In this document: one piece after another, positions 1-46,813 of the stretch
How positions within the stretch are numbered: the first letter of the stretch is position 1
Layout: each line of letters opens with the position of its first letter
Source: a virus
DNA: 46,813 nt
Direction: 5' to 3' (one strand)
Virus record (IMG/VR): IMGVR_UViG_3300042400_000841
Coordinates: 1-46,813 of that record
Notes under the pieces: generated by a model
The model's database searches: none
Told to the model about the DNA's origin: nothing
Seen by the model: only the letters and a program-made list of their open reading frames with translations
Program-made: the position numbers and the translations under genes

Positions 1-315
1 GCCGACTGGCGATGCAACGGCACTCAGGATCAGTACAGCGGAACCTGCTACGGCAGCGCGTCGTTCGCTCCGCCTACTGGCAGCTTCACTCCTTATCCTG
101 ATTTGACGCAGGAACAGGTATTGAGCTGGTGCTACGCCAACGGAGTCGATCAAGCGGCCATCGAAGCGAACGTCACCGCGCAGATCGAAGCGCAGATCAA
201 CCCGCCGGTTGTCGTTTTGCCGCTGCCGTGGGTGCCGCCTACGCCGCCGCCTGAGCCTGAGATGATCGTGCCTCCGATGCTTCCCATGACGAGTCCAGAG
301 TTGCCAGCTGCTTGA
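1..315 (+). CDS. Small conserved phage protein, copy 1 (5' truncated by the window)
   Basis: An open frame from base 1 encodes 104 residues and stops at 313-315. It lacks the N-terminus that the copy at 46358-46744 has. Visible features are ADWRC and YSGTCYGSASF near the N-terminus, a WCYANGVD motif, a helix rich in Ala/Glu (AIEANVTAQIEAQINPP) and a Pro-rich C-terminal tail ending PELPAA. The WCxANG...IExN...QIexQxNP pattern is one I remember from small proteins encoded beside tail fibres in marine phages (DUF7936-like, recalled, not searched). It probably works with the preceding fibre gene. It differs from copy 2 across most of its length but is identical over the last 18 or so codons. Confidence 0.8.
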   Translation, partial: ADWRCNGTQDQYSGTCYGSASFAPPTGSFTPYPDLTQEQVLSWCYANGVDQAAIEANVTAQIEAQINPPVVVLPLPWVPPTPPPEPEMIVPPMLPMTSPELPAA

Positions 316-384
316 CACTGACACACACTGACGCCGCATGAACGACATCACGCTTACCATCACGCAAACTGAAGCCCAGAACCT
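1..384 (+). repeat. Left copy of the imperfect terminal duplication
   Basis: The first 384 bases correspond to 46433-46813 at the other end. The inner 126 bases (259-384 and 46688-46813) are identical by eye; outside that the copies differ at many positions, with a net 3-base length difference in the proline-rich codons near 240. The match runs to the last base of the window. This suggests a circular or terminally redundant molecule cut inside a gene, with two alleles or paralogues of that gene at the ends. An ordinary exact assembly overlap would not carry substitutions. Confidence 0.9.
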
Positions 385-523
385 TGTCCAGCTGATCGAG
401 ATCGCCATCCGTGCCGGCGGAAGCCAGAACGGCCGCGTCGGGATTCCGCTCCAGGACAAGATTCTGTTGGCCGCATCTCAACCCGCCCCGACCAATGCCG
501 GAGGAGAACCTTCACAACCTTGA
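338..523 (+). CDS. Small hypothetical protein, 61 aa
   Basis: Begins at ATG 338, 22 bases after the stop of the preceding gene, and its last 29 bases overlap the next gene in another frame. The predicted protein starts MNDITLTITQTEAQNLV, followed by an amphipathic helix (LIEIAIRAGG) and a short Pro/Gly tail. I do not recognise a family by function; beta-strand then helix proteins of this size are common between tail and lysis genes of phages. The first 47 bases of the same gene recur at 46767-46813. No good Shine-Dalgarno sequence is visible. Confidence 0.75.
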   Translation: MNDITLTITQTEAQNLVQLIEIAIRAGGSQNGRVGIPLQDKILLAASQPAPTNAGGEPSQP

Positions 524-701
524 GGTACGTATCGTGAGACTGGAGACCATCATCGGTGATAAAGACGCTGGGATGGTCTCCGACATCCACGGGATCAAAG
601 CCACCCTCGAAGGCCTCAAACAGTTTCAATGGAAGCTGTTTGGTGGCCTCGGGGTTTTGGTTGTCGCGGCTCAACTCCTTGGTAGGATTGGACTGAAATG
701 A
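495..701 (+). CDS. Putative lysis-associated membrane protein, XhlA-like layout, 68 aa
   Basis: Starts at ATG 495 inside the end of the previous gene and overlaps the next gene by 4 bases (ATGA). An N-terminal heptad-like stretch (LEVRIVRLETIIG) is followed by a linker and one membrane helix (LFGGLGVLVVAAQLL, residues 49-63) with a short basic tail. A soluble coiled coil before a C-terminal membrane anchor is the layout of haemolysin XhlA-type phage proteins, which accompany holins. Position directly upstream of a holin-like gene supports a lysis role. Upstream starts in the same frame (411) would run through the previous gene and are less likely. Confidence 0.75.
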   Translation: MPEENLHNLEVRIVRLETIIGDKDAGMVSDIHGIKATLEGLKQFQWKLFGGLGVLVVAAQLLGRIGLK

Positions 702-892
702 ATGACTCACTGAAATCCATCGTCCGCCACGGACTTTCGTTCGGTGGCGGTTTCCTTGTCGCCAAGGGCCTTGTGACCGTTGACCAGGCCAATGAGCTTG
801 CCGGCGCTGTGATTACGCTCCTGGGCGTAGGCTGGTCCGTCTGGAAGAACTCCAAGACCCCGCCGACTCCGCCTGCTGCTCCAGCTGCGTGA
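698..892 (+). CDS. Putative holin, 64 aa
   Basis: A 64-residue protein with a basic N-terminus, two hydrophobic stretches (about residues 13-26 and 33-48, the second AGAVITLLGVGWSVW) and a Pro/Ala tail. The pattern GGxLVAKGLV..DQxxELxGAxITLxGVxWSVW resembles a small holin-like family seen in many phages. Holins assemble in the inner membrane and time release of the muralytic enzyme. It is coupled by 4-base overlaps to the genes on both sides. The lytic enzyme itself is not adjacent; the best candidate lies at 32051-32440. Confidence 0.75.
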   Translation: MNDSLKSIVRHGLSFGGGFLVAKGLVTVDQANELAGAVITLLGVGWSVWKNSKTPPTPPAAPAA

Positions 893-1059
893 ACTGGATC
901 TACCAACTGGCAAAGGCGTTCCTGGACTGGCTCCGGGAAACGCCTGCGCCAACGGTTGAAGACGGAAATGCACCCAAACCTCTCAAGTCTGATCTGGCTG
1001 GTCGTATTGCCGATCTGCCTGGGCTGCCGGACCAAGGTGGTCCTGGTCCCTTCCGGTGA
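889..1059 (+). CDS. Small lysis-cassette protein, 56 aa
   Basis: GTG start at 889 overlaps the holin stop (GTGA), giving 56 residues. The N-terminal half is an amphipathic Trp/Leu-rich helix (WIYQLAKAFLDWLRE), followed by a Pro/Gly-rich C-terminus. Short proteins of this kind often sit between a holin and an Rz1-like lipoprotein in phages; function is unknown. The last 92 bases overlap the lipoprotein gene in another frame, an arrangement that recalls overlapping Rz/Rz1 pairs, but this protein has no clear membrane anchor and no long coiled coil, so calling it an inner-membrane spanin would be unsupported. Confidence 0.65.
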   Translation: MNWIYQLAKAFLDWLRETPAPTVEDGNAPKPLKSDLAGRIADLPGLPDQGGPGPFR

Positions 1060-1183
1060 CCCGGTGCTGCTAGCAGAGCCGACGCGGGCCAAGGTCTACG
1101 CGTTCAACCGCGACGGTAAGCTGGTCGGTCCTTCGACCGTGAAGATTCCAGCTGGGTGGTACGCTCTTCCCAAAGCCAAATGA
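968..1183 (+). CDS. Putative lipoprotein, outer-membrane spanin candidate, 71 aa
   Basis: From ATG 968 the protein begins MHPNLSSLIWLVVLPICLGC, a hydrophobic signal ending in LGC, the expected place for lipid attachment at Cys20. The -3 position is Cys rather than Leu/Val, so the lipobox is imperfect. The mature part is about 51 residues with mixed charge and little Pro, unlike the classic Pro-rich Rz1. The position after a holin-like gene and the out-of-frame overlap with 889-1059 suggest a lysis role, linking to the outer membrane. If right, it implies a Gram-negative host. A TTG at 956 would add four residues before the signal. Confidence 0.65.
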   Translation: MHPNLSSLIWLVVLPICLGCRTKVVLVPSGDPVLLAEPTRAKVYAFNRDGKLVGPSTVKIPAGWYALPKAK

Positions 1184-1425
1184 TCACCTACCGAGGCCAG
1201 AAGTTCGCCGGCTACAACAAGCCCAAGTCTACGCCAGGCGCGTCCAAGAAGTCCGCTGTGCTGGCTAAGGAAGACGGCAAAGTCCGTCTGGTCCGGTTCG
1301 GCGACCCCAAGATGCCGATCAAGAAGCACATCGCTAAGAACCGGAAGAGCTTCCGTGCGCGGCACGGGTGCGATAATCCGGGAACGAAACTGTCGGCCAA
1401 GTACTGGAGTTGCGCGGCCTGGTGA
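1180..1425 (+). CDS. Conserved small basic phage protein, 81 aa
   Basis: ATG 1180 overlaps the lipoprotein stop (ATGA). The product is strongly basic: MITYRGQKFAGYNKPKSTPG, then KKSAVLAKEDGKVRLVRFGD, and a C-terminus with FRARHGCDNPG and KYWSCAAW. I remember this overall layout (YNKPKxTP...KKxxVLxKEGxxVxxIRFG...KARH...AxYWxxxxW) from many marine and T7-like phages, where the function is unknown. Cysteines in the C-terminal part could bind a metal. It lies at the end of the rightward late block. Confidence 0.8.
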   Translation: MITYRGQKFAGYNKPKSTPGASKKSAVLAKEDGKVRLVRFGDPKMPIKKHIAKNRKSFRARHGCDNPGTKLSAKYWSCAAW

Positions 1426-1429
1426 CTCT

Positions 1430-1579
1430 ATGAAAACGAAGTACGCAAAACTGGTCACGAAACTGAAGAACCAAGGCGCTGACGATCCTCGCGCTCTTGC
1501 GGCCCACATCGGCAGAAAAAAACTCGGCGCGAAAGAGTTTCAACGCCGAGCCGCTGCTGGCCGTAAGGCCGCCCGTTAG
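1430..1579 (+). CDS. Small basic protein, 49 aa
   Basis: ATG 1430 follows the previous stop by 4 bases. The protein MKTKYAKLVTKLKNQGADDP... contains the segment DPRALAAHIGRKKLG and ends in a run of basic residues. Similar small proteins (GAxNPxALAAxIGRKKxG) accompany head or lysis genes of other phages, function unknown. Its stop overlaps by 4 bases the stop of the convergent scaffold-like gene, so the two transcripts meet tail to tail. I see no strong terminator hairpin between them, so some read-through antisense to either block is likely. Confidence 0.7.
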   Translation: MKTKYAKLVTKLKNQGADDPRALAAHIGRKKLGAKEFQRRAAAGRKAAR

Positions 1580-2826
1580 TACGCCGACGGCAGTTCGTCG
1601 ATCGCGTCTTCCGCGTTCTTAGGCGACACACGGGTCGCCGTCGAGGTGCCTTCGCCCTGGCCGGGTTCAGACAATCGCACCTTGCCAACCTTCTTCTCCA
1701 GTTCCGCCACCTTCTGCTGGAGGCGGATCACGCGCAGGCGCTCACGCCCGTAGGCACGCGCCCGAAGGGCCACTTGAGCCTGGGCCTTGGTGATCAAGTC
1801 CACCTTGTCGTCGTAGCCCATGTCGGCGTCGATGCCTTCACCTTTGAGGGCGATGCGCACTAGGCGGTCGCTCTCGTCCAGGAGCTTGTTGCCATCTTCA
1901 TCACCTTCTTCCCGGCCGAACAACTGGGCGTGGGTCTTCTCGTAGTCAGCGAACTGCGACTCGAACAGTTCACGGGATCGCGACTGACGAGTCTCCAGCT
2001 GCTTTGATTTCTCGACCTCACGCTGGGCGCCTTTCTCCTTCCACTCAGCGATGGACTTGTCCCGCGCCTGGGTCAACTCGATCAGCCGGCGACGGTGCGC
2101 CATAATCTCGGGCGCGGCCGGCCCGAAGGTCTCTTGTGCGATGATAGCCGCCTTGGCCACCGGCACGTTCAAGAGCGCCATGATGTCCTGATGGTTGGCG
2201 TCACGCTCGGTGCCGTCCGCATCGGTGACGCGGATGCCTTCGATGTCGCCCAGGGCGGTCTGCCATGCTTCGCGCAGCGGCGTCTCGTACTTCTGCTTGT
2301 ACTCGCTAGAACGAGTGTAGTTCAGGTAGCGGACCTCGGTGTCGAGTTCCTCGGCGTTCTTGCGGATCGAATCCATCTCAGCCTTCAGGGCCTTGGTGGC
2401 TTCTTCGACCTCCTTGCGGGTGCCCTCAGATTTAGCGCGCTCCAGTTCGGCGACCTTGGCTGCGAAATCGTCGCGCTCCTTCTTGGTCATCTCGTACTGC
2501 TCGCGGAACTGCTTCAGCGACGCAGGCTCCGGTTTTGCCGGCTCCGGCGCTTTGGCAGGTGCAGCTGGGGCTTCAGCCTTAGGCGTAACCAGCTTGTCGA
2601 GGTTGAACAGGTCGTCGTTCTTCTGCGGGGCAGCCGGGGTGGCAGCCTGCGGTTCCGGCGTTGGCGTTGGCGTTGGCGCCTCGGGAGCCACCGGCGCTGG
2701 TGCCGGCGACGCTGAGCCCATCGGATTTTCAAGGCCTTGGCCTTCAATGGCGTCGATGCCAGCAAAGGCGTCAGAGTAATCTGCGCCCCGTTCAGTCGGG
2801 GCATCTGGTGATAGCAGCAGTTTCAT
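1576..2826 (-). CDS. Putative head scaffolding protein, 416 aa
   Basis: Leftward gene downstream of the portal. Residues 1-100 are disordered and rich in Ala, Pro and Thr (runs such as APAPVAPEAPTPTPTPEP). From about 100 to 170 there is a long charged coiled coil, then a mixed alpha-helical region, a second coiled coil near 340-375 and a short tail ending ELPSAY. Low-complexity N-terminus plus coiled coils, no enzyme motif, and the place next to the portal all fit an internal scaffold for procapsid assembly. The capsid gene, normally the next gene, is on the other strand at 42690. The start ATG overlaps the stop of the gene upstream (ATGA). Confidence 0.7.
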   Translation of the reverse strand: MKLLLSPDAPTERGADYSDAFAGIDAIEGQGLENPMGSASPAPAPVAPEAPTPTPTPEPQAATPAAPQKNDDLFNLDKLVTPKAEAPAAPAKAPEPAKPEPASLKQFREQYEMTKKERDDFAAKVAELERAKSEGTRKEVEEATKALKAEMDSIRKNAEELDTEVRYLNYTRSSEYKQKYETPLREAWQTALGDIEGIRVTDADGTERDANHQDIMALLNVPVAKAAIIAQETFGPAAPEIMAHRRRLIELTQARDKSIAEWKEKGAQREVEKSKQLETRQSRSRELFESQFADYEKTHAQLFGREEGDEDGNKLLDESDRLVRIALKGEGIDADMGYDDKVDLITKAQAQVALRARAYGRERLRVIRLQQKVAELEKKVGKVRLSEPGQGEGTSTATRVSPKNAEDAIDELPSAY

Positions 2827-3086
2827 TCGAGGTTCTGATTAGGAGTCGTTTTCTCTTTCCGCAGTTCGACCAGGCCGTTGAGTTCCTCAATCAGCGCCTT
2901 GGCGCCCTGTCGCCGACAGTTGGCGTTCCAGCCGTGTTGAGGGTTCTCTGAGGCTGGAAGGTTCCAGCAGAAATTGTTGAACGCCGCAAGGAGCGCCGCC
3001 TGGAAGTCCGAGGAGTCCAGGATGCGCTTCAGCGCGCTAAGGCGTTGCGGGTCGCGTTGAAACTCTTGCTTGGGGGTTTGGATCAT
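2823..3086 (-). CDS. Small hypothetical protein between portal and scaffold, 87 aa
   Basis: Coupled by 4-base overlaps to the portal gene upstream and the scaffold-like gene downstream. The sequence MIQTPKQEFQRDPQRLSALK continues into an amphipathic region with FNNFCWNLP and an Asn-rich loop, then a helix (AKALIEELNGLVEL) and a polar tail. I recognise no domain. Its fixed place in the portal-scaffold transcript suggests a head assembly accessory function, but nothing in the sequence proves it. Confidence 0.75.
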   Translation of the reverse strand: MIQTPKQEFQRDPQRLSALKRILDSSDFQAALLAAFNNFCWNLPASENPQHGWNANCRRQGAKALIEELNGLVELRKEKTTPNQNLE

Positions 3087-5353
3087 TGGTTAAGGATGTC
3101 TGCCTGAGTCTTGAGATCCATGGCCGCAATATCAGCCCGGGTCATGGCGCCCTTGCGCTGAGCCTCGGCGATCGTGCTAGCGTTCTTGCGCTGCTGATCT
3201 TGCTCGAAGGCAACCTGCTTCTGGATGCGCTTCTGTTCGGCGTTTGCTGCGGCAATCTGGGACTTGGACTGCGCGGTGATGATCATCGACTGGATCTTGG
3301 CTGCCGTCTCAGCGTCCATACCGTTGCCAGCTGCGCCGGCTTCGGCCTGTGCCTGAGCCTGCTCCTGGAGACGCTGCACGTAGCCCTTGATGTAGTTCGA
3401 CGCCTGACCGATGCCGTCCATGTAGAGCTTGATGTTCTGCTCCTGACCGGGGTCCTGAGAAATCAGCTGGATCTGCTCCTGGATGTGCTGGATCACGTTG
3501 GCCAAGCCCATGACGCGTTCCATGGTCGGCATACCGCCGGCCTGCTCGATCTTGCCGATCGCAGCGCCCAGCATTTGCAGAAGCGTCTGGATGTACTCGG
3601 GCCGATTGATCGCACTGGCGATAACCACCGGCTGACCGTCGATGAGCGTGCCCCAAGCCAGCGTAGCGCGCTCGACCGCCGGGGAGACCGGCTTGTTGTC
3701 CACCGGTGCCAGCCGGTTCGCCAGGAGCGGATCGTCCGTGTTGGCTTCGACGTACATATGGACAACCTCGGCCTGTGAATCCGGTGCCAACAGCGGCCGG
3801 ATAGCCATAAGGCGGTCGGCTTGCGCGATCTCCAGCATCTTGTTGCCGGAACCCATGACGCGCTCGGGCATGATGTCCCAGCTGTCCAAGTTGTTCCAAA
3901 CGGACGGATCCACGCCTTCGACTTCGCACTTCCGGCGGAACTGAACGCAGTCGGGGTGGTCGATCGTGCAGAAGCGGCGGGCGATCTCGCGGTACTGGAA
4001 CGTCTGCTGGGTGTAGGCGCGGGTAAGCATCGAGCCCATGAGCGCGTTGGCGTTATTCACGCGAGCCATCACCTCGGTGGCGGTCAGTTCCTTGGAGGAA
4101 CCGTCGTTCACGTCCTGAGTGTAGGCCGCACTGGATTCAGCCATGATCTGCCGGTGCATCGACATGGCCCCGGAAAGCATCGTGTAATCCACGACGTGGC
4201 GCTCAGACTGCGGAACCCAGGAGAGGCCCTCGGGGATTACGCCCATGTTGAACAGGTCGATCTTCTCCATCCGTTCAGCGTCACCGTCGGCGACGTTGCG
4301 GAAGAGCCAGAGCATCTGCTCAAACACGGAGTCGGTGAACTTACAGCGGAGCCGGTTCTGAAGGTGGCAGACCGCGTAAAGCAGGTAGCCCAGTGAGCGC
4401 ACCGAGTGCCAGCGGAACGGCGGGACGACAGCGCCGTCGGCGAACTGGACGTGCATCAACTCGAAAATATCCCGGCCGTAGCACCGGTCGCCGGCATCGA
4501 AGAGCCACTGGCCAGCGGTCTGCATATTGCCGATGCCGCTGTTGTACTGGTCCACGATGATCCGGCGGCGCCAAGAGGGATCGTCGCTGGTCGTGTCCAA
4601 GAAGTAGAAGTCGTAGCACCGCAGCACCGGCGTAGCGTCGCTACCCCAGTAGCCAGAGTTCTCCTTAAAATCTTCCTCAACCTTCTCGGGGAAGTATTGG
4701 CCAGACCAATCGTTCACCTGGAGACTGGTTGCCTCCTCCTGAATCATGTTGGCCAACAACTCGTTGACCAGCTTCATGTTCCAGCCGGGGTCCACGTTCT
4801 CGCCCCGGGTCATACGAATCAGGTCGGCTGCCGTGAACGACGTGTAGATCGCAAAGTGCGACAGATTCTCCATCGTGGTCAGCGTGTTCGTCGGGACCAG
4901 GATGTCCTCAGTGCCGCGAGCCGATGGGCACCAGTCGCGATCACGAAGCCAGGTGACCGGGCCGATGCCGTGAAGCACCGTGGCCGCAAACTGAGACTCT
5001 AAGACCGTGGAGTATTTCGGAGACCGCTTCATCACGCGGTTCAGCTGTTTCGTGATGATGTTGCCCCACTGGGTGCGCTTGTCGCGTGGGCCGATGTCGA
5101 GACCCACCGAGAAGTAATTCTGCGGTTTCAGGAACGCGTTGGTAAACTGCTGGCGCGCCGCGTGAATGATCCGCGTGCCTTCCAGGAAGTTGACATTGGT
5201 CTGGATCCGGTTGTCTCGCGCCTCCTCTTCGCTGTAGGGAGGGTTGCCATTAAACGTCGCGTTGATGCGTGCGCGATTGCGGGATCGAGGCTGTTCGGCC
5301 TCAAGCATCGCACTCACCACATTCCAGACTTTACTCGGTTCTTTGAAACTCAT
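3083..5353 (-). CDS. Portal protein, large podovirus type, 756 aa
   Basis: Forms the dodecameric vertex through which DNA enters and leaves the head. I chose ATG 5353 (MSFKEPSKVW) because GAGGT lies just upstream; the frame opens 22 codons earlier. Its size matches P22-like portals of about 725 residues. An N-terminal part with NPPYSEEEARDN and RNRARIN is followed by a mixed alpha/beta region (to about 470), then long Gln/Ala-rich helices to the end (AQAQAEAGAAGN, AAANAEQKRIQKQVAFEQ) that resemble the C-terminal barrel helices of P22-type portals. It is in one leftward transcript with terminase, SSB and the scaffold-like gene. Confidence 0.85.
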   Translation of the reverse strand: MSFKEPSKVWNVVSAMLEAEQPRSRNRARINATFNGNPPYSEEEARDNRIQTNVNFLEGTRIIHAARQQFTNAFLKPQNYFSVGLDIGPRDKRTQWGNIITKQLNRVMKRSPKYSTVLESQFAATVLHGIGPVTWLRDRDWCPSARGTEDILVPTNTLTTMENLSHFAIYTSFTAADLIRMTRGENVDPGWNMKLVNELLANMIQEEATSLQVNDWSGQYFPEKVEEDFKENSGYWGSDATPVLRCYDFYFLDTTSDDPSWRRRIIVDQYNSGIGNMQTAGQWLFDAGDRCYGRDIFELMHVQFADGAVVPPFRWHSVRSLGYLLYAVCHLQNRLRCKFTDSVFEQMLWLFRNVADGDAERMEKIDLFNMGVIPEGLSWVPQSERHVVDYTMLSGAMSMHRQIMAESSAAYTQDVNDGSSKELTATEVMARVNNANALMGSMLTRAYTQQTFQYREIARRFCTIDHPDCVQFRRKCEVEGVDPSVWNNLDSWDIMPERVMGSGNKMLEIAQADRLMAIRPLLAPDSQAEVVHMYVEANTDDPLLANRLAPVDNKPVSPAVERATLAWGTLIDGQPVVIASAINRPEYIQTLLQMLGAAIGKIEQAGGMPTMERVMGLANVIQHIQEQIQLISQDPGQEQNIKLYMDGIGQASNYIKGYVQRLQEQAQAQAEAGAAGNGMDAETAAKIQSMIITAQSKSQIAAANAEQKRIQKQVAFEQDQQRKNASTIAEAQRKGAMTRADIAAMDLKTQADILNQ

Positions 5354-5360
5354 ATTGACC

Positions 5361-5753
5361 TCAGATTGCTTTCCGTTCCCGCGAAATCCAGCAATTATCA
5401 GGCATCTCTTGGTTGCCAAGATAATTCAAAGGGACCCAAGCCTTGAGCTTCAGGTAGCACCCGCAGACCTCGCAGGTGCCAGCAAGGCCTTCTCCGTACA
5501 GAAACATCGCCAGGTCGTTGCGCGCTTGCTCCTGCTCCAGAATCGCCTCAGCGACGGCCTTGTTGATCGACCGCGCATCCGTGGGTTTGTTGTGGATACA
5601 GCGGTTGCAGGTATCAATTCGATCCTGCGCCAGCTGGCGATCGACAGGTTTACCACCGTCGCCCAGCCATTCAGCTAGGATCCGTGCCCCTTGAGCGGTC
5701 CTGCGTAGTCTAGCGGCCGCACGTGCGACAGCCTGAAACCCTTGGTTGTACAT
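5361..5753 (-). CDS. Conserved Cys-rich protein between portal and terminase, 130 aa
   Basis: Start ATG 5753 (MYNQGFQAVARAAARL) rather than the longer frame opening at 5858, which would overlap the upstream gene by 149 bases. Two Cys clusters, CNRC near residue 53 and CEVCGC near 96, plus NC near 122, suggest zinc binding. The pattern of a helical N-terminus (LAEWLGDGGKPV), Cys pair, helix, then CxxCGCxLxLKxWxPL is one I remember from many podovirus and siphovirus genomes near the portal; the function is not known. It overlaps the upstream gene by 44 bases in another frame and ends 7 bases before the portal start. Confidence 0.75.
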   Translation of the reverse strand: MYNQGFQAVARAAARLRRTAQGARILAEWLGDGGKPVDRQLAQDRIDTCNRCIHNKPTDARSINKAVAEAILEQEQARNDLAMFLYGEGLAGTCEVCGCYLKLKAWVPLNYLGNQEMPDNCWISRERKAI

Positions 5754-5982
5754 TCGCTGTGTGGGATGGAGTGGCTGCAATCTGAGGGAATCGCGCCCGA
5801 GTGTAGGCCTCCAAGTCAGAGATCGCCTGCTCGATCGTGGACGGAATGCTGTTTGCAATCCGGTGGTTGTGAATCAAGCGAGCCATGTCGTAGAAGCCGT
5901 AGTTCAGAGCGTCCTTTGGACTCCAGTTGGTCTTGGGTTCGTAGAACTGCCAGCCACCAGGAGGAAACGTATCGCGATTCAT
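5710..5982 (-). CDS. Conserved small protein with TFPPGGWQFYEP motif, 90 aa
   Basis: Starts MNRDTFPPGGWQFYEPKTNW, a motif I remember from small proteins of many phages of Gram-negative bacteria, always near head or tail genes and without known function. A helical middle (YDMARLIHNHRIAN, IEQAISDLEAYTRARF) and a C-terminus with CRTCGR follow. In other phages this family usually has a length of 80-120, so it looks complete. It lies between SSB and the Cys-rich protein, with 9 bases to the SSB stop. Confidence 0.75.
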   Translation of the reverse strand: MNRDTFPPGGWQFYEPKTNWSPKDALNYGFYDMARLIHNHRIANSIPSTIEQAISDLEAYTRARFPQIAATPSHTANVQPRVSGCRTCGR

Positions 5983-5991
5983 GGGCGAGGT

Positions 5992-6417
5992 TTAGAACGG
6001 TAGGTCGTCCGCGTCCAGATCAGGCTTCGGGGCAGCAGCGGCCGGTGCAGTCTCACGTCGCTGGGCTGGCGCGGCACCTTCATCGCGTCCCTTCAGGAAC
6101 TGGAAGGTCTCGATCATAATTCGAGTGGTAGAGCGCTTCTCGCCGGTCTTCTTGTCGTCCCACTCTTCACGGGTCAGGCGCCCCTCAACCATCAGCGGGT
6201 GGCCCTTCTTGACGTACTGCGCGATCGTTTCAGCCTGCTTCCCGAACGCCTTGCACTCAGCAAAGTAAACATCCTCCTTCTCCTCGCCGGATTCAGTCTT
6301 CCAGCGGCGATTCACCGCCAAGCTCAGGTTGCAGACCGCCGTCCCCTTCGGGAGGTACTTGAGTTCGATGTCTCGGGTGAGGTTGCCGATCAGGATGACT
6401 TTGTTGAATGAGGCCAT
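5992..6417 (-). CDS. ssb: Single-stranded DNA-binding protein, 141 aa
   Basis: Clear bacterial-type SSB. The OB-fold covers about residues 1-108, starting MASFNKVILIGNLTRDIELK, with AVNRRWK, ECKAFGKQAE and VEGRLTREEWDDKKTGEK typical of the family. A short Ala/Pro linker leads to the acidic tip DADDLPF, the element that recruits replication and repair partners of the host. It coats single-stranded DNA during replication and recombination and would act with the RecT annealase. Odd placement: it sits within the packaging and portal transcript, 4 bases after the terminase stop, not with the replication genes. Confidence 0.95.
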   Translation of the reverse strand: MASFNKVILIGNLTRDIELKYLPKGTAVCNLSLAVNRRWKTESGEEKEDVYFAECKAFGKQAETIAQYVKKGHPLMVEGRLTREEWDDKKTGEKRSTTRIMIETFQFLKGRDEGAAPAQRRETAPAAAAPKPDLDADDLPF

Positions 6418-6421
6418 AAGG

Positions 6422-8194
6422 TTATGAGTAGGTTAGCGAATGTTCAGACTCCATCGTGCGACGCTTATCTGACAGACGTGTCAGCCACTTTGGTGTCTGT
6501 CGCTTGACAATACCAACCCCCTGACCGCCTGCAATCTCAAAACCGTTTCGGCGCGCCATTTCGAGTGCGACCACGAACGAATCCCAGAGGTCAGGCGACC
6601 GGCCCATGCGCTCCTTGGTCTTGTTCTTGGGCTCAACGTCGATCAACCCGGTGCGGGCGATACCCCACTCGCGCATCGCGCCTTCCTCGGCCACTTCGCG
6701 GGGCAGTTTCCGCAGCTGCTTGGATTCGATCAACAGGCGCGACGAATACCACAACGCGGTGACCATCTTGCCGTAGGCTTCGCGCTCAGTCTTCGGATCA
6801 CCCTTGCGCACCGGGCGCTCGCTCGGCCGGCCACCGAACTCGATCGGAACAACCTCAGGGGACCACAACCGAGCAAACGCAGACATGAGCGTGCCGCGCC
6901 CCGTGGAGTCAAACCCAACACGCTCCGGTGAGATATTGCGCTGCTTGCAGTACAGCAAGACGTACTCGGCAATCTGCTCCTCGGCCTGCTGCGCCTTGAC
7001 TGCGGTAACCGGGATAACAATCGGTGCCTCACTGAATGCTAGCACGATGCGCCCCGATGAATCCGGCCCGAACGTAAGGTCAGTCATTACGCAGCGATCG
7101 CCGCCGACGCCCGAGTACGCCGCGTCGATACCGATGATCCTGGTCAGCTTGTCAGAGCGTTCCCACACGGGGTCGTCGAACGCTTGGTTCTGCTCGCACA
7201 GAGACATGGTGACCACGCGCCTGGTGCCGCCGTCCCGGGGCAGGAGCCCTAGGTTCATCATCGAGAACTGCAACGAGTCGCGGCCGTAGTAATCGAGGTC
7301 CGCCTGAATCTGCTCCGGCGTGATGATGCCCTTGTACGGGTTGGTGCCCTTCGGGAACTTCGCGTTCGGCGTGTCGTATCCACACAGCTGGACAGCCACA
7401 CCACCGGGTGCCCGCGTTCTCCAGGTGCGCGTCTTTTCGAGGTACTCAAGGCCTTCCCATCCGCCGATCGACGGGTGAGGCTCGCAGACCACGCCCAGCG
7501 CGTCGTTGCGGTCCTTGGGGTTGCCCATCGCGATCAGCTTGAACACCGGGTTCTTGCGGAGGTTGGCGACTGAATCCAGAAAGCCGCGCCCCATCAGCGA
7601 CGCTTCATCCGCGATCAACATGACGCGATCGTTCTTTAAGCCGACGTAGTTCGACAGACCCACGAACGTGCCACCGACCTTGCACGCCACACCGATGATT
7701 CCATCACGGAAGTCCTGCGCCTCGGCATCTTCATCCGAACTGGTCAGGATGAACCGGCTTTCGATCACGCGCCCGGGGAGCCACTCCCGCTTGGCCTTGG
7801 CCTTGTTGTGTAACTCCTTGATCGAGCCCCAGATGCGCAGCTGGAGACCTTCGCGGGTCGTCGATGACATGATGATCGAGGTCCCGGTTGGGTAGATGTA
7901 GAACGTGCAGAGCCCAAACGCAGCGGAGTTGTAAGTCTTACCTGAGGACCCTGGCCCCATAATTCCAACCTCGTTGTTTTCAACAAACGTCTGGATCAAG
8001 AGATCCGACCAGTCGTGCCAATCAAAGTGCGGCCAGAGCGCAGTCATGGCCTGCCGGAAGTGGTAGTATTTGCCGCGCCCGTACTTCACGCCGGCGTGCA
8101 TGATGTACCCATCCTTGCGCACCATCTCAGCCTCGATCAGAAAGCGGTCTTTTGTACGCCACGGTATGGACAAGTAATCGGGGCTTTCATTCAT
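6422..8194 (-). CDS. terL: Terminase large subunit, 590 aa
   Basis: ATP-driven DNA packaging motor and nuclease. With the start at ATG 8194 (MNESPDYLSIPW, AGGA upstream) the Walker A motif GPGSSGKT is at residues 80-87, and the Walker B region VMLIADEAS lies near 195. The C-terminal RNase H-like nuclease shows IIGIDAAYSG near 350, GFDSTGRG near 430, and SPDLWDSFVVALE near the end, supplying the expected acidic residues. Earlier in-frame ATGs at 8239 would overlap the divergent gene start; the region between 8194 and 8238 is only 43 bases. A small terminase subunit is not obvious in the window. Confidence 0.92.
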   Translation of the reverse strand: MNESPDYLSIPWRTKDRFLIEAEMVRKDGYIMHAGVKYGRGKYYHFRQAMTALWPHFDWHDWSDLLIQTFVENNEVGIMGPGSSGKTYNSAAFGLCTFYIYPTGTSIIMSSTTREGLQLRIWGSIKELHNKAKAKREWLPGRVIESRFILTSSDEDAEAQDFRDGIIGVACKVGGTFVGLSNYVGLKNDRVMLIADEASLMGRGFLDSVANLRKNPVFKLIAMGNPKDRNDALGVVCEPHPSIGGWEGLEYLEKTRTWRTRAPGGVAVQLCGYDTPNAKFPKGTNPYKGIITPEQIQADLDYYGRDSLQFSMMNLGLLPRDGGTRRVVTMSLCEQNQAFDDPVWERSDKLTRIIGIDAAYSGVGGDRCVMTDLTFGPDSSGRIVLAFSEAPIVIPVTAVKAQQAEEQIAEYVLLYCKQRNISPERVGFDSTGRGTLMSAFARLWSPEVVPIEFGGRPSERPVRKGDPKTEREAYGKMVTALWYSSRLLIESKQLRKLPREVAEEGAMREWGIARTGLIDVEPKNKTKERMGRSPDLWDSFVVALEMARRNGFEIAGGQGVGIVKRQTPKWLTRLSDKRRTMESEHSLTYS

Positions 8195-8237
8195 CTTGCG
8201 GGAATCCTGCGATGGCCTTTCAATCGGTTCAAGCGTC

Positions 8238-10277
8238 ATGGTCGCAGAAAAAAATCGCATCGTTGATGGCCTCCTCACCGCTGAAGGTGGGGTGGATAGC
8301 GGTTTTTCGCCCTCACTCATTCAGCCCAACCAGCTGGCGTGGGCGGTCAACACGACGGTGCGCGGCGGGTTCCCGAAAGCGCGGCCGGGAATCTGGGTGA
8401 AGAATCTCACCTTCGATGACCCGACCGTGGTTTACAACGGTGGGTACTACAACGCGGCGGTCCAGAAGGCGTTTGAAAAAGGCCAATTCCAAGGATGCGG
8501 AACGTACATTGCCGACGACACTGACCCGTTTCTGTTTGCGTCCATCGGTGGCAAGGTCTTTCAGATTGACATCAACGGAGGGTTCAAGGTCACCGACCTG
8601 ACTCCGATCAATTTCACGTTTCAGGTACTGACTCGCGGCCGGGTTTCCAATGTCGCAACCTACGTTTGCAGCGTTCCGCACGGGTTGTCGCCGGGCATGG
8701 TTGTCCGGCTGCCTGAACCTCCAGGTGCGTTCTTTCCGGATGGGTTCTTCGGAGATTTCATTGTGGAGACCGTCCCGAGTCCCACGACGTTCACGACGTA
8801 CTCACCGGGTATTGACGCTGGCCCGCTGCTTGGTCCGTTGTTCAACGCCTACCAGATGGCGACCAACGATCCGCAGGCGTCGCACGTCTACTTTCAGCAG
8901 GCGGAGAACTGGTTGATTGTTCAGGACGGCCAGAATCAGCCCTACCTCTACAACGGTTCAACCTTGCGGCGCGCAACTGGCGATGAAGTCCCCGTCGGCG
9001 GCCCGATGGCCTACGGCAAGGGGCGCCTCTGGGTGGCTAACGGCTCAGAATACTACGGCGGTGACTTGGTCTACGGAGACCCGGCCTACGGGCGCGACAG
9101 CGTCATTCGATTCACCGAGAACACGTTCTTGAATGAAGGCGGCGCTTTTGCAGTCTCCAACGGCCCGATCACTGGACTGGCGTTTGCCGCCAACCTGGAC
9201 ACGTCGCTGGGAGACGGCGACCTGCTGGTCTTCACGCCCACCGCAACCTACGCGTTCAACGCCCCGGTCGATCGGGATGTTTGGAAGGATCTCGATTATC
9301 CGATCCAGCGATTCGCCCTGCTGAACTTCGGATCGTTCAACCATGAGTCCATCGTTGCGGTCAACGGCGACCTAATTTTCCGGGCGCAGGACGGCATCCG
9401 GTCGTTGATCTACGCTCGCCGCGACTTCACCGAGTTCGGCAACACGCCGATCAGCCGGCAGGTTGTGCGGGCGCTGGCCTACGACACAGAGTTCTACCTG
9501 ACAGCTGCTAGCGCGGTGAACTTCGACAACCGGATGCTGATGACTATCCAGCCGCGCAAGATCAATAACCGTGGCATCGTCCATGGTGGTCTTGTCGTGA
9601 TGGATTTCGATCTTGTCTCGGGCATGGGCCGTAAACTGCCCCCGGCGTGGGAAGGCGTTTGGACTGGCGTTGACGTGTTTCAAATGGTCACGGTTCGTGT
9701 GAAGCGCACGGAGCGGTGCTTCATGTTTGGATTGAACCAGGACTACATTGGTCTCTACGAGGTCACCAAGAACGGCCAGTTCGACTTCGACGGGTTCGAT
9801 GATGCGCCGATCGACTGGACGATCGAGACGCGCTCGCTGACTTTCGCAGAGCCCACCAACAAGAAGCGCCTGGTGAGCGCCGATCAATGGTATGACCAGG
9901 TGATGGGCGACATCGAATCGAAGGTCTACTTCAAGGCCAACGAAGGCGAGTGCTGGCAGCCGTGGGCCGAGTTTAAGGACTGCGCCAAGTACCGCAACTG
10001 CGAGCCCGGTGAGATTTCCTGCCCTCCGGCGGTGATCAACTGCCAGGAGGTCAAATACTACCAGCCGCCTACGCGCTCGCGCATTGCCCTGCCGCAACCC
10101 CCGGACAAGTGCGACGTGCAGACCGGTGGGTTCACCAGGGATGGCTATGAGTTCCAACTCCGCTACGTCAACACGGGCCGGTTCCGCCTCAAGCGCGTGG
10201 CAATGGTTGCTCAGCGCCTTCAGGAGGATATTTACGGCGACCTCAGTCGCGTCGCCTGTCCGCTACTCTCAGCATAA
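8238..10277 (+). CDS. Tail hub/nozzle protein, gp12-like, 679 aa
   Basis: Start ATG 8238 (MVAEKNRIVDGLL); no clear Shine-Dalgarno. The protein has the look of podovirus tail tubular protein B: an N-terminus with GVDSGFSPSLIQPNQLAWA, repeated beta-propeller-like Tyr/Asp-rich segments, and late receptor-like domains. A module at about residues 129-194 (VATYVCSVPHGLSPGMVVRL ... TTFTTYSPG) matches modules in the next protein. A Cys-rich stretch near 580-630 (CWQPW, CAKYRNCEPGEISCP, CDVQTGG) is unusual for phage tails and may be disulphide-bonded or metal-binding. The gene is first in the rightward tail operon, divergent from the terminase gene. Confidence 0.75.
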   Translation: MVAEKNRIVDGLLTAEGGVDSGFSPSLIQPNQLAWAVNTTVRGGFPKARPGIWVKNLTFDDPTVVYNGGYYNAAVQKAFEKGQFQGCGTYIADDTDPFLFASIGGKVFQIDINGGFKVTDLTPINFTFQVLTRGRVSNVATYVCSVPHGLSPGMVVRLPEPPGAFFPDGFFGDFIVETVPSPTTFTTYSPGIDAGPLLGPLFNAYQMATNDPQASHVYFQQAENWLIVQDGQNQPYLYNGSTLRRATGDEVPVGGPMAYGKGRLWVANGSEYYGGDLVYGDPAYGRDSVIRFTENTFLNEGGAFAVSNGPITGLAFAANLDTSLGDGDLLVFTPTATYAFNAPVDRDVWKDLDYPIQRFALLNFGSFNHESIVAVNGDLIFRAQDGIRSLIYARRDFTEFGNTPISRQVVRALAYDTEFYLTAASAVNFDNRMLMTIQPRKINNRGIVHGGLVVMDFDLVSGMGRKLPPAWEGVWTGVDVFQMVTVRVKRTERCFMFGLNQDYIGLYEVTKNGQFDFDGFDDAPIDWTIETRSLTFAEPTNKKRLVSADQWYDQVMGDIESKVYFKANEGECWQPWAEFKDCAKYRNCEPGEISCPPAVINCQEVKYYQPPTRSRIALPQPPDKCDVQTGGFTRDGYEFQLRYVNTGRFRLKRVAMVAQRLQEDIYGDLSRVACPLLSA

Positions 10278-10278
10278 A

Positions 10279-13200
10279 ATGCCTTCCTCAAACCCAGTCG
10301 ATTACGGTGCCGATCCCTGCGGGCTGCGCAACAGCGCCTGGGCGATCAACGAGTGCTTGTTTGCCGCCAAGCGGGCCGATTTTCCTGAAGGCACGTTTCT
10401 GCTGGGGTCGAGTCCGGGGGCGAAGATTATTGATCGCGTGCGGGTTGGAGGTGTTGCAACTTTCAATACGGCAACGCCGCACGGCTTGGTGGTGGATGAA
10501 AAAATCACCCTGTACGGATTCAGTGACGCAACCTTCAACGGAACCGGGCCGGGGCAGTTTGGGTTTCAGGTGCTTAGCACACCAAGCCCAACGCAGTTTA
10601 CCGTTTCGATGCCGTCGCAGCCAGATGCGCCACTGGTTGTCCAAGACGGTTGGATCAACCTGATCGGCGGGGGCTACACATCATCGCTAGTCATGGGATA
10701 CCCTCCCCTAACAGGCGTGATCGACAACGTCGCGTTCACTGGCAAAGGCGCCGGGAAAACGATCCTGAAGTTCGCCAACAACACCTCTACGAAAAGAGGG
10801 GACACTTTCGGCTTCAACATCCAGATGCTGAAGGTGCTTGGGAATTACATTGGATCTGGAGTCGTTGGGTCACCTGGGTCTTACCCTGGCGTTCCGTTGA
10901 ACGCGCTAAACTGCAAGAACACCCTGATCGAGGGCATCACGTTCGACGGCAACTACGCCAACAACTCGGTCGCGGACATTAAGATCGTTTCGGTGCAGCG
11001 CACCAATGGCATTAACACGTACACCGTGGACAAGCCGTTGTACGCGCCTGGGATTAACGGAACCCAATTCTACTCCCCGGCTCCCCCGGCCTACACGCCG
11101 CCAATTGTTCCTCCGCCGTACACCAACGTCAGCGCGATCGGCCAGTACATCAGCAACGTGGTTACCGCTGGGCCAGGAAACGATCTGACGTTTGTTGGAT
11201 TCGGAAGCATTACGAACGTGACCCAGCTGGCGTTCGAGCGCGACCTGCGCGTGGTGCTGATTAACGAGCGGCAGAACCAGTTCAACTACGTTACATTCAC
11301 GAAGCATCAGCAGTGGAATTTTGGGTTTACCACCAACGATGTAATCACCGTGACCGGGTTTACCGACCCGGCAAGAAACGGCACTTTCACGGTCAATGGA
11401 TTTATCGACGCGCAACAGGTTTTTTGCACGCGAACTACGCCGTACCTTCAGCTGTTTTCCTATCAGCGCCTGACCAATGTGGCGTACATTAAAACCACCC
11501 TTGCGAACAACCTGCTAGCAGGGATGATCGTGAAGATTCAGGGGGCTGCTGATGGTTCGTTTAACGGAATTTTTACGGTTACAGGTATTGTATCGCCATC
11601 AGAATTTACCGTCGCAAACGCTGGTGCTGATACTGCCATCCTCCCAGGGCTCAGTGGATCTCTGTTCCGCATCACGGAATTTAACATCGTCAATGTCGAA
11701 CGAACAGCTGGAGTGGTAACCTATGAGCTTTCTACTGACCATGACTTTGCGCCCGGAGATACGGTAAACATATCTAACGTATCAATTCCTGAATTTAATG
11801 GCACAAAGGTTATTGTTGGTCCTATTATTTTTCAAAATCAATTTAACGTCACAATCGCCGGAGCAGACGTTCCGTTGACGCCGCAGGCGACTGCCACCGT
11901 CTACAAGCCCGTCAGCCAAAACGCCCGCGCATGGGCTGTGCCGGACGTAGCACTAACGCCGCAAACCAAGGCTGGTGTCAACTCCCTCTACACGGTCGCC
12001 GGTATCAACCATGTCGGAGAGAAGGCTCTGATTCAGAACAATCAGTTCTACGACTTCGGCGTTGGCGTCGCAGATGCGGAGACGTTCATTGTAAAATCGT
12101 TCCTGCCGATGAACGTAAATGACCTGACGGCAGGCGCCAAGGTTCTCAACAACGACTTCAGCTACCAGGGGCGCAACTCGATCCAGAGCACGCTGTACCC
12201 CGGCAACGCGGAGGCCAACACCCAGTGCGCGATCGGTGGCTATTCGAGCTTGGTGAACCCGATCAACGTGGTGTCCAGAGTCGGTGGCGTTGCGACCTAC
12301 ACGTGCGTGATGAAGCACACGTTGCGGGTCGGGGATGTGGTGGTGGTAAATTCTTTCCCAGATCCCACCTTCAACGGCAGCCTCACTGTCATATCGACAC
12401 CCGACGCATTCCGATTCACAGCAAACACCGGCGGCCCGGACGTGCTTCCCGGCCTCTACCTCGATGGCCAGGTAATCATGCTGCGCAGCAAGCGGATTTT
12501 CGCCTCTGAGTGCGAGTTCAAATACAACCGCGTCCAGGGCGGACCTGACGTGGTCAACCAGCAGAGCCCAGTCCATGCTATCACAGCCCGCGAAACCAGC
12601 GGGATGGACGTCAGCTACAACAACTTCGACGGGTTCCGTGGGACCTGCTTCTACGTCGATTCCTACCAGCACAAAGGCACGCACATTCACCACAACTCGG
12701 CGTTGAACGTCTCAGCGTTCATCTCGCTGGTGGTGCAGGATTGGTATTCATTGATTCAAACTGTTACACCCCCAGTTGCGAACCCAGAGACCTACTCAAC
12801 GCTGATCGCGGCCCACAAGGATATGCTGATCGAGAACAACGACGTTCTCCTCACAGGCCCTGATTCATGGTTTTACCAGACCGCGTTCGCGCCGCTGGAT
12901 GCGGTGTTCCTGATCAACAACCATGACGTAAATAAGTCGAAGTATTACTACCCAACGGACTACCAGATTCCGATTAGGCCAGTGGCCCCGCCGGCTCCAC
13001 TTCCAACAGGGGCATCAAGAAACGGAGCCGGTATATCGACGTTCAACACGGTTTCCCCGCATGAGCTTCAAGTGGGGATGGAAATTTCCGTGGTCGGCGT
13101 TACAGACGGGACATTCAACGGAGTGTTCACCGTCCTTTCAACTCCTTCGCCCACGCAGTTTACGGTCAACAACCCCGGGGTCCCAGGCACATCAGGAGGA

Positions 13201-13692
13201 GGTTTTCTTGGCATCAACGACCCCGTTAAATTCCCATGGGAAATCCGCCCAATCGGATACCAGCGCACCGGTGGCGTCGCCACATACACGACGGACAAGG
13301 CTCACCAACTGGTGCTTGGCGCTCACGCGACGGTCGAAGGGCTTAGCAACGCTTCGTTCAACGATGAGGTGATCGTGACCGGCACTCCGACGCTCTACAC
13401 ATTCACCTGCGCAAGTCCTGGCCCAGACGTGCCGTTTACCTCTGAGACCGGCAATTTCTTCCGGTACGTCGATAACATCCAGATCGGCTGCAACACGGTC
13501 AGGCGTCTGAGCGGAAACAGCTTGGTTGTAAACAACGGCGGCCGGTTTGGGACGTCATTCCTCCAGGGGCGTCCGGTACGCTGCGTTGCCCCGCTGGAGC
13601 AGTTCTTCTATTTCGATTGTCCCGAGGGCTGTTTGGCGCTTGAATGCGACCCCGGCCCGTGTAAGCCCAACGATTACGTTTACCGCATCTAG
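10279..13692 (+). CDS. Tailspike/tail fibre, beta-helix with inserted repeat modules, 1137 aa
   Basis: Start ATG 10279, right after the stop of the hub gene. The opening (VDYGADPCGLRNSAWAINEC) is typical of right-handed beta-helix pectate-lyase-like spikes (YGADPTGxxDSTxAI). Later segments with NCKNTLIEGITFDGNY, NNDFSYQGRN and ECEFKYNRVQG are the periodic Asn-rich turns of a beta-helix. At least seven inserts of about 60 residues follow a common pattern, (V)GGVATY...HxLxxGxxVxVxGxxDxxFNGxFTVxxxPSPTxFTV, near residues 53-114, 334-390, 397-453, 468-534, 662-724, 910-973 and 992-1054. Such modules are often labelled E1-FCCH-like in phages. The middle part (11450-11860) is visibly AT-richer than its flanks. 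Likely host polysaccharide binding or degradation. Confidence 0.8.
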   Translation: MPSSNPVDYGADPCGLRNSAWAINECLFAAKRADFPEGTFLLGSSPGAKIIDRVRVGGVATFNTATPHGLVVDEKITLYGFSDATFNGTGPGQFGFQVLSTPSPTQFTVSMPSQPDAPLVVQDGWINLIGGGYTSSLVMGYPPLTGVIDNVAFTGKGAGKTILKFANNTSTKRGDTFGFNIQMLKVLGNYIGSGVVGSPGSYPGVPLNALNCKNTLIEGITFDGNYANNSVADIKIVSVQRTNGINTYTVDKPLYAPGINGTQFYSPAPPAYTPPIVPPPYTNVSAIGQYISNVVTAGPGNDLTFVGFGSITNVTQLAFERDLRVVLINERQNQFNYVTFTKHQQWNFGFTTNDVITVTGFTDPARNGTFTVNGFIDAQQVFCTRTTPYLQLFSYQRLTNVAYIKTTLANNLLAGMIVKIQGAADGSFNGIFTVTGIVSPSEFTVANAGADTAILPGLSGSLFRITEFNIVNVERTAGVVTYELSTDHDFAPGDTVNISNVSIPEFNGTKVIVGPIIFQNQFNVTIAGADVPLTPQATATVYKPVSQNARAWAVPDVALTPQTKAGVNSLYTVAGINHVGEKALIQNNQFYDFGVGVADAETFIVKSFLPMNVNDLTAGAKVLNNDFSYQGRNSIQSTLYPGNAEANTQCAIGGYSSLVNPINVVSRVGGVATYTCVMKHTLRVGDVVVVNSFPDPTFNGSLTVISTPDAFRFTANTGGPDVLPGLYLDGQVIMLRSKRIFASECEFKYNRVQGGPDVVNQQSPVHAITARETSGMDVSYNNFDGFRGTCFYVDSYQHKGTHIHHNSALNVSAFISLVVQDWYSLIQTVTPPVANPETYSTLIAAHKDMLIENNDVLLTGPDSWFYQTAFAPLDAVFLINNHDVNKSKYYYPTDYQIPIRPVAPPAPLPTGASRNGAGISTFNTVSPHELQVGMEISVVGVTDGTFNGVFTVLSTPSPTQFTVNNPGVPGTSGGGFLGINDPVKFPWEIRPIGYQRTGGVATYTTDKAHQLVLGAHATVEGLSNASFNDEVIVTGTPTLYTFTCASPGPDVPFTSETGNFFRYVDNIQIGCNTVRRLSGNSLVVNNGGRFGTSFLQGRPVRCVAPLEQFFYFDCPEGCLALECDPGPCKPNDYVYRI

Positions 13693-13694
13693 CC

Positions 13695-14675
13695 ATGCCT
13701 GAGATCAACCTTACCGCCGGCGTGCTGCCTCCGCCCGCCTGCTTCGCATCCGAGCAGGATCGCTTGGACGCCTACGCAGCCGCCATGATCGCTCAGTTCG
13801 CGACCTCGCCGGAGTGGGTGGCGACCGACGTCGCACCCGTGGCCCCAAATCTTGGACTCTACTGGTTGCGCCTTGATTCTGGAGGAAACCCTGTCGAAGT
13901 CCTGAAATATAACACAACGGCACCGGCTGGCTGGGCGCGGCTTACGACCCAGTTTACCTACGGTGTCGGGGGTGGTACTGCCAACGTCTACACCGTGGCG
14001 CTTTCACCGGCGTCACCCGGAGTGAATCAAGCCTACAGAACCGGCGTGGCTTACGCGTTCGGTGCTGCCTCTGCAAACACCGGAGCTAGCACGCTTTCAG
14101 TCGATGGACTGGCGGCCAAGGCGATTACGAAGTACGGCACCGTGCCGCTGGTGGCCAACGACATCGTGAACGGCCAGATGTGCGTTGTGGTCTACGACGG
14201 CACGCGTTTCCAGCTGCTGAATCCTGGCCTAAATATCGGGCCTGCGGCCTTCGCACCTGGAACGGATCGCCAGTTCCTGCGGACGAACTCGACCCCGGCA
14301 TCGGTCTGGGAGTCGGGCTACATTACGCCAGTGGCGAACTATCAGGCCATCCCAGCGGCTGGATCGTCGGTCACGTTCTCGCACGGTCTGGGCGTGGATC
14401 CGTTGACGTGGGACATCGGAATTATCTGCACGGACGCAGCTGGTGATGCGGGGTATGCAGGAATCAATCCGGCTGGCGGGGACTACATTTCTTCAAGGTC
14501 GCTCGCTTGGACTACAAATTACGGAATCATCACCGGGTGTTTTTCAAACACCACCTCGATTGGTTTGGTTCGTGCCAGTGGTGGAACTCCGATTTACGTC
14601 TACCACAAGACAACCGGTGTAGCGACCGCGATCGACGAATCCAAATGGAAAGTCATGGCCCGCGCCATCCGCTAA
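13695..14675 (+). CDS. Tail protein, probable fibre or tip, 326 aa
   Basis: Two bases after the tailspike stop. An N-terminal helical part (ACFASEQDRLDAYAAAMIAQ) is followed by a beta-rich segment with YTVALSPASPGVNQAYRTGV, ASTLSVDGLAAKAITKYGT, DIVNGQMCVVVYDGTRFQLL, a pattern I recognise from phage tail collar or fibre proteins where a small beta domain precedes a receptor-binding head. The C-terminal part (SSVTFSHGLGVDPLTW...) resembles the receptor-facing beta domain of fibre tips. Position between spike and adaptor fits a tail appendage. Function beyond that is open. Confidence 0.7.
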   Translation: MPEINLTAGVLPPPACFASEQDRLDAYAAAMIAQFATSPEWVATDVAPVAPNLGLYWLRLDSGGNPVEVLKYNTTAPAGWARLTTQFTYGVGGGTANVYTVALSPASPGVNQAYRTGVAYAFGAASANTGASTLSVDGLAAKAITKYGTVPLVANDIVNGQMCVVVYDGTRFQLLNPGLNIGPAAFAPGTDRQFLRTNSTPASVWESGYITPVANYQAIPAAGSSVTFSHGLGVDPLTWDIGIICTDAAGDAGYAGINPAGGDYISSRSLAWTTNYGIITGCFSNTTSIGLVRASGGTPIYVYHKTTGVATAIDESKWKVMARAIR

Positions 14676-14676
14676 C

Positions 14677-15765
14677 ATGAGAAAAACCCTCGCCCAAGCC
14701 AAGAACTCCACGATCGCACAGGCTGTTGGTCTGGCCACCTGCGACGATCGCTTTCTCCAGCTGCTGAACGAGGCTCAGGCGCGCCTGGCTGACATGGGCA
14801 AGTGGTGGGGCACATACAAGAAGCTCCGCGTCTGCGTCACCGCCGGCTGCATCACCTGGCCTCGCGAGGTCAAGACGATCGAGGCGATGAACGTCTGCGG
14901 CTACAACATCCCGATCCAGAACCAGTGGTACGAGTTCCAGACGGACGAACGCGCACCGCGCACCGGGTGCGGCCGTGAGGGCTGCGAGCAGGAGCAGCTG
15001 CTAGATCGCGGCATGGTGACTCAGTTCCGTGATTCCGTCGGCAACTGCTACATCCGCGTGCAACCCCAGCTGTCGGCCGATGCTGGCAAGCGCGTGCTTC
15101 TCCAGGGGCTAGACCCCAACGGCAACCCGATCCGCACGCTGGACGCGGTCACCGGTGAGTACGTTTGGGGCGAGTACGTCACGCTGCCTAACCCGGCCGT
15201 GACCGCCTACGTTCAGACGGTCAATCTCTTTAAGCAACCGGGCCTTACCGGTGCCCAGAAGCCGCTGACTCAAGGCAGCCTGACGATTCTGGCGTACAAC
15301 CCATCGACTACCCTGCTGACCCAGGTGGCTGTCTGGGGGCCGAGCGAGCAGAACCCGGAGTATCGGCGCACCTACCTGATCGGTATGCCCGAGGTCTGCG
15401 GCGGCACCTCCGGGTGCAACGCGGAAGCGCAGAACGACTGCATCGACCATGGCGACGGCTGCGTGCCTCCAGATGAGGCCTGCACCAACACGGTGGTCGA
15501 AGCCATCGTGCGCCTGGACTTCATTCCCGCAGTTGTGGATTCAGACTGGCTGTTTATCGGCAATCTCCAGGCCATCAAGCACATGATGAAGGCCATCCAG
15601 AAGGAGGACCGGAATCAGTACACCGAGGCCGAGCGCGAGATCCAGTTGGCCCTGCGCAGCTTACGCAACGAACTCGAAGCCTACAGCCCGAACGAGCGCA
15701 CGGTAGTAAACGTGCAGCCGTTTGGTTCGGCAAAGATCCAATACCGTTTCGGAGGGTTTATCTGA
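14677..15765 (+). CDS. Tail adaptor, gp11-like, 362 aa
   Basis: An N-terminal helical region (LAQAKNSTIAQAVGLATCDD, RFLQLLNEAQARLADMGKWW) is a good match to the T7 gp11 or gp4-like head-tail adaptors that bind the portal. The middle is beta-rich; the C-terminal third returns to helices with KHMMKAIQKEDRNQYTEAE and ALRSLRNELEAY, another adaptor feature. Several Cys clusters (GCGREGCEQE, CGGTSGCNAE, CIDHGDGCVPPDEAC) are unusual and parallel those in the hub protein, so the two may share a metal-bound or disulphide-stabilised tail. Its stop overlaps the start of the next gene by one base. Confidence 0.8.
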   Translation: MRKTLAQAKNSTIAQAVGLATCDDRFLQLLNEAQARLADMGKWWGTYKKLRVCVTAGCITWPREVKTIEAMNVCGYNIPIQNQWYEFQTDERAPRTGCGREGCEQEQLLDRGMVTQFRDSVGNCYIRVQPQLSADAGKRVLLQGLDPNGNPIRTLDAVTGEYVWGEYVTLPNPAVTAYVQTVNLFKQPGLTGAQKPLTQGSLTILAYNPSTTLLTQVAVWGPSEQNPEYRRTYLIGMPEVCGGTSGCNAEAQNDCIDHGDGCVPPDEACTNTVVEAIVRLDFIPAVVDSDWLFIGNLQAIKHMMKAIQKEDRNQYTEAEREIQLALRSLRNELEAYSPNERTVVNVQPFGSAKIQYRFGGFI

Positions 15766-16220
15766 TGGAAGTGGCTCTGGAAAAACCGATGACATGGTTG
15801 GATTTCCTCGCGGACGAGTCCGTGTCGTTTGACGACCGTCTCGACCGCTGGGAGGCATTCGTTGCCAACCTTCCTCCGCAGGAGTGCCCGCTGAAGCACA
15901 CGTTCCCCGAGGGGATGTACGTGCGTGAAATCTTCATGCCAGCTGGATCGGTGATCACCAGCCGTATCCACAAGTTCGACAACCCGTTCTTCATTACCCA
16001 AGGCAAGGTCACGGTGGTCAGCGAGAACGAGGGGCACGTGACCTACACGGCGCCATACTCAGGAATCACGAAGCCCGGAACTCGCCGGGTGTTGCTGATC
16101 CATGAGGACACGATCTGGACCACGGTTCACCTGAACCTCGATAACAAGACCGATCACGAAGAGCTTTTGAACGACCTCACTTACATGAGGCAAAACCAAT
16201 ACTTACCATGTCATTCGTAG
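15765..16220 (+). CDS. Cupin-like protein, 151 aa
   Basis: After a helical N-terminus (MTWLDFLADESVSFDDRLDR) the segment MYVREIFMPAGSVITSRIHK, FFITQGKVTVVSEN and YSGITKPGTRRVLLIHEDT follows the strand order of a cupin barrel: G(x)5HxH-like first motif (VITSRIHK, with a single His) and a second G-containing motif (GTRRVLLIHEDTIWTTVH). This small double-stranded beta-helix occurs next to gp11-like genes in other podoviruses. Only some of the metal ligands of enzymatic cupins are present, so a structural or binding role is more likely than catalysis. It overlaps the gp11-like gene by 1 base and the next gene by 13. Confidence 0.75.
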   Translation: MEVALEKPMTWLDFLADESVSFDDRLDRWEAFVANLPPQECPLKHTFPEGMYVREIFMPAGSVITSRIHKFDNPFFITQGKVTVVSENEGHVTYTAPYSGITKPGTRRVLLIHEDTIWTTVHLNLDNKTDHEELLNDLTYMRQNQYLPCHS

Positions 16221-16978
16221 GAACAGCCATCGGTTTGGGCGCCGCCGGTATCGTCACGTCAGGCGTCGGAATGGGTCTTCAGGCATCGTCTGCTAGCTCT
16301 GCACGAAAGCAGGCCAGAGGCGCGGCCATGACCCCTCCACTGGATATTCCAGCTGCCATTGGAGAAGCTGAGCAGCTGGCACCGCGCACCCGAGAATTAG
16401 AGGCGCAACGTAATGAGTTTGCTCGCGCTCAACTTTTGGAGTCGCTGGGAATCCAGGTGCCCGGCTATCAGGAGGCGCAGGCTAAGCGGGCGGAAAATGC
16501 GTTGGCACTTCTGCGAGGAGAACTTCCTCCAGATGTCGCTGCCCAGGTGCAACGACAGGCTGCTGGCCGTGCGGTATCCGGAGGGTTTGCTGGAAGCCAA
16601 GCCGCCCGCAACCTGACAGCACGGGATCTCGGTCGCACGTCGCTGGCGTTACAGCAGGCGGGCGGTCAGCAATTTGCCAATATCCTTGGAACCACACCGC
16701 TGGCGCCAGTTGCCAATTATGAGTTTGCTCCGCAGGACGTTGCGCGCCTACGTGAATCGGAGCGCATCGCACGTATGAACGCGCTGATCGGAGTGGCTTC
16801 GATGCCAAGTGCAACTGGAGTGGTGGGTCAGGGAATGGGTTCGCTTGGATCTGGGCTCACTAACCTTGGTTTTGGTGCCCTTGGTCAGTATTACGGCGCC
16901 GGTGGCGCTGGCGCCGGAGGCGGATCATCGACGTTCAACCCCATGGCTCCTGGACAAGTCGGAGCACCGAGAGGTTAA
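16208..16978 (+). CDS. Internal virion protein, small helical type, 256 aa
   Basis: Begins MSFVGTAIGLGAAGIVTSG, a Gly/Ala-rich hydrophobic stretch like the N-terminus of gp14-type inner core proteins, then long Ala/Gln/Arg helices (ALALLRGELPPDVAAQVQRQ, GRTSLALQQAGGQQFANIL) and a Gly-rich C-terminus (GQYYGAGGAGAGGGSS). Such proteins sit inside the head and are ejected with the DNA, helping to form a channel in the envelope. It is the first of three consecutive internal proteins and its start overlaps the cupin gene by 13 bases. Confidence 0.75.
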   Translation: MSFVGTAIGLGAAGIVTSGVGMGLQASSASSARKQARGAAMTPPLDIPAAIGEAEQLAPRTRELEAQRNEFARAQLLESLGIQVPGYQEAQAKRAENALALLRGELPPDVAAQVQRQAAGRAVSGGFAGSQAARNLTARDLGRTSLALQQAGGQQFANILGTTPLAPVANYEFAPQDVARLRESERIARMNALIGVASMPSATGVVGQGMGSLGSGLTNLGFGALGQYYGAGGAGAGGGSSTFNPMAPGQVGAPRG

Positions 16979-16981
16979 TTT

Positions 16982-18175
16982 ATGGCAAACCCATTCTCAG
17001 GACTCGAAAACATCGGGCAGTCGTATCTCCAGGGCGTGCAGCTGGCAAATCAGCGCCAGGCGCGTGAGGAAGCCATTGCGCAACGGCAGGAAGAGGCGCG
17101 CATCCGGCAGGAGTATTACAACCAGCTTGGGCAAGAACGGCAGGCTGCGTTGGGCGAACGGATCAAAGCACGTCTCGATGCTGCCGCAGGACAGTTTGGT
17201 CAGGACCTTGTTTTGGACGCTCAGGGCGAACCCGACTACGCGAAATCGGCTTTGAAGCGGGATCAACGCCTTCAAACCCAACAGCTTCGCAGCGCCCTCG
17301 GAGCCCGTGCTGGCGAGTTCAACGTCAACGAACCGCTGGCACCGGAAATCACTGAAAGCCCCGAGTACAAAACCGCCTTAAACCAAGGGCTGGCTCGTCG
17401 GTTGCAACGAGAATCAACCTACGAAAATGCGCTAGCACGTCGCGGGTTGGTAAAACTTCCGAGTGCCGTTGAAGATCAAATCTTAGGCCGTCCGACCACA
17501 GCTGGGGTTCTCCAGGGGCAACAAGACCTGTCCCAGTACCCTCAGACCACGATCGGTGGCAACAGGTACGCCTACGTTGGACCCAGCCCGAGGGCAGCGG
17601 CGGTGAAGGGGCCAAAGATTATCATCGAAGAAGGACCAGAGGGTCGTAAACGGAAGTTTGAAGGAACTCCTGAAGAAGCTCGCGCTTACGAGGCATCGCT
17701 GTTGGCTAAGCCTGAGAAGGAGCCGGGGCTGTTTGATGACATTGACGCGGCTCTCAAGGATCTTCAAACGCTTCGGGCTAAGCGCGTTGATGATGTGAAC
17801 GTCTATCAAGACGAGGCTGGCAACTTCAAGGTCCGCAAAGACGTGGGTGGCTTCATAGGAGAATCATCGGGAATCAGCCCTGAAGAAGCCGCTCGTCGGC
17901 TGGAAGGAGAACGCGCTCTACGCCGTGAAATTTATGGTTTACCCGCAGAAGCCAAGCCCAAGAACCGCGCTGAAGCCGCAGCCCAGCGCGTCAAGCGATT
18001 TACCATAGGTCAGGTTATGGAAGGCGCACTGCCTCGAACCGCCGCACCGTTGGCTGCTCCGATGGTCGCGCCCCAAGTGCCGCAGGCCGCACCTTCCGGA
18101 CCAATTACGTTGTCGCCGGAAGAATTGAGCCGCATTCTAAGCCAGCCGGACAGCGAGAACCCTGAAGAACTCTGA
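16982..18175 (+). CDS. Internal virion protein, coiled-coil/ejection type, 397 aa
   Basis: Three bases after the preceding stop. A long N-terminal Gln/Arg/Ala coiled coil (LANQRQAREEAIAQRQEEAR) leads to a mixed region, further charged helices (EGPEGRKRKFEGTPEEARAY) and a Pro/Ala-rich C-terminal tail (TAAPLAAPMVAPQVPQAAP). No enzymatic motif seen. Size and position before the giant protein parallel T7 gp15, but the sequence shows no clear kinship I can claim. Probably an ejected core protein. Confidence 0.7.
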   Translation: MANPFSGLENIGQSYLQGVQLANQRQAREEAIAQRQEEARIRQEYYNQLGQERQAALGERIKARLDAAAGQFGQDLVLDAQGEPDYAKSALKRDQRLQTQQLRSALGARAGEFNVNEPLAPEITESPEYKTALNQGLARRLQRESTYENALARRGLVKLPSAVEDQILGRPTTAGVLQGQQDLSQYPQTTIGGNRYAYVGPSPRAAAVKGPKIIIEEGPEGRKRKFEGTPEEARAYEASLLAKPEKEPGLFDDIDAALKDLQTLRAKRVDDVNVYQDEAGNFKVRKDVGGFIGESSGISPEEAARRLEGERALRREIYGLPAEAKPKNRAEAAAQRVKRFTIGQVMEGALPRTAAPLAAPMVAPQVPQAAPSGPITLSPEELSRILSQPDSENPEEL

Positions 18176-18176
18176 T

Positions 18177-21100
18177 ATGCCCATCGAAGTCGATTTTGGA
18201 ACGGAGCTTGGAACCGTAGTTTTCCCAGAAGATTACACCCAAGAACAGGCTTTCGACTTCGTAAAGCAAAACCGGGATCAAATTCGGAAGAATTTAATCC
18301 AGCGACGTCAGCAAGAAATGGCTGGCGAAACTGAGCAGCTGGAAGCAGCCAAGTTCCGCGCTGGTGAGTTCGGCACGGTCGAGACCGTGCTCAACACTCT
18401 TTCCGAGTTGCCGCGTGGGGCGTTGGAAGGAATTGGAGGAACCCTCAAGGGAGCAGCCCGTGTTGCCACTTTTCTTCCTCCGCCAACGGTCAACCCGTAC
18501 ACCGGAAGGAAGATTGAGCAGACTGCCGAAGTGCCCTTGGAACAGGAGCCGCTTTACCGCGCTGGCCAGGCCGTCCAAGAGTTTGGAAAGGAAACCTATC
18601 CTGGCCTCCCTGGCGTCCGAGAGTCGATTCCCGCTCAAATCATGGGCGGTATCGGAAGCACGGTTTCTACACTTCCAGCTGCGGTAATTGCTGGTCCGGC
18701 CGCTCCCTTGGGGGCCGCCATCTCTTACGGACTTCAATCAGGTGAGTCAGCAGCCGAAGAGGCTGATGCTACGATCAACCGTCGTATTGCTGAGGCGCTA
18801 GCCAACCAGCAGTACGATCTCGCTGCGGATCTTCAAGACCGCCGCGAGCAGAAAAAGAATCTGGCATTCGCCACAACCGCTCCCATTGGCGCTGTCACCG
18901 AGGGCTTGCTGGGCGCAGCGCCTAAGGTAGCCAAGCGTTTTGTCACCGGCCGAATCGGAGGCATCGGGGAAAGACTTGCCGAGAGGTTGGTTCCTCAGTC
19001 TGCCAAGTTCCAAAGGAAGTTCCTTGGGGTTACTGGCGCCGAACGTGTCCGAGGCGCGGTAGAAGCGCTAGCAACCGAGGGCGTCCAAGAGTCAGCTGAG
19101 CAGTTCGGTGGAAACATTGCTGCCGCAGCAGTGTACGATCCTGATCGTGGATGGCTGGATGGCGTCGCCCAGGCTGGTTTGATTGGAGCTGCATCTGGAG
19201 GTATTGTCGGCGGCCTGGTTGGCTCGCGACGTAATGCTGACCTGGCGAATGCTGCGGCCGAAGCCGTGGGTGGTAATCCTGACAATCCTTTGCCGCGTGC
19301 TAACGCCACCGTAGCCGGGATGGAAGACGGCACTCAACCCATTGGCCCGATTGAAATCGAGCCCGATGTTACGCCAGAAGAGGTACTGAAGAGGTCCCAG
19401 GAACTGGGCATTCCGGTGCCTCCGGAAATGGTTACGCCTGCTCCCACTCCTGCACCCGCTCCTACTCCTGCTACTCCTGCGGCGGCGACTCCCGTTACGC
19501 CCGCGCCTACTCCGGCGCCTGCTGCTGCCGTCACGCCTGCGCCCGCTGCCGTTGTGTCACCAGCTGCACCTGGCGAGCTTGAGCCCGACGAGCAGGCCGA
19601 ACTCGATGCACTGATCGAGAAGGAGGATGCCGGGACACTCACTGAGGATGATAGCATTACGCTGGCCTTCTACCGCTCCCGCTTAGGATTCCCCGCTCAA
19701 CCACCAACTCCCACACCCAGTGCCGTTCAAGAACAAGGCCCAGATGAAGGCGTGCTTCGCCGAGAAGAACCGCAACCCCCAGTCCAAGTGGAACTGCGAG
19801 AAGTGGATCAAGGAGGGAGGCCTGCCGAAGTCGGAGGGGCCGAAGCCGAAGTCACCCCGGAAGAAGTACAGCAAGTAAAGGCTGAGGTGGTGCCGGAGAC
19901 CCCAGTGCCTGCCCCTACCCCTGCGCCTGCCCCTGAGTACACCCCGGCGCGAATCAACAAGCTGTTCAGGACGCTCAAGGCTAGGGCTACAGCTGTCGGC
20001 AAGGGGTTGTACGAGATCAAGAAACTGGCTCCCGGACAGCGAGTAGTTCTCCGTAATCGCTTTGGCGGGCTTCAGGAAACCGACCAGTTTCTGTTACGAG
20101 AGAAATCGCAGGTGACGGGTAATCCTTACGACGAAGGATATATTCTGCGCGACAAGCAGGAGGCGACGGCTGGCGAAGCGCCGAGGCCGGCACCTGCACC
20201 TGCCCCAGCTGAACCCACGCTTCAATACACAGATGAGGACTTTGCAGCTGCTCCAAGTCGTGAAGCGGCCAGCAACATGGCGGTCACTCAGGTCCGCACA
20301 AACCCATCTTTGCCGCCACGGCCACCGCAGATTTTCTACACCCTGGAGGCCGTCGCCAATCGCGCTGCAAAAAAACCTTACGATCCGAAAAACCTCACAG
20401 CAGAACTTATCAAGCAGGCTCAAGATTCGGGCCTTCTCACTGCTGCCAAGAATCCAAAACTCACAGCTGACGGGCAGCGATCGCTCGCCGATGGACAGCG
20501 TCAATCCCAGGAGCGAAAAGCAGCACAAGCAAACCTGAGCGACGCTCTTCGGGAACGTGCTGTGTTGGCCTGGGATGCGGCAAACGATCCTCAGTCAGCG
20601 GCGTACAGGGAGAGGATTGCGGCCAAACCCGCCCCGGCCCCCGCTGTCAAACCCGCTCCGACCCCCGCCCCGGCACCCCAAGCCGACCCCAACGAAAAAC
20701 TCGCTGCATTCATCGAAGATGTAGATGGCGCGATCACGAATCTCGAATCGCCAGCCAAGCTGCGTGCGATGGTCAAGAAGGCCGTTGCCGCTGGCTACAT
20801 CACAGCCAGAGATGCTGCTGAGATCGCCAGCGTTCAGAAGTCCATGGGCAGCGCGGAAGACACGACTGATGCGTTCGGTGAGTTTGCCGGCTACCTGAAC
20901 ATGGAGTTGGAGAAGCGGAGGAAGGCTCCGGCGGCGCCTGAGCTAGCCATCTCGGAGGAAGTTGAACTCAACGAGCTACGTATCTCAAAGCAGCAACGTG
21001 GTCGCTTAGGTCGTCTCAATGAAGAGCGTCTTCAGGAATTGGAGAAGAAGCTGGCGCCTGCTCCAGCTAAACCAACCGGTGCTGCTGGTATTGAAGAACG

Positions 21101-24100
21101 TGGCGCAGTGATGCAACGCGCCGAAGCTGGTCTTGCAGGGCTAAGACCACGCAAGCAGATCACAATGGATGTCTTGCTTCAGAAGACCCGCAACGAAGTT
21201 GAGCGGCTGTTGCGCGACGGTGAGATCACTGAAGATCAGTTTTACCAGTACGCGAAGGAGTGGAACAAAACCACGCGACTGGGAGAAAAGATGCAGGAGG
21301 GACCGTTAACTCCTGCTCCAGCTGCGACTACACCTGCAAAGAAGGCCGCCAAAGATCCCGCGACCATGACGGCCAGCGAGATCAACAAAGAGTTGGATCG
21401 CTTGGACGCCGAAAGCTCTGCTATAACGCAAGAGCTTATCGACACAGGTCGTGGATCTGAGTTGACCAGCGAGACACTCAAGAAGACCGATCCGCTATTA
21501 CTTCGTGCAGCAGCAAACAACGAACGTCAGTCAGACCTACGTCGCGAAATTTCTGCTAGATACGGCCCGAACGCGCCGAGCCGTTTGCCGGCAGGCCAGA
21601 AGGGTTTTGGGCCAACTAAGAAGGCCCCGAAAACCACCGCCAAATCCGCCATCGAGGCCATCGACAAGGTCAGCAAAGGCCTGTCGGAAAACCAATACTC
21701 TGACCCGCTGTTCCTGACGCCGCTGGCGAAGCTAGCACTGCAAATTGCCAAGAGCCTTATTCAGGCCGGCATTGCTGTGGACCAGGCGATTCGCCAAGCA
21801 ATCACGCAGGCTCGCCAGCAGCTTCCGAATGATCCTGCTGACGACATTCAGTTAGCTGACCGATTGATTCGCGATGCGCAGTACACCGAGGCTGTCGCAG
21901 CTGGTGACATGGAGACGGCGCAGCGGATGGTGGATGAGGCGGCTACCGTATCTGGTGCATATCGCGGAATCGGAAAGCGACTGTCCGATTGGGCTAGGAA
22001 TTTTACTGACCAAGCCACTCGCCAGGTACGATTCACGAATCCATCAACTGGAGAACAAGCGACCTTTGGAGATGTTATATCCGATCTGCAATCAATCTCG
22101 GATGAAGCTGCTCCAGAATACGTTCGATGGCTGCAAAGTATTCCGAACAAATCCACTGCGGCAGCTGACATAGTATCCGACATTACGTGGCTTGCTCGAT
22201 TGCAACCTGCGATAACCCGGGATGAGGCCGGAAATCCAATCCCGCTTTCTCAACGGTTTCAGTCAACCACCGTCGCCAAACCCGACCGCGTCGAAGCCCT
22301 GCTCCAAAAAGTCATCGCGGCCACCGATCCTCGGGGTAAGGCCTTCGAGGCGATCACTGCGTTGTCGTCCGTCGTAATTTACCAGGCGACCAAGATCGCG
22401 CTGCGCATTTATCAGTCCACGAAGTCGTGGCTTGCTGCCCGGAATGCTGGCATGGACTACATCAAGTCCCACGTCCAGTTGCAGAACGAGGCGGAGACCG
22501 CTGCGAACTTCGAGGAATTTCTCAAGGCTGTACCCAACCAAGAAATCCCTGCTGGCACGCCCGAGTTGCCGCAGCCGCCGTCGCCAGCTGAACGCGTTGA
22601 ATCGCGAGGCCTGTTTGTCGGCGACATCGAACGTGATACCGATGAGAACTGGGCGTCCGAGGCAAAAAAGTGGGTGGACTTCTTCAAGGGCAACCTTGAG
22701 CGCGCATTCCAGGTTGTCCTCACCGCAGACATCGACAACGCGTTTAAGGAATACATCCTTGGTGAAATCATCCAACGCAACCAGTTGGACATCGCCCGAG
22801 CCAAAGGCGTCGAAGTCCTGCGAGCGTTAAACCTTGAGAAGCGACTGGCAGAGTCAGCAAAATCGCTTGGTGCCATCACCGCTAAGGCGATGGCCGCTCG
22901 TAAGCTCGCTCAAGAACGCTTTTGGTGGGCGCAGCCGGCGATGATTCTTCGCAACCTGATTCGCAAGCGTCAGGATGAGTTGATCCCGTTCTCGAAGATT
23001 GAGTCTGAGCAGGTGCGGAAATGGCTTACCGAATCTGGCCGCGAGGCTGTAAACCAGATTCGCGAGGCTATGAAGAAGGCGGACAACGTGTTTGCCCGCG
23101 AGTTCCGCAAGATCAAGCAGGTCCCGGGTGAGCCTGACGGCCCTCCCATCGAGATCAAGTGGCAGGACATCCTCACTCAGGCTCTGGATACCCAGGGCTC
23201 CGTGCGGCAGAAGATGCTTCAGGTTATCCTGGCTGACCCCCGCCTGCGCAACCTGAGCCCTGCTGGAATCGCAGAGATCACAAATCTCCTGACGACGGCT
23301 TGGGAAGCAAAGCGGAATCAAATCTTCCGGGCTGAGTTCCAGAAGAAGGTACCGCTGCCGAACGTCAAACCGGACCTTCGCGAGAAGCTCTTCCGTTCTA
23401 TCCCTCGCATCCTGAAGTACGCCAACATCGCGAGAGCCACCCCGGGCAGCTTCTCGATTCAAGACGGTCCTGACACCTTTCTGCTGTGGGAGCAGGCCTT
23501 CCGCGATGCAGTGGCGCCTGAGTTTGGTGTCGCTGAATTAAACGGCGTCACGGCCCGCAAGATTACCGATCTAGCCCAGAAGGCGCAGGCTCAAAGCGGA
23601 GTCAACCGCAACGAGATCATCCAGCAGATGTTCCGCCTCATGGCCCGCGAAGGCGGCGTGCGGTTCTCTGATGTCCTTCGCGATTACTGGTACGCGGCCG
23701 TGCTATCAGGCATCCGGACGCAGGTGGACAACGCGTTGAACGTGTTCAACGGATTCCTTAACACAGCCATGTTTGCTACCATGGCGAAGAAGGATGCCGG
23801 CTTCATAGCCTACTCCGCGCTTAAGGGTCTCGACGAAGGTATCCGCGATTTCTGGCCTATGCTTTGGCGTGGCGAGCTTTACCGCTCCGTCAACTTCAAC
23901 CCTGACCAACCCGGAAGCGCCCTCGAAGGACTGGGTCAGTCTCGCAATCTGTTTGCCAAGGGAATCAGTCAGTTCAAGTACGTTGGTCGGCTCATCAACG
24001 CGCTCGATCACATGACTGCGCTGATGTCTGATTCAACCGCTAAGGCATACGCGTTGCGCAAGTTGTACGGCCCCGAGGTTGCGCGCCAGTATCTCACTCC

Positions 24101-25445
24101 GTCACCAGAAGTGGTCGCTGCGGCGCGAGTCCGAGCCATCGCCGAAGGCACCCGCCCCGAACTGGTCAACAAGCGCACCCGCGAAATCATCCAAGAGAAA
24201 CTGCCTGTCGAAATTTTGCTGACCTCGAAAGAGATCCGCGAGATGACCACGTTCACTGAAACACCTCAGGGATTACTTGGAAGTCTGTACCGTGGTCTGG
24301 ATCAAGCGGCTCAGGGCAAGACGCTCTACAAGGTCCTGTCTGGAACGAACTTCCTGCGGTTTGCAGCAAACTCTGCAAACGAGATTCTGAACTTCGCTTT
24401 TCCAGTCGCGTTTATTCGGTACTACCAATCCGCACCTGGAAGGTCAGAAGGCGAATACGGCCTGAAGTTTTCCGAGTCGCGCCGCGACCTTCTCTTGGCA
24501 AAGGCAGCGTTTGGAACTGCGTTGGGTATCTTTGCTGGCGCCTTGTTCCTCGGTGACGATGACAAGGAAGAGGATCGCAACATCGACATCACCGGGTCGT
24601 TCAAGTCCCTCGATCCGAACAAGCGCAAACAGCTGCTAGCGGAAGGTCGCCAGCCGTATTCCATTCGGTTCGGCAATACCTACGTGTCCTACCGCCAGCT
24701 GGGCTTTGGTGGTGTGCTTGCGACCATCGGTGAACTCCGCGATCGCCAGCTGTTCTCCCCGGACAAGTGGTCCCAGGAAAACATCGTGGAAAAAGTCCTG
24801 GATGGCGCCGCAGCTGGAATGTTCATCGTAAAGGACTCGACCGCGATCTCCGGTCTGACCGAGCTTCTAGGCTTTGCCAACGCCTACAAGTACGACACTG
24901 ACGAGTTCATCGAGAAGTCCTTCCCGCGCTACGTCTCGCGTCTGGCAGGTTCTCTGGTGCCCAACATCCTGAAGGAAGTCGATGCCTGGTCTGACCCGTC
25001 GATCTTCAAGACTGAGGCCGGCAACCTCGGCTACGAATACTTCCTTCAGCAGGTGCCGTTCGGCCGTCGGGAGATCGGGCCTGGTCCGATCCTCAACGTG
25101 CTGGGTGAGCCAGTTAAGGTTGAGCGGTATCCGTGGAGTCGGTGGGCCAAGGAGCGCGAAGACGATCTCGCTTGGGGCACCCTTGGTAAACTCGCCAGCC
25201 GTGGCGTGTTTATGCCGACACCGGCGATCACCGTGAAGGTCAACGAGAACGGCACCCGCCGCGAGCTAACCCGTGAAGAGAAGTACCAGTACCAACAGGC
25301 CGTTGGTCAGGGTTACCGCAAGTTTATCGAGCAGAATTCCAAGCGTCTGCTAGCACTTCCGCCTGCCGAAGCGGCGGACTTTATCGACAAGAACGCAGAC
25401 CGCATTCGTCGGAATGCCCGAACAAATCTGAAAAATTCGTTCTGA
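18177..25445 (+). CDS. Giant internal virion/polyvalent protein with LPD38-like C-terminus, 2422 aa
   Basis: One gene makes up about 15 percent of the window. The N-terminus (IEVDFGTELGTVVFPEDYTQ) has the small domain that opens many phage ejection proteins. Residues to about 390 include two hydrophobic Gly/Ala stretches. Four or more Pro/Ala-rich linkers (near 418-460, 575-590, 665-685, 810-845) separate charged helical modules. From about 1820 to 2200 the pattern (RFSDVLRDYWYAAVLSGIRT, LTSKEIREMTTF, PYSIRFGNTYVSYRQLGFG) is what I know as the LPD38-type domain of polyvalent proteins, with a hydrophobic helix near 2105-2126. These proteins are thought to be injected with DNA. I see no lytic transglycosylase or polymerase motif, so any enzymatic role is open. 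Confidence 0.8.
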   Translation: MPIEVDFGTELGTVVFPEDYTQEQAFDFVKQNRDQIRKNLIQRRQQEMAGETEQLEAAKFRAGEFGTVETVLNTLSELPRGALEGIGGTLKGAARVATFLPPPTVNPYTGRKIEQTAEVPLEQEPLYRAGQAVQEFGKETYPGLPGVRESIPAQIMGGIGSTVSTLPAAVIAGPAAPLGAAISYGLQSGESAAEEADATINRRIAEALANQQYDLAADLQDRREQKKNLAFATTAPIGAVTEGLLGAAPKVAKRFVTGRIGGIGERLAERLVPQSAKFQRKFLGVTGAERVRGAVEALATEGVQESAEQFGGNIAAAAVYDPDRGWLDGVAQAGLIGAASGGIVGGLVGSRRNADLANAAAEAVGGNPDNPLPRANATVAGMEDGTQPIGPIEIEPDVTPEEVLKRSQELGIPVPPEMVTPAPTPAPAPTPATPAAATPVTPAPTPAPAAAVTPAPAAVVSPAAPGELEPDEQAELDALIEKEDAGTLTEDDSITLAFYRSRLGFPAQPPTPTPSAVQEQGPDEGVLRREEPQPPVQVELREVDQGGRPAEVGGAEAEVTPEEVQQVKAEVVPETPVPAPTPAPAPEYTPARINKLFRTLKARATAVGKGLYEIKKLAPGQRVVLRNRFGGLQETDQFLLREKSQVTGNPYDEGYILRDKQEATAGEAPRPAPAPAPAEPTLQYTDEDFAAAPSREAASNMAVTQVRTNPSLPPRPPQIFYTLEAVANRAAKKPYDPKNLTAELIKQAQDSGLLTAAKNPKLTADGQRSLADGQRQSQERKAAQANLSDALRERAVLAWDAANDPQSAAYRERIAAKPAPAPAVKPAPTPAPAPQADPNEKLAAFIEDVDGAITNLESPAKLRAMVKKAVAAGYITARDAAEIASVQKSMGSAEDTTDAFGEFAGYLNMELEKRRKAPAAPELAISEEVELNELRISKQQRGRLGRLNEERLQELEKKLAPAPAKPTGAAGIEERGAVMQRAEAGLAGLRPRKQITMDVLLQKTRNEVERLLRDGEITEDQFYQYAKEWNKTTRLGEKMQEGPLTPAPAATTPAKKAAKDPATMTASEINKELDRLDAESSAITQELIDTGRGSELTSETLKKTDPLLLRAAANNERQSDLRREISARYGPNAPSRLPAGQKGFGPTKKAPKTTAKSAIEAIDKVSKGLSENQYSDPLFLTPLAKLALQIAKSLIQAGIAVDQAIRQAITQARQQLPNDPADDIQLADRLIRDAQYTEAVAAGDMETAQRMVDEAATVSGAYRGIGKRLSDWARNFTDQATRQVRFTNPSTGEQATFGDVISDLQSISDEAAPEYVRWLQSIPNKSTAAADIVSDITWLARLQPAITRDEAGNPIPLSQRFQSTTVAKPDRVEALLQKVIAATDPRGKAFEAITALSSVVIYQATKIALRIYQSTKSWLAARNAGMDYIKSHVQLQNEAETAANFEEFLKAVPNQEIPAGTPELPQPPSPAERVESRGLFVGDIERDTDENWASEAKKWVDFFKGNLERAFQVVLTADIDNAFKEYILGEIIQRNQLDIARAKGVEVLRALNLEKRLAESAKSLGAITAKAMAARKLAQERFWWAQPAMILRNLIRKRQDELIPFSKIESEQVRKWLTESGREAVNQIREAMKKADNVFAREFRKIKQVPGEPDGPPIEIKWQDILTQALDTQGSVRQKMLQVILADPRLRNLSPAGIAEITNLLTTAWEAKRNQIFRAEFQKKVPLPNVKPDLREKLFRSIPRILKYANIARATPGSFSIQDGPDTFLLWEQAFRDAVAPEFGVAELNGVTARKITDLAQKAQAQSGVNRNEIIQQMFRLMAREGGVRFSDVLRDYWYAAVLSGIRTQVDNALNVFNGFLNTAMFATMAKKDAGFIAYSALKGLDEGIRDFWPMLWRGELYRSVNFNPDQPGSALEGLGQSRNLFAKGISQFKYVGRLINALDHMTALMSDSTAKAYALRKLYGPEVARQYLTPSPEVVAAARVRAIAEGTRPELVNKRTREIIQEKLPVEILLTSKEIREMTTFTETPQGLLGSLYRGLDQAAQGKTLYKVLSGTNFLRFAANSANEILNFAFPVAFIRYYQSAPGRSEGEYGLKFSESRRDLLLAKAAFGTALGIFAGALFLGDDDKEEDRNIDITGSFKSLDPNKRKQLLAEGRQPYSIRFGNTYVSYRQLGFGGVLATIGELRDRQLFSPDKWSQENIVEKVLDGAAAGMFIVKDSTAISGLTELLGFANAYKYDTDEFIEKSFPRYVSRLAGSLVPNILKEVDAWSDPSIFKTEAGNLGYEYFLQQVPFGRREIGPGPILNVLGEPVKVERYPWSRWAKEREDDLAWGTLGKLASRGVFMPTPAITVKVNENGTRRELTREEKYQYQQAVGQGYRKFIEQNSKRLLALPPAEAADFIDKNADRIRRNARTNLKNSF

Positions 25446-25472
25446 TTCTGCTAGACACCTGACACCACTTGC

Positions 25473-25492
25473 CATACGTTGACTGACGTATG
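25473..25492. promoter_or_regulatory. Inverted repeat covering the recT-like start codon
   Basis: CATACGT and ACGTATG form perfect 7-bp arms around the 6-base spacer TGACTG; the ATG of the right arm is the annealase start codon at 25490. It lies in the only gap (44 bases) between the virion block and the recombination block. It could be an operator for a dimeric repressor or a hairpin hiding the start codon. No Shine-Dalgarno sequence is visible ahead of this ATG. Confidence 0.5.
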
Positions 25493-26512
25493 AGCAACCA
25501 ACTGCAAGTAGCAACACAGCAACAGCAACCCCTCAGCGCCTTCTCTTCGGAGAACGCGTTCGTCTCAGTTCAGAGGATGGCCAAGGCTTTGGCGTCCTCC
25601 ACGCTCGTTCCCGATTCCTATCGGGGCGAAGCCAACCTCGGTAACTGCATCATCGCGCTGGAGTTATCTCAGCGGATCGGAGCCTCGGTCATGGCGGTGA
25701 TGCAGTCCATGGTCCCGATCCACGGCAAGCCCACCTGGAGCGCCGCGTTCCTGATCGCCACCGTCAACAGCTGCGGCCGGTTCAGCCCTATGCGGTTCCG
25801 CTGGGTCGGCAAGGAAGGCGCCGACGACTGGGGCTGCCGCGCCTACGCCGTCGAGCGCGAGGGAAACCTGGAACTGGTCGGCGCGCTGGTGACGATCGCC
25901 ATGGCCAAGGCTGAAGGCTGGTACGGCAAGACGGGTTCCAAGTGGAAGACCATGCCGGAACAGATGCTCCAGTACCGGGCTGCAGCGTTCTGGACCCGGG
26001 CCTACGCGCCGGAGATCGCGTTGGGTATGCACACCTCGGAAGAGGTCCACGACACGCAGGCGGCCCAGCAGGTTGTGCAGCCGTCCATCGCCACCACGGT
26101 CACCGCGTCCGTCGTGGACGTGACGCCGACGCCGCCAGAGCCAAAGCCGCGCAAGAAGAAGGTCGAGCCCGAGCCCGCGCCGGTCGCGGTTGTCGATCCG
26201 GCGGTTACTGAGCCTACGCCTGTACCGCAGCCTGAGCCAGCGCCCGCCCCCGTAGAGACTCCAGTTGCGCCTGAGCCGACGCCGGCTCCACTGCCTTCGG
26301 TCGATCCTGCGGAGCAGACCGCCGAATCCACCCTGGCCCAGATCGGCATCACCTACGCGCAGCTGGCGAAGCTCGCCACAGACCTGGAGTGGTGGCCCGA
26401 TGCTGACACCTATCCCACGGTCGCTGACCTGCCGCTGGAGATTCAGAACTGGGTGATCCGCAACAAGCGTGGCATCGCCCGTGCGTTCCAGAAGGCGGGA
26501 GGTGTGTTGTGA
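25490..26512 (+). CDS. recT: RecT-family single-strand annealing protein, 340 aa
   Basis: Anneals complementary single strands during phage recombination and replication. Residues 20-175 carry the typical RecT pattern: YRGEANLGNCIIALELSQRI, VMQSMVPIHGKPTWSAAFLI, ATVNSCGRFSP, MAKAEGWYGKTGSKWKTMPE and MLQYRAAAFWTRAYAPEIAL. The rest is a long Pro/Ala/Thr linker (about 205-275) followed by a small C-terminal helical domain (LAQIGITYAQLAKLATDLEW), which is not in the core family and may contact the partner nuclease or SSB. The next gene, an exonuclease, overlaps by 4 bases, giving an annealase-nuclease pair like RecE/RecT. Confidence 0.9.
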   Translation: MSNQLQVATQQQQPLSAFSSENAFVSVQRMAKALASSTLVPDSYRGEANLGNCIIALELSQRIGASVMAVMQSMVPIHGKPTWSAAFLIATVNSCGRFSPMRFRWVGKEGADDWGCRAYAVEREGNLELVGALVTIAMAKAEGWYGKTGSKWKTMPEQMLQYRAAAFWTRAYAPEIALGMHTSEEVHDTQAAQQVVQPSIATTVTASVVDVTPTPPEPKPRKKKVEPEPAPVAVVDPAVTEPTPVPQPEPAPAPVETPVAPEPTPAPLPSVDPAEQTAESTLAQIGITYAQLAKLATDLEWWPDADTYPTVADLPLEIQNWVIRNKRGIARAFQKAGGVL

Positions 26513-27303
26513 AGCTCGTCCACCCCATCGACGTAAACACCTACCGGAACCACCCGGCAATCAACATCAGCAGCCTAAAGGCGTTCTCACGCTCACCAGC
26601 CCACGCGCTGGTGGGGTTTGAGGAGGAGAAGGAAAGTACCGAAGCCATGGCTATCGGTAGCCTGCTGGACCACAAGGTTCTCGGGACGCCGTACCTCTGG
26701 ACCACGTCGCCATACGACGACTACCGCACCAAGGAGGCACGCGCCTGGAGAGATGAGCAGACCGAGCGGGGTGTCACCGTGTTCAAGCACGACGCCATCG
26801 AGATCGTCGAACGCATGGTTGAGTCCGTGCGCAAACACCCGGTCGCCGGCCGGATCTTCGCAGAGCCCGGCAAGGCCCAGGTGGGGATGTTCGGTGAGTT
26901 CGAGTCCTGCGAACGCAAGGGCCTGATCGACTGGCTCCCCAACACAACGCCGGTGATCGTGGATCTCAAAAAGACTCGCGATGCTAGCAAGGCTGGTTTC
27001 CGCCGGCAGATTGGCCAGCTGCGCTACGACGTGCAGGCCGCGTACTACCGGGACTTGTACCGGGACATCACCGGCGAGACCCGCGCATGGCAGTGGATCT
27101 GCGTCGAAGACGCGGCTCCCTACGCTGTGGCTGTCTACCAACTGGACACCGAGTCACTCGACAAGGCATCGACCGTTTGGCAGTCGTGGGTCCGCCAGTG
27201 GATGGTCTGCGAAGACACCGACAGCTGGCCGGGTTACAACGGTGATTCTACCCAGATCATTCAGTCGCCCACCTGGATCCTCAAAGATGAAGCTCTCCCG
27301 TGA
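26509..27303 (+). CDS. PD-(D/E)XK exonuclease, RecE-like, 264 aa
   Basis: GTG start overlaps the recT stop (GTGA). The family's N-terminal SSLKAFSRSPAHAL and AMAIGSLLDHKVLG come first, then the nuclease core: ERKGLIDWL (Asp141), VIVDLKKT (Asp152, Lys154) and a Gln/Tyr helix (QIGQLRYDVQAAYYRDLY) near 168-185. This is the layout of the PDDEXK-like family known as DUF3799, usually coupled to RecT. It should resect double-stranded DNA from an end to make the strand that RecT anneals. I see complete catalytic residues, so it is probably active. Confidence 0.9.
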   Translation: MKLVHPIDVNTYRNHPAINISSLKAFSRSPAHALVGFEEEKESTEAMAIGSLLDHKVLGTPYLWTTSPYDDYRTKEARAWRDEQTERGVTVFKHDAIEIVERMVESVRKHPVAGRIFAEPGKAQVGMFGEFESCERKGLIDWLPNTTPVIVDLKKTRDASKAGFRRQIGQLRYDVQAAYYRDLYRDITGETRAWQWICVEDAAPYAVAVYQLDTESLDKASTVWQSWVRQWMVCEDTDSWPGYNGDSTQIIQSPTWILKDEALP

Positions 27304-27508
27304 AGCCATCGAACGCGTACTCGGGAAGCAGCCACCGGTGCCAGTTGTTGAAGTAAAACCCACCAGCACCTGGACTCGCATGACCGAGGCGGAGCGACAG
27401 GCGATCATCGAATGCAAACGGAACAACCCCACCTACACCTACCGTGAACTCGAAAAGAAATTCGGCCGGTCAAACAGTGCCATCTGGCAGGTTATCAATG
27501 GTCAGTGA
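27287..27508 (+). CDS. Small helix-turn-helix protein, 73 aa
   Basis: ATG 27287 lies 17 bases inside the end of the exonuclease gene. The protein begins MKLSREAIERVLGKQ, has a variable middle, then a C-terminal helix-turn-helix (ERQAIIECKRNNPTYTYREL, EKKFGRSNSAIWQVING). The motif resembles resolvase-like or MarR-like small HTHs; its target is unknown. It starts the chain of small, coupled genes that runs to 30920. Confidence 0.75.
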   Translation: MKLSREAIERVLGKQPPVPVVEVKPTSTWTRMTEAERQAIIECKRNNPTYTYRELEKKFGRSNSAIWQVINGQ

Positions 27509-27710
27509 ATTGATCTCCAACGCCGTAGCCCGTGGATGGATCAGCTTCCCTGATCCAGCTGCGGTGCCAGCACGGATCGAAGCACCGCATCTCAATGCCA
27601 AGCGCGCCTGGAAATTGTGGAACGAAGGTCAGAGCCTGTCCTACGTGGCCAAGGCCATCGGCGTGAAGAAGCGGTTCGTGAAGTCCATCATCATGGAGGG
27701 GAGGCCGTGA
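27498..27710 (+). CDS. Small helix-turn-helix protein, 70 aa
   Basis: ATG 27498 (MVSELISNAVARGW) overlaps the end of the previous gene by 11 bases. The N-terminal helix is followed by a loop and a C-terminal HTH (KLWNEGQSLSYVAKAIGVKK, RFVKSIIMEG). Like its neighbour it is probably a DNA-binding protein of 70 or so residues, with an HTH at the C-terminus, so two different small HTH genes stand next to each other. It overlaps the following gene by 4 bases. Confidence 0.75.
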   Translation: MVSELISNAVARGWISFPDPAAVPARIEAPHLNAKRAWKLWNEGQSLSYVAKAIGVKKRFVKSIIMEGRP

Positions 27711-27862
27711 AGAAAGAAAAACGGCCGACGGCCAAGGTGTTCATCGTTTCAGATGACACTCACAAGCGGCTAAAGGAATACGCACAAAAGAAAGGTTACA
27801 AACTACAATACGTAGCAGACGAAGCGGTTAGTGAATATCTCAAGCGAAAGGAGCAGCAATGA
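27707..27862 (+). CDS. Ribbon-helix-helix-like small protein, 51 aa
   Basis: GTG start in the stop of the previous gene. A basic N-terminus, a beta strand (KVFIVSDDTHKRLKEYAQKK) and a second helix (LQYVADEAVSEYLKR) follow the ribbon-helix-helix pattern of Arc/CopG-type repressors, which bind DNA as dimers. The Asp/Thr turn before the first helix and the Gly/Tyr turn before the second are normal for the fold. Target unknown; one candidate is the palindrome at the recT start. Confidence 0.65.
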   Translation: MKKEKRPTAKVFIVSDDTHKRLKEYAQKKGYKLQYVADEAVSEYLKRKEQQ

Positions 27863-28062
27863 GCGAGCAAAACAAATCGGAGACTGTGCGTCTCACGTTC
27901 AAAGGACTGCTGTCCATCTATCTGCCTGACGAAAAGACGGTGATGGAAGTCTACAACGCAACCGAGCTGTGCTGCCGCAGGAACAACTGGGGTATCGCAA
28001 TCGACGAGAACAACCGATTGGATTTTGTTCCGATGGTCAGAGTCGAGGAGGACAAGCCGTGA
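27859..28062 (+). CDS. Small hypothetical protein, 67 aa
   Basis: ATGA overlap with the gene before, GTGA overlap with the gene after. A predicted alpha/beta protein: RLTFKGLLSIYLPDEKTVME, a helix with two Cys (ATELCCRRNNWGIAIDENN) and a short acidic C-terminus. No family recognised. Base composition is lower in GC than the late genes, like the whole run from 27.7 to 29.6 kb. Confidence 0.7.
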   Translation: MSEQNKSETVRLTFKGLLSIYLPDEKTVMEVYNATELCCRRNNWGIAIDENNRLDFVPMVRVEEDKP

Positions 28063-28259
28063 TATTCAGAGACGACAACAAACGCGAGTTGGTCAAGATC
28101 GGATCAACTGGATCTGTATGGGTGCAGCACGACATCACGCCGCTGGAAGTGGCTAAGGTAGTGAAGCTTATGAGTCAGCGAATCGAAAAGCTAGAGCAAG
28201 AGAACGACGCAATGAGAGCCGATCTGCTGCTGTGGGAGAATGGAGGGCCGTTGCCGTGA
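28059..28259 (+). CDS. Small coiled-coil protein, 66 aa
   Basis: GTG start inside the previous stop. A beta hairpin (ELVKIGSTGSVWVQHDITPL) precedes a short coiled coil (VVKLMSQRIEKLEQENDAMR) ending LLLWENGGPLP. The coiled coil resembles those of the two genes 200 to 700 bases downstream. Probably an oligomeric early protein; function not known. Confidence 0.7.
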   Translation: MIFRDDNKRELVKIGSTGSVWVQHDITPLEVAKVVKLMSQRIEKLEQENDAMRADLLLWENGGPLP

Positions 28260-28456
28260 GAAACGTAATCGCATTCTACTCAGACGCACTGACGAACGGC
28301 ATGATACTCTCAGTGGTGTTTGTAATTGGATTCATGGTGGGCGGTTCAATGACGCGGCACATAGATCAGGAAGCAGCAGTCAAATCAGGACACGCTGAGT
28401 GGGTTAGATGCGCTGGCGGAGGTCCGACTCAATTCAAATGGAAGGAGTGCAAATGA
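28256..28456 (+). CDS. Small single-pass membrane protein, 66 aa
   Basis: GTG start overlapping the previous stop. One hydrophobic helix (MILSVVFVIGFMVGGSM, residues 15-31) follows a short N-terminus; the C-terminal 35 residues are soluble, with CAGG and KWKECK. Topology is probably N-in or N-out with a small outer or cytoplasmic domain. It stands alone among DNA-binding and coiled-coil early genes, so a role in takeover of the host envelope or superinfection exclusion is possible but not shown. Confidence 0.7.
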   Translation: MRNVIAFYSDALTNGMILSVVFVIGFMVGGSMTRHIDQEAAVKSGHAEWVRCAGGGPTQFKWKECK

Positions 28457-28701
28457 GCGAATACACAATACCAACGTCGAATACGGTGACTACAATCGAC
28501 CCACAGGCCACAAAGATCCGCGAGCTTCAATCCGATGTGAACGAGCTGAAGGAGCTGGTCGAGTACCTGCAAGATCGGATCAAGCTGATGAAGAGTACTG
28601 GCGACGAGCTGCTTGAGTGGCTGAAGGACGGTACCATTTCCGACTCAAACTATCGGCTGCTGGCCAATGCATGGCAGCGAGCAAAGGAGAACAAGCGATG
28701 A
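28453..28701 (+). CDS. Coiled-coil early protein, 82 aa, paralogue of next gene
   Basis: ATG 28453 overlaps the previous stop (ATGA). A disordered N-terminus (IPTSNTVTTIDPQATK), a coiled coil (ELQSDVNELKELVEYLQDRI) and a C-terminal module with GDELLEWLK and WQRAKENKR. The end matches the end of the next protein (GDKLYEGW, WRIAKEDKL) in spacing, so the two look like tandem paralogues with different N-termini. No function recognised. Confidence 0.7.
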   Translation: MSEYTIPTSNTVTTIDPQATKIRELQSDVNELKELVEYLQDRIKLMKSTGDELLEWLKDGTISDSNYRLLANAWQRAKENKR

Positions 28702-28970
28702 ACCCTCAATACGAAGCGCACGAACGCTTGTGCAAATCCATCGGAGCAATGGCGAAAGAGAACGAAGATCTTAAGCAGCACATCACCGAACTCGAAAACC
28801 GTCTCCGCGCTTTGTGGGACAAATACGATGGAGACTGCAAGCACTACATGGAGCGCATCCAGAGGCTGGAGGAGGCGGGGGATAAGCTGTACGAAGGATG
28901 GATCGGATATGGTTTCACTAAGGACAAGCACCTTGCAGCATGGCGCATAGCCAAGGAGGACAAGCTGTGA
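28698..28970 (+). CDS. Coiled-coil early protein, 90 aa, paralogue of previous gene
   Basis: ATG 28698 overlaps the previous stop (ATGA). Residues 15-60 form a heptad-like coiled coil (KENEDLKQHITELENRLRAL), a loop with DCKHYMERI, and a C-terminal module with EAGDKLYEGW and AAWRIAKEDKL. Shares the C-terminal pattern G-D-x-L-x-E and W-x-x-A-K-E-[DN]-K with the gene before. Followed by the XRE/sigma-4 fusion with a 4-base overlap. Confidence 0.7.
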   Translation: MNPQYEAHERLCKSIGAMAKENEDLKQHITELENRLRALWDKYDGDCKHYMERIQRLEEAGDKLYEGWIGYGFTKDKHLAAWRIAKEDKL

Positions 28971-29563
28971 AAATCACCGCCGTAACGAAGTTCAAGCATG
29001 GAGAACTGTACGCGATGCTACAACGGGTTGGGTGGAAGCAATCAGACCTTGCAAGGAATTCAGGGCTCTCTGAAAACAGGATTGGAGAAATCATCAACCT
29101 GCAACGCCGTCCGATCCAAAAAGAGGCAGACGCAATTCAGCGGGCGCTTGGAACAGTCGGGGAATACCTGGACGTTCTATCGGAGTGGCCAGAGACGTTC
29201 GTTGGTTTGAAGCGTGGCTATCGTCGAGAGCAGACGATTGATGTACCCATGGAAAGGCTTCTTGATCATCCAGAGGCGCTTCAGATTGCAGCGCCCGAGT
29301 ATCAAGATGATGAGATTGAAGAACGCGTAAAGTCAGTGATCTCAAAACTTCCAGAACGCAACCGTCAGATTTTAATCAAGAGGTTTTGGGAGAACAAAAA
29401 ACTCGAAGAAATTTCAAATGAAATAGGTGTTGGCAAACAGCAGGTTCACAATTTGGAAAAACGATCGATTAGAATGCTAATGCACCCAGCGAGAGCTAGG
29501 AAACTCATGCCACATTGGTTTGAGTGGCTATCTATTCCATACGAAAAACCAGAGGATCAATGA
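28967..29563 (+). CDS. Fusion of XRE-type HTH and sigma-70 region 4-like HTH, 198 aa
   Basis: GTG start overlapping the previous stop. Residues 10-60 are a Cro/CI-type HTH: ELYAMLQRVGWKQSDLARNS, GLSENRIGEIINLQRRPIQK. After a linker (to about 110) comes a sigma region 4-like domain: EERVKSVISKLPERNRQILI, KRFWENKKLEEISNEIGVGK, QQVHNLEKRSIRML. There is no sigma region 2. It could bind DNA through both domains, or touch the host polymerase with the second, redirecting transcription to phage promoters. I have not seen these two HTHs joined in a well-characterised phage protein. Lower GC than the late genes. Confidence 0.8.
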   Translation: MKITAVTKFKHGELYAMLQRVGWKQSDLARNSGLSENRIGEIINLQRRPIQKEADAIQRALGTVGEYLDVLSEWPETFVGLKRGYRREQTIDVPMERLLDHPEALQIAAPEYQDDEIEERVKSVISKLPERNRQILIKRFWENKKLEEISNEIGVGKQQVHNLEKRSIRMLMHPARARKLMPHWFEWLSIPYEKPEDQ

Positions 29564-29736
29564 CCACCCACTATTACGGCTACCTGCGCACCGCGTGCGG
29601 CCGATCCCTACCAAACCTCACCGAAGACAAATCCAAAGTGACCTGCATCTCATGCCGAAGAACCCACCTGTTCTACCGACCCGACTCAACACCCTCGAAG
29701 AACTCTACCAAGCCGCCCAAGCGAAGAAAGCCGTGA
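29560..29736 (+). CDS. Small basic protein with Cys pairs, 58 aa
   Basis: ATG 29560 overlaps the previous stop (ATGA), with AGAGGA just upstream. The protein reads MTTHYYGYLRTACGRSLPNL then VTCISCRRTHLFYR and a Lys/Pro/Arg tail (PSKNSTKPPKRRKP). ACG and CISC could form part of a zinc-binding site. Its last 85 bases are shared with the next gene in another frame. Codon use returns to the GC-rich, C-ending style of the genes to the right. Confidence 0.6.
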   Translation: MTTHYYGYLRTACGRSLPNLTEDKSKVTCISCRRTHLFYRPDSTPSKNSTKPPKRRKP

Positions 29737-29855
29737 CCGCCGGCTGGATCCACCGCAAGCCAACACCAGCGGCGTGGGTCCTCAGCTACCAAGGCCATCT
29801 GATTCACCAGCTGCTGAAAGACGGCATCTACCTCTACACCAAACCCGTCCCATGA
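29652..29855 (+). CDS. Small hypothetical protein, 67 aa, overlapping two neighbours
   Basis: Starts at ATG 29652 inside the previous gene; its stop overlaps the next start by 4 bases, supporting translation. Helical N-terminal half (LEELYQAAQAKKAV) and a beta-rich end (AAWVLSYQGHLIHQLL, GIYLYTKPVP). No Shine-Dalgarno visible, so it may be translated by re-initiation. No family recognised. Confidence 0.6.
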   Translation: MPKNPPVLPTRLNTLEELYQAAQAKKAVTAGWIHRKPTPAAWVLSYQGHLIHQLLKDGIYLYTKPVP

Positions 29856-30394
29856 CCTACTCCCAATCTGGCCAACTGCCACACCACCAATACTGCTTCG
29901 TCGATGCCTCGTTTATCTCCGACAAGATCGGCCTCATGCCCTGCGTCTGGTTCGGCCTGGTCTCCATACCGGGGCGTGTCTGGGGTTGCACCATCATGCT
30001 CGAATGCGGTGCCGTTTACCGGGCGGTTCCACCGCACGCGCTAGCATTCCATGAGAACCCGGAGCCTGACTGGCGCATCGAGCACGCTCAGCGGTGGGAC
30101 TGCTACAGCCGGGAGTTCACGACAATCGAATACACATTCCTGCGGTGCGTTGCCGCAGAGGCCAAGGCATTCGGTCTTCATCGAATGGGCCAGTACCTCT
30201 TCACCGTCGCGCCCATCGACGACGGCTTCAGCCGGCATCCAGAACAGGCCAAGGAGTTCATGTTCATCAAGCTCGACAACGGACGACTCACGATCCAGCC
30301 GACCGACAGGGTGCTTTTCCATGACCTCTCCTTCGTGACACCGGAATGGCCGACCAACCTCAAAACAACCACCGAAATCTACAGCTGCGAATGA
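29852..30394 (+). CDS. Hypothetical protein, 180 aa
   Basis: ATG 29852 overlaps the previous stop. A mostly beta protein with scattered aromatic residues and Cys: QYCFVDASFISDKIGLMPCV, WFGLVSIPGRVWGCTIMLEC, a helix around RWDCYSREFTTIEYTFLRCV, and a C-terminus with LFTVAPIDDGFSRHP. I recognise no fold. Its length and unbroken frame make it the firmest coding sequence between 29.5 and 30.9 kb. Overlaps the next gene by 4 bases. Confidence 0.75.
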   Translation: MTYSQSGQLPHHQYCFVDASFISDKIGLMPCVWFGLVSIPGRVWGCTIMLECGAVYRAVPPHALAFHENPEPDWRIEHAQRWDCYSREFTTIEYTFLRCVAAEAKAFGLHRMGQYLFTVAPIDDGFSRHPEQAKEFMFIKLDNGRLTIQPTDRVLFHDLSFVTPEWPTNLKTTTEIYSCE

Positions 30395-30633
30395 ACCTCA
30401 TCCAACGCATCAAGAAATTCCTCGGCCTCGATAAACCCATGGGCCGACCCAGGATCCCAATCGAAAAGCGCCTGGCAATCAAAGGCGCCCCGATGCACGT
30501 AACCGACGCCGAGCTAGCACGCATTCTCAACGTCTCCTACGCGACCATTCACAGATACCGTCACCACAATGGAACTCAACCACGCCAACGACGAACTCTC
30601 CAAATTCAAAGCGATAGCCCGCCAGCTGTATGA
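30391..30633 (+). CDS. HTH protein, 80 aa
   Basis: ATG 30391 overlaps the previous stop. After a basic N-terminus (LIQRIKKFLGLDKPMGRPRI) there is a helix-turn-helix of the type used to recognise DNA targets (VTDAELARILNVSYATIHRY). The C-terminal 20 residues look disordered. The end overlaps the next gene by 65 bases in another frame. Another small DNA-binding protein of the early block. Confidence 0.65.
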   Translation: MNLIQRIKKFLGLDKPMGRPRIPIEKRLAIKGAPMHVTDAELARILNVSYATIHRYRHHNGTQPRQRRTLQIQSDSPPAV

Positions 30634-30772
30634 GCGCCTCGCCTGCGGCTGCCACCGTGAGCCATGCTGGAACTGCCAGCAGGTCTCCAGGCGCTACCAA
30701 GCCATGATCCGTGAAGACCAGCGCACAATCCAAGCAATCCACCGGCATCCATCGGATTCATCTGTCCGGTAA
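30569..30772 (+). CDS. Small Cys/His-rich protein, 67 aa
   Basis: ATG 30569 is inside the preceding gene. A helical N-terminus (NDELSKFKAIARQLYERL), then CGCHREPCWNCQQ, with four Cys and one His in 13 residues, which looks like a zinc-binding knuckle, and a second helix (RRYQAMIREDQRTIQAI). It overlaps the next gene by 62 bases. Moderate confidence because of the heavy overlap. Confidence 0.55.
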   Translation: MELNHANDELSKFKAIARQLYERLACGCHREPCWNCQQVSRRYQAMIREDQRTIQAIHRHPSDSSVR

Positions 30773-30920
30773 CCGGGTTGTCGTGATCGACACCAAGGAT
30801 CTCAGCGACCGTTCCCGCAAGGATGTCATCGGCATCTGCGTGGCCAACTCTCAAGATCCAGACACACTCCTGGTGAATCTCAAGAAGATCCCAGGCGTGC
30901 TATCAGCCCATTTCGGGTAA
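30711..30920 (+). CDS. Small hypothetical protein, 69 aa
   Basis: GTG start at 30711 inside the previous gene. Composition is normal for a globular alpha/beta domain: RIHLSGNRVVVIDTKDLSDR, VIGICVANSQDPDTLLVNLK, KIPGVLSAHFG. Last gene of the rightward early block; the next genes are on the opposite strand. If translation began at a later codon the N-terminus would shorten, but no ATG is well placed. Confidence 0.55.
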   Translation: MKTSAQSKQSTGIHRIHLSGNRVVVIDTKDLSDRSRKDVIGICVANSQDPDTLLVNLKKIPGVLSAHFG

Positions 30921-31043
30921 CCGACGTGGCCGGGGTGGTTTACGTTTTTCCCATCCATCGGCTTGGTATCGGCCCATCCCTCTCCTGGTCTGGACGCCGG
31001 GAGGGGGAGCCCCCTGCGGTCTCCGCCAGCGGCACCATTCAAA

Positions 31044-31078
31044 CAAAAAGCCCCCAGGACCTCACAATCCCAGGGGCT
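31044..31078 (-). terminator. Rho-independent terminator of the leftward accessory operon
   Basis: Read leftward, AGCCCCTGGGA pairs with TCCTGGGGGCT (11 bp, two G-T wobbles, 8-base loop) and is followed by TTTTTG. It lies 36 bases past the HU-like stop and would end the operon that starts near 36.3 kb. The 123 bases to its left (30921-31043) hold a GC-rich stretch with a small AGGGG/CCCCT hairpin and no gene. Confidence 0.85.
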
Positions 31079-31114
31079 CGACAACTATGAACAAGCACTA
31101 CAAGCGGTGGTATC

Positions 31115-31429
31115 CTACTTCTTGGATGACCCAACCGCAAGTGTTTTAATCACCCGATCGGCTAGTTCCTTCGACGGTTTGAAGTACACCTTCGGCCTCG
31201 GCGGGATCGGGATATCGACATCCGGGATCAGCGGGTTCCGGCCGATCAACGGCTTCGTCCAACGGACCTCGAACTTCCCGAAATCGGGCAGCGTCAGTTC
31301 CCCCGTCAGGATCTCCTCGGCCATCAGGTCCATCACGCAGTCAACCACCTGTTTCGCGTGGGGGACCAGCAGGCCGCACTCCTCGGATACGCGTCTGGCG
31401 ATCTCAATTCGCTTCACACTGACCTCCAT
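31115..31429 (-). CDS. HU/IHF-like DNA-binding protein, 104 aa
   Basis: A small histone-like protein: N-terminal helices (IEIARRVSEECGLLVPHAKQ, VVDCVMDLMAEEILTGEL), the LPDFGKFEVR strand, a beta arm with GRNPLIPDV and PIPPRPKVYFKPSKEL that resembles the NPxTGxxIxIPAxxxxxFKPxKxL pattern of HU/IHF. The tip has IPPR rather than the usual sequence. HU folds bend DNA and could support packaging, replication or transcription. I chose ATG 31429 (MEVSVKRIEIARR); a longer frame to 31495 overlaps the previous gene. It overlaps the gene upstream by 26 bases and is the last gene of the operon. Confidence 0.85.
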   Translation of the reverse strand: MEVSVKRIEIARRVSEECGLLVPHAKQVVDCVMDLMAEEILTGELTLPDFGKFEVRWTKPLIGRNPLIPDVDIPIPPRPKVYFKPSKELADRVIKTLAVGSSKK

Positions 31430-31634
31430 CAACCTGCTGCTGCGCGGGAGCCTCAACCTGCTGCTGCTGCTGCGCCACCAGCTGCTCGATCGCACGCCGC
31501 GCTACCATGCCAGCGATCAGCGCGGCAGACGGCTCAGGCACGGTTCCATGCTCGGGCAGGGGCGGCTGCACGTCGATCGACAGGTGGAATCCACCATCGG
31601 CGTCCGTGATCTCAATGGTCACCTTCCGGGTCAT
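31404..31634 (-). CDS. Small hypothetical protein, 76 aa
   Basis: ATG 31634 with GGGAGG upstream, overlapping the previous stop by 4 bases. The protein starts MTRKVTIEITDADGGFHLSI, a beta pattern, then a mixed helix (AALIAGMVARRAIEQLVAQQ) and a Gln-rich end. No family recognised; the strand-rich start and helix recall small phage accessory proteins. The 3' end overlaps the HU-like gene start. Confidence 0.7.
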   Translation of the reverse strand: MTRKVTIEITDADGGFHLSIDVQPPLPEHGTVPEPSAALIAGMVARRAIEQLVAQQQQQVEAPAQQQVDGGQCEAN

Positions 31635-31987
31635 GCGCGCCTCCCTTCCACGCGGGCAACACGCTGGCCCTGCCACGGCGGCGGGGTCTTCGATGCGCGG
31701 TTGATCGAATCCACGATCGCCGGGTTGGTCACCGGCTGAATCCCGGTTCCCTTCACGCGCTCCTGGATCGTCGTGTTACCGCCCGGCCCGTTCACCACGA
31801 TGCCCTGCACCCGGATCGTCCGGCGCTTCTCGTTGATCTCCTTCATCTGGTCGCTGCGACGCTGGCGGTCCTCATCGGTGAGCGTCTTGGCACGGCCTCG
31901 GGCTCGACGGCCCAGGGCGGAGGCGGCTTGGCTGACTGCGGGAGGCACCAGCGGCGCTTCCTCGTTCGGTTGGTTCTCTGTTTCCAT
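31631..31987 (-). CDS. Small basic hypothetical protein, 118 aa
   Basis: Starts METENQPNEEAPLVPPAVSQ. Charged, low in hydrophobics, with RRARGRAKTLTDEDRQRRSD and MKEINEKRRTIRVQGIVVNG. Probably a disordered or DNA-binding accessory protein. The leader shares CCAGTAAC and a following GGAACAG-type stretch with two other genes in the block (33530 and 34239). The gap to the lytic transglycosylase is 63 bases. Confidence 0.65.
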   Translation of the reverse strand: METENQPNEEAPLVPPAVSQAASALGRRARGRAKTLTDEDRQRRSDQMKEINEKRRTIRVQGIVVNGPGGNTTIQERVKGTGIQPVTNPAIVDSINRASKTPPPWQGQRVARVEGRRA

Positions 31988-32050
31988 AATCTGTTCCCGC
32001 GTTACTGGCGCGGAGAGGGTGGTCGGACACGCCGGCCACCGTGCTCCGTG

Positions 32051-32440
32051 TCATTTCGCCGCGACGACTCGGTCCCTTCCCAGCAGGACTCGGTCCCGGA
32101 CCTTACCCGCGACGACTCGGTCCCGGACCCGCTTCCAATACACCCCGCCCGATCGCTTCCATCCGTTCGGGCCGTGATGCCAGATCAGCGCGAGGTCCCG
32201 GTCAGTCGCCGGTCGGCCGATCCGCTTAGCCCAGTGGGTCAGGTAGATGTCAGCCACCTTCGTGGCGACGACTCGGTTGGTCATCTCGGACCACCGATAA
32301 TTCCCCCGGACGACTCGGTTAACGTCCGCGACGACGCAGGGGCGCACCTGGAGAGCACCGAGTTCCCCGTGCCGGCCCCGAGCCAGGTCGTTTCCGCCGG
32401 ATTCCACGGCGATCAGTGCTGCTAGCAGTTCAGGTTTCAT
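32051..32440 (-). CDS. Lytic transglycosylase-like lysozyme, 129 aa
   Basis: Small SLT-type muralytic enzyme: MKPELLAALIAVESGGND has the catalytic Glu (Glu13) in the classic (V)ESGGN context, followed by GELGALQVRPCVVADVNRVV (the GxLQV motif) and DLALIWHHGPNGW near 85-97. It would cleave the glycan backbone at the end of infection with the holin at 698-892, or act locally from the virion. The last 25 residues (VRDRVVAGKVRDRVLLGRDR) are a degenerate repeat and look like an addition. It has no Shine-Dalgarno; a terminator hairpin lies directly upstream. It is far from the holin. Confidence 0.85.
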   Translation of the reverse strand: MKPELLAALIAVESGGNDLARGRHGELGALQVRPCVVADVNRVVRGNYRWSEMTNRVVATKVADIYLTHWAKRIGRPATDRDLALIWHHGPNGWKRSGGVYWKRVRDRVVAGKVRDRVLLGRDRVVAAK

Positions 32441-32444
32441 GGCA

Positions 32445-32472
32445 AGAAAAGAGGGCCCCACCCGGAGCCCTC
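32445..32472 (-). terminator. Strong terminator hairpin abutting the lytic transglycosylase start
   Basis: Read leftward, GAGGGCTCC and GGGGCCCTC form a 9-bp stem (one G-T) with a GGGT loop, followed by TTTTCTT and then, after GCC, the ATG at 32440. It would stop or reduce transcription entering from the right. The hairpin also occupies the place of a ribosome-binding site. Confidence 0.8.
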
Positions 32473-32480
32473 GTTGTGAG

Positions 32481-32744
32481 TCAGTAAACCGTAATCCGTT
32501 TGCCGCAGTAGTCAACGGCCAACACGACCAGATCCCGGGCAGCATCCTTCGTCAGCCTCCGGTCACGACGCCGCAGGCAGCCGGCCAGAAACTCCTCGGT
32601 GCCGGCCGGCAGGTCCCGGCCCCACCTGCGGATCTCCCGAGCTAGCAGCAGGGCATCGTAGGCCGACAGCACCGGGCCACGCACCGAATCAGGCCCGATC
32701 AGGACGGCTAAACGGGTTGAGATTTCAGCTTCGGCGAGGGTCAT
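32481..32744 (-). CDS. Small helical hypothetical protein, 87 aa
   Basis: ATG 32744 (MTLAEAEISTRLAVLIGPDS), overlapping the previous stop by 4 bases. Predicted mostly helical: SAYDALLLAREIRRWGRDLP, FLAGCLRRRDRRLTKDAARD, LVVLAVDYC. No family recognised. Followed at once by the terminator in front of the transglycosylase gene. Confidence 0.7.
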   Translation of the reverse strand: MTLAEAEISTRLAVLIGPDSVRGPVLSAYDALLLAREIRRWGRDLPAGTEEFLAGCLRRRDRRLTKDAARDLVVLAVDYCGKRITVY

Positions 32745-32980
32745 TCGTCCTCCCCGGGCAGGTGGTTTAGGGACGGTGGCTGGTACGTCGAGCAGGCGCA
32801 CACGACCGCATCTGGGTAGGCGATCACCGCCTCCTCCAGCGTCTCGAAGTCATCCAACCAGATGCGTCGGCTCTGGCCTTCGAGCACGGATCCGCGCTCG
32901 TATTCGCCGTGCTCGTAGACGGTCCAGCGATCCGAGGAATACGTAGCGCCCCGGCCCTGTTCGATGGTGAGGTCGCTCAC
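32741..32980 (-). CDS. Conserved small phage accessory protein, 79 aa
   Basis: GTG 32980 overlaps the upstream stop (GTGA). The protein shows SDRWTVYEHGEYERGSVLEG, SRRIWLDDFETLEEAVIAYP and ACSTYQPPS, a pattern (Y(E)RGSVLxGQxxRxxLDxFxTLEEAxxAYP) that I recognise from small proteins of diverse phages of high-GC hosts; function unknown. The 4-base overlaps on both sides indicate one transcript. Confidence 0.75.
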   Translation of the reverse strand: MSDLTIEQGRGATYSSDRWTVYEHGEYERGSVLEGQSRRIWLDDFETLEEAVIAYPDAVVCACSTYQPPSLNHLPGEDE

Positions 32981-33246
32981 GGCTGCCCCTCCATTCCCGC
33001 TAGCACGTCCCGAACGGCCAGCCCGATCCGGATCCCCGGCGCTGGCCACCGTGGATCGCTCAGGCGCTCTGCCAGCCGGTCGATCAGCCATTCATAGTCG
33101 CCCTCAGGGATGGCGTCCTCCGCCTCCAGCTGCGCCACTTCCATGGCAGCCAGCGAGATCCGGGTCAACGTGTTCACGCTGGCACACTGGATCCGATTGC
33201 CCAGACCAGCCGCAGCGAACGCGGCGTCGTATGCGTTGGGGTTCAT
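32977..33246 (-). CDS. Small hypothetical protein, 89 aa
   Basis: Starts MNPNAYDAAFAAAGLGNRIQ and continues with VNTLTRISLAAMEVAQLEAE, a helical stretch, then IDRLAERLSDPRWPAPG and a C-terminal helix. Coupled to both neighbours by 4-base overlaps. No family recognised; the block as a whole has the character of a phage accessory region, where genes vary between relatives. Confidence 0.7.
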   Translation of the reverse strand: MNPNAYDAAFAAAGLGNRIQCASVNTLTRISLAAMEVAQLEAEDAIPEGDYEWLIDRLAERLSDPRWPAPGIRIGLAVRDVLAGMEGQP

Positions 33247-33530
33247 AGGGCACCTCCTCGGGCTGCCTTCAGCGCCGCCTCAGCACGGTCGAACAGGTCC
33301 ACCGGCATATCGTCGCCGCCGTCGGATTCCATCCACCATTGAAGGATTCCGTCCAGCGCGGCCTGTAGCTCCGGCGCAGCTGCGATCAGGCCAGCATCGG
33401 CCTCCATTGTGGGCGTCGGTAGGCCGTCGTATTCGGCGTCCCATGTTTGAGCGACTCGGTTTTTTCCGGCGTAGATCGTGCATCCCTGTGTGTGCCACGG
33501 GCCGGGGCTGTTGTGTTGTTCTGTCTTCAT
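33243..33530 (-). CDS. Conserved phage protein with SPGPW motif, 95 aa
   Basis: ATG 33530 (MKTEQHNSPGPWHTQ). The pattern SPGPWHT...GCTIYAGKNRVAQTWD and ADAGLIAAAPELQAALDGIL is one I know from many phages of Gram-negative bacteria (SPGPW ... NAxLIAAAPELLxAL), function unknown, often in accessory gene blocks. The leader has CCAGTAACCGACGGACCAG then AAAAACA just before the ATG, similar to the leaders at 31987 and 34239. Confidence 0.8.
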   Translation of the reverse strand: MKTEQHNSPGPWHTQGCTIYAGKNRVAQTWDAEYDGLPTPTMEADAGLIAAAPELQAALDGILQWWMESDGGDDMPVDLFDRAEAALKAARGGAL

Positions 33531-33603
33531 TGTTTTTCTGGTCCGTCGGTTACTGGCCGACCGATCCGCAGGGGCCCCGCCTGTCACTCAGGGCCCCGCC
33601 GGG

Positions 33604-34239
33604 TCAGTCGATTTCCTCAACCTTCACGACCTCATCGGCCCGATACCTCCGGACGCCGTCAGGCATCCGCACCGACAGCACGGCCCCGTCGATCCCGTCC
33701 ACAAATCCGGTCAGCCCGTCCGGGCACGTGACGAAATCACCCAGCCCGATCGCCTGCTGCGCCGGCACCGCAGCCACCGCCAGCATCTCAATCCAGCCGG
33801 CACGCTCCCGGGACATCTTCTCCAGCTGCCTCATTCCCTCGTCATTCCACGCCACGGCCACCGGCCGCATCCCGTCGGCGATCTCCTGAGCCCGGGGCTT
33901 GAACGCCGACGGGATCCAACCCACCGCCGCTGCAACGACTCCGGCCGGGATCGGCAGGTCCGTCCACTCCCCGCCCGCCCCGCCCACCATCACGGCCCGG
34001 CCGGCCAGCATCTGCTCGCCCCCGAGGATCCAGTGATCGGCCCCGGGCCGGAGCATCCCCTCTTCGTCAATCCAGCAGTCAACGCCGGACCCGCACCCAA
34101 CCCGCTCCAGCAGGTCAGCGCCGATCCATTCCAGCGCCGAATTCCAGCTGTCCACCGCCGGCGTCACGGTCCCGGCCGCTGGGTCGATCCGGAGGCTCTT
34201 CGCGAGCACCGTGCGTGGGTCCTGTTCTGTCGTCTTCAT
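33604..34239 (-). CDS. Hypothetical protein with C-terminal SH3-like barrel, 211 aa
   Basis: Start ATG 34239 (MKTTEQDPRTVLAKSLRIDP). The N-terminal 120 residues are mixed, with SWNSALEWIGADLLERVGCG and DHWILGGEQMLAG; then a helix (SRERAGWIEMLAVAAVPAQQ) and a C-terminal beta barrel (LGDFVTCPDGLTGFVDGIDG, VRMPDGVRRYRADEVVKVEE) that looks like a small KOW/SH3 fold. The first residues repeat those of the gene downstream (MKT-EQ). Likely a nucleic-acid-linked accessory protein; no family recognised. Confidence 0.7.
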   Translation of the reverse strand: MKTTEQDPRTVLAKSLRIDPAAGTVTPAVDSWNSALEWIGADLLERVGCGSGVDCWIDEEGMLRPGADHWILGGEQMLAGRAVMVGGAGGEWTDLPIPAGVVAAAVGWIPSAFKPRAQEIADGMRPVAVAWNDEGMRQLEKMSRERAGWIEMLAVAAVPAQQAIGLGDFVTCPDGLTGFVDGIDGAVLSVRMPDGVRRYRADEVVKVEEID

Positions 34240-34334
34240 AGTTTTTCCTGTCCTGTTCCTGCCGGGATCGGCCCGGTACCGTCGGCCCACTCTGGGCAGA
34301 GAAGGCAGGCCCCGCAGGGCCGGCCGTGCTCTGC

Positions 34335-35117
34335 TCAGGCCGGGATCCCCAGCACGGCCTCCGCCTGCTCTTTGAGCCACGCCACCCGGGCCTCGGGCTT
34401 GATCGCGGAGAGCTTCATAATGTCCAGCACCACGTCCCCGTCGGCCGTCGTGATGGTCCCACCAGACCCATACGAGGCCGGCAGGTCAGCGTGGGTTTCC
34501 ATCCACCGGAACGCGACCCGACGGAACGCCGAGGGATGCATCCCGGCCACAACCCGTGGCAGGTCCAGCGGCTCCTCGGCCGCCTTCAGGCGGTGGCGGA
34601 TCTCCAGCATGGTGGAGCCCCACGCCACCGCATAGGCGACCACGATCTCAACCCGCACGCCCCGGGCTTCCAGAGCATCGGCCGCAGCTGCCATCATCAC
34701 GGCCGCACGCTGGAGATCCGTCTCGCCTACGTTCCAAGCCACCCGGCCGGCCAACAGCAGGCGCACGACCCGCCCCGCCGCCGGGACCGGCTCCGGCATC
34801 CAAGCCACCATGTTTTCCGGCTCGCCTTCCAGATACCGGCTCACGTCGGCGTCGTCGCCGGCCACGTCCCAAACAGGCGTCGGCCGCTCGGCCGTCATGC
34901 TATCGGCCGTCTCAGCGGCCAGCTGGGCGCTCAGGGCCCGGGCCTGCTCAGCGCCGGCCGGCCAGCCGTCGCGCATGATCTGGACGGCCTCGGTGTAGGA
35001 TCGCGTGCCCGTGAATTCCAGCGTGCCGGATTCGCTGCTATCGCGCTCCGGCGCCATGCGGGGCCCCGGGCTCAGGAACGCCGCCAGCCCGTCGCATTCG
35101 ATCGTCGTGCGCTTCAC
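34335..35117 (-). CDS. Partner protein of the MoxR-like ATPase, 260 aa
   Basis: GTG 35117 overlaps the ATPase stop by 4 bases (GTGA). The pattern SGTLEFTGTRSYTEAVQIMR followed by DGWPAG and later RVVRLLLAGRVAWN, ADALEARGVRVEIVVAYAVA resembles a family of phage proteins encoded next to MoxR-type ATPases (recalled as DUF7192). The middle has a Rossmann-like strand-helix arrangement that could be a von Willebrand A-like domain, but I do not see a DxSxS metal motif. MoxR ATPases usually act with a VWA partner, so this may be the partner. Role in infection unknown. Confidence 0.7.
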   Translation of the reverse strand: MKRTTIECDGLAAFLSPGPRMAPERDSSESGTLEFTGTRSYTEAVQIMRDGWPAGAEQARALSAQLAAETADSMTAERPTPVWDVAGDDADVSRYLEGEPENMVAWMPEPVPAAGRVVRLLLAGRVAWNVGETDLQRAAVMMAAAADALEARGVRVEIVVAYAVAWGSTMLEIRHRLKAAEEPLDLPRVVAGMHPSAFRRVAFRWMETHADLPASYGSGGTITTADGDVVLDIMKLSAIKPEARVAWLKEQAEAVLGIPA

Positions 35118-36181
35118 TTGGCCACCCCACCTTCCACCCGGGCCCGGGCATCCGGAGCCATCCCCCGCCATAACACCATTTCCTCGGTCCAATACCGGCC
35201 CACGCCGGCCGCTAGCAGCGCCACGCCGGCCTGCGTTGCCCGTGGGCTCACGACAGCTCGCACCTGCTGCTTCTCCACTGACGCACGCACGGCCCGGACC
35301 CGGGCCAGCCAACCGGCCGGATCCACCAAACCGCCCCGGGCAACGTCCAGCGCCGGAGCCGGAGCCGGAAGGCCCACCATGGCCGCCTCAAGGCCTTCGT
35401 CCACCGGCCAATCCAACACGGCGAACCGATCCAGCGTTGCGGCGTCCAGCTGGTTGCGGCCGACATACTGCCGGGAGGCCCCCTGACCGTACGTGTTAGC
35501 ACCGGCAACGGTTAAAAACCGAGGGGACCGGGCAACCATCCCCACCGGCGTGGCCATCACGTCGCCGGCAAGCGCCGCATTCAGGACCGTCAGCACGCCG
35601 GCGTTTCCGGCGTCGATTTCATCCAGCAGGAATACCCCGCCGTCCCGGTAGGCCTGAACGAAAAGCGATTCCCGGTACGTGCCGCCGGCATCCACAAACC
35701 CGAGGAGATCACTCTTCGACGTCTGCGGCCCCACCGAGAGGCAGCTGAAGGTCAACCCGAGGGCCTCCGCCGCCTTCCGGGCCGCCGTCGTTTTTCCGGT
35801 CCCGGCCGGGCCCACCAGAAGGACATTCAGGCCCACGGCCAGCGTCTGGAGAAGCAGGGGGAACCGCTCGTGCTGCCGGGACATTTCAACCTCGGGCCGA
35901 TCGGGCACGACAACCCGGATCGTGGGCGGGGCCGGGATCTCTTCCCGGATCAGGGCCCGGACCCGGTCCTCATCCAACCCGGGGGCCGGCATGAGGGCCG
36001 CCAGAGCGGCCGTCAGCGCCGCAGCTGGATCGGAAGCGGGGGCTGGGGCCGGCCACGTGCCCGACGTGAGCGCCTGAATCAGCGCCGCCTTCGATGCGCC
36101 GGCGATCATCACGCCGCTGGCTAGGTTGCGTTTACGGGCCTCGGTCCTGAGGTCCTGCACCGTCATGTTTTGGTAGTCCAT
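35114..36181 (-). CDS. MoxR/CobS-like AAA+ ATPase with N-terminal SAP-like domain, 355 aa
   Basis: The ATP-binding core is clear: NVLLVGPAGTGKTTAARKAA (Walker A GPAGTGKT near 143), GGVFLLDEIDAGNAGVLTVL (Walker B LLDEID near 199), PRFLTVAGANTYGQGASRQY (sensor region) and LDAATLDRFAVLDW (arginine finger). Residues 1-45 (MTVQDLRTEARKRNLASG) form a SAP-like helix pair that may bind DNA. The family (MoxR/CobS) remodels partner proteins, usually with a VWA partner, here probably the next gene. Start taken as ATG 36181; the TTG 9 bases earlier overlaps the stop of the membrane peptide. Confidence 0.85.
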   Translation of the reverse strand: MDYQNMTVQDLRTEARKRNLASGVMIAGASKAALIQALTSGTWPAPAPASDPAAALTAALAALMPAPGLDEDRVRALIREEIPAPPTIRVVVPDRPEVEMSRQHERFPLLLQTLAVGLNVLLVGPAGTGKTTAARKAAEALGLTFSCLSVGPQTSKSDLLGFVDAGGTYRESLFVQAYRDGGVFLLDEIDAGNAGVLTVLNAALAGDVMATPVGMVARSPRFLTVAGANTYGQGASRQYVGRNQLDAATLDRFAVLDWPVDEGLEAAMVGLPAPAPALDVARGGLVDPAGWLARVRAVRASVEKQQVRAVVSPRATQAGVALLAAGVGRYWTEEMVLWRGMAPDARARVEGGVAK

Positions 36182-36186
36182 GGTGT

Positions 36187-36291
36187 TCAATGGTTGGGGT
36201 TGGATTCGAGCAGTCCTTGAATCACGATCACGGCCGCAATCAGGAGCCCGATCGCGATCGCCTTCAGTCGTTGTTTCGTTTCGTTTTTCAT
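36187..36291 (-). CDS. Tiny single-pass membrane peptide, 34 aa
   Basis: A 34-residue frame reads MKNETKQRLKAIAIGLLIAA, then VIVIQGLLES and an Asn-rich end. It is a positively charged N-terminus, one membrane helix (about residues 11-28) and a short tail. Its stop (36187-36189) is 5 bases before the ATPase ATG, so it would be the first gene of the leftward operon. The only basis is the clean short frame, the hydrophobic pattern and the place behind a promoter-like TTGACA. Confidence 0.5.
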   Translation of the reverse strand: MKNETKQRLKAIAIGLLIAAVIVIQGLLESNPNH

Positions 36292-36301
36292 ACCGTGGGC
36301 A

Positions 36302-36333
36302 CGTACCGTCGCATAAACCGTTTTATGTGTCAA
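36302..36333 (-). promoter_or_regulatory. Promoter-like TTGACA with palindrome CATAAA-CCGT-TTTATG
   Basis: Read leftward, a perfect TTGACA (36333-36328) is followed directly by the palindrome at 36327-36312 (6-bp arms CATAAA/TTTATG around 4 bases). No good TATAAT is visible at the expected distance. The distance from TTGACA to the ATG at 36291 is 42 bases, leaving room for a leader of only a few bases. A repressor bound at the palindrome would block this promoter. The same layout, with a different palindrome, occurs at 42252. Confidence 0.5.
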
Positions 36334-36340
36334 CCCCTGT

Positions 36341-36370
36341 TTTGCAGGATCTCAACCGCAGGCCTGCAAA
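36341..36370. repeat. Inverted repeat upstream of the accessory operon
   Basis: TTTGCAGG (36341-36348) and CCTGCAAA (36363-36370) are perfect 8-bp arms around 14 bases, and the right arm overlaps the 10-bp palindrome GCAGGCCTGC at 36358. It lies between the leftward promoter-like box and the rightward gene at 36408. It could be an operator or a hairpin. Confidence 0.5.
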
Positions 36371-36407
36371 CATTGGTTGAAATTGACGTGCTAGCGGGCA
36401 GGATTCC

Positions 36408-36755
36408 ATGGTGCCGACATTGGAAAACAAGCTGCCCGAGGCGAACCATAGAACGCTCACCAGAAGGGCCGCACGCAGTCAGGCGGTCATTGGGATTGCG
36501 AGGGCCACCCTGCCCGGTCAAATGGTCCTCCGCCTGCGTCGATCCGCTGAGCGAATGGCGGACCTTGTGGAAGACGTGACCGCCCCTGCCCCCGATCGGA
36601 TCTCCGCCGCGAAGGCCATGGTCACCGTGCAGGATCAGCTCATCGACCTTCTCGGGATCCCCCGCCGTCCCGCCGCAGCTGGAAAAGGGAAAGCCTCCGC
36701 CCCCATGCTCGACGTGAGTCCCGGCCCCTCGGTTCCCCCTGACCTCAGCGCCTGA
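36408..36755 (+). CDS. Hypothetical protein, 115 aa, small terminase candidate
   Basis: Rightward gene between two leftward operons. The protein is basic at the N-terminus (TRRAARSQAVIGIARATLP) and has helices RLRRSAERMADLVEDVTAPA and RISAAKAMVTVQDQLIDLLG, then a Pro/Ala tail. The helix pair with PADRISAAKA recalls proteins that assemble as rings (small terminases) or DNA-binding adaptors, but the match is weak and no HTH is clear. The phage otherwise lacks a visible small terminase. No strong promoter seen; ATG 36408 has GGCAGG upstream. Confidence 0.45.
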   Translation: MVPTLENKLPEANHRTLTRRAARSQAVIGIARATLPGQMVLRLRRSAERMADLVEDVTAPAPDRISAAKAMVTVQDQLIDLLGIPRRPAAAGKGKASAPMLDVSPGPSVPPDLSA

Positions 36756-36763
36756 CCGGACCT

Positions 36764-36812
36764 CGGTGCTAGCATGGCCGGCCGACGGTGCTAGCACGTG
36801 CCCGGCCGACGG
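36764..36812. repeat. Tandem pair containing TGCTAGCA
   Basis: CGGTGCTAGCA occurs at 36764-36774 and 36786-36796, and GGCCGACGG at 36780-36788 and 36804-36812, so a unit of about 22-24 bases is repeated. The 8-bp palindrome TGCTAGCA inside each is found at ten places in the window. Confidence 0.6.
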
Positions 36813-37071
36813 GGGCCGCTGCCTTGAGCCCGGGCTCGGGCGCGGGCGCGGTTAATGGATTCCTTTGGCCCGGGACCGTCCCCACGGGGTACCGGGGGTG
36901 GGGGCCCGGCCCGGTGACTGGTCGCCGTGGGACCCCCTCTCCAATACCTAGGCTATTTTCCAAACCGACATAGAACGCTTTACCATGAGGGGAGTCACAG
37001 GGGTCATGTGAGGGGTTTCTTCAGATCCCCCCCCCTTCGTTTAACCGTTCATTCTTAGTGCTTTTTGGCTT

Positions 37072-37344
37072 CAAAGTAGGAAGGGTGTATTAGGGTGTTA
37101 GGCTAAAAGTAACCCTAAGGATTCCGTCTGCACTGTAGCAGCAGAAAAACCGCTCCGTAAAGCGGTTGTCGTTTCTGATTCCGTCTAAAATTTCCCCCGG
37201 ACCGGGTCCATCAACTGGGGGGTACCCTCGCCTCCTCACACAGGGTTCCTACTTTGCAGCAGAAAAGACCTAAGGATGAGGGGGCAAACGGCGTATAGGG
37301 GTTTTGGATTTTCAAAACCTGCTTTCACAAGGTTCCTACTTTGC
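37072..37344. repeat. Iteron-like repeats in the non-coding region
   Basis: TTCCTACTTTG occurs twice forward, inside GGTTCCTACTTTGC at 37244-37257 and 37331-37344, and once inverted at 37072-37082. CCTAAGGAT is at 37114-37122 and 37269-37277; GATTCCGTCT at 37120-37129 and 37177-37186; GCAGCAGAAAA at 37138-37148 and 37256-37266. The 7-bp hairpin GGTTTTG/CAAAACC is at 37300-37319. Short repeats of this kind are seen in initiator-binding sites. Confidence 0.6.
37144..37167 (-). terminator. Rho-independent terminator of the replication operon
   Basis: Read leftward, AACCGCT and AGCGGTT form a perfect 7-bp stem with a 6-base loop (TTACGG), followed by TTTCT (the stem's final T bases extend it to a run of five). 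It lies about 200 bases past the last leftward gene (37364) and would end the replication transcript. Confidence 0.8.
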
Positions 37345-37363
37345 TTCCAAAACCCCCTCATTA

Positions 37364-37759
37364 TCAGCGCGGAAACGACGGTGGAGGGGCAATAATCCAC
37401 TTCGTGTATCCGTTGGATTTCGCCTTGTAGACCAGGTGAGGATTGAATCGAGCGTACATTCCGAAGGATGACGCAAAGGAGGCGAATGTCGGGCGCGGTT
37501 CAGTCTGCATTTGCCAGATGTCCTGAAGCGTGTATCGACCCGGGGCTGGGACAACGATATTGCGTTCGCGATTCGAGACGACGAGTTTCACCTCGGGCAG
37601 CTTCTGATTCCGTTCGATGAAGTCGGAATGGACAGCGAGGTGCGGCATAGTTTTCGCGAGCGCGACGATCTCGTCCCAGACTTCCGGGGTGTTCGCGTTG
37701 CGATAGATGATCTTCCCCGGACCAAGCCGGCGGAGTTGAGTGGTGAGATATTTGGTCAC
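37364..37759 (-). CDS. Hypothetical protein, 131 aa
   Basis: GTG 37759; the previous gene stops 31 bases upstream and AGGA lies about 11 bases before the start. The protein has a helical N-terminal half (MTKYLTTQLRRLGPGKIIYR, WDEIVALAKTMPHLAV), a beta segment (KLVVSNRERNIVVPAPGRYT) and a basic C-terminus. It is the last gene of the replication operon. No family recognised. Confidence 0.7.
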   Translation of the reverse strand: MTKYLTTQLRRLGPGKIIYRNANTPEVWDEIVALAKTMPHLAVHSDFIERNQKLPEVKLVVSNRERNIVVPAPGRYTLQDIWQMQTEPRPTFASFASSFGMYARFNPHLVYKAKSNGYTKWIIAPPPSFPR

Positions 37760-37790
37760 GGCGAGACCATCCTACTCTATGGTTTCGTTG

Positions 37791-40004
37791 TCAATCCAAG
37801 GCGCCTGAATTTAACGGCGGCGAGATAGCCCACTTCACCTTGCCGGAGGCTTTGGTTTTCTTGAACCGATGAGGATCCTGCTCATGCAGTCGCGCCAGAT
37901 AGACGCCGCAGGCCGTATTGAACCGGAAGAGGCGGTCGGCTTCGCGGGCGTACTTAGAATCGCGGAGGAGGGTTTCGAGGTCAGCAGCCGTTCCCTTCCA
38001 GGTGAGGAATTCGTTCTCGAAGATCACGGTGTCGATGAGGCCGATCAGCTGGTGCTCTGGTGACAGCTGCATGAGTTCTTCGAGGATGGCTGGGTGCTGG
38101 TAAGCCTTGAGGCCGCAGCGTGGGTCCACCAGGTGCTCAGGGACGGTGAGGCCGTCGAGGTAGTGGGCGAACTGGGAGAGTTCGGTGTCGATGATCTCGC
38201 GGAGGACTTGGATTTCGGGGCCTGGCCAGGGGAGGGTATGGCGGACGCAGCGGAGGATAATGAGTTTGTCCATGAGGGACGGGTCGAGCGGTGGGAGGAC
38301 TTGGAGGTTCTCGGGCTCGTCGTTGAGGGAGATGGACATGGCCCAGATGGGGCGGAGTGTGATGGCCTGGCGGTTCTTGGGGTGGCAGGACTGGTCGATG
38401 TCGAAGAGCATCGATTTGATGTGGGAGCCGAGGGAGCGCCGGGAGTGGATATCGCGGCCGGGGGCCTCGTCGGAGATGCAGAGGTGCTCAGCGGCGAAGA
38501 GGTCGCCGTTGAACTCCGTGGCGCCGGACATATAGCGGTAGGGCTTGGCGATGCGGCCGCCGAGGAGTTTGGTGATGACCTGGGCCTGCACGAAGGACTT
38601 GCCGCACGCGGCTGGTCCGACCAGCGCCAGCGCCTGCGAAGCTCTCCAGGTGCCTGTCAGGACGGCCTGCCGGCGGAGCGCGAGCCAGAATATGAGGCGC
38701 CAGTACTGGTCGTCGTTCTGGTCGAGGAGGTTATGGAGGTAGGTCTGGAGACGGCCGCTGAAGCCGGGGACGGCTGGCAGGGGAGCGACGGATTCGGTTA
38801 CGAGGACCTTGTCGTAGAGGCCGGCCTGGTGACCGGCGACGGAGCCGGCGTAGCGGATGCGGGTGTCCCGGGTGCGGCGCAGGAGTTCGCGATCGACATC
38901 CGAGGCGCCGGTTTGGTCCTTCGTGGGGGAGACCCCGGACTCAGTGAAGAGGGTCCGGACACGCTCGCCGTTGATCTGAGCGTAATCGCCCCAGACGTTA
39001 CGGGTCCACCACTGGCCGGAATTGGGGTCGTAATGGAGGTCGTCAAGCGGATTGGGTGACGCGGGCTGCGGCGCAGCGGGAACCGGCCGTGGTGGATCGC
39101 CAGCGGCGTCGAGGAGGCCCTGGATGGATACGTCAGCGGGGATTGGGTCGGCGAGGTCCCAGCCGTCAGGGAGTGTGGCTGGGAGGGAAACGAGTTTGGC
39201 GGCCGGTAGGCGGGCTTTCAGGTAGACCATGGCGTCCCGGCCGGGTTTGTCGTTGTCGGGCCACAGGACGATGGGTGTGGTGCGTGTCAGGAGCGGGTCG
39301 ATAGCAGCACGGCCGACGCGCTTGGAGCCGCCCTGCCAGGTGAGGACGACGTGGGACGGGAAGAGCTTGGAAGCGGCGACGGCGGTTTTCTCGCCTTCTA
39401 CGATGAGGACCGGGTCGTTCGGGCGCCGGGCGAGGAGGTGGAGGTTGAAAATGGGGACGTCTTCGGGGGCGGTCCAGCCCTTCCAGCGCCAGTGGCGGGG
39501 GTTGAGGAGGTCAGGAGGCTGGTTGTCAGGCGGTAGGAACCGGAGGGGGCGGACGTCCTTGGAGCCGTCGGGGAGGTCGAATCGGACGACGTAGGCCCGG
39601 ATGGTGCCGTCGGCGTCGGGATACGGCCAGGCGGCGGAGCCGTAGCGGTACGGCTGGGAGGCGTCGGCGCGGTGGCCGTGCTTGAGGGGATCGAATCGGC
39701 GGGGTTCGGGCTGGTAATCGTCGCGGATACCGAGGAATTCGCGGGCCCACTGGGCGGCGCGGCCCTTCGGGAGGGTTTGATTTTGGCCGATGAGTTCGAG
39801 GAGATCGCCACCGTTGCCAGCGGCGTGGTCGTACCACAGGCCCTGCTTGGGGCCAGTGAGTTCGACGTACAGGGAGTCGCCGGCGTCACCGAAGACGTTG
39901 CCGACGATCCACTGGGAGCCGACCTGGCGGCCAGCGGGGAGGAGTTGAGCGCAGAGGTCTGCGACCCGGACGGAGAGGGCGTCCGAGAGTTCGGGGAGGG
40001 TCAT
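37791..40004 (-). CDS. Primase-helicase (TOPRIM-like plus SF3/D5-like helicase), 737 aa
   Basis: N-terminal primase half: residues 199-207 read VLIVEGEKT, the TOPRIM Glu motif, and 248-255 WPDNDKPG the acidic DxD motif. A linker (Pro/Ala-rich, near 305-318) leads to a helicase half with Walker A LVGPAACGKS (463-470) and FNGDLFAAEHLCISDEAPGR (Walker B-like) near 500. The second half resembles D5/SF3-type or phage gp4-like helicases used with primases. It would prime and unwind DNA at the fork. The gene is the largest of the replication operon. I see no DNA polymerase next to it. Confidence 0.85.
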   Translation of the reverse strand: MTLPELSDALSVRVADLCAQLLPAGRQVGSQWIVGNVFGDAGDSLYVELTGPKQGLWYDHAAGNGGDLLELIGQNQTLPKGRAAQWAREFLGIRDDYQPEPRRFDPLKHGHRADASQPYRYGSAAWPYPDADGTIRAYVVRFDLPDGSKDVRPLRFLPPDNQPPDLLNPRHWRWKGWTAPEDVPIFNLHLLARRPNDPVLIVEGEKTAVAASKLFPSHVVLTWQGGSKRVGRAAIDPLLTRTTPIVLWPDNDKPGRDAMVYLKARLPAAKLVSLPATLPDGWDLADPIPADVSIQGLLDAAGDPPRPVPAAPQPASPNPLDDLHYDPNSGQWWTRNVWGDYAQINGERVRTLFTESGVSPTKDQTGASDVDRELLRRTRDTRIRYAGSVAGHQAGLYDKVLVTESVAPLPAVPGFSGRLQTYLHNLLDQNDDQYWRLIFWLALRRQAVLTGTWRASQALALVGPAACGKSFVQAQVITKLLGGRIAKPYRYMSGATEFNGDLFAAEHLCISDEAPGRDIHSRRSLGSHIKSMLFDIDQSCHPKNRQAITLRPIWAMSISLNDEPENLQVLPPLDPSLMDKLIILRCVRHTLPWPGPEIQVLREIIDTELSQFAHYLDGLTVPEHLVDPRCGLKAYQHPAILEELMQLSPEHQLIGLIDTVIFENEFLTWKGTAADLETLLRDSKYAREADRLFRFNTACGVYLARLHEQDPHRFKKTKASGKVKWAISPPLNSGALD

Positions 40005-40024
40005 GCTTGTAGTGTGAGGTGAGG

Positions 40025-40216
40025 TTAGTCGTTATTGAGATCGTACTCGCGTGCTTCCAGTAGGGCCTGCCGATGCTGCTCCGGCGTTGGATCGGCTGCC
40101 CCGCACATAATACCCAGGCGCTCGTAGTAGCGGTAGGTGGCCTCGGGGGACAGGTTGGATGGGGCTGTGCGTTGGAGCGCCTGTGTGATGGTATCGGCGC
40201 GTAATTGCGGGTTCAT
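40025..40216 (-). CDS. Small hypothetical protein, 63 aa
   Basis: ATG 40216 overlaps the nuclease stop (ATGA). Mainly helical, with RADTITQALQRTAPSNLSPE, YERLGIMCGAADPTPEQHRQ and an acidic end. Fits a small accessory subunit between nuclease and primase-helicase. No family recognised. Confidence 0.7.
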   Translation of the reverse strand: MNPQLRADTITQALQRTAPSNLSPEATYRYYERLGIMCGAADPTPEQHRQALLEAREYDLNND

Positions 40217-40584
40217 AGGTTGTCGGTGTCGGAAACGGATCTGGCGATGATGGCGTGGCCGCCGGCGAGGTTGACCTGCTCAAGCCAGTTGGTCTGGTCA
40301 GGCCGGACGCGGCCGGTGGGTGTCTTGACTTCAATGGAGAGGAACTGGGCGATAGGTTTGCCGACCATGTCGGTGGTGACTGTAACCGTTCGCCAGCCGA
40401 TCAGGTCTCCAGAGCCCGGGAATAATCCCATGCGGACGTGGCGTGCGTCGCGCAGGAAAACTCCTTCCGGATCGCGGAGCGCCTTTCCGACGTAACCCTC
40501 GCCCACCTGGTTGCGGAAGACGCGGACGTGCGATTTCGATCCAGCTGCGCGGAGGATCAGGGCTTGGAGTTCGGATTCGGTCAT
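40213..40584 (-). CDS. VRR-NUC domain nuclease, 123 aa
   Basis: A stand-alone PD-(D/E)XK nuclease of the VRR-NUC family. MTESELQALILRAAGSKSHV opens the fold; GLFPGSGDLIGWR carries the active-site Asp, FLSIEVKTPTGRVRPDQTNW the Glu-x-Lys pair (EVK) and the Gln, and LAGGHAIIARS the closing strand. Stand-alone phage VRR-NUC proteins cut branched or structured DNA, for example Holliday junctions or forks, and this one is likely to resolve recombination or replication intermediates. Overlaps both neighbours by 4 bases. Confidence 0.93.
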   Translation of the reverse strand: MTESELQALILRAAGSKSHVRVFRNQVGEGYVGKALRDPEGVFLRDARHVRMGLFPGSGDLIGWRTVTVTTDMVGKPIAQFLSIEVKTPTGRVRPDQTNWLEQVNLAGGHAIIARSVSDTDNL

Positions 40585-42017
40585 GTTATGAGGGTCGGAT
40601 AACCAGTAGCGTATGATTTAGCCTTCACCTTAATCAGTGGATAGGGGTCGATGACGGTAGACCTTCGCTGCCGCGCCTGCCAGCGGAAGTAAGCCCAGCC
40701 CGGTTTGTAGCCACGCCGTGCGGCAAGGGCACGGAAATCTTCGAGGGTACGGCACTTTCCTTCCTCGCGGCGCTCCTCGCGCTTGGCTGCGATGTCTTCG
40801 ATCGACAGGCGCTGAAGCTCGCCATCGACCTGCTCGACTTCGCGGCCGGTGACCTCGCGCTCGGCTCCACACTGCGGGCACGCCGTGCCGGCAAAGATCG
40901 CGAAGCACTTCGAGCATTGCTTGGTTTCGACCGGGCGGGACTTGGCCTTACGCTTCTCGCGGCCTTCGAGATCCCACTCGCGATCCTGCTCGGCCAGCCC
41001 GTGACGCAGGCAGTTCCCTACGTGATCTAGGATCGTCGCGTGAGTCTTGCCTGGGAACGGCCGGAGCGCACGCCCCAGCTGCTGGAGGTGCATGGACAGC
41101 GAGTGTGTGGGCCGCAGCAGGATCGCGGCGTTGACAGCCGGGAGGTCGAATCCCTCGGATATGAGTTCGCAGCTGGTCAGGACAAGGATCTTGCCGGCCG
41201 TTAGGTCCTCGACCCGCTTGCTGCGGACCTCGGGTTCCAGCGTCCCGTCGATGCTAGCAGCAGGAACACCAGCTGCGCAGAACTGATCGGCGACGTGCTG
41301 GGCGTGAGCCACGGAGATGCAGAAAACGACAGCCCGCTGATTGGGGCAGAACTTACGGTAGTGCGTCACGGCATCACCGGTGATGCGCGGAGTGTCGATG
41401 ATCTCCTCGGTCTCAGCGCGATCGAAGTCACCGGCGACCTTGTGTACGCCGGACAGGTCCGGGGTGTGCTTGGGCGCGTAGTAGACCGGCTTGGCCAGGA
41501 ATCCGTTGTCGATGAGCCACTGAACGGACGGCCCCATGACCATGCGGTCGAACATGGTTCCAAGGCCCTTGCCATCCAGGCGCTCCGGGGTTGCCGTGAC
41601 GCCGATGAACTTGGCGTTTGGCCAGCGGGCGAACATCTCCACGTAGGACTTGGAGACCGAGTGATGCGCCTCGTCGATGATGACGAGGTCAGGAGTCGTG
41701 ACCTGATCCAGTCTCCGGCCGAGAGTCTGGATCGAGGCGACCATGGCCGGCTGCTTGGACATGGGTTTCCCGGCCTGGATGAACCCGTGCGGGACCGAGA
41801 CCTTGGATAGCGTGCCACTGATCTGGTCGAGGATCTCCCGGCGGTGAGCGACGATGACAACCCGGGCGCCCCGCTTGAGGACCTGGGAGGTGATGTAGCT
41901 GAAGAGCACGGTCTTGCCGGAACCGGTTGGGCTCACGGCTAAGGGCCTACGTGCTCCAGATGCGAAGGCTGATCGGATGTCATTCGCCAGGCGGTCCTGG
42001 TATGGACGGAGGTTCAT
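40581..42017 (-). CDS. SF2 DEAH-box helicase with C-terminal zinc ribbon, 478 aa
   Basis: Walker A AVSPTGSGKT at residues 27-36 and DEAH at 115-118 (LVIIDEAHHS), with motif III-like GVTATPERLDGKGLG near 153 and motif VI QLGRALRPFPGKTHATILDH near 325. The C-terminus has CSKCFAIFAGTACPQCGAER (four Cys, a zinc ribbon). The layout is that of phage UvsW/RadD-like helicases that remodel forks or recombination intermediates. It is followed by the nuclease gene with a 4-base overlap, giving a helicase-nuclease pair. Confidence 0.9.
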   Translation of the reverse strand: MNLRPYQDRLANDIRSAFASGARRPLAVSPTGSGKTVLFSYITSQVLKRGARVVIVAHRREILDQISGTLSKVSVPHGFIQAGKPMSKQPAMVASIQTLGRRLDQVTTPDLVIIDEAHHSVSKSYVEMFARWPNAKFIGVTATPERLDGKGLGTMFDRMVMGPSVQWLIDNGFLAKPVYYAPKHTPDLSGVHKVAGDFDRAETEEIIDTPRITGDAVTHYRKFCPNQRAVVFCISVAHAQHVADQFCAAGVPAASIDGTLEPEVRSKRVEDLTAGKILVLTSCELISEGFDLPAVNAAILLRPTHSLSMHLQQLGRALRPFPGKTHATILDHVGNCLRHGLAEQDREWDLEGREKRKAKSRPVETKQCSKCFAIFAGTACPQCGAEREVTGREVEQVDGELQRLSIEDIAAKREERREEGKCRTLEDFRALAARRGYKPGWAYFRWQARQRRSTVIDPYPLIKVKAKSYATGYPTLIT

Positions 42018-42021
42018 AAAA

Positions 42022-42225
42022 TCACGCCACTTTTCGGAAGCGGTTTTGCCAACACCAGATCAAGGTGGGCCTGTCATCGCCATCTTTCAGCATTCTGACA
42101 AATCCACTCCGTTGGTCGATCTCCACGAGCGTGAAAAGGGACCCGCCAACACCGCCTTTCAGCCACTGGTAGCGGGCGCCAAGTTCGAGTTCCGACCATT
42201 TGGTGAGTCTGTTTTGCTTGTCCAT
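42022..42225 (-). CDS. Small hypothetical protein, 67 aa, first gene of the replication operon
   Basis: ATG 42225 (MDKQNRLTKWSELELGARYQ). A compact beta-rich protein with GGSLFTLVEIDQRSGFVRML and RPTLIWCWQNRF. Longer frames to 42288 would cross the promoter-like palindrome. Its start lies 39 bases after the beginning of the TTGACA at 42264-42259, so the mRNA leader would be very short. No family recognised. Confidence 0.7.
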   Translation of the reverse strand: MDKQNRLTKWSELELGARYQWLKGGVGGSLFTLVEIDQRSGFVRMLKDGDDRPTLIWCWQNRFRKVA

Positions 42226-42232
42226 CGTGAGC

Positions 42233-42265
42233 CGTAGGCTGCGTTCTCCAGCTTGACGTGTCAAG
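42233..42265. promoter_or_regulatory. Palindrome with divergent TTGAC boxes between replication operon and RHH gene
   Basis: CTTGAC (42252-42257) and GTCAAG (42260-42265) are perfect arms 2 bases apart. Read leftward this holds TTGACA, which would serve the replication operon; read rightward, TTGACG, which could serve the gene at 42287. Neither has a good TATAAT. Leftward, TACG lies exactly 22 bases after TTGACA, the same as at 36302. A dimeric repressor, perhaps the adjacent RHH protein, could block both directions. Confidence 0.55.
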
Positions 42266-42286
42266 CATAAGCCACACACTGCGGCC

Positions 42287-42478
42287 ATGAAGAATACAAT
42301 TCGCGTGAGTTACCGCCTGCCAATCGAGGTCGCCAAGATGCTGGAGGAGGAAGCGATCCGATCGCGCCGGACGAAGACTGCGGTGCTGATCATAGCCATC
42401 GAGGATCACGTTTTACGGTGCGAGAACGAGCGGTCGGAGTGGATGCAGAAACCCGTTGACATCAAGAAGAAGCGGTAG
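42287..42478 (+). CDS. Ribbon-helix-helix regulator, 63 aa
   Basis: The N-terminus MKNTIRVSYRLPIEVAKMLE followed by EEAIRSRRTKTAVLIIAIED is a clear CopG/Arc/MetJ-like fold: a beta strand, helix, short turn and second helix. It binds DNA as a dimer through the strand. It is divergent from the replication operon, with the palindrome at 42252-42265 between them, so autoregulation and control of replication genes is a natural inference. The C-terminal 15 residues are basic (PVDIKKKR). The 154 bases after it hold no gene that I can support. Confidence 0.8.
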   Translation: MKNTIRVSYRLPIEVAKMLEEEAIRSRRTKTAVLIIAIEDHVLRCENERSEWMQKPVDIKKKR

Positions 42479-42632
42479 AACGATACCGCCACGACGCATA
42501 GCTCGGTTTCGTCAACCGGGCGCGAACTGGGCGCGTTATTCCAGTTGGCTAAGACTGCCGAAGGGCATTCGCCGGTTCCACGGCTCGGACTCGCCACCGA
42601 GGTTGGATTGATGGTCTTCACGGACCTGCAAT

Positions 42633-42679
42633 CTGCCTCGTTGTCTCGGAGGGGTAGGTGAAGAAAACCCCCGAGGCAG
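42633..42679 (+). promoter_or_regulatory. Leader hairpin ahead of the major capsid gene
   Basis: CTGCCTCG (42633-42640) and CGAGGCAG (42672-42679) are perfect 8-bp arms; inside them GGGG and CCCC can add a second stem. The right arm runs into AGGAG, the ribosome-binding site for the ATG at 42690. It may stabilise the abundant capsid mRNA at its 5' end or control translation. Confidence 0.6.
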
Positions 42680-42689
42680 GAGAGCCAAT

Positions 42690-44288
42690 ATGGCCAATGG
42701 AAATGTAATCAGCTGTAAGCAGTTTGCTTCCTTCCTCGTCTCGCAGGAGCCTGTGTACGACAAGGAAGTGCTCAAGGATATCCGCCCGTTTGACGGGATG
42801 ATCGGATACTACAACACCGGATCGTTCGACGCGTATTCCGGCACCACCCACCGTTTTGACCGCTTCAACAGCGTGTTCCCGAACGTGACTGGCGCCTGGG
42901 AGAACCCGACCGGTGCGGCCTGTACCGGTCAGCCGTGCGATCCCACCGAGAATAAGATTGGTTGGGGCTGGAGCCGTAACGAATACTCGCTGGAGAAACA
43001 GTCATGGGGTTCCGACATCCTGTGCTTCGACCAGATTATGACGAAGACGAAGGCCAAGGAGCACTTCCGTCAGATCATCGACGACGTGTTGCGTCCGGCC
43101 ACGAACTGGATCACCACCTACTACCTCCAGCGCAAGGCCGCTGAGTTGTCTAGCTCGCTGCTGGGCGGTAACGCCTTCGCGTGCGCTCTGGGCCTGCCTG
43201 CGATCAACTTCTCCTGGGTTGGCGCCGGCTACGTCACGTTGCGGGTCACCGACAACGCGGCTGCCCCGATCACCGCTGCTTCGCTAGGACGCTTGACTCC
43301 GGAGATCCTCCAGTCGCGTGTCACCCGTCAGTACTTCTTGGGCGCCATCCAGGCCGGCAAGGAAGGATACGATTCCCTCCAGCTGCACACCGACAAGGAT
43401 ACCTTCCGGTATCTCCAGAAGACCAACGCCACCCTGTACGACGCCTGGCGCTTCGGCGTTTTCGCCCCGGCCGCCAAGGAGTTCTACAAGTACGGCTTCA
43501 TGGGCTTCGTCGGCGACTTCATGGTGAAGGTGCTCCAGTTCCCGTTGCGCTTCAATCCGACGGCTACCCCGGGCAACTACACCCTGGTTCTGCCGTACAA
43601 GAATGTGGGCGTTTCCGACCCCAACGGTCCCACCGAGGGCATCAAGTCTGTCTTCAACGAAGACTACGACAACGCCCACTACCAGATCAGCTACATCAAC
43701 AATCCTCGCGCTCTGCGAGTGATGCCGTTCCGCCCCGAGGCCGTGAACCCGAATATGCCGTTCATGGTTCGGGATTACGGTGGGCGTTGGAAGTTCGCGA
43801 CCAACGACTTGGGCGCGGACTGCTCCGGCAAGCCGATCGACAACAGTCGCGGCAACAAGGGCAAGTTCATTGCTGACTTCCAGTTGGCCGTGAAGCCCGA
43901 ACATCCGGAATGGCTTGAAGCGATCTTCCACAAGGTTGATCGTGGCTGCGTGGAAATCATCCCCGTGTGCGAGCCTGACGCTGAGTCCTACGCCGCTCAA
44001 GACTACAACTCTGCGGACCCTGTCTGCCCGAGTGTCATTCAGTTCACGGCGATCGCCAACGATGCCGGCGCTTACGTTATCGGCACCACTGGAATCCTGT
44101 GCGATGGAAACATCGTCACCAACGCTGGTATCAGCGTGGCTACCCCTGCGTTGCTTGTTGCGGCGCTTCAGTCTGCCTGGGATACCGAGTTCGGCGCGGG
44201 CCAGGGCACCTGGACTGTTGTGTCCGGTACGCTCATCCAGCTGGCCGGCAGCAGCTGCACCAACGTCACGTTGGAGTTCGCGATCTAA
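42690..44288 (+). CDS. Major capsid protein, 532 aa
   Basis: Strong start: AGGAG 10 bases ahead of ATG 42690. The product is a 532-residue protein starting MANGNVISCKQFASFLVSQE with a well-mixed alpha/beta pattern (FGVFAPAAKEFYKYGFMGFV, HYQISYINNPRALRVMPFRP, HPEWLEAIFHKVDRGCVEII) that fits the HK97-type coat of P22-like or related podoviruses. The C-terminal 90 or so residues (after VCPSVIQFTAIAND) look like an added beta domain that may project from the capsid. It is followed by a perfect terminator, typical of a very highly expressed gene. The portal is on the other strand. Confidence 0.85.
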   Translation: MANGNVISCKQFASFLVSQEPVYDKEVLKDIRPFDGMIGYYNTGSFDAYSGTTHRFDRFNSVFPNVTGAWENPTGAACTGQPCDPTENKIGWGWSRNEYSLEKQSWGSDILCFDQIMTKTKAKEHFRQIIDDVLRPATNWITTYYLQRKAAELSSSLLGGNAFACALGLPAINFSWVGAGYVTLRVTDNAAAPITAASLGRLTPEILQSRVTRQYFLGAIQAGKEGYDSLQLHTDKDTFRYLQKTNATLYDAWRFGVFAPAAKEFYKYGFMGFVGDFMVKVLQFPLRFNPTATPGNYTLVLPYKNVGVSDPNGPTEGIKSVFNEDYDNAHYQISYINNPRALRVMPFRPEAVNPNMPFMVRDYGGRWKFATNDLGADCSGKPIDNSRGNKGKFIADFQLAVKPEHPEWLEAIFHKVDRGCVEIIPVCEPDAESYAAQDYNSADPVCPSVIQFTAIANDAGAYVIGTTGILCDGNIVTNAGISVATPALLVAALQSAWDTEFGAGQGTWTVVSGTLIQLAGSSCTNVTLEFAI

Positions 44289-44303
44289 GCGATCAGTCAC
44301 AAT

Positions 44304-44333
44304 GGGAGCCTTCCTTCGGGAGGGCTCCCTTTT
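44304..44333 (+). terminator. Terminator after the major capsid gene
   Basis: GGGAGCCTTCC and GGAGGGCTCCC form an 11-bp stem (one G-T) around a TTCG tetraloop, followed by TTTT. It lies 16 bases past the capsid stop. Partial read-through would make less mRNA for the small capsid-linked and fibre genes downstream. Confidence 0.93.
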
Positions 44334-44373
44334 GAGATGCTGGCAGCCTTTCGGCGAGACCGAGATGCTGGCA
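44334..44373 (+). repeat. Direct repeat GAGATGCTGGCA after the terminator
   Basis: GAGATGCTGGCA occurs at 44334-44345 and 44362-44373, between the terminator and the ribosome-binding site (AAGGAAAGGA) of the next gene. It may be a remnant of a small duplication or a protein-binding pair. No other role seen. Confidence 0.55.
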
Positions 44374-44401
44374 ACCTCTCAACCAAGGAAAGGATTTTAC
44401 G

Positions 44402-44674
44402 ATGTACGGACAAATGATGGGTAAACGAAAGATGGACGGCATGGGCCGTATGGGCGCCGAAGTCGAAGTTGTCGAGTTCACGCCGCCCAAGGAACTGCGC
44501 CTCGAAGGCGAGTCTGGCACTGCCATGGTTGACTGGCGCACCACGCCGCGTGGCACCATCGAGATCATCGGATTCGACGGCATCACGCTGGGTGAATCCG
44601 GCCGGCAGGACGTGGAAGAGATGGAGATGGAAGGCGCCGAGATGGAGATGGACGACATGGAGGAGGAAGCCTGA
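44402..44674 (+). CDS. Small acidic capsid-linked protein, 90 aa
   Basis: ATG 44402 with AAGGAAAGGA upstream. N-terminus rich in Met and basic residues (MYGQMMGKRKMDGMGRMGAE), then a beta segment (EVVEFTPPKELRLEGESGTA, MVDWRTTPRGTIEIIG) and an extreme acidic tail (EEMEMEGAEMEMDDMEEEA). No family recognised; place between coat and head-decoration-like gene suggests a capsid or head-completion factor. Confidence 0.8.
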   Translation: MYGQMMGKRKMDGMGRMGAEVEVVEFTPPKELRLEGESGTAMVDWRTTPRGTIEIIGFDGITLGESGRQDVEEMEMEGAEMEMDDMEEEA

Positions 44675-44675
44675 T

Positions 44676-45080
44676 ATGCCAGCCCTAACTTCCCAGGAGA
44701 TCGCCTCGCTCAGCGGGTGCTTCGACTGCCTGTCGCCAGGCATCAAGGAAACCTACATGGTGACCTTGCTAAACCAGATTTTGGCTGCTGCACCAGGTGC
44801 GCCGTTGACCACGACCAGCCCAGGCGGATTGCTGACCGCGACGGCCACGTCTGCGGCCAACCCGTTGCGCCGGAAGTTCACGCTTCAGAACCAGAAGAAC
44901 GAAGAGTTGTTCGTGAAGTTCGGAACTGGCGCCACCACCACCGACTACCACATCGCGCTTCCAGCCCACAACACTGGGTCGAAGCACTCCGACCCTTTAA
45001 TGCTGGACGGATACATCGGCGCCATCAGCGTCGCTGCAACCACCGGATCCCCCTCGTACACCTTTGCCCAGTTTGTCTGA
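44676..45080 (+). CDS. Small virion protein, decoration/head-completion candidate, 134 aa
   Basis: One base after the previous stop. N-terminal helix with SLSGCFDCLSPGIKETYMVT, Ala/Thr-rich loop (SPGGLLTATATSAANPLRRK), and a C-terminal beta sheet (FVKFGTGATTTDYHIALPAH, NTGSKHSDPLMLDGYIGAIS). Three-base spacing to the fibre gene. The compact beta C-terminal half is common in capsid decoration or tail-fibre base proteins, but I cannot fix the function. Confidence 0.7.
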   Translation: MPALTSQEIASLSGCFDCLSPGIKETYMVTLLNQILAAAPGAPLTTTSPGGLLTATATSAANPLRRKFTLQNQKNEELFVKFGTGATTTDYHIALPAHNTGSKHSDPLMLDGYIGAISVAATTGSPSYTFAQFV

Positions 45081-45083
45081 CCT

Positions 45084-46346
45084 ATGCCTACTCCTTCAAT
45101 TCAAACCCTAAGGACCGATGCGCAGCAGGTGCTGAACCTGGATTCCATCTCTGCCGTCCGGTCGGTCGTCGCCGCAACCTTGGCCAACGCCAACGCCGGC
45201 ACGCCGCTGAACCCGAACCTGACCACGCAACAGCTGTGGAATGAGTTCTATCAGATCGTCACGCAGCCGAAGTCCGACATCGAGTCGATCATCGCGAATC
45301 AGCTGATGAAGTTCCTGTACGCTCCGCCGGCCCCGGGTGGCGTAGGTGCGAATGGCCAGGTGATCTTCAATGATGGGGGCGTGCTAGCAGGGGATCCGCA
45401 GTTCCTGTGGAACAAAACCACGAACCTGCTGACGGTCACTGGCTCCGCCACCATCACCGGCGATCTGACGGTGGCGACTGATCGGCTGAAGGTTACTGGT
45501 GGCAATGTTGGTATTGGCACTGCCACTCCTACCAATTACGCCAATTACACGACGCTGACGATCAACGGAACCAATGGTGGCGAGATTGATCTGACGGATG
45601 GCGGAACGCTTCGTGGTCAGTTGTTTTCCGAAAGCACCGGACTCACGCTGGCTGCTGTTGGCGGGTTGATTAAGTTTGGTGCTGGAACTGGTGGCACTGA
45701 AAAAATGCGCATCGACTCCTCCGGCAACGTCGGCGTGGGGGTTACGCCGAGTGCGTGGGGTGCTGGGACTAAAGCGTTGGAGTTTGCAAACGGATCTGTG
45801 ATTTCGTTTGCGGGTTACATCGGAACCATTGGAACCGCTAACTCTTATTATAACGGAAGTAATTTTCTTTTCAAAACTGCGGCAAATGCGGCGCGTTACG
45901 ATCAAGATAATGGAGCGCACAAGTTTTATCGCAGCACAAATGTAAGCCCGTCTGCTGGAGGAACAATTACATTTGATCAAGCGATGACGCTCGACGCGAG
46001 CGGGCGATTGCTTGTGGGAAGCACGGCAGCATTCACAGACCTCACCGGATCGAGAGAGGTTAAAATCGGTGACGGCGGAATGCAGACGCTTACCGTTGCA
46101 TCGTTACCAGCCGCAACAGCCACAAACATCGCTCGTGGCGGTGTTGGCGGTTTGGTCTATGTCGGAGGATACAATGGAACCGGTCAATACGGTGCTGTTG
46201 TGTTGTGGACTGCCGCATCCGCAACCGTTGTTTCCGTAATCAACGGAACCGGATCGACCATTACGTTTGGAGTCTCTGGCGGATTCCTGCAAATAACTTC
46301 CAGCCTCGTTCTGACTCAAGTCACCGGAAGCTGCATCCGTCTTTAA
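45084..46346 (+). CDS. Tail fibre with NVGIGT-type repeats, 420 aa
   Basis: An N-terminal helical part (TDAQQVLNLDSISAVRSVVA) of about 85 residues probably anchors the protein. Then come beta-strand repeats: NKTTNLLTVTGSATITGDLT, VTGGNVGIGTATPTNYANYT, SSGNVGVGVTPSAWGAG, SGRLLVGSTAAFTDLTGSRE, a pattern typical of phage tail fibres with GxVGIGTxxP motifs. The C-terminus is another beta domain. No S74-type autoprotease motif seen at the end. Last third is more AT-rich than the first. It is a receptor-binding candidate beside the spike at 10279. Confidence 0.8.
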   Translation: MPTPSIQTLRTDAQQVLNLDSISAVRSVVAATLANANAGTPLNPNLTTQQLWNEFYQIVTQPKSDIESIIANQLMKFLYAPPAPGGVGANGQVIFNDGGVLAGDPQFLWNKTTNLLTVTGSATITGDLTVATDRLKVTGGNVGIGTATPTNYANYTTLTINGTNGGEIDLTDGGTLRGQLFSESTGLTLAAVGGLIKFGAGTGGTEKMRIDSSGNVGVGVTPSAWGAGTKALEFANGSVISFAGYIGTIGTANSYYNGSNFLFKTAANAARYDQDNGAHKFYRSTNVSPSAGGTITFDQAMTLDASGRLLVGSTAAFTDLTGSREVKIGDGGMQTLTVASLPAATATNIARGGVGGLVYVGGYNGTGQYGAVVLWTAASATVVSVINGTGSTITFGVSGGFLQITSSLVLTQVTGSCIRL

Positions 46347-46357
46347 TCCATACTACC

Positions 46358-46744
46358 ATGAACATCTCTTGGATCATCGAACGCCTGTTGGTCAAGCCGA
46401 CCGAAGGCACTCTCACCGATGTCGTCATCACCGCCGACTGGAGGTGCAACGGCTCGCAGGATCAATACAGCGGCACCTGCTACGGCAGCGCGTCGTTCGC
46501 TCCGCCGAGCGAGAACTTCACGCCTTACGAGGATCTGACCGAGCAGCAGGTGCTTGGTTGGTGCTACGCCAATGGCGTCAACAAGACCGCCATCGAAGCG
46601 AACGTCTCCGCGCAAATCGAGAACCAGATCAACCCTCCGGTCATCGCTCCGCCGCTGCCGTGGGTGCCGGTTCCGCCGCCCCAGCCCGAGATGATCGTGC
46701 CTCCGATGCTTCCCATGACGAGTCCAGAGTTGCCAGCTGCTTGA
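46358..46744 (+). CDS. Small conserved phage protein, copy 2 (complete), 128 aa
   Basis: ATG 46358 (MNISWIIERLLVKPTEGTLT) 11 bases after the fibre stop. The N-terminal DVVITADWRCNG and YSGTCYGSASF precede LTEQQVLGWCYANGVNKTAI and a Pro-rich end (PPLPWVPVPPPQPEMIVPPM) with MTSPELPAA. From residue 27 on it parallels the truncated gene at 1-315. It is probably a DUF7936-like family (recalled), possibly a fibre-associated protein. Conserved Trp and Cys pairs differ little between copies, while many surface-like residues changed. Confidence 0.85.
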   Translation: MNISWIIERLLVKPTEGTLTDVVITADWRCNGSQDQYSGTCYGSASFAPPSENFTPYEDLTEQQVLGWCYANGVNKTAIEANVSAQIENQINPPVIAPPLPWVPVPPPQPEMIVPPMLPMTSPELPAA

Positions 46745-46813
46745 CACTGACACACACTGACGCCGCATGAACGACATCACGCTTACCATCACGCAAACTG
46801 AAGCCCAGAACCT
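46433..46813 (+). repeat. Right copy of the imperfect terminal duplication
   Basis: Corresponds to bases 1-384 with one net 3-base difference and many substitutions to about 46687; from 46688 on it is identical through the window end. Covers most of the gene at 46358 and the start of the next small gene. Confidence 0.9.
46767..46813 (+). CDS. 5' end of the small gene also found complete at 338-523
   Basis: ATG 46767 is 22 bases after the preceding stop, as at the left end. The 15 codons present are identical to the first 15 of the gene at 338. The window stops in mid-gene, so it is not independently complete. Confidence 0.85.
   Translation, partial: MNDITLTITQTEAQN

Follow-up and report, generated by a model that had tools for sequence, protein, structure and literature searches.

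Mosaicism of receptor-binding proteins is known at the scale of entire N- or C-terminal domains, and small beta domains of the Ig-like and FN3 types are spread promiscuously over virion proteins as decoration. Among the barrel insertions in beta-helix depolymerases, those of LKA1 and KP34 line and deepen the groove (PMC5701251, PMC10653864), the enzymes in DepoCatalog contain at most two insertion domains each (PMC13385381), and TspA of RcGTA has one insertion and a C-terminal barrel (PMC13420450). The GH110 alpha-1,3-galactosidases consist of a beta-helix core and two small beta-barrel domains (PMC7939477), and the barrel of K1F both provides one of three sites for polysialic acid and is a hotspot for host discrimination (PMC12632334). 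Here, we describe a tailspike-like protein with seven to eight such barrels, encoded in a viral sequence of 46,813 nucleotides (IMG/VR record IMGVR_UViG_3300042400_000841, positions 1 to 46,813), hereafter the window.

A repeated module in the spike gene

The spike ORF (10279..13692, plus strand) encodes 1137 amino acids that form a beta-helix with inserted barrel modules, and starts one base past the stop of the upstream gene. A profile search of the window identified a module of about 70 residues in seven clear copies (amino acids 50-127, 332-398, 395-465, 469-543, 661-733, 911-977 and 991-1063) and one diverged copy, in line with a preliminary description from the sequence that had counted at least seven. 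A profile built from the modules yielded 68-98 bits for the seven spike copies and for one copy in the upstream protein. The leave-one-out profile scores were 21-64 bits, as compared to at most 15 bits in 2000 shuffles of each module.

All features described below are on the plus strand. Module M1 (amino acids 50-128; 10426..10662) is located directly after the N-terminal cap motif. The diverged module M2 (amino acids 236-320; 10984..11238) contains an extra loop and is modelled with low confidence; by score it is a stub in the window, and the profile match extends further in L061 and L063, among other relatives. A tandem array, array 1, begins with M3 (amino acids 322-398; 11242..11472) and continues with M4 (amino acids 391-465; 11449..11673) and M5 (amino acids 466-545; 11674..11913). 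M6 (amino acids 661-735; 12259..12483) has a loop from the third strand to the FNG turn (amino acids 691-697; 12349..12369) that is empty in the window and is the site of a nested module in other family members. The last two modules are M7 (amino acids 909-980; 13003..13218) and M8 (amino acids 989-1063; 13243..13467).

The pairwise identities among the modules of the window are 19-49%, so that their description as old copies was correct. An AT-richer stretch noted at the same time coincides with M4 (GC 0.50, GC3 0.52) and M5 (GC 0.45, GC3 0.44), the latter having the highest AT content of all modules; GC3 values in the remainder of the spike are 0.57-0.83, above both.

The upstream tail-region protein (8241..10277), which is 84-91% identical across the family, contains a single module (amino acids 127-205; 8619..8855; profile match over amino acids 128-205 at 87 bits), present in one copy in every relative with a locus spanning that gene. 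The module of this protein had thus been recognized correctly, but no family match was found to back the accompanying label of hub protein. The module was absent from all other ORFs of the window and of 77 related loci. The C-terminus of the spike (13579-13689) is cysteine-rich and conserved (...CPEGCLALECDPGPCKPNDYxYRI), and a cysteine-rich stretch is also present in the upstream protein (9951-10112); these stretches possibly form disulfides or a metal site.

Adhesin-like matches occur elsewhere in the window. Positions 15765-16220 match a short tail fibre / tail fibre adhesin family (phrog_12032, 2.4e-29) and may represent a second adhesin in the phage, and an ORF at 45084-46346, distant from the other tail genes, matches a tail fibre family (phrog_9942, 1.2e-12). 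The structural region also includes a single ORF of 2422 amino acids (18177-25445) with no convincing Pfam match, for which the best PHROG hit (phrog_24492, E 0.003) was not convincing either.

Fold of the modules and the rod

The spike was modelled with AlphaFold as a single chain using 53 family sequences, yielding a pLDDT of 63 and a pTM of 0.52; the model is unreliable over the C-terminal 60 residues and in some stretches of the rod. In the model, the modules share one strand order (strand-strand-strand-turn helix-strand-strand-strand), with pLDDT values of about 75-90 in array 1 and M7 and 55-80 in M1, M6 and M8. The segments outside the modules are mostly short beta-helix strands of mixed confidence. 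The strand order in the model and the insertion or deletion of whole modules in relatives indicate that the barrels interrupt the beta-helix. The module is thus predicted to be a small six-stranded beta-barrel with a repeated fold, inserted in a beta-helix. The strand pattern and the tailspike matches below support, with moderate confidence, the original assignment to a tailspike beta-helix.

A Foldseek search of the PDB with the whole spike placed GH110 enzymes at the top (1e-8), followed by the phage tailspikes LKA1, K1 lyase and AP22 and then by endosialidases; since the TM-scores were low, these matches support the class and not the detailed model. Neither the full-length spike nor the upstream protein had a match in profile searches of the PDB, and a search of NCBIfam gave nothing useful. 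The closest solved structures to the module by sequence profile were endosialidases (4hiz, E 0.0076; 1v0e, E 0.025). The Pfam family of the endosialidase barrel, PF12195 (End_beta_barrel), scored 11.8 bits against the whole spike, below the curated cut-off of 35 bits, and gave a best single-module E-value of 3.5e-4 with no score above the cut-off. When the M6 region was modelled together with a nested module, the prediction matched endosialidase barrels (4hiz and 3gvk, probability 0.97-1.00) as well as E1 FCCH domains (6dc6 and 5knl, probability 1.00, E ~1e-3) in Foldseek. The module thus resembles the endosialidase barrel weakly by sequence and clearly by fold. A kinship to E1_FCCH, as proposed initially, was borne out by the fold but not by the Pfam scores for PF16190 (12.3 and 16.8 bits), which were below the curated cut-off of 29.5 bits.

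About 300 annotated phages contain similar modules, located in proteins of the baseplate, fibre, tail and head region; these include the Microbacterium phage ‘major tail protein’ and the baseplate wedges of cyanophages. A module is also found in a protein of 286 amino acids encoded three genes downstream of the portal in L081 (3485-4345) and L080 (3470-4330), which are Yersinia and Klebsiella phages; the annotation of this protein as ‘endosialidase’ in one record was probably prompted by the barrel alone. Many predicted viral proteins also contain similar modules, the best match being A0A6G6XIJ2 (TM 0.68). Since this predicted match covers much of a nested pair of modules, nesting may exist outside this spike family.

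Module content varies among relatives

Relatives were collected as 77 loci from two scans, all of them metagenome viral contigs, and variation was counted over 58 distinct spikes. Neither the complete spike nor the upstream protein had a relative among 50,697 phage records. One contig of 3.1 kb (L105), which carries the upstream gene with an identity of 74%, belongs to an Actinomycetota MAG, a weak hint at the host that may be a binning accident. Another record (L064) is 92531 bases long, about twice the length of the relatives, and contains a second, weaker RecT match; it may stem from a phage of larger size or from contigs joined in assembly.

The number of modules per spike ranged from 5 to 9 across the 77 relatives, and differences in spike length corresponded to whole modules. 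Array 1 consisted of one, two or three modules: M4 and M5 are both absent from one-module relatives, M5 is absent from most relatives, and the extra module in the three-module arrays is either M4 or M5. The third array-1 module of L053 seems to be an independent gain. A search with M5 of the window alone gave no matches.

A whole module was nested inside M6 in 27 of the 58 distinct spikes. In these, the match to the M6 profile breaks at about position 31, a full module is inserted, and M6 then continues at about 31-43. Because the outer halves of M6 are the same with or without the insert, the extra module is nested, and a fusion of two tandem modules was ruled out on the same grounds. The nested barrel was predicted with a pLDDT of about 90-95; in the model, a long ribbon of two strands connects it to the module that hosts it. 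Two clearly distinct nest types, A and B, were observed. The matches obtained in a search for a wider source of nest A were nearly all known contigs of the same spike family. With M1, array 1, M6 and M7 taken as four sites, 38 combinations were observed among the 58 distinct spikes.

Exchange at fixed sites

To place these changes on a phylogeny, we used a protein tree of the 58 spikes from which array 1 and M6 had been left out. On this tree, the state of the nest (none, A or B) changed at least 17 times and the array-1 count at least 7 times. The L003 and L007 spikes share 97-100% identity over most of their length, with dips to 85% in single 20-codon bins; the exception is the stretch at amino acids ~676-737. 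Conversely, the nests of L033 and L043 are 97-100% identical, as compared to ~75% over most of the gene. Rods that are only 78% identical can carry nests that are 98% identical, and in several pairs the nest identity was 15-20 points above the rod identity.

We also examined 47 pairs of spikes whose rods share 95% identity or more, and scored segments with an identity of more than 15 points below that of the rod. Such drops were observed for the right half of M6 in 53% of the pairs, M7 in 28%, M1 in 21% and M2 in 13%, whereas rod segments and M8 never showed them. On a DNA tree built from the rod alone, the homoplasy excess was highest for M7 (+9), followed by M6 (+6), M1 (+3) and array 1 (+1), with 0 for M2 and M8; the rod segments are partly circular controls here because the tree was built from them, and M8 is a fair, independent control that is itself short and conserved. 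M1 and M7 are thus exchanged among relatives, and M8 is not.

In a tree of modules, the copies clustered by position, with 10 label changes as compared to a minimum of 8 and a mean of 97 for shuffled labels, and the module of the upstream protein formed a separate clade on a long branch. The exchange is hence allelic and not between genes: the earlier idea of module exchange held among alleles at one position and failed for different tail genes. An exchange between the spike and the upstream protein was ruled out by the same grouping. The dN/dS ratios within alleles were 0.12-0.21, indicating that the modules are maintained. Taken together, these computations show gain, loss and exchange at specific sites along with purifying selection within alleles.

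A candidate for the recombination engine is encoded downstream, where genes for a RecT-like single-strand annealing protein (25490..26512; phrog_561, 1.6e-64) and an exonuclease VIII-like PDDEXK nuclease (26509..27303; phrog_412, 5.5e-61) adjoin with an overlap of 4 bases. RecT was found in the window and in 17 of 18 relatives tested, and the match to exonuclease VIII was found in the window. Lambda Red recombines sequences that are 22% diverged (PMC2327257), and the RecT/exonuclease pair is a plausible engine of the module exchange.

Discussion

We consider it probable, at roughly 60%, that the protein is a host-recognition tailspike in which a fixed rod carries barrels that serve as auxiliary glycan-contact modules and are exchanged at several sites with the help of the RecT/exonuclease pair. 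The conserved beta-helix rod would bear about eight barrels at fixed places, namely at the N-terminal cap, in the tandem array, in mid-helix and in the C-terminal part. Given the precedents of K1F, LKA1 and KP34, we consider the barrels to be auxiliary contacts to surface polymers, most likely glycan-binding or groove-shaping as in the K1F-type endosialidases and the LKA1- and KP34-type depolymerases. Modules at M6 and its nest, M7, M1 and array 1 would be swapped, gained and lost as the conserved flanks recombine homologously, a process probably assisted by the phage's own RecT/exonuclease pair, with the rod and M8 remaining fixed. In one type of allele, a long beta-ribbon extending from within a module would carry another module at its tip and lengthen the arm. 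The presumed outcome is that contacts to surface polymers are altered and the rod is not rebuilt. The binding of sugars, the effect on host range and RecT as the agent are inferred. An extended reach or altered glycan contacts, as suggested in the preliminary description, would fit with the nested module on its predicted ribbon and with the endosialidase precedent, respectively. A more far-reaching version, in which the spike is combinatorial, with glycan-binding barrels traded independently at three or more sites (M1, M6/nest and M7) plus a variable array within the phage population, nesting included, is less likely than not.

The chief rival is that the barrels are structural decoration in the manner of Ig-like domains, acting as spacers and stabilisers that have no specific ligand, with the exchange being neutral recombination of permissive insertions. 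It owes this position to the presence of the module in virion proteins that need not contact the host, such as the upstream tail protein, the Microbacterium and cyanophage proteins and the near-portal protein of Klebsiella and Yersinia phages. Neutral insertions should not, however, focus change on M6, M7 and M1 with M8 fixed; in addition, the alleles are under purifying selection and a solved homologous barrel binds polysialic acid (PMC12632334), which makes this explanation rather unlikely. That the barrels instead are parts of a catalytic groove, like the insertion domains of depolymerases, and vary with the polymer cleaved, would agree with the nearest Foldseek neighbours of the spike, GH110 and the tailspikes, and with LKA1, phi297, AP22, KP34 and GH110, where one or two barrels complete an intra-chain active site (PMC10653864, PMC7939477). 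Yet seven to nine barrels far exceed the need of one groove and the rod, the expected location of the active site, is constant while the modules vary, so we regard this as improbable.

Finally, the mosaics could mostly be chimeras assembled from strains that occur together, with the divergence reflecting the usual rapid evolution of loops. The relatives are all metagenome contigs, the conserved flanks of the nest could misjoin strains, and some combinations, such as that of L003, come from one metagenome only. Against this, the same combinations were recovered from independent metagenomes (L030, L031 and L050; L033 and L034; L023-L028 and L045; L042-L044) and are not easily explained as chimeras, although some single ones could be. 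Nor can fast loop evolution yield near-identical alleles in distant rods, and we assign this scenario a very small chance.

Among the described systems, the closest to the host-recognition spike proposed here are the beta-helix depolymerases with a barrel insertion (LKA1 gp49, phi297 gp61, AP22 gp54, KP34 gp57 and RcGTA TspA; ‘class 2’ of DepoCatalog), with LKA1 and AP22 among the Foldseek matches of the spike. The described enzymes have one insertion, or two at most in the K47 enzymes (DepoCatalog class 2D), whereas the spike has 7-8 in the window and as many as 9 in the family. Also unlike in those enzymes, the barrels of the spike belong to one sequence family, are arranged in tandem, are nested in relatives and are exchanged on a constant rod. 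The endosialidase barrel (PF12195; K1F and phi92) has the same fold and is the best solved profile match, but it belongs to a beta-propeller sialidase and the module scores under the Pfam cut-off. E1 FCCH (PF16190) shares the small-barrel fold and gives a weak profile match below its cut-off, and the spike has no ubiquitin-pathway context. GH110 enzymes likewise combine a beta-helix with barrels, but have two barrels only, were dimeric when solved and match with a low TM-score. The Ig-like and FN3 decorations have a different fold, and in the spike the copies keep their positions and only the alleles move. Beta-helix depolymerases with one or two inserted barrels are already known, whereas the number and dynamics of the barrels in this family look new. 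Rather than whole terminal domains, the units of exchange appear to be single barrels of ~70 residues at fixed insertion sites in one protein. The family also provides cases from nature in which a domain lies within a homologue of itself, and natural matched pairs with the same rod and different modules or different rods and the same module, which make the assignment of modules to surface contacts directly testable.
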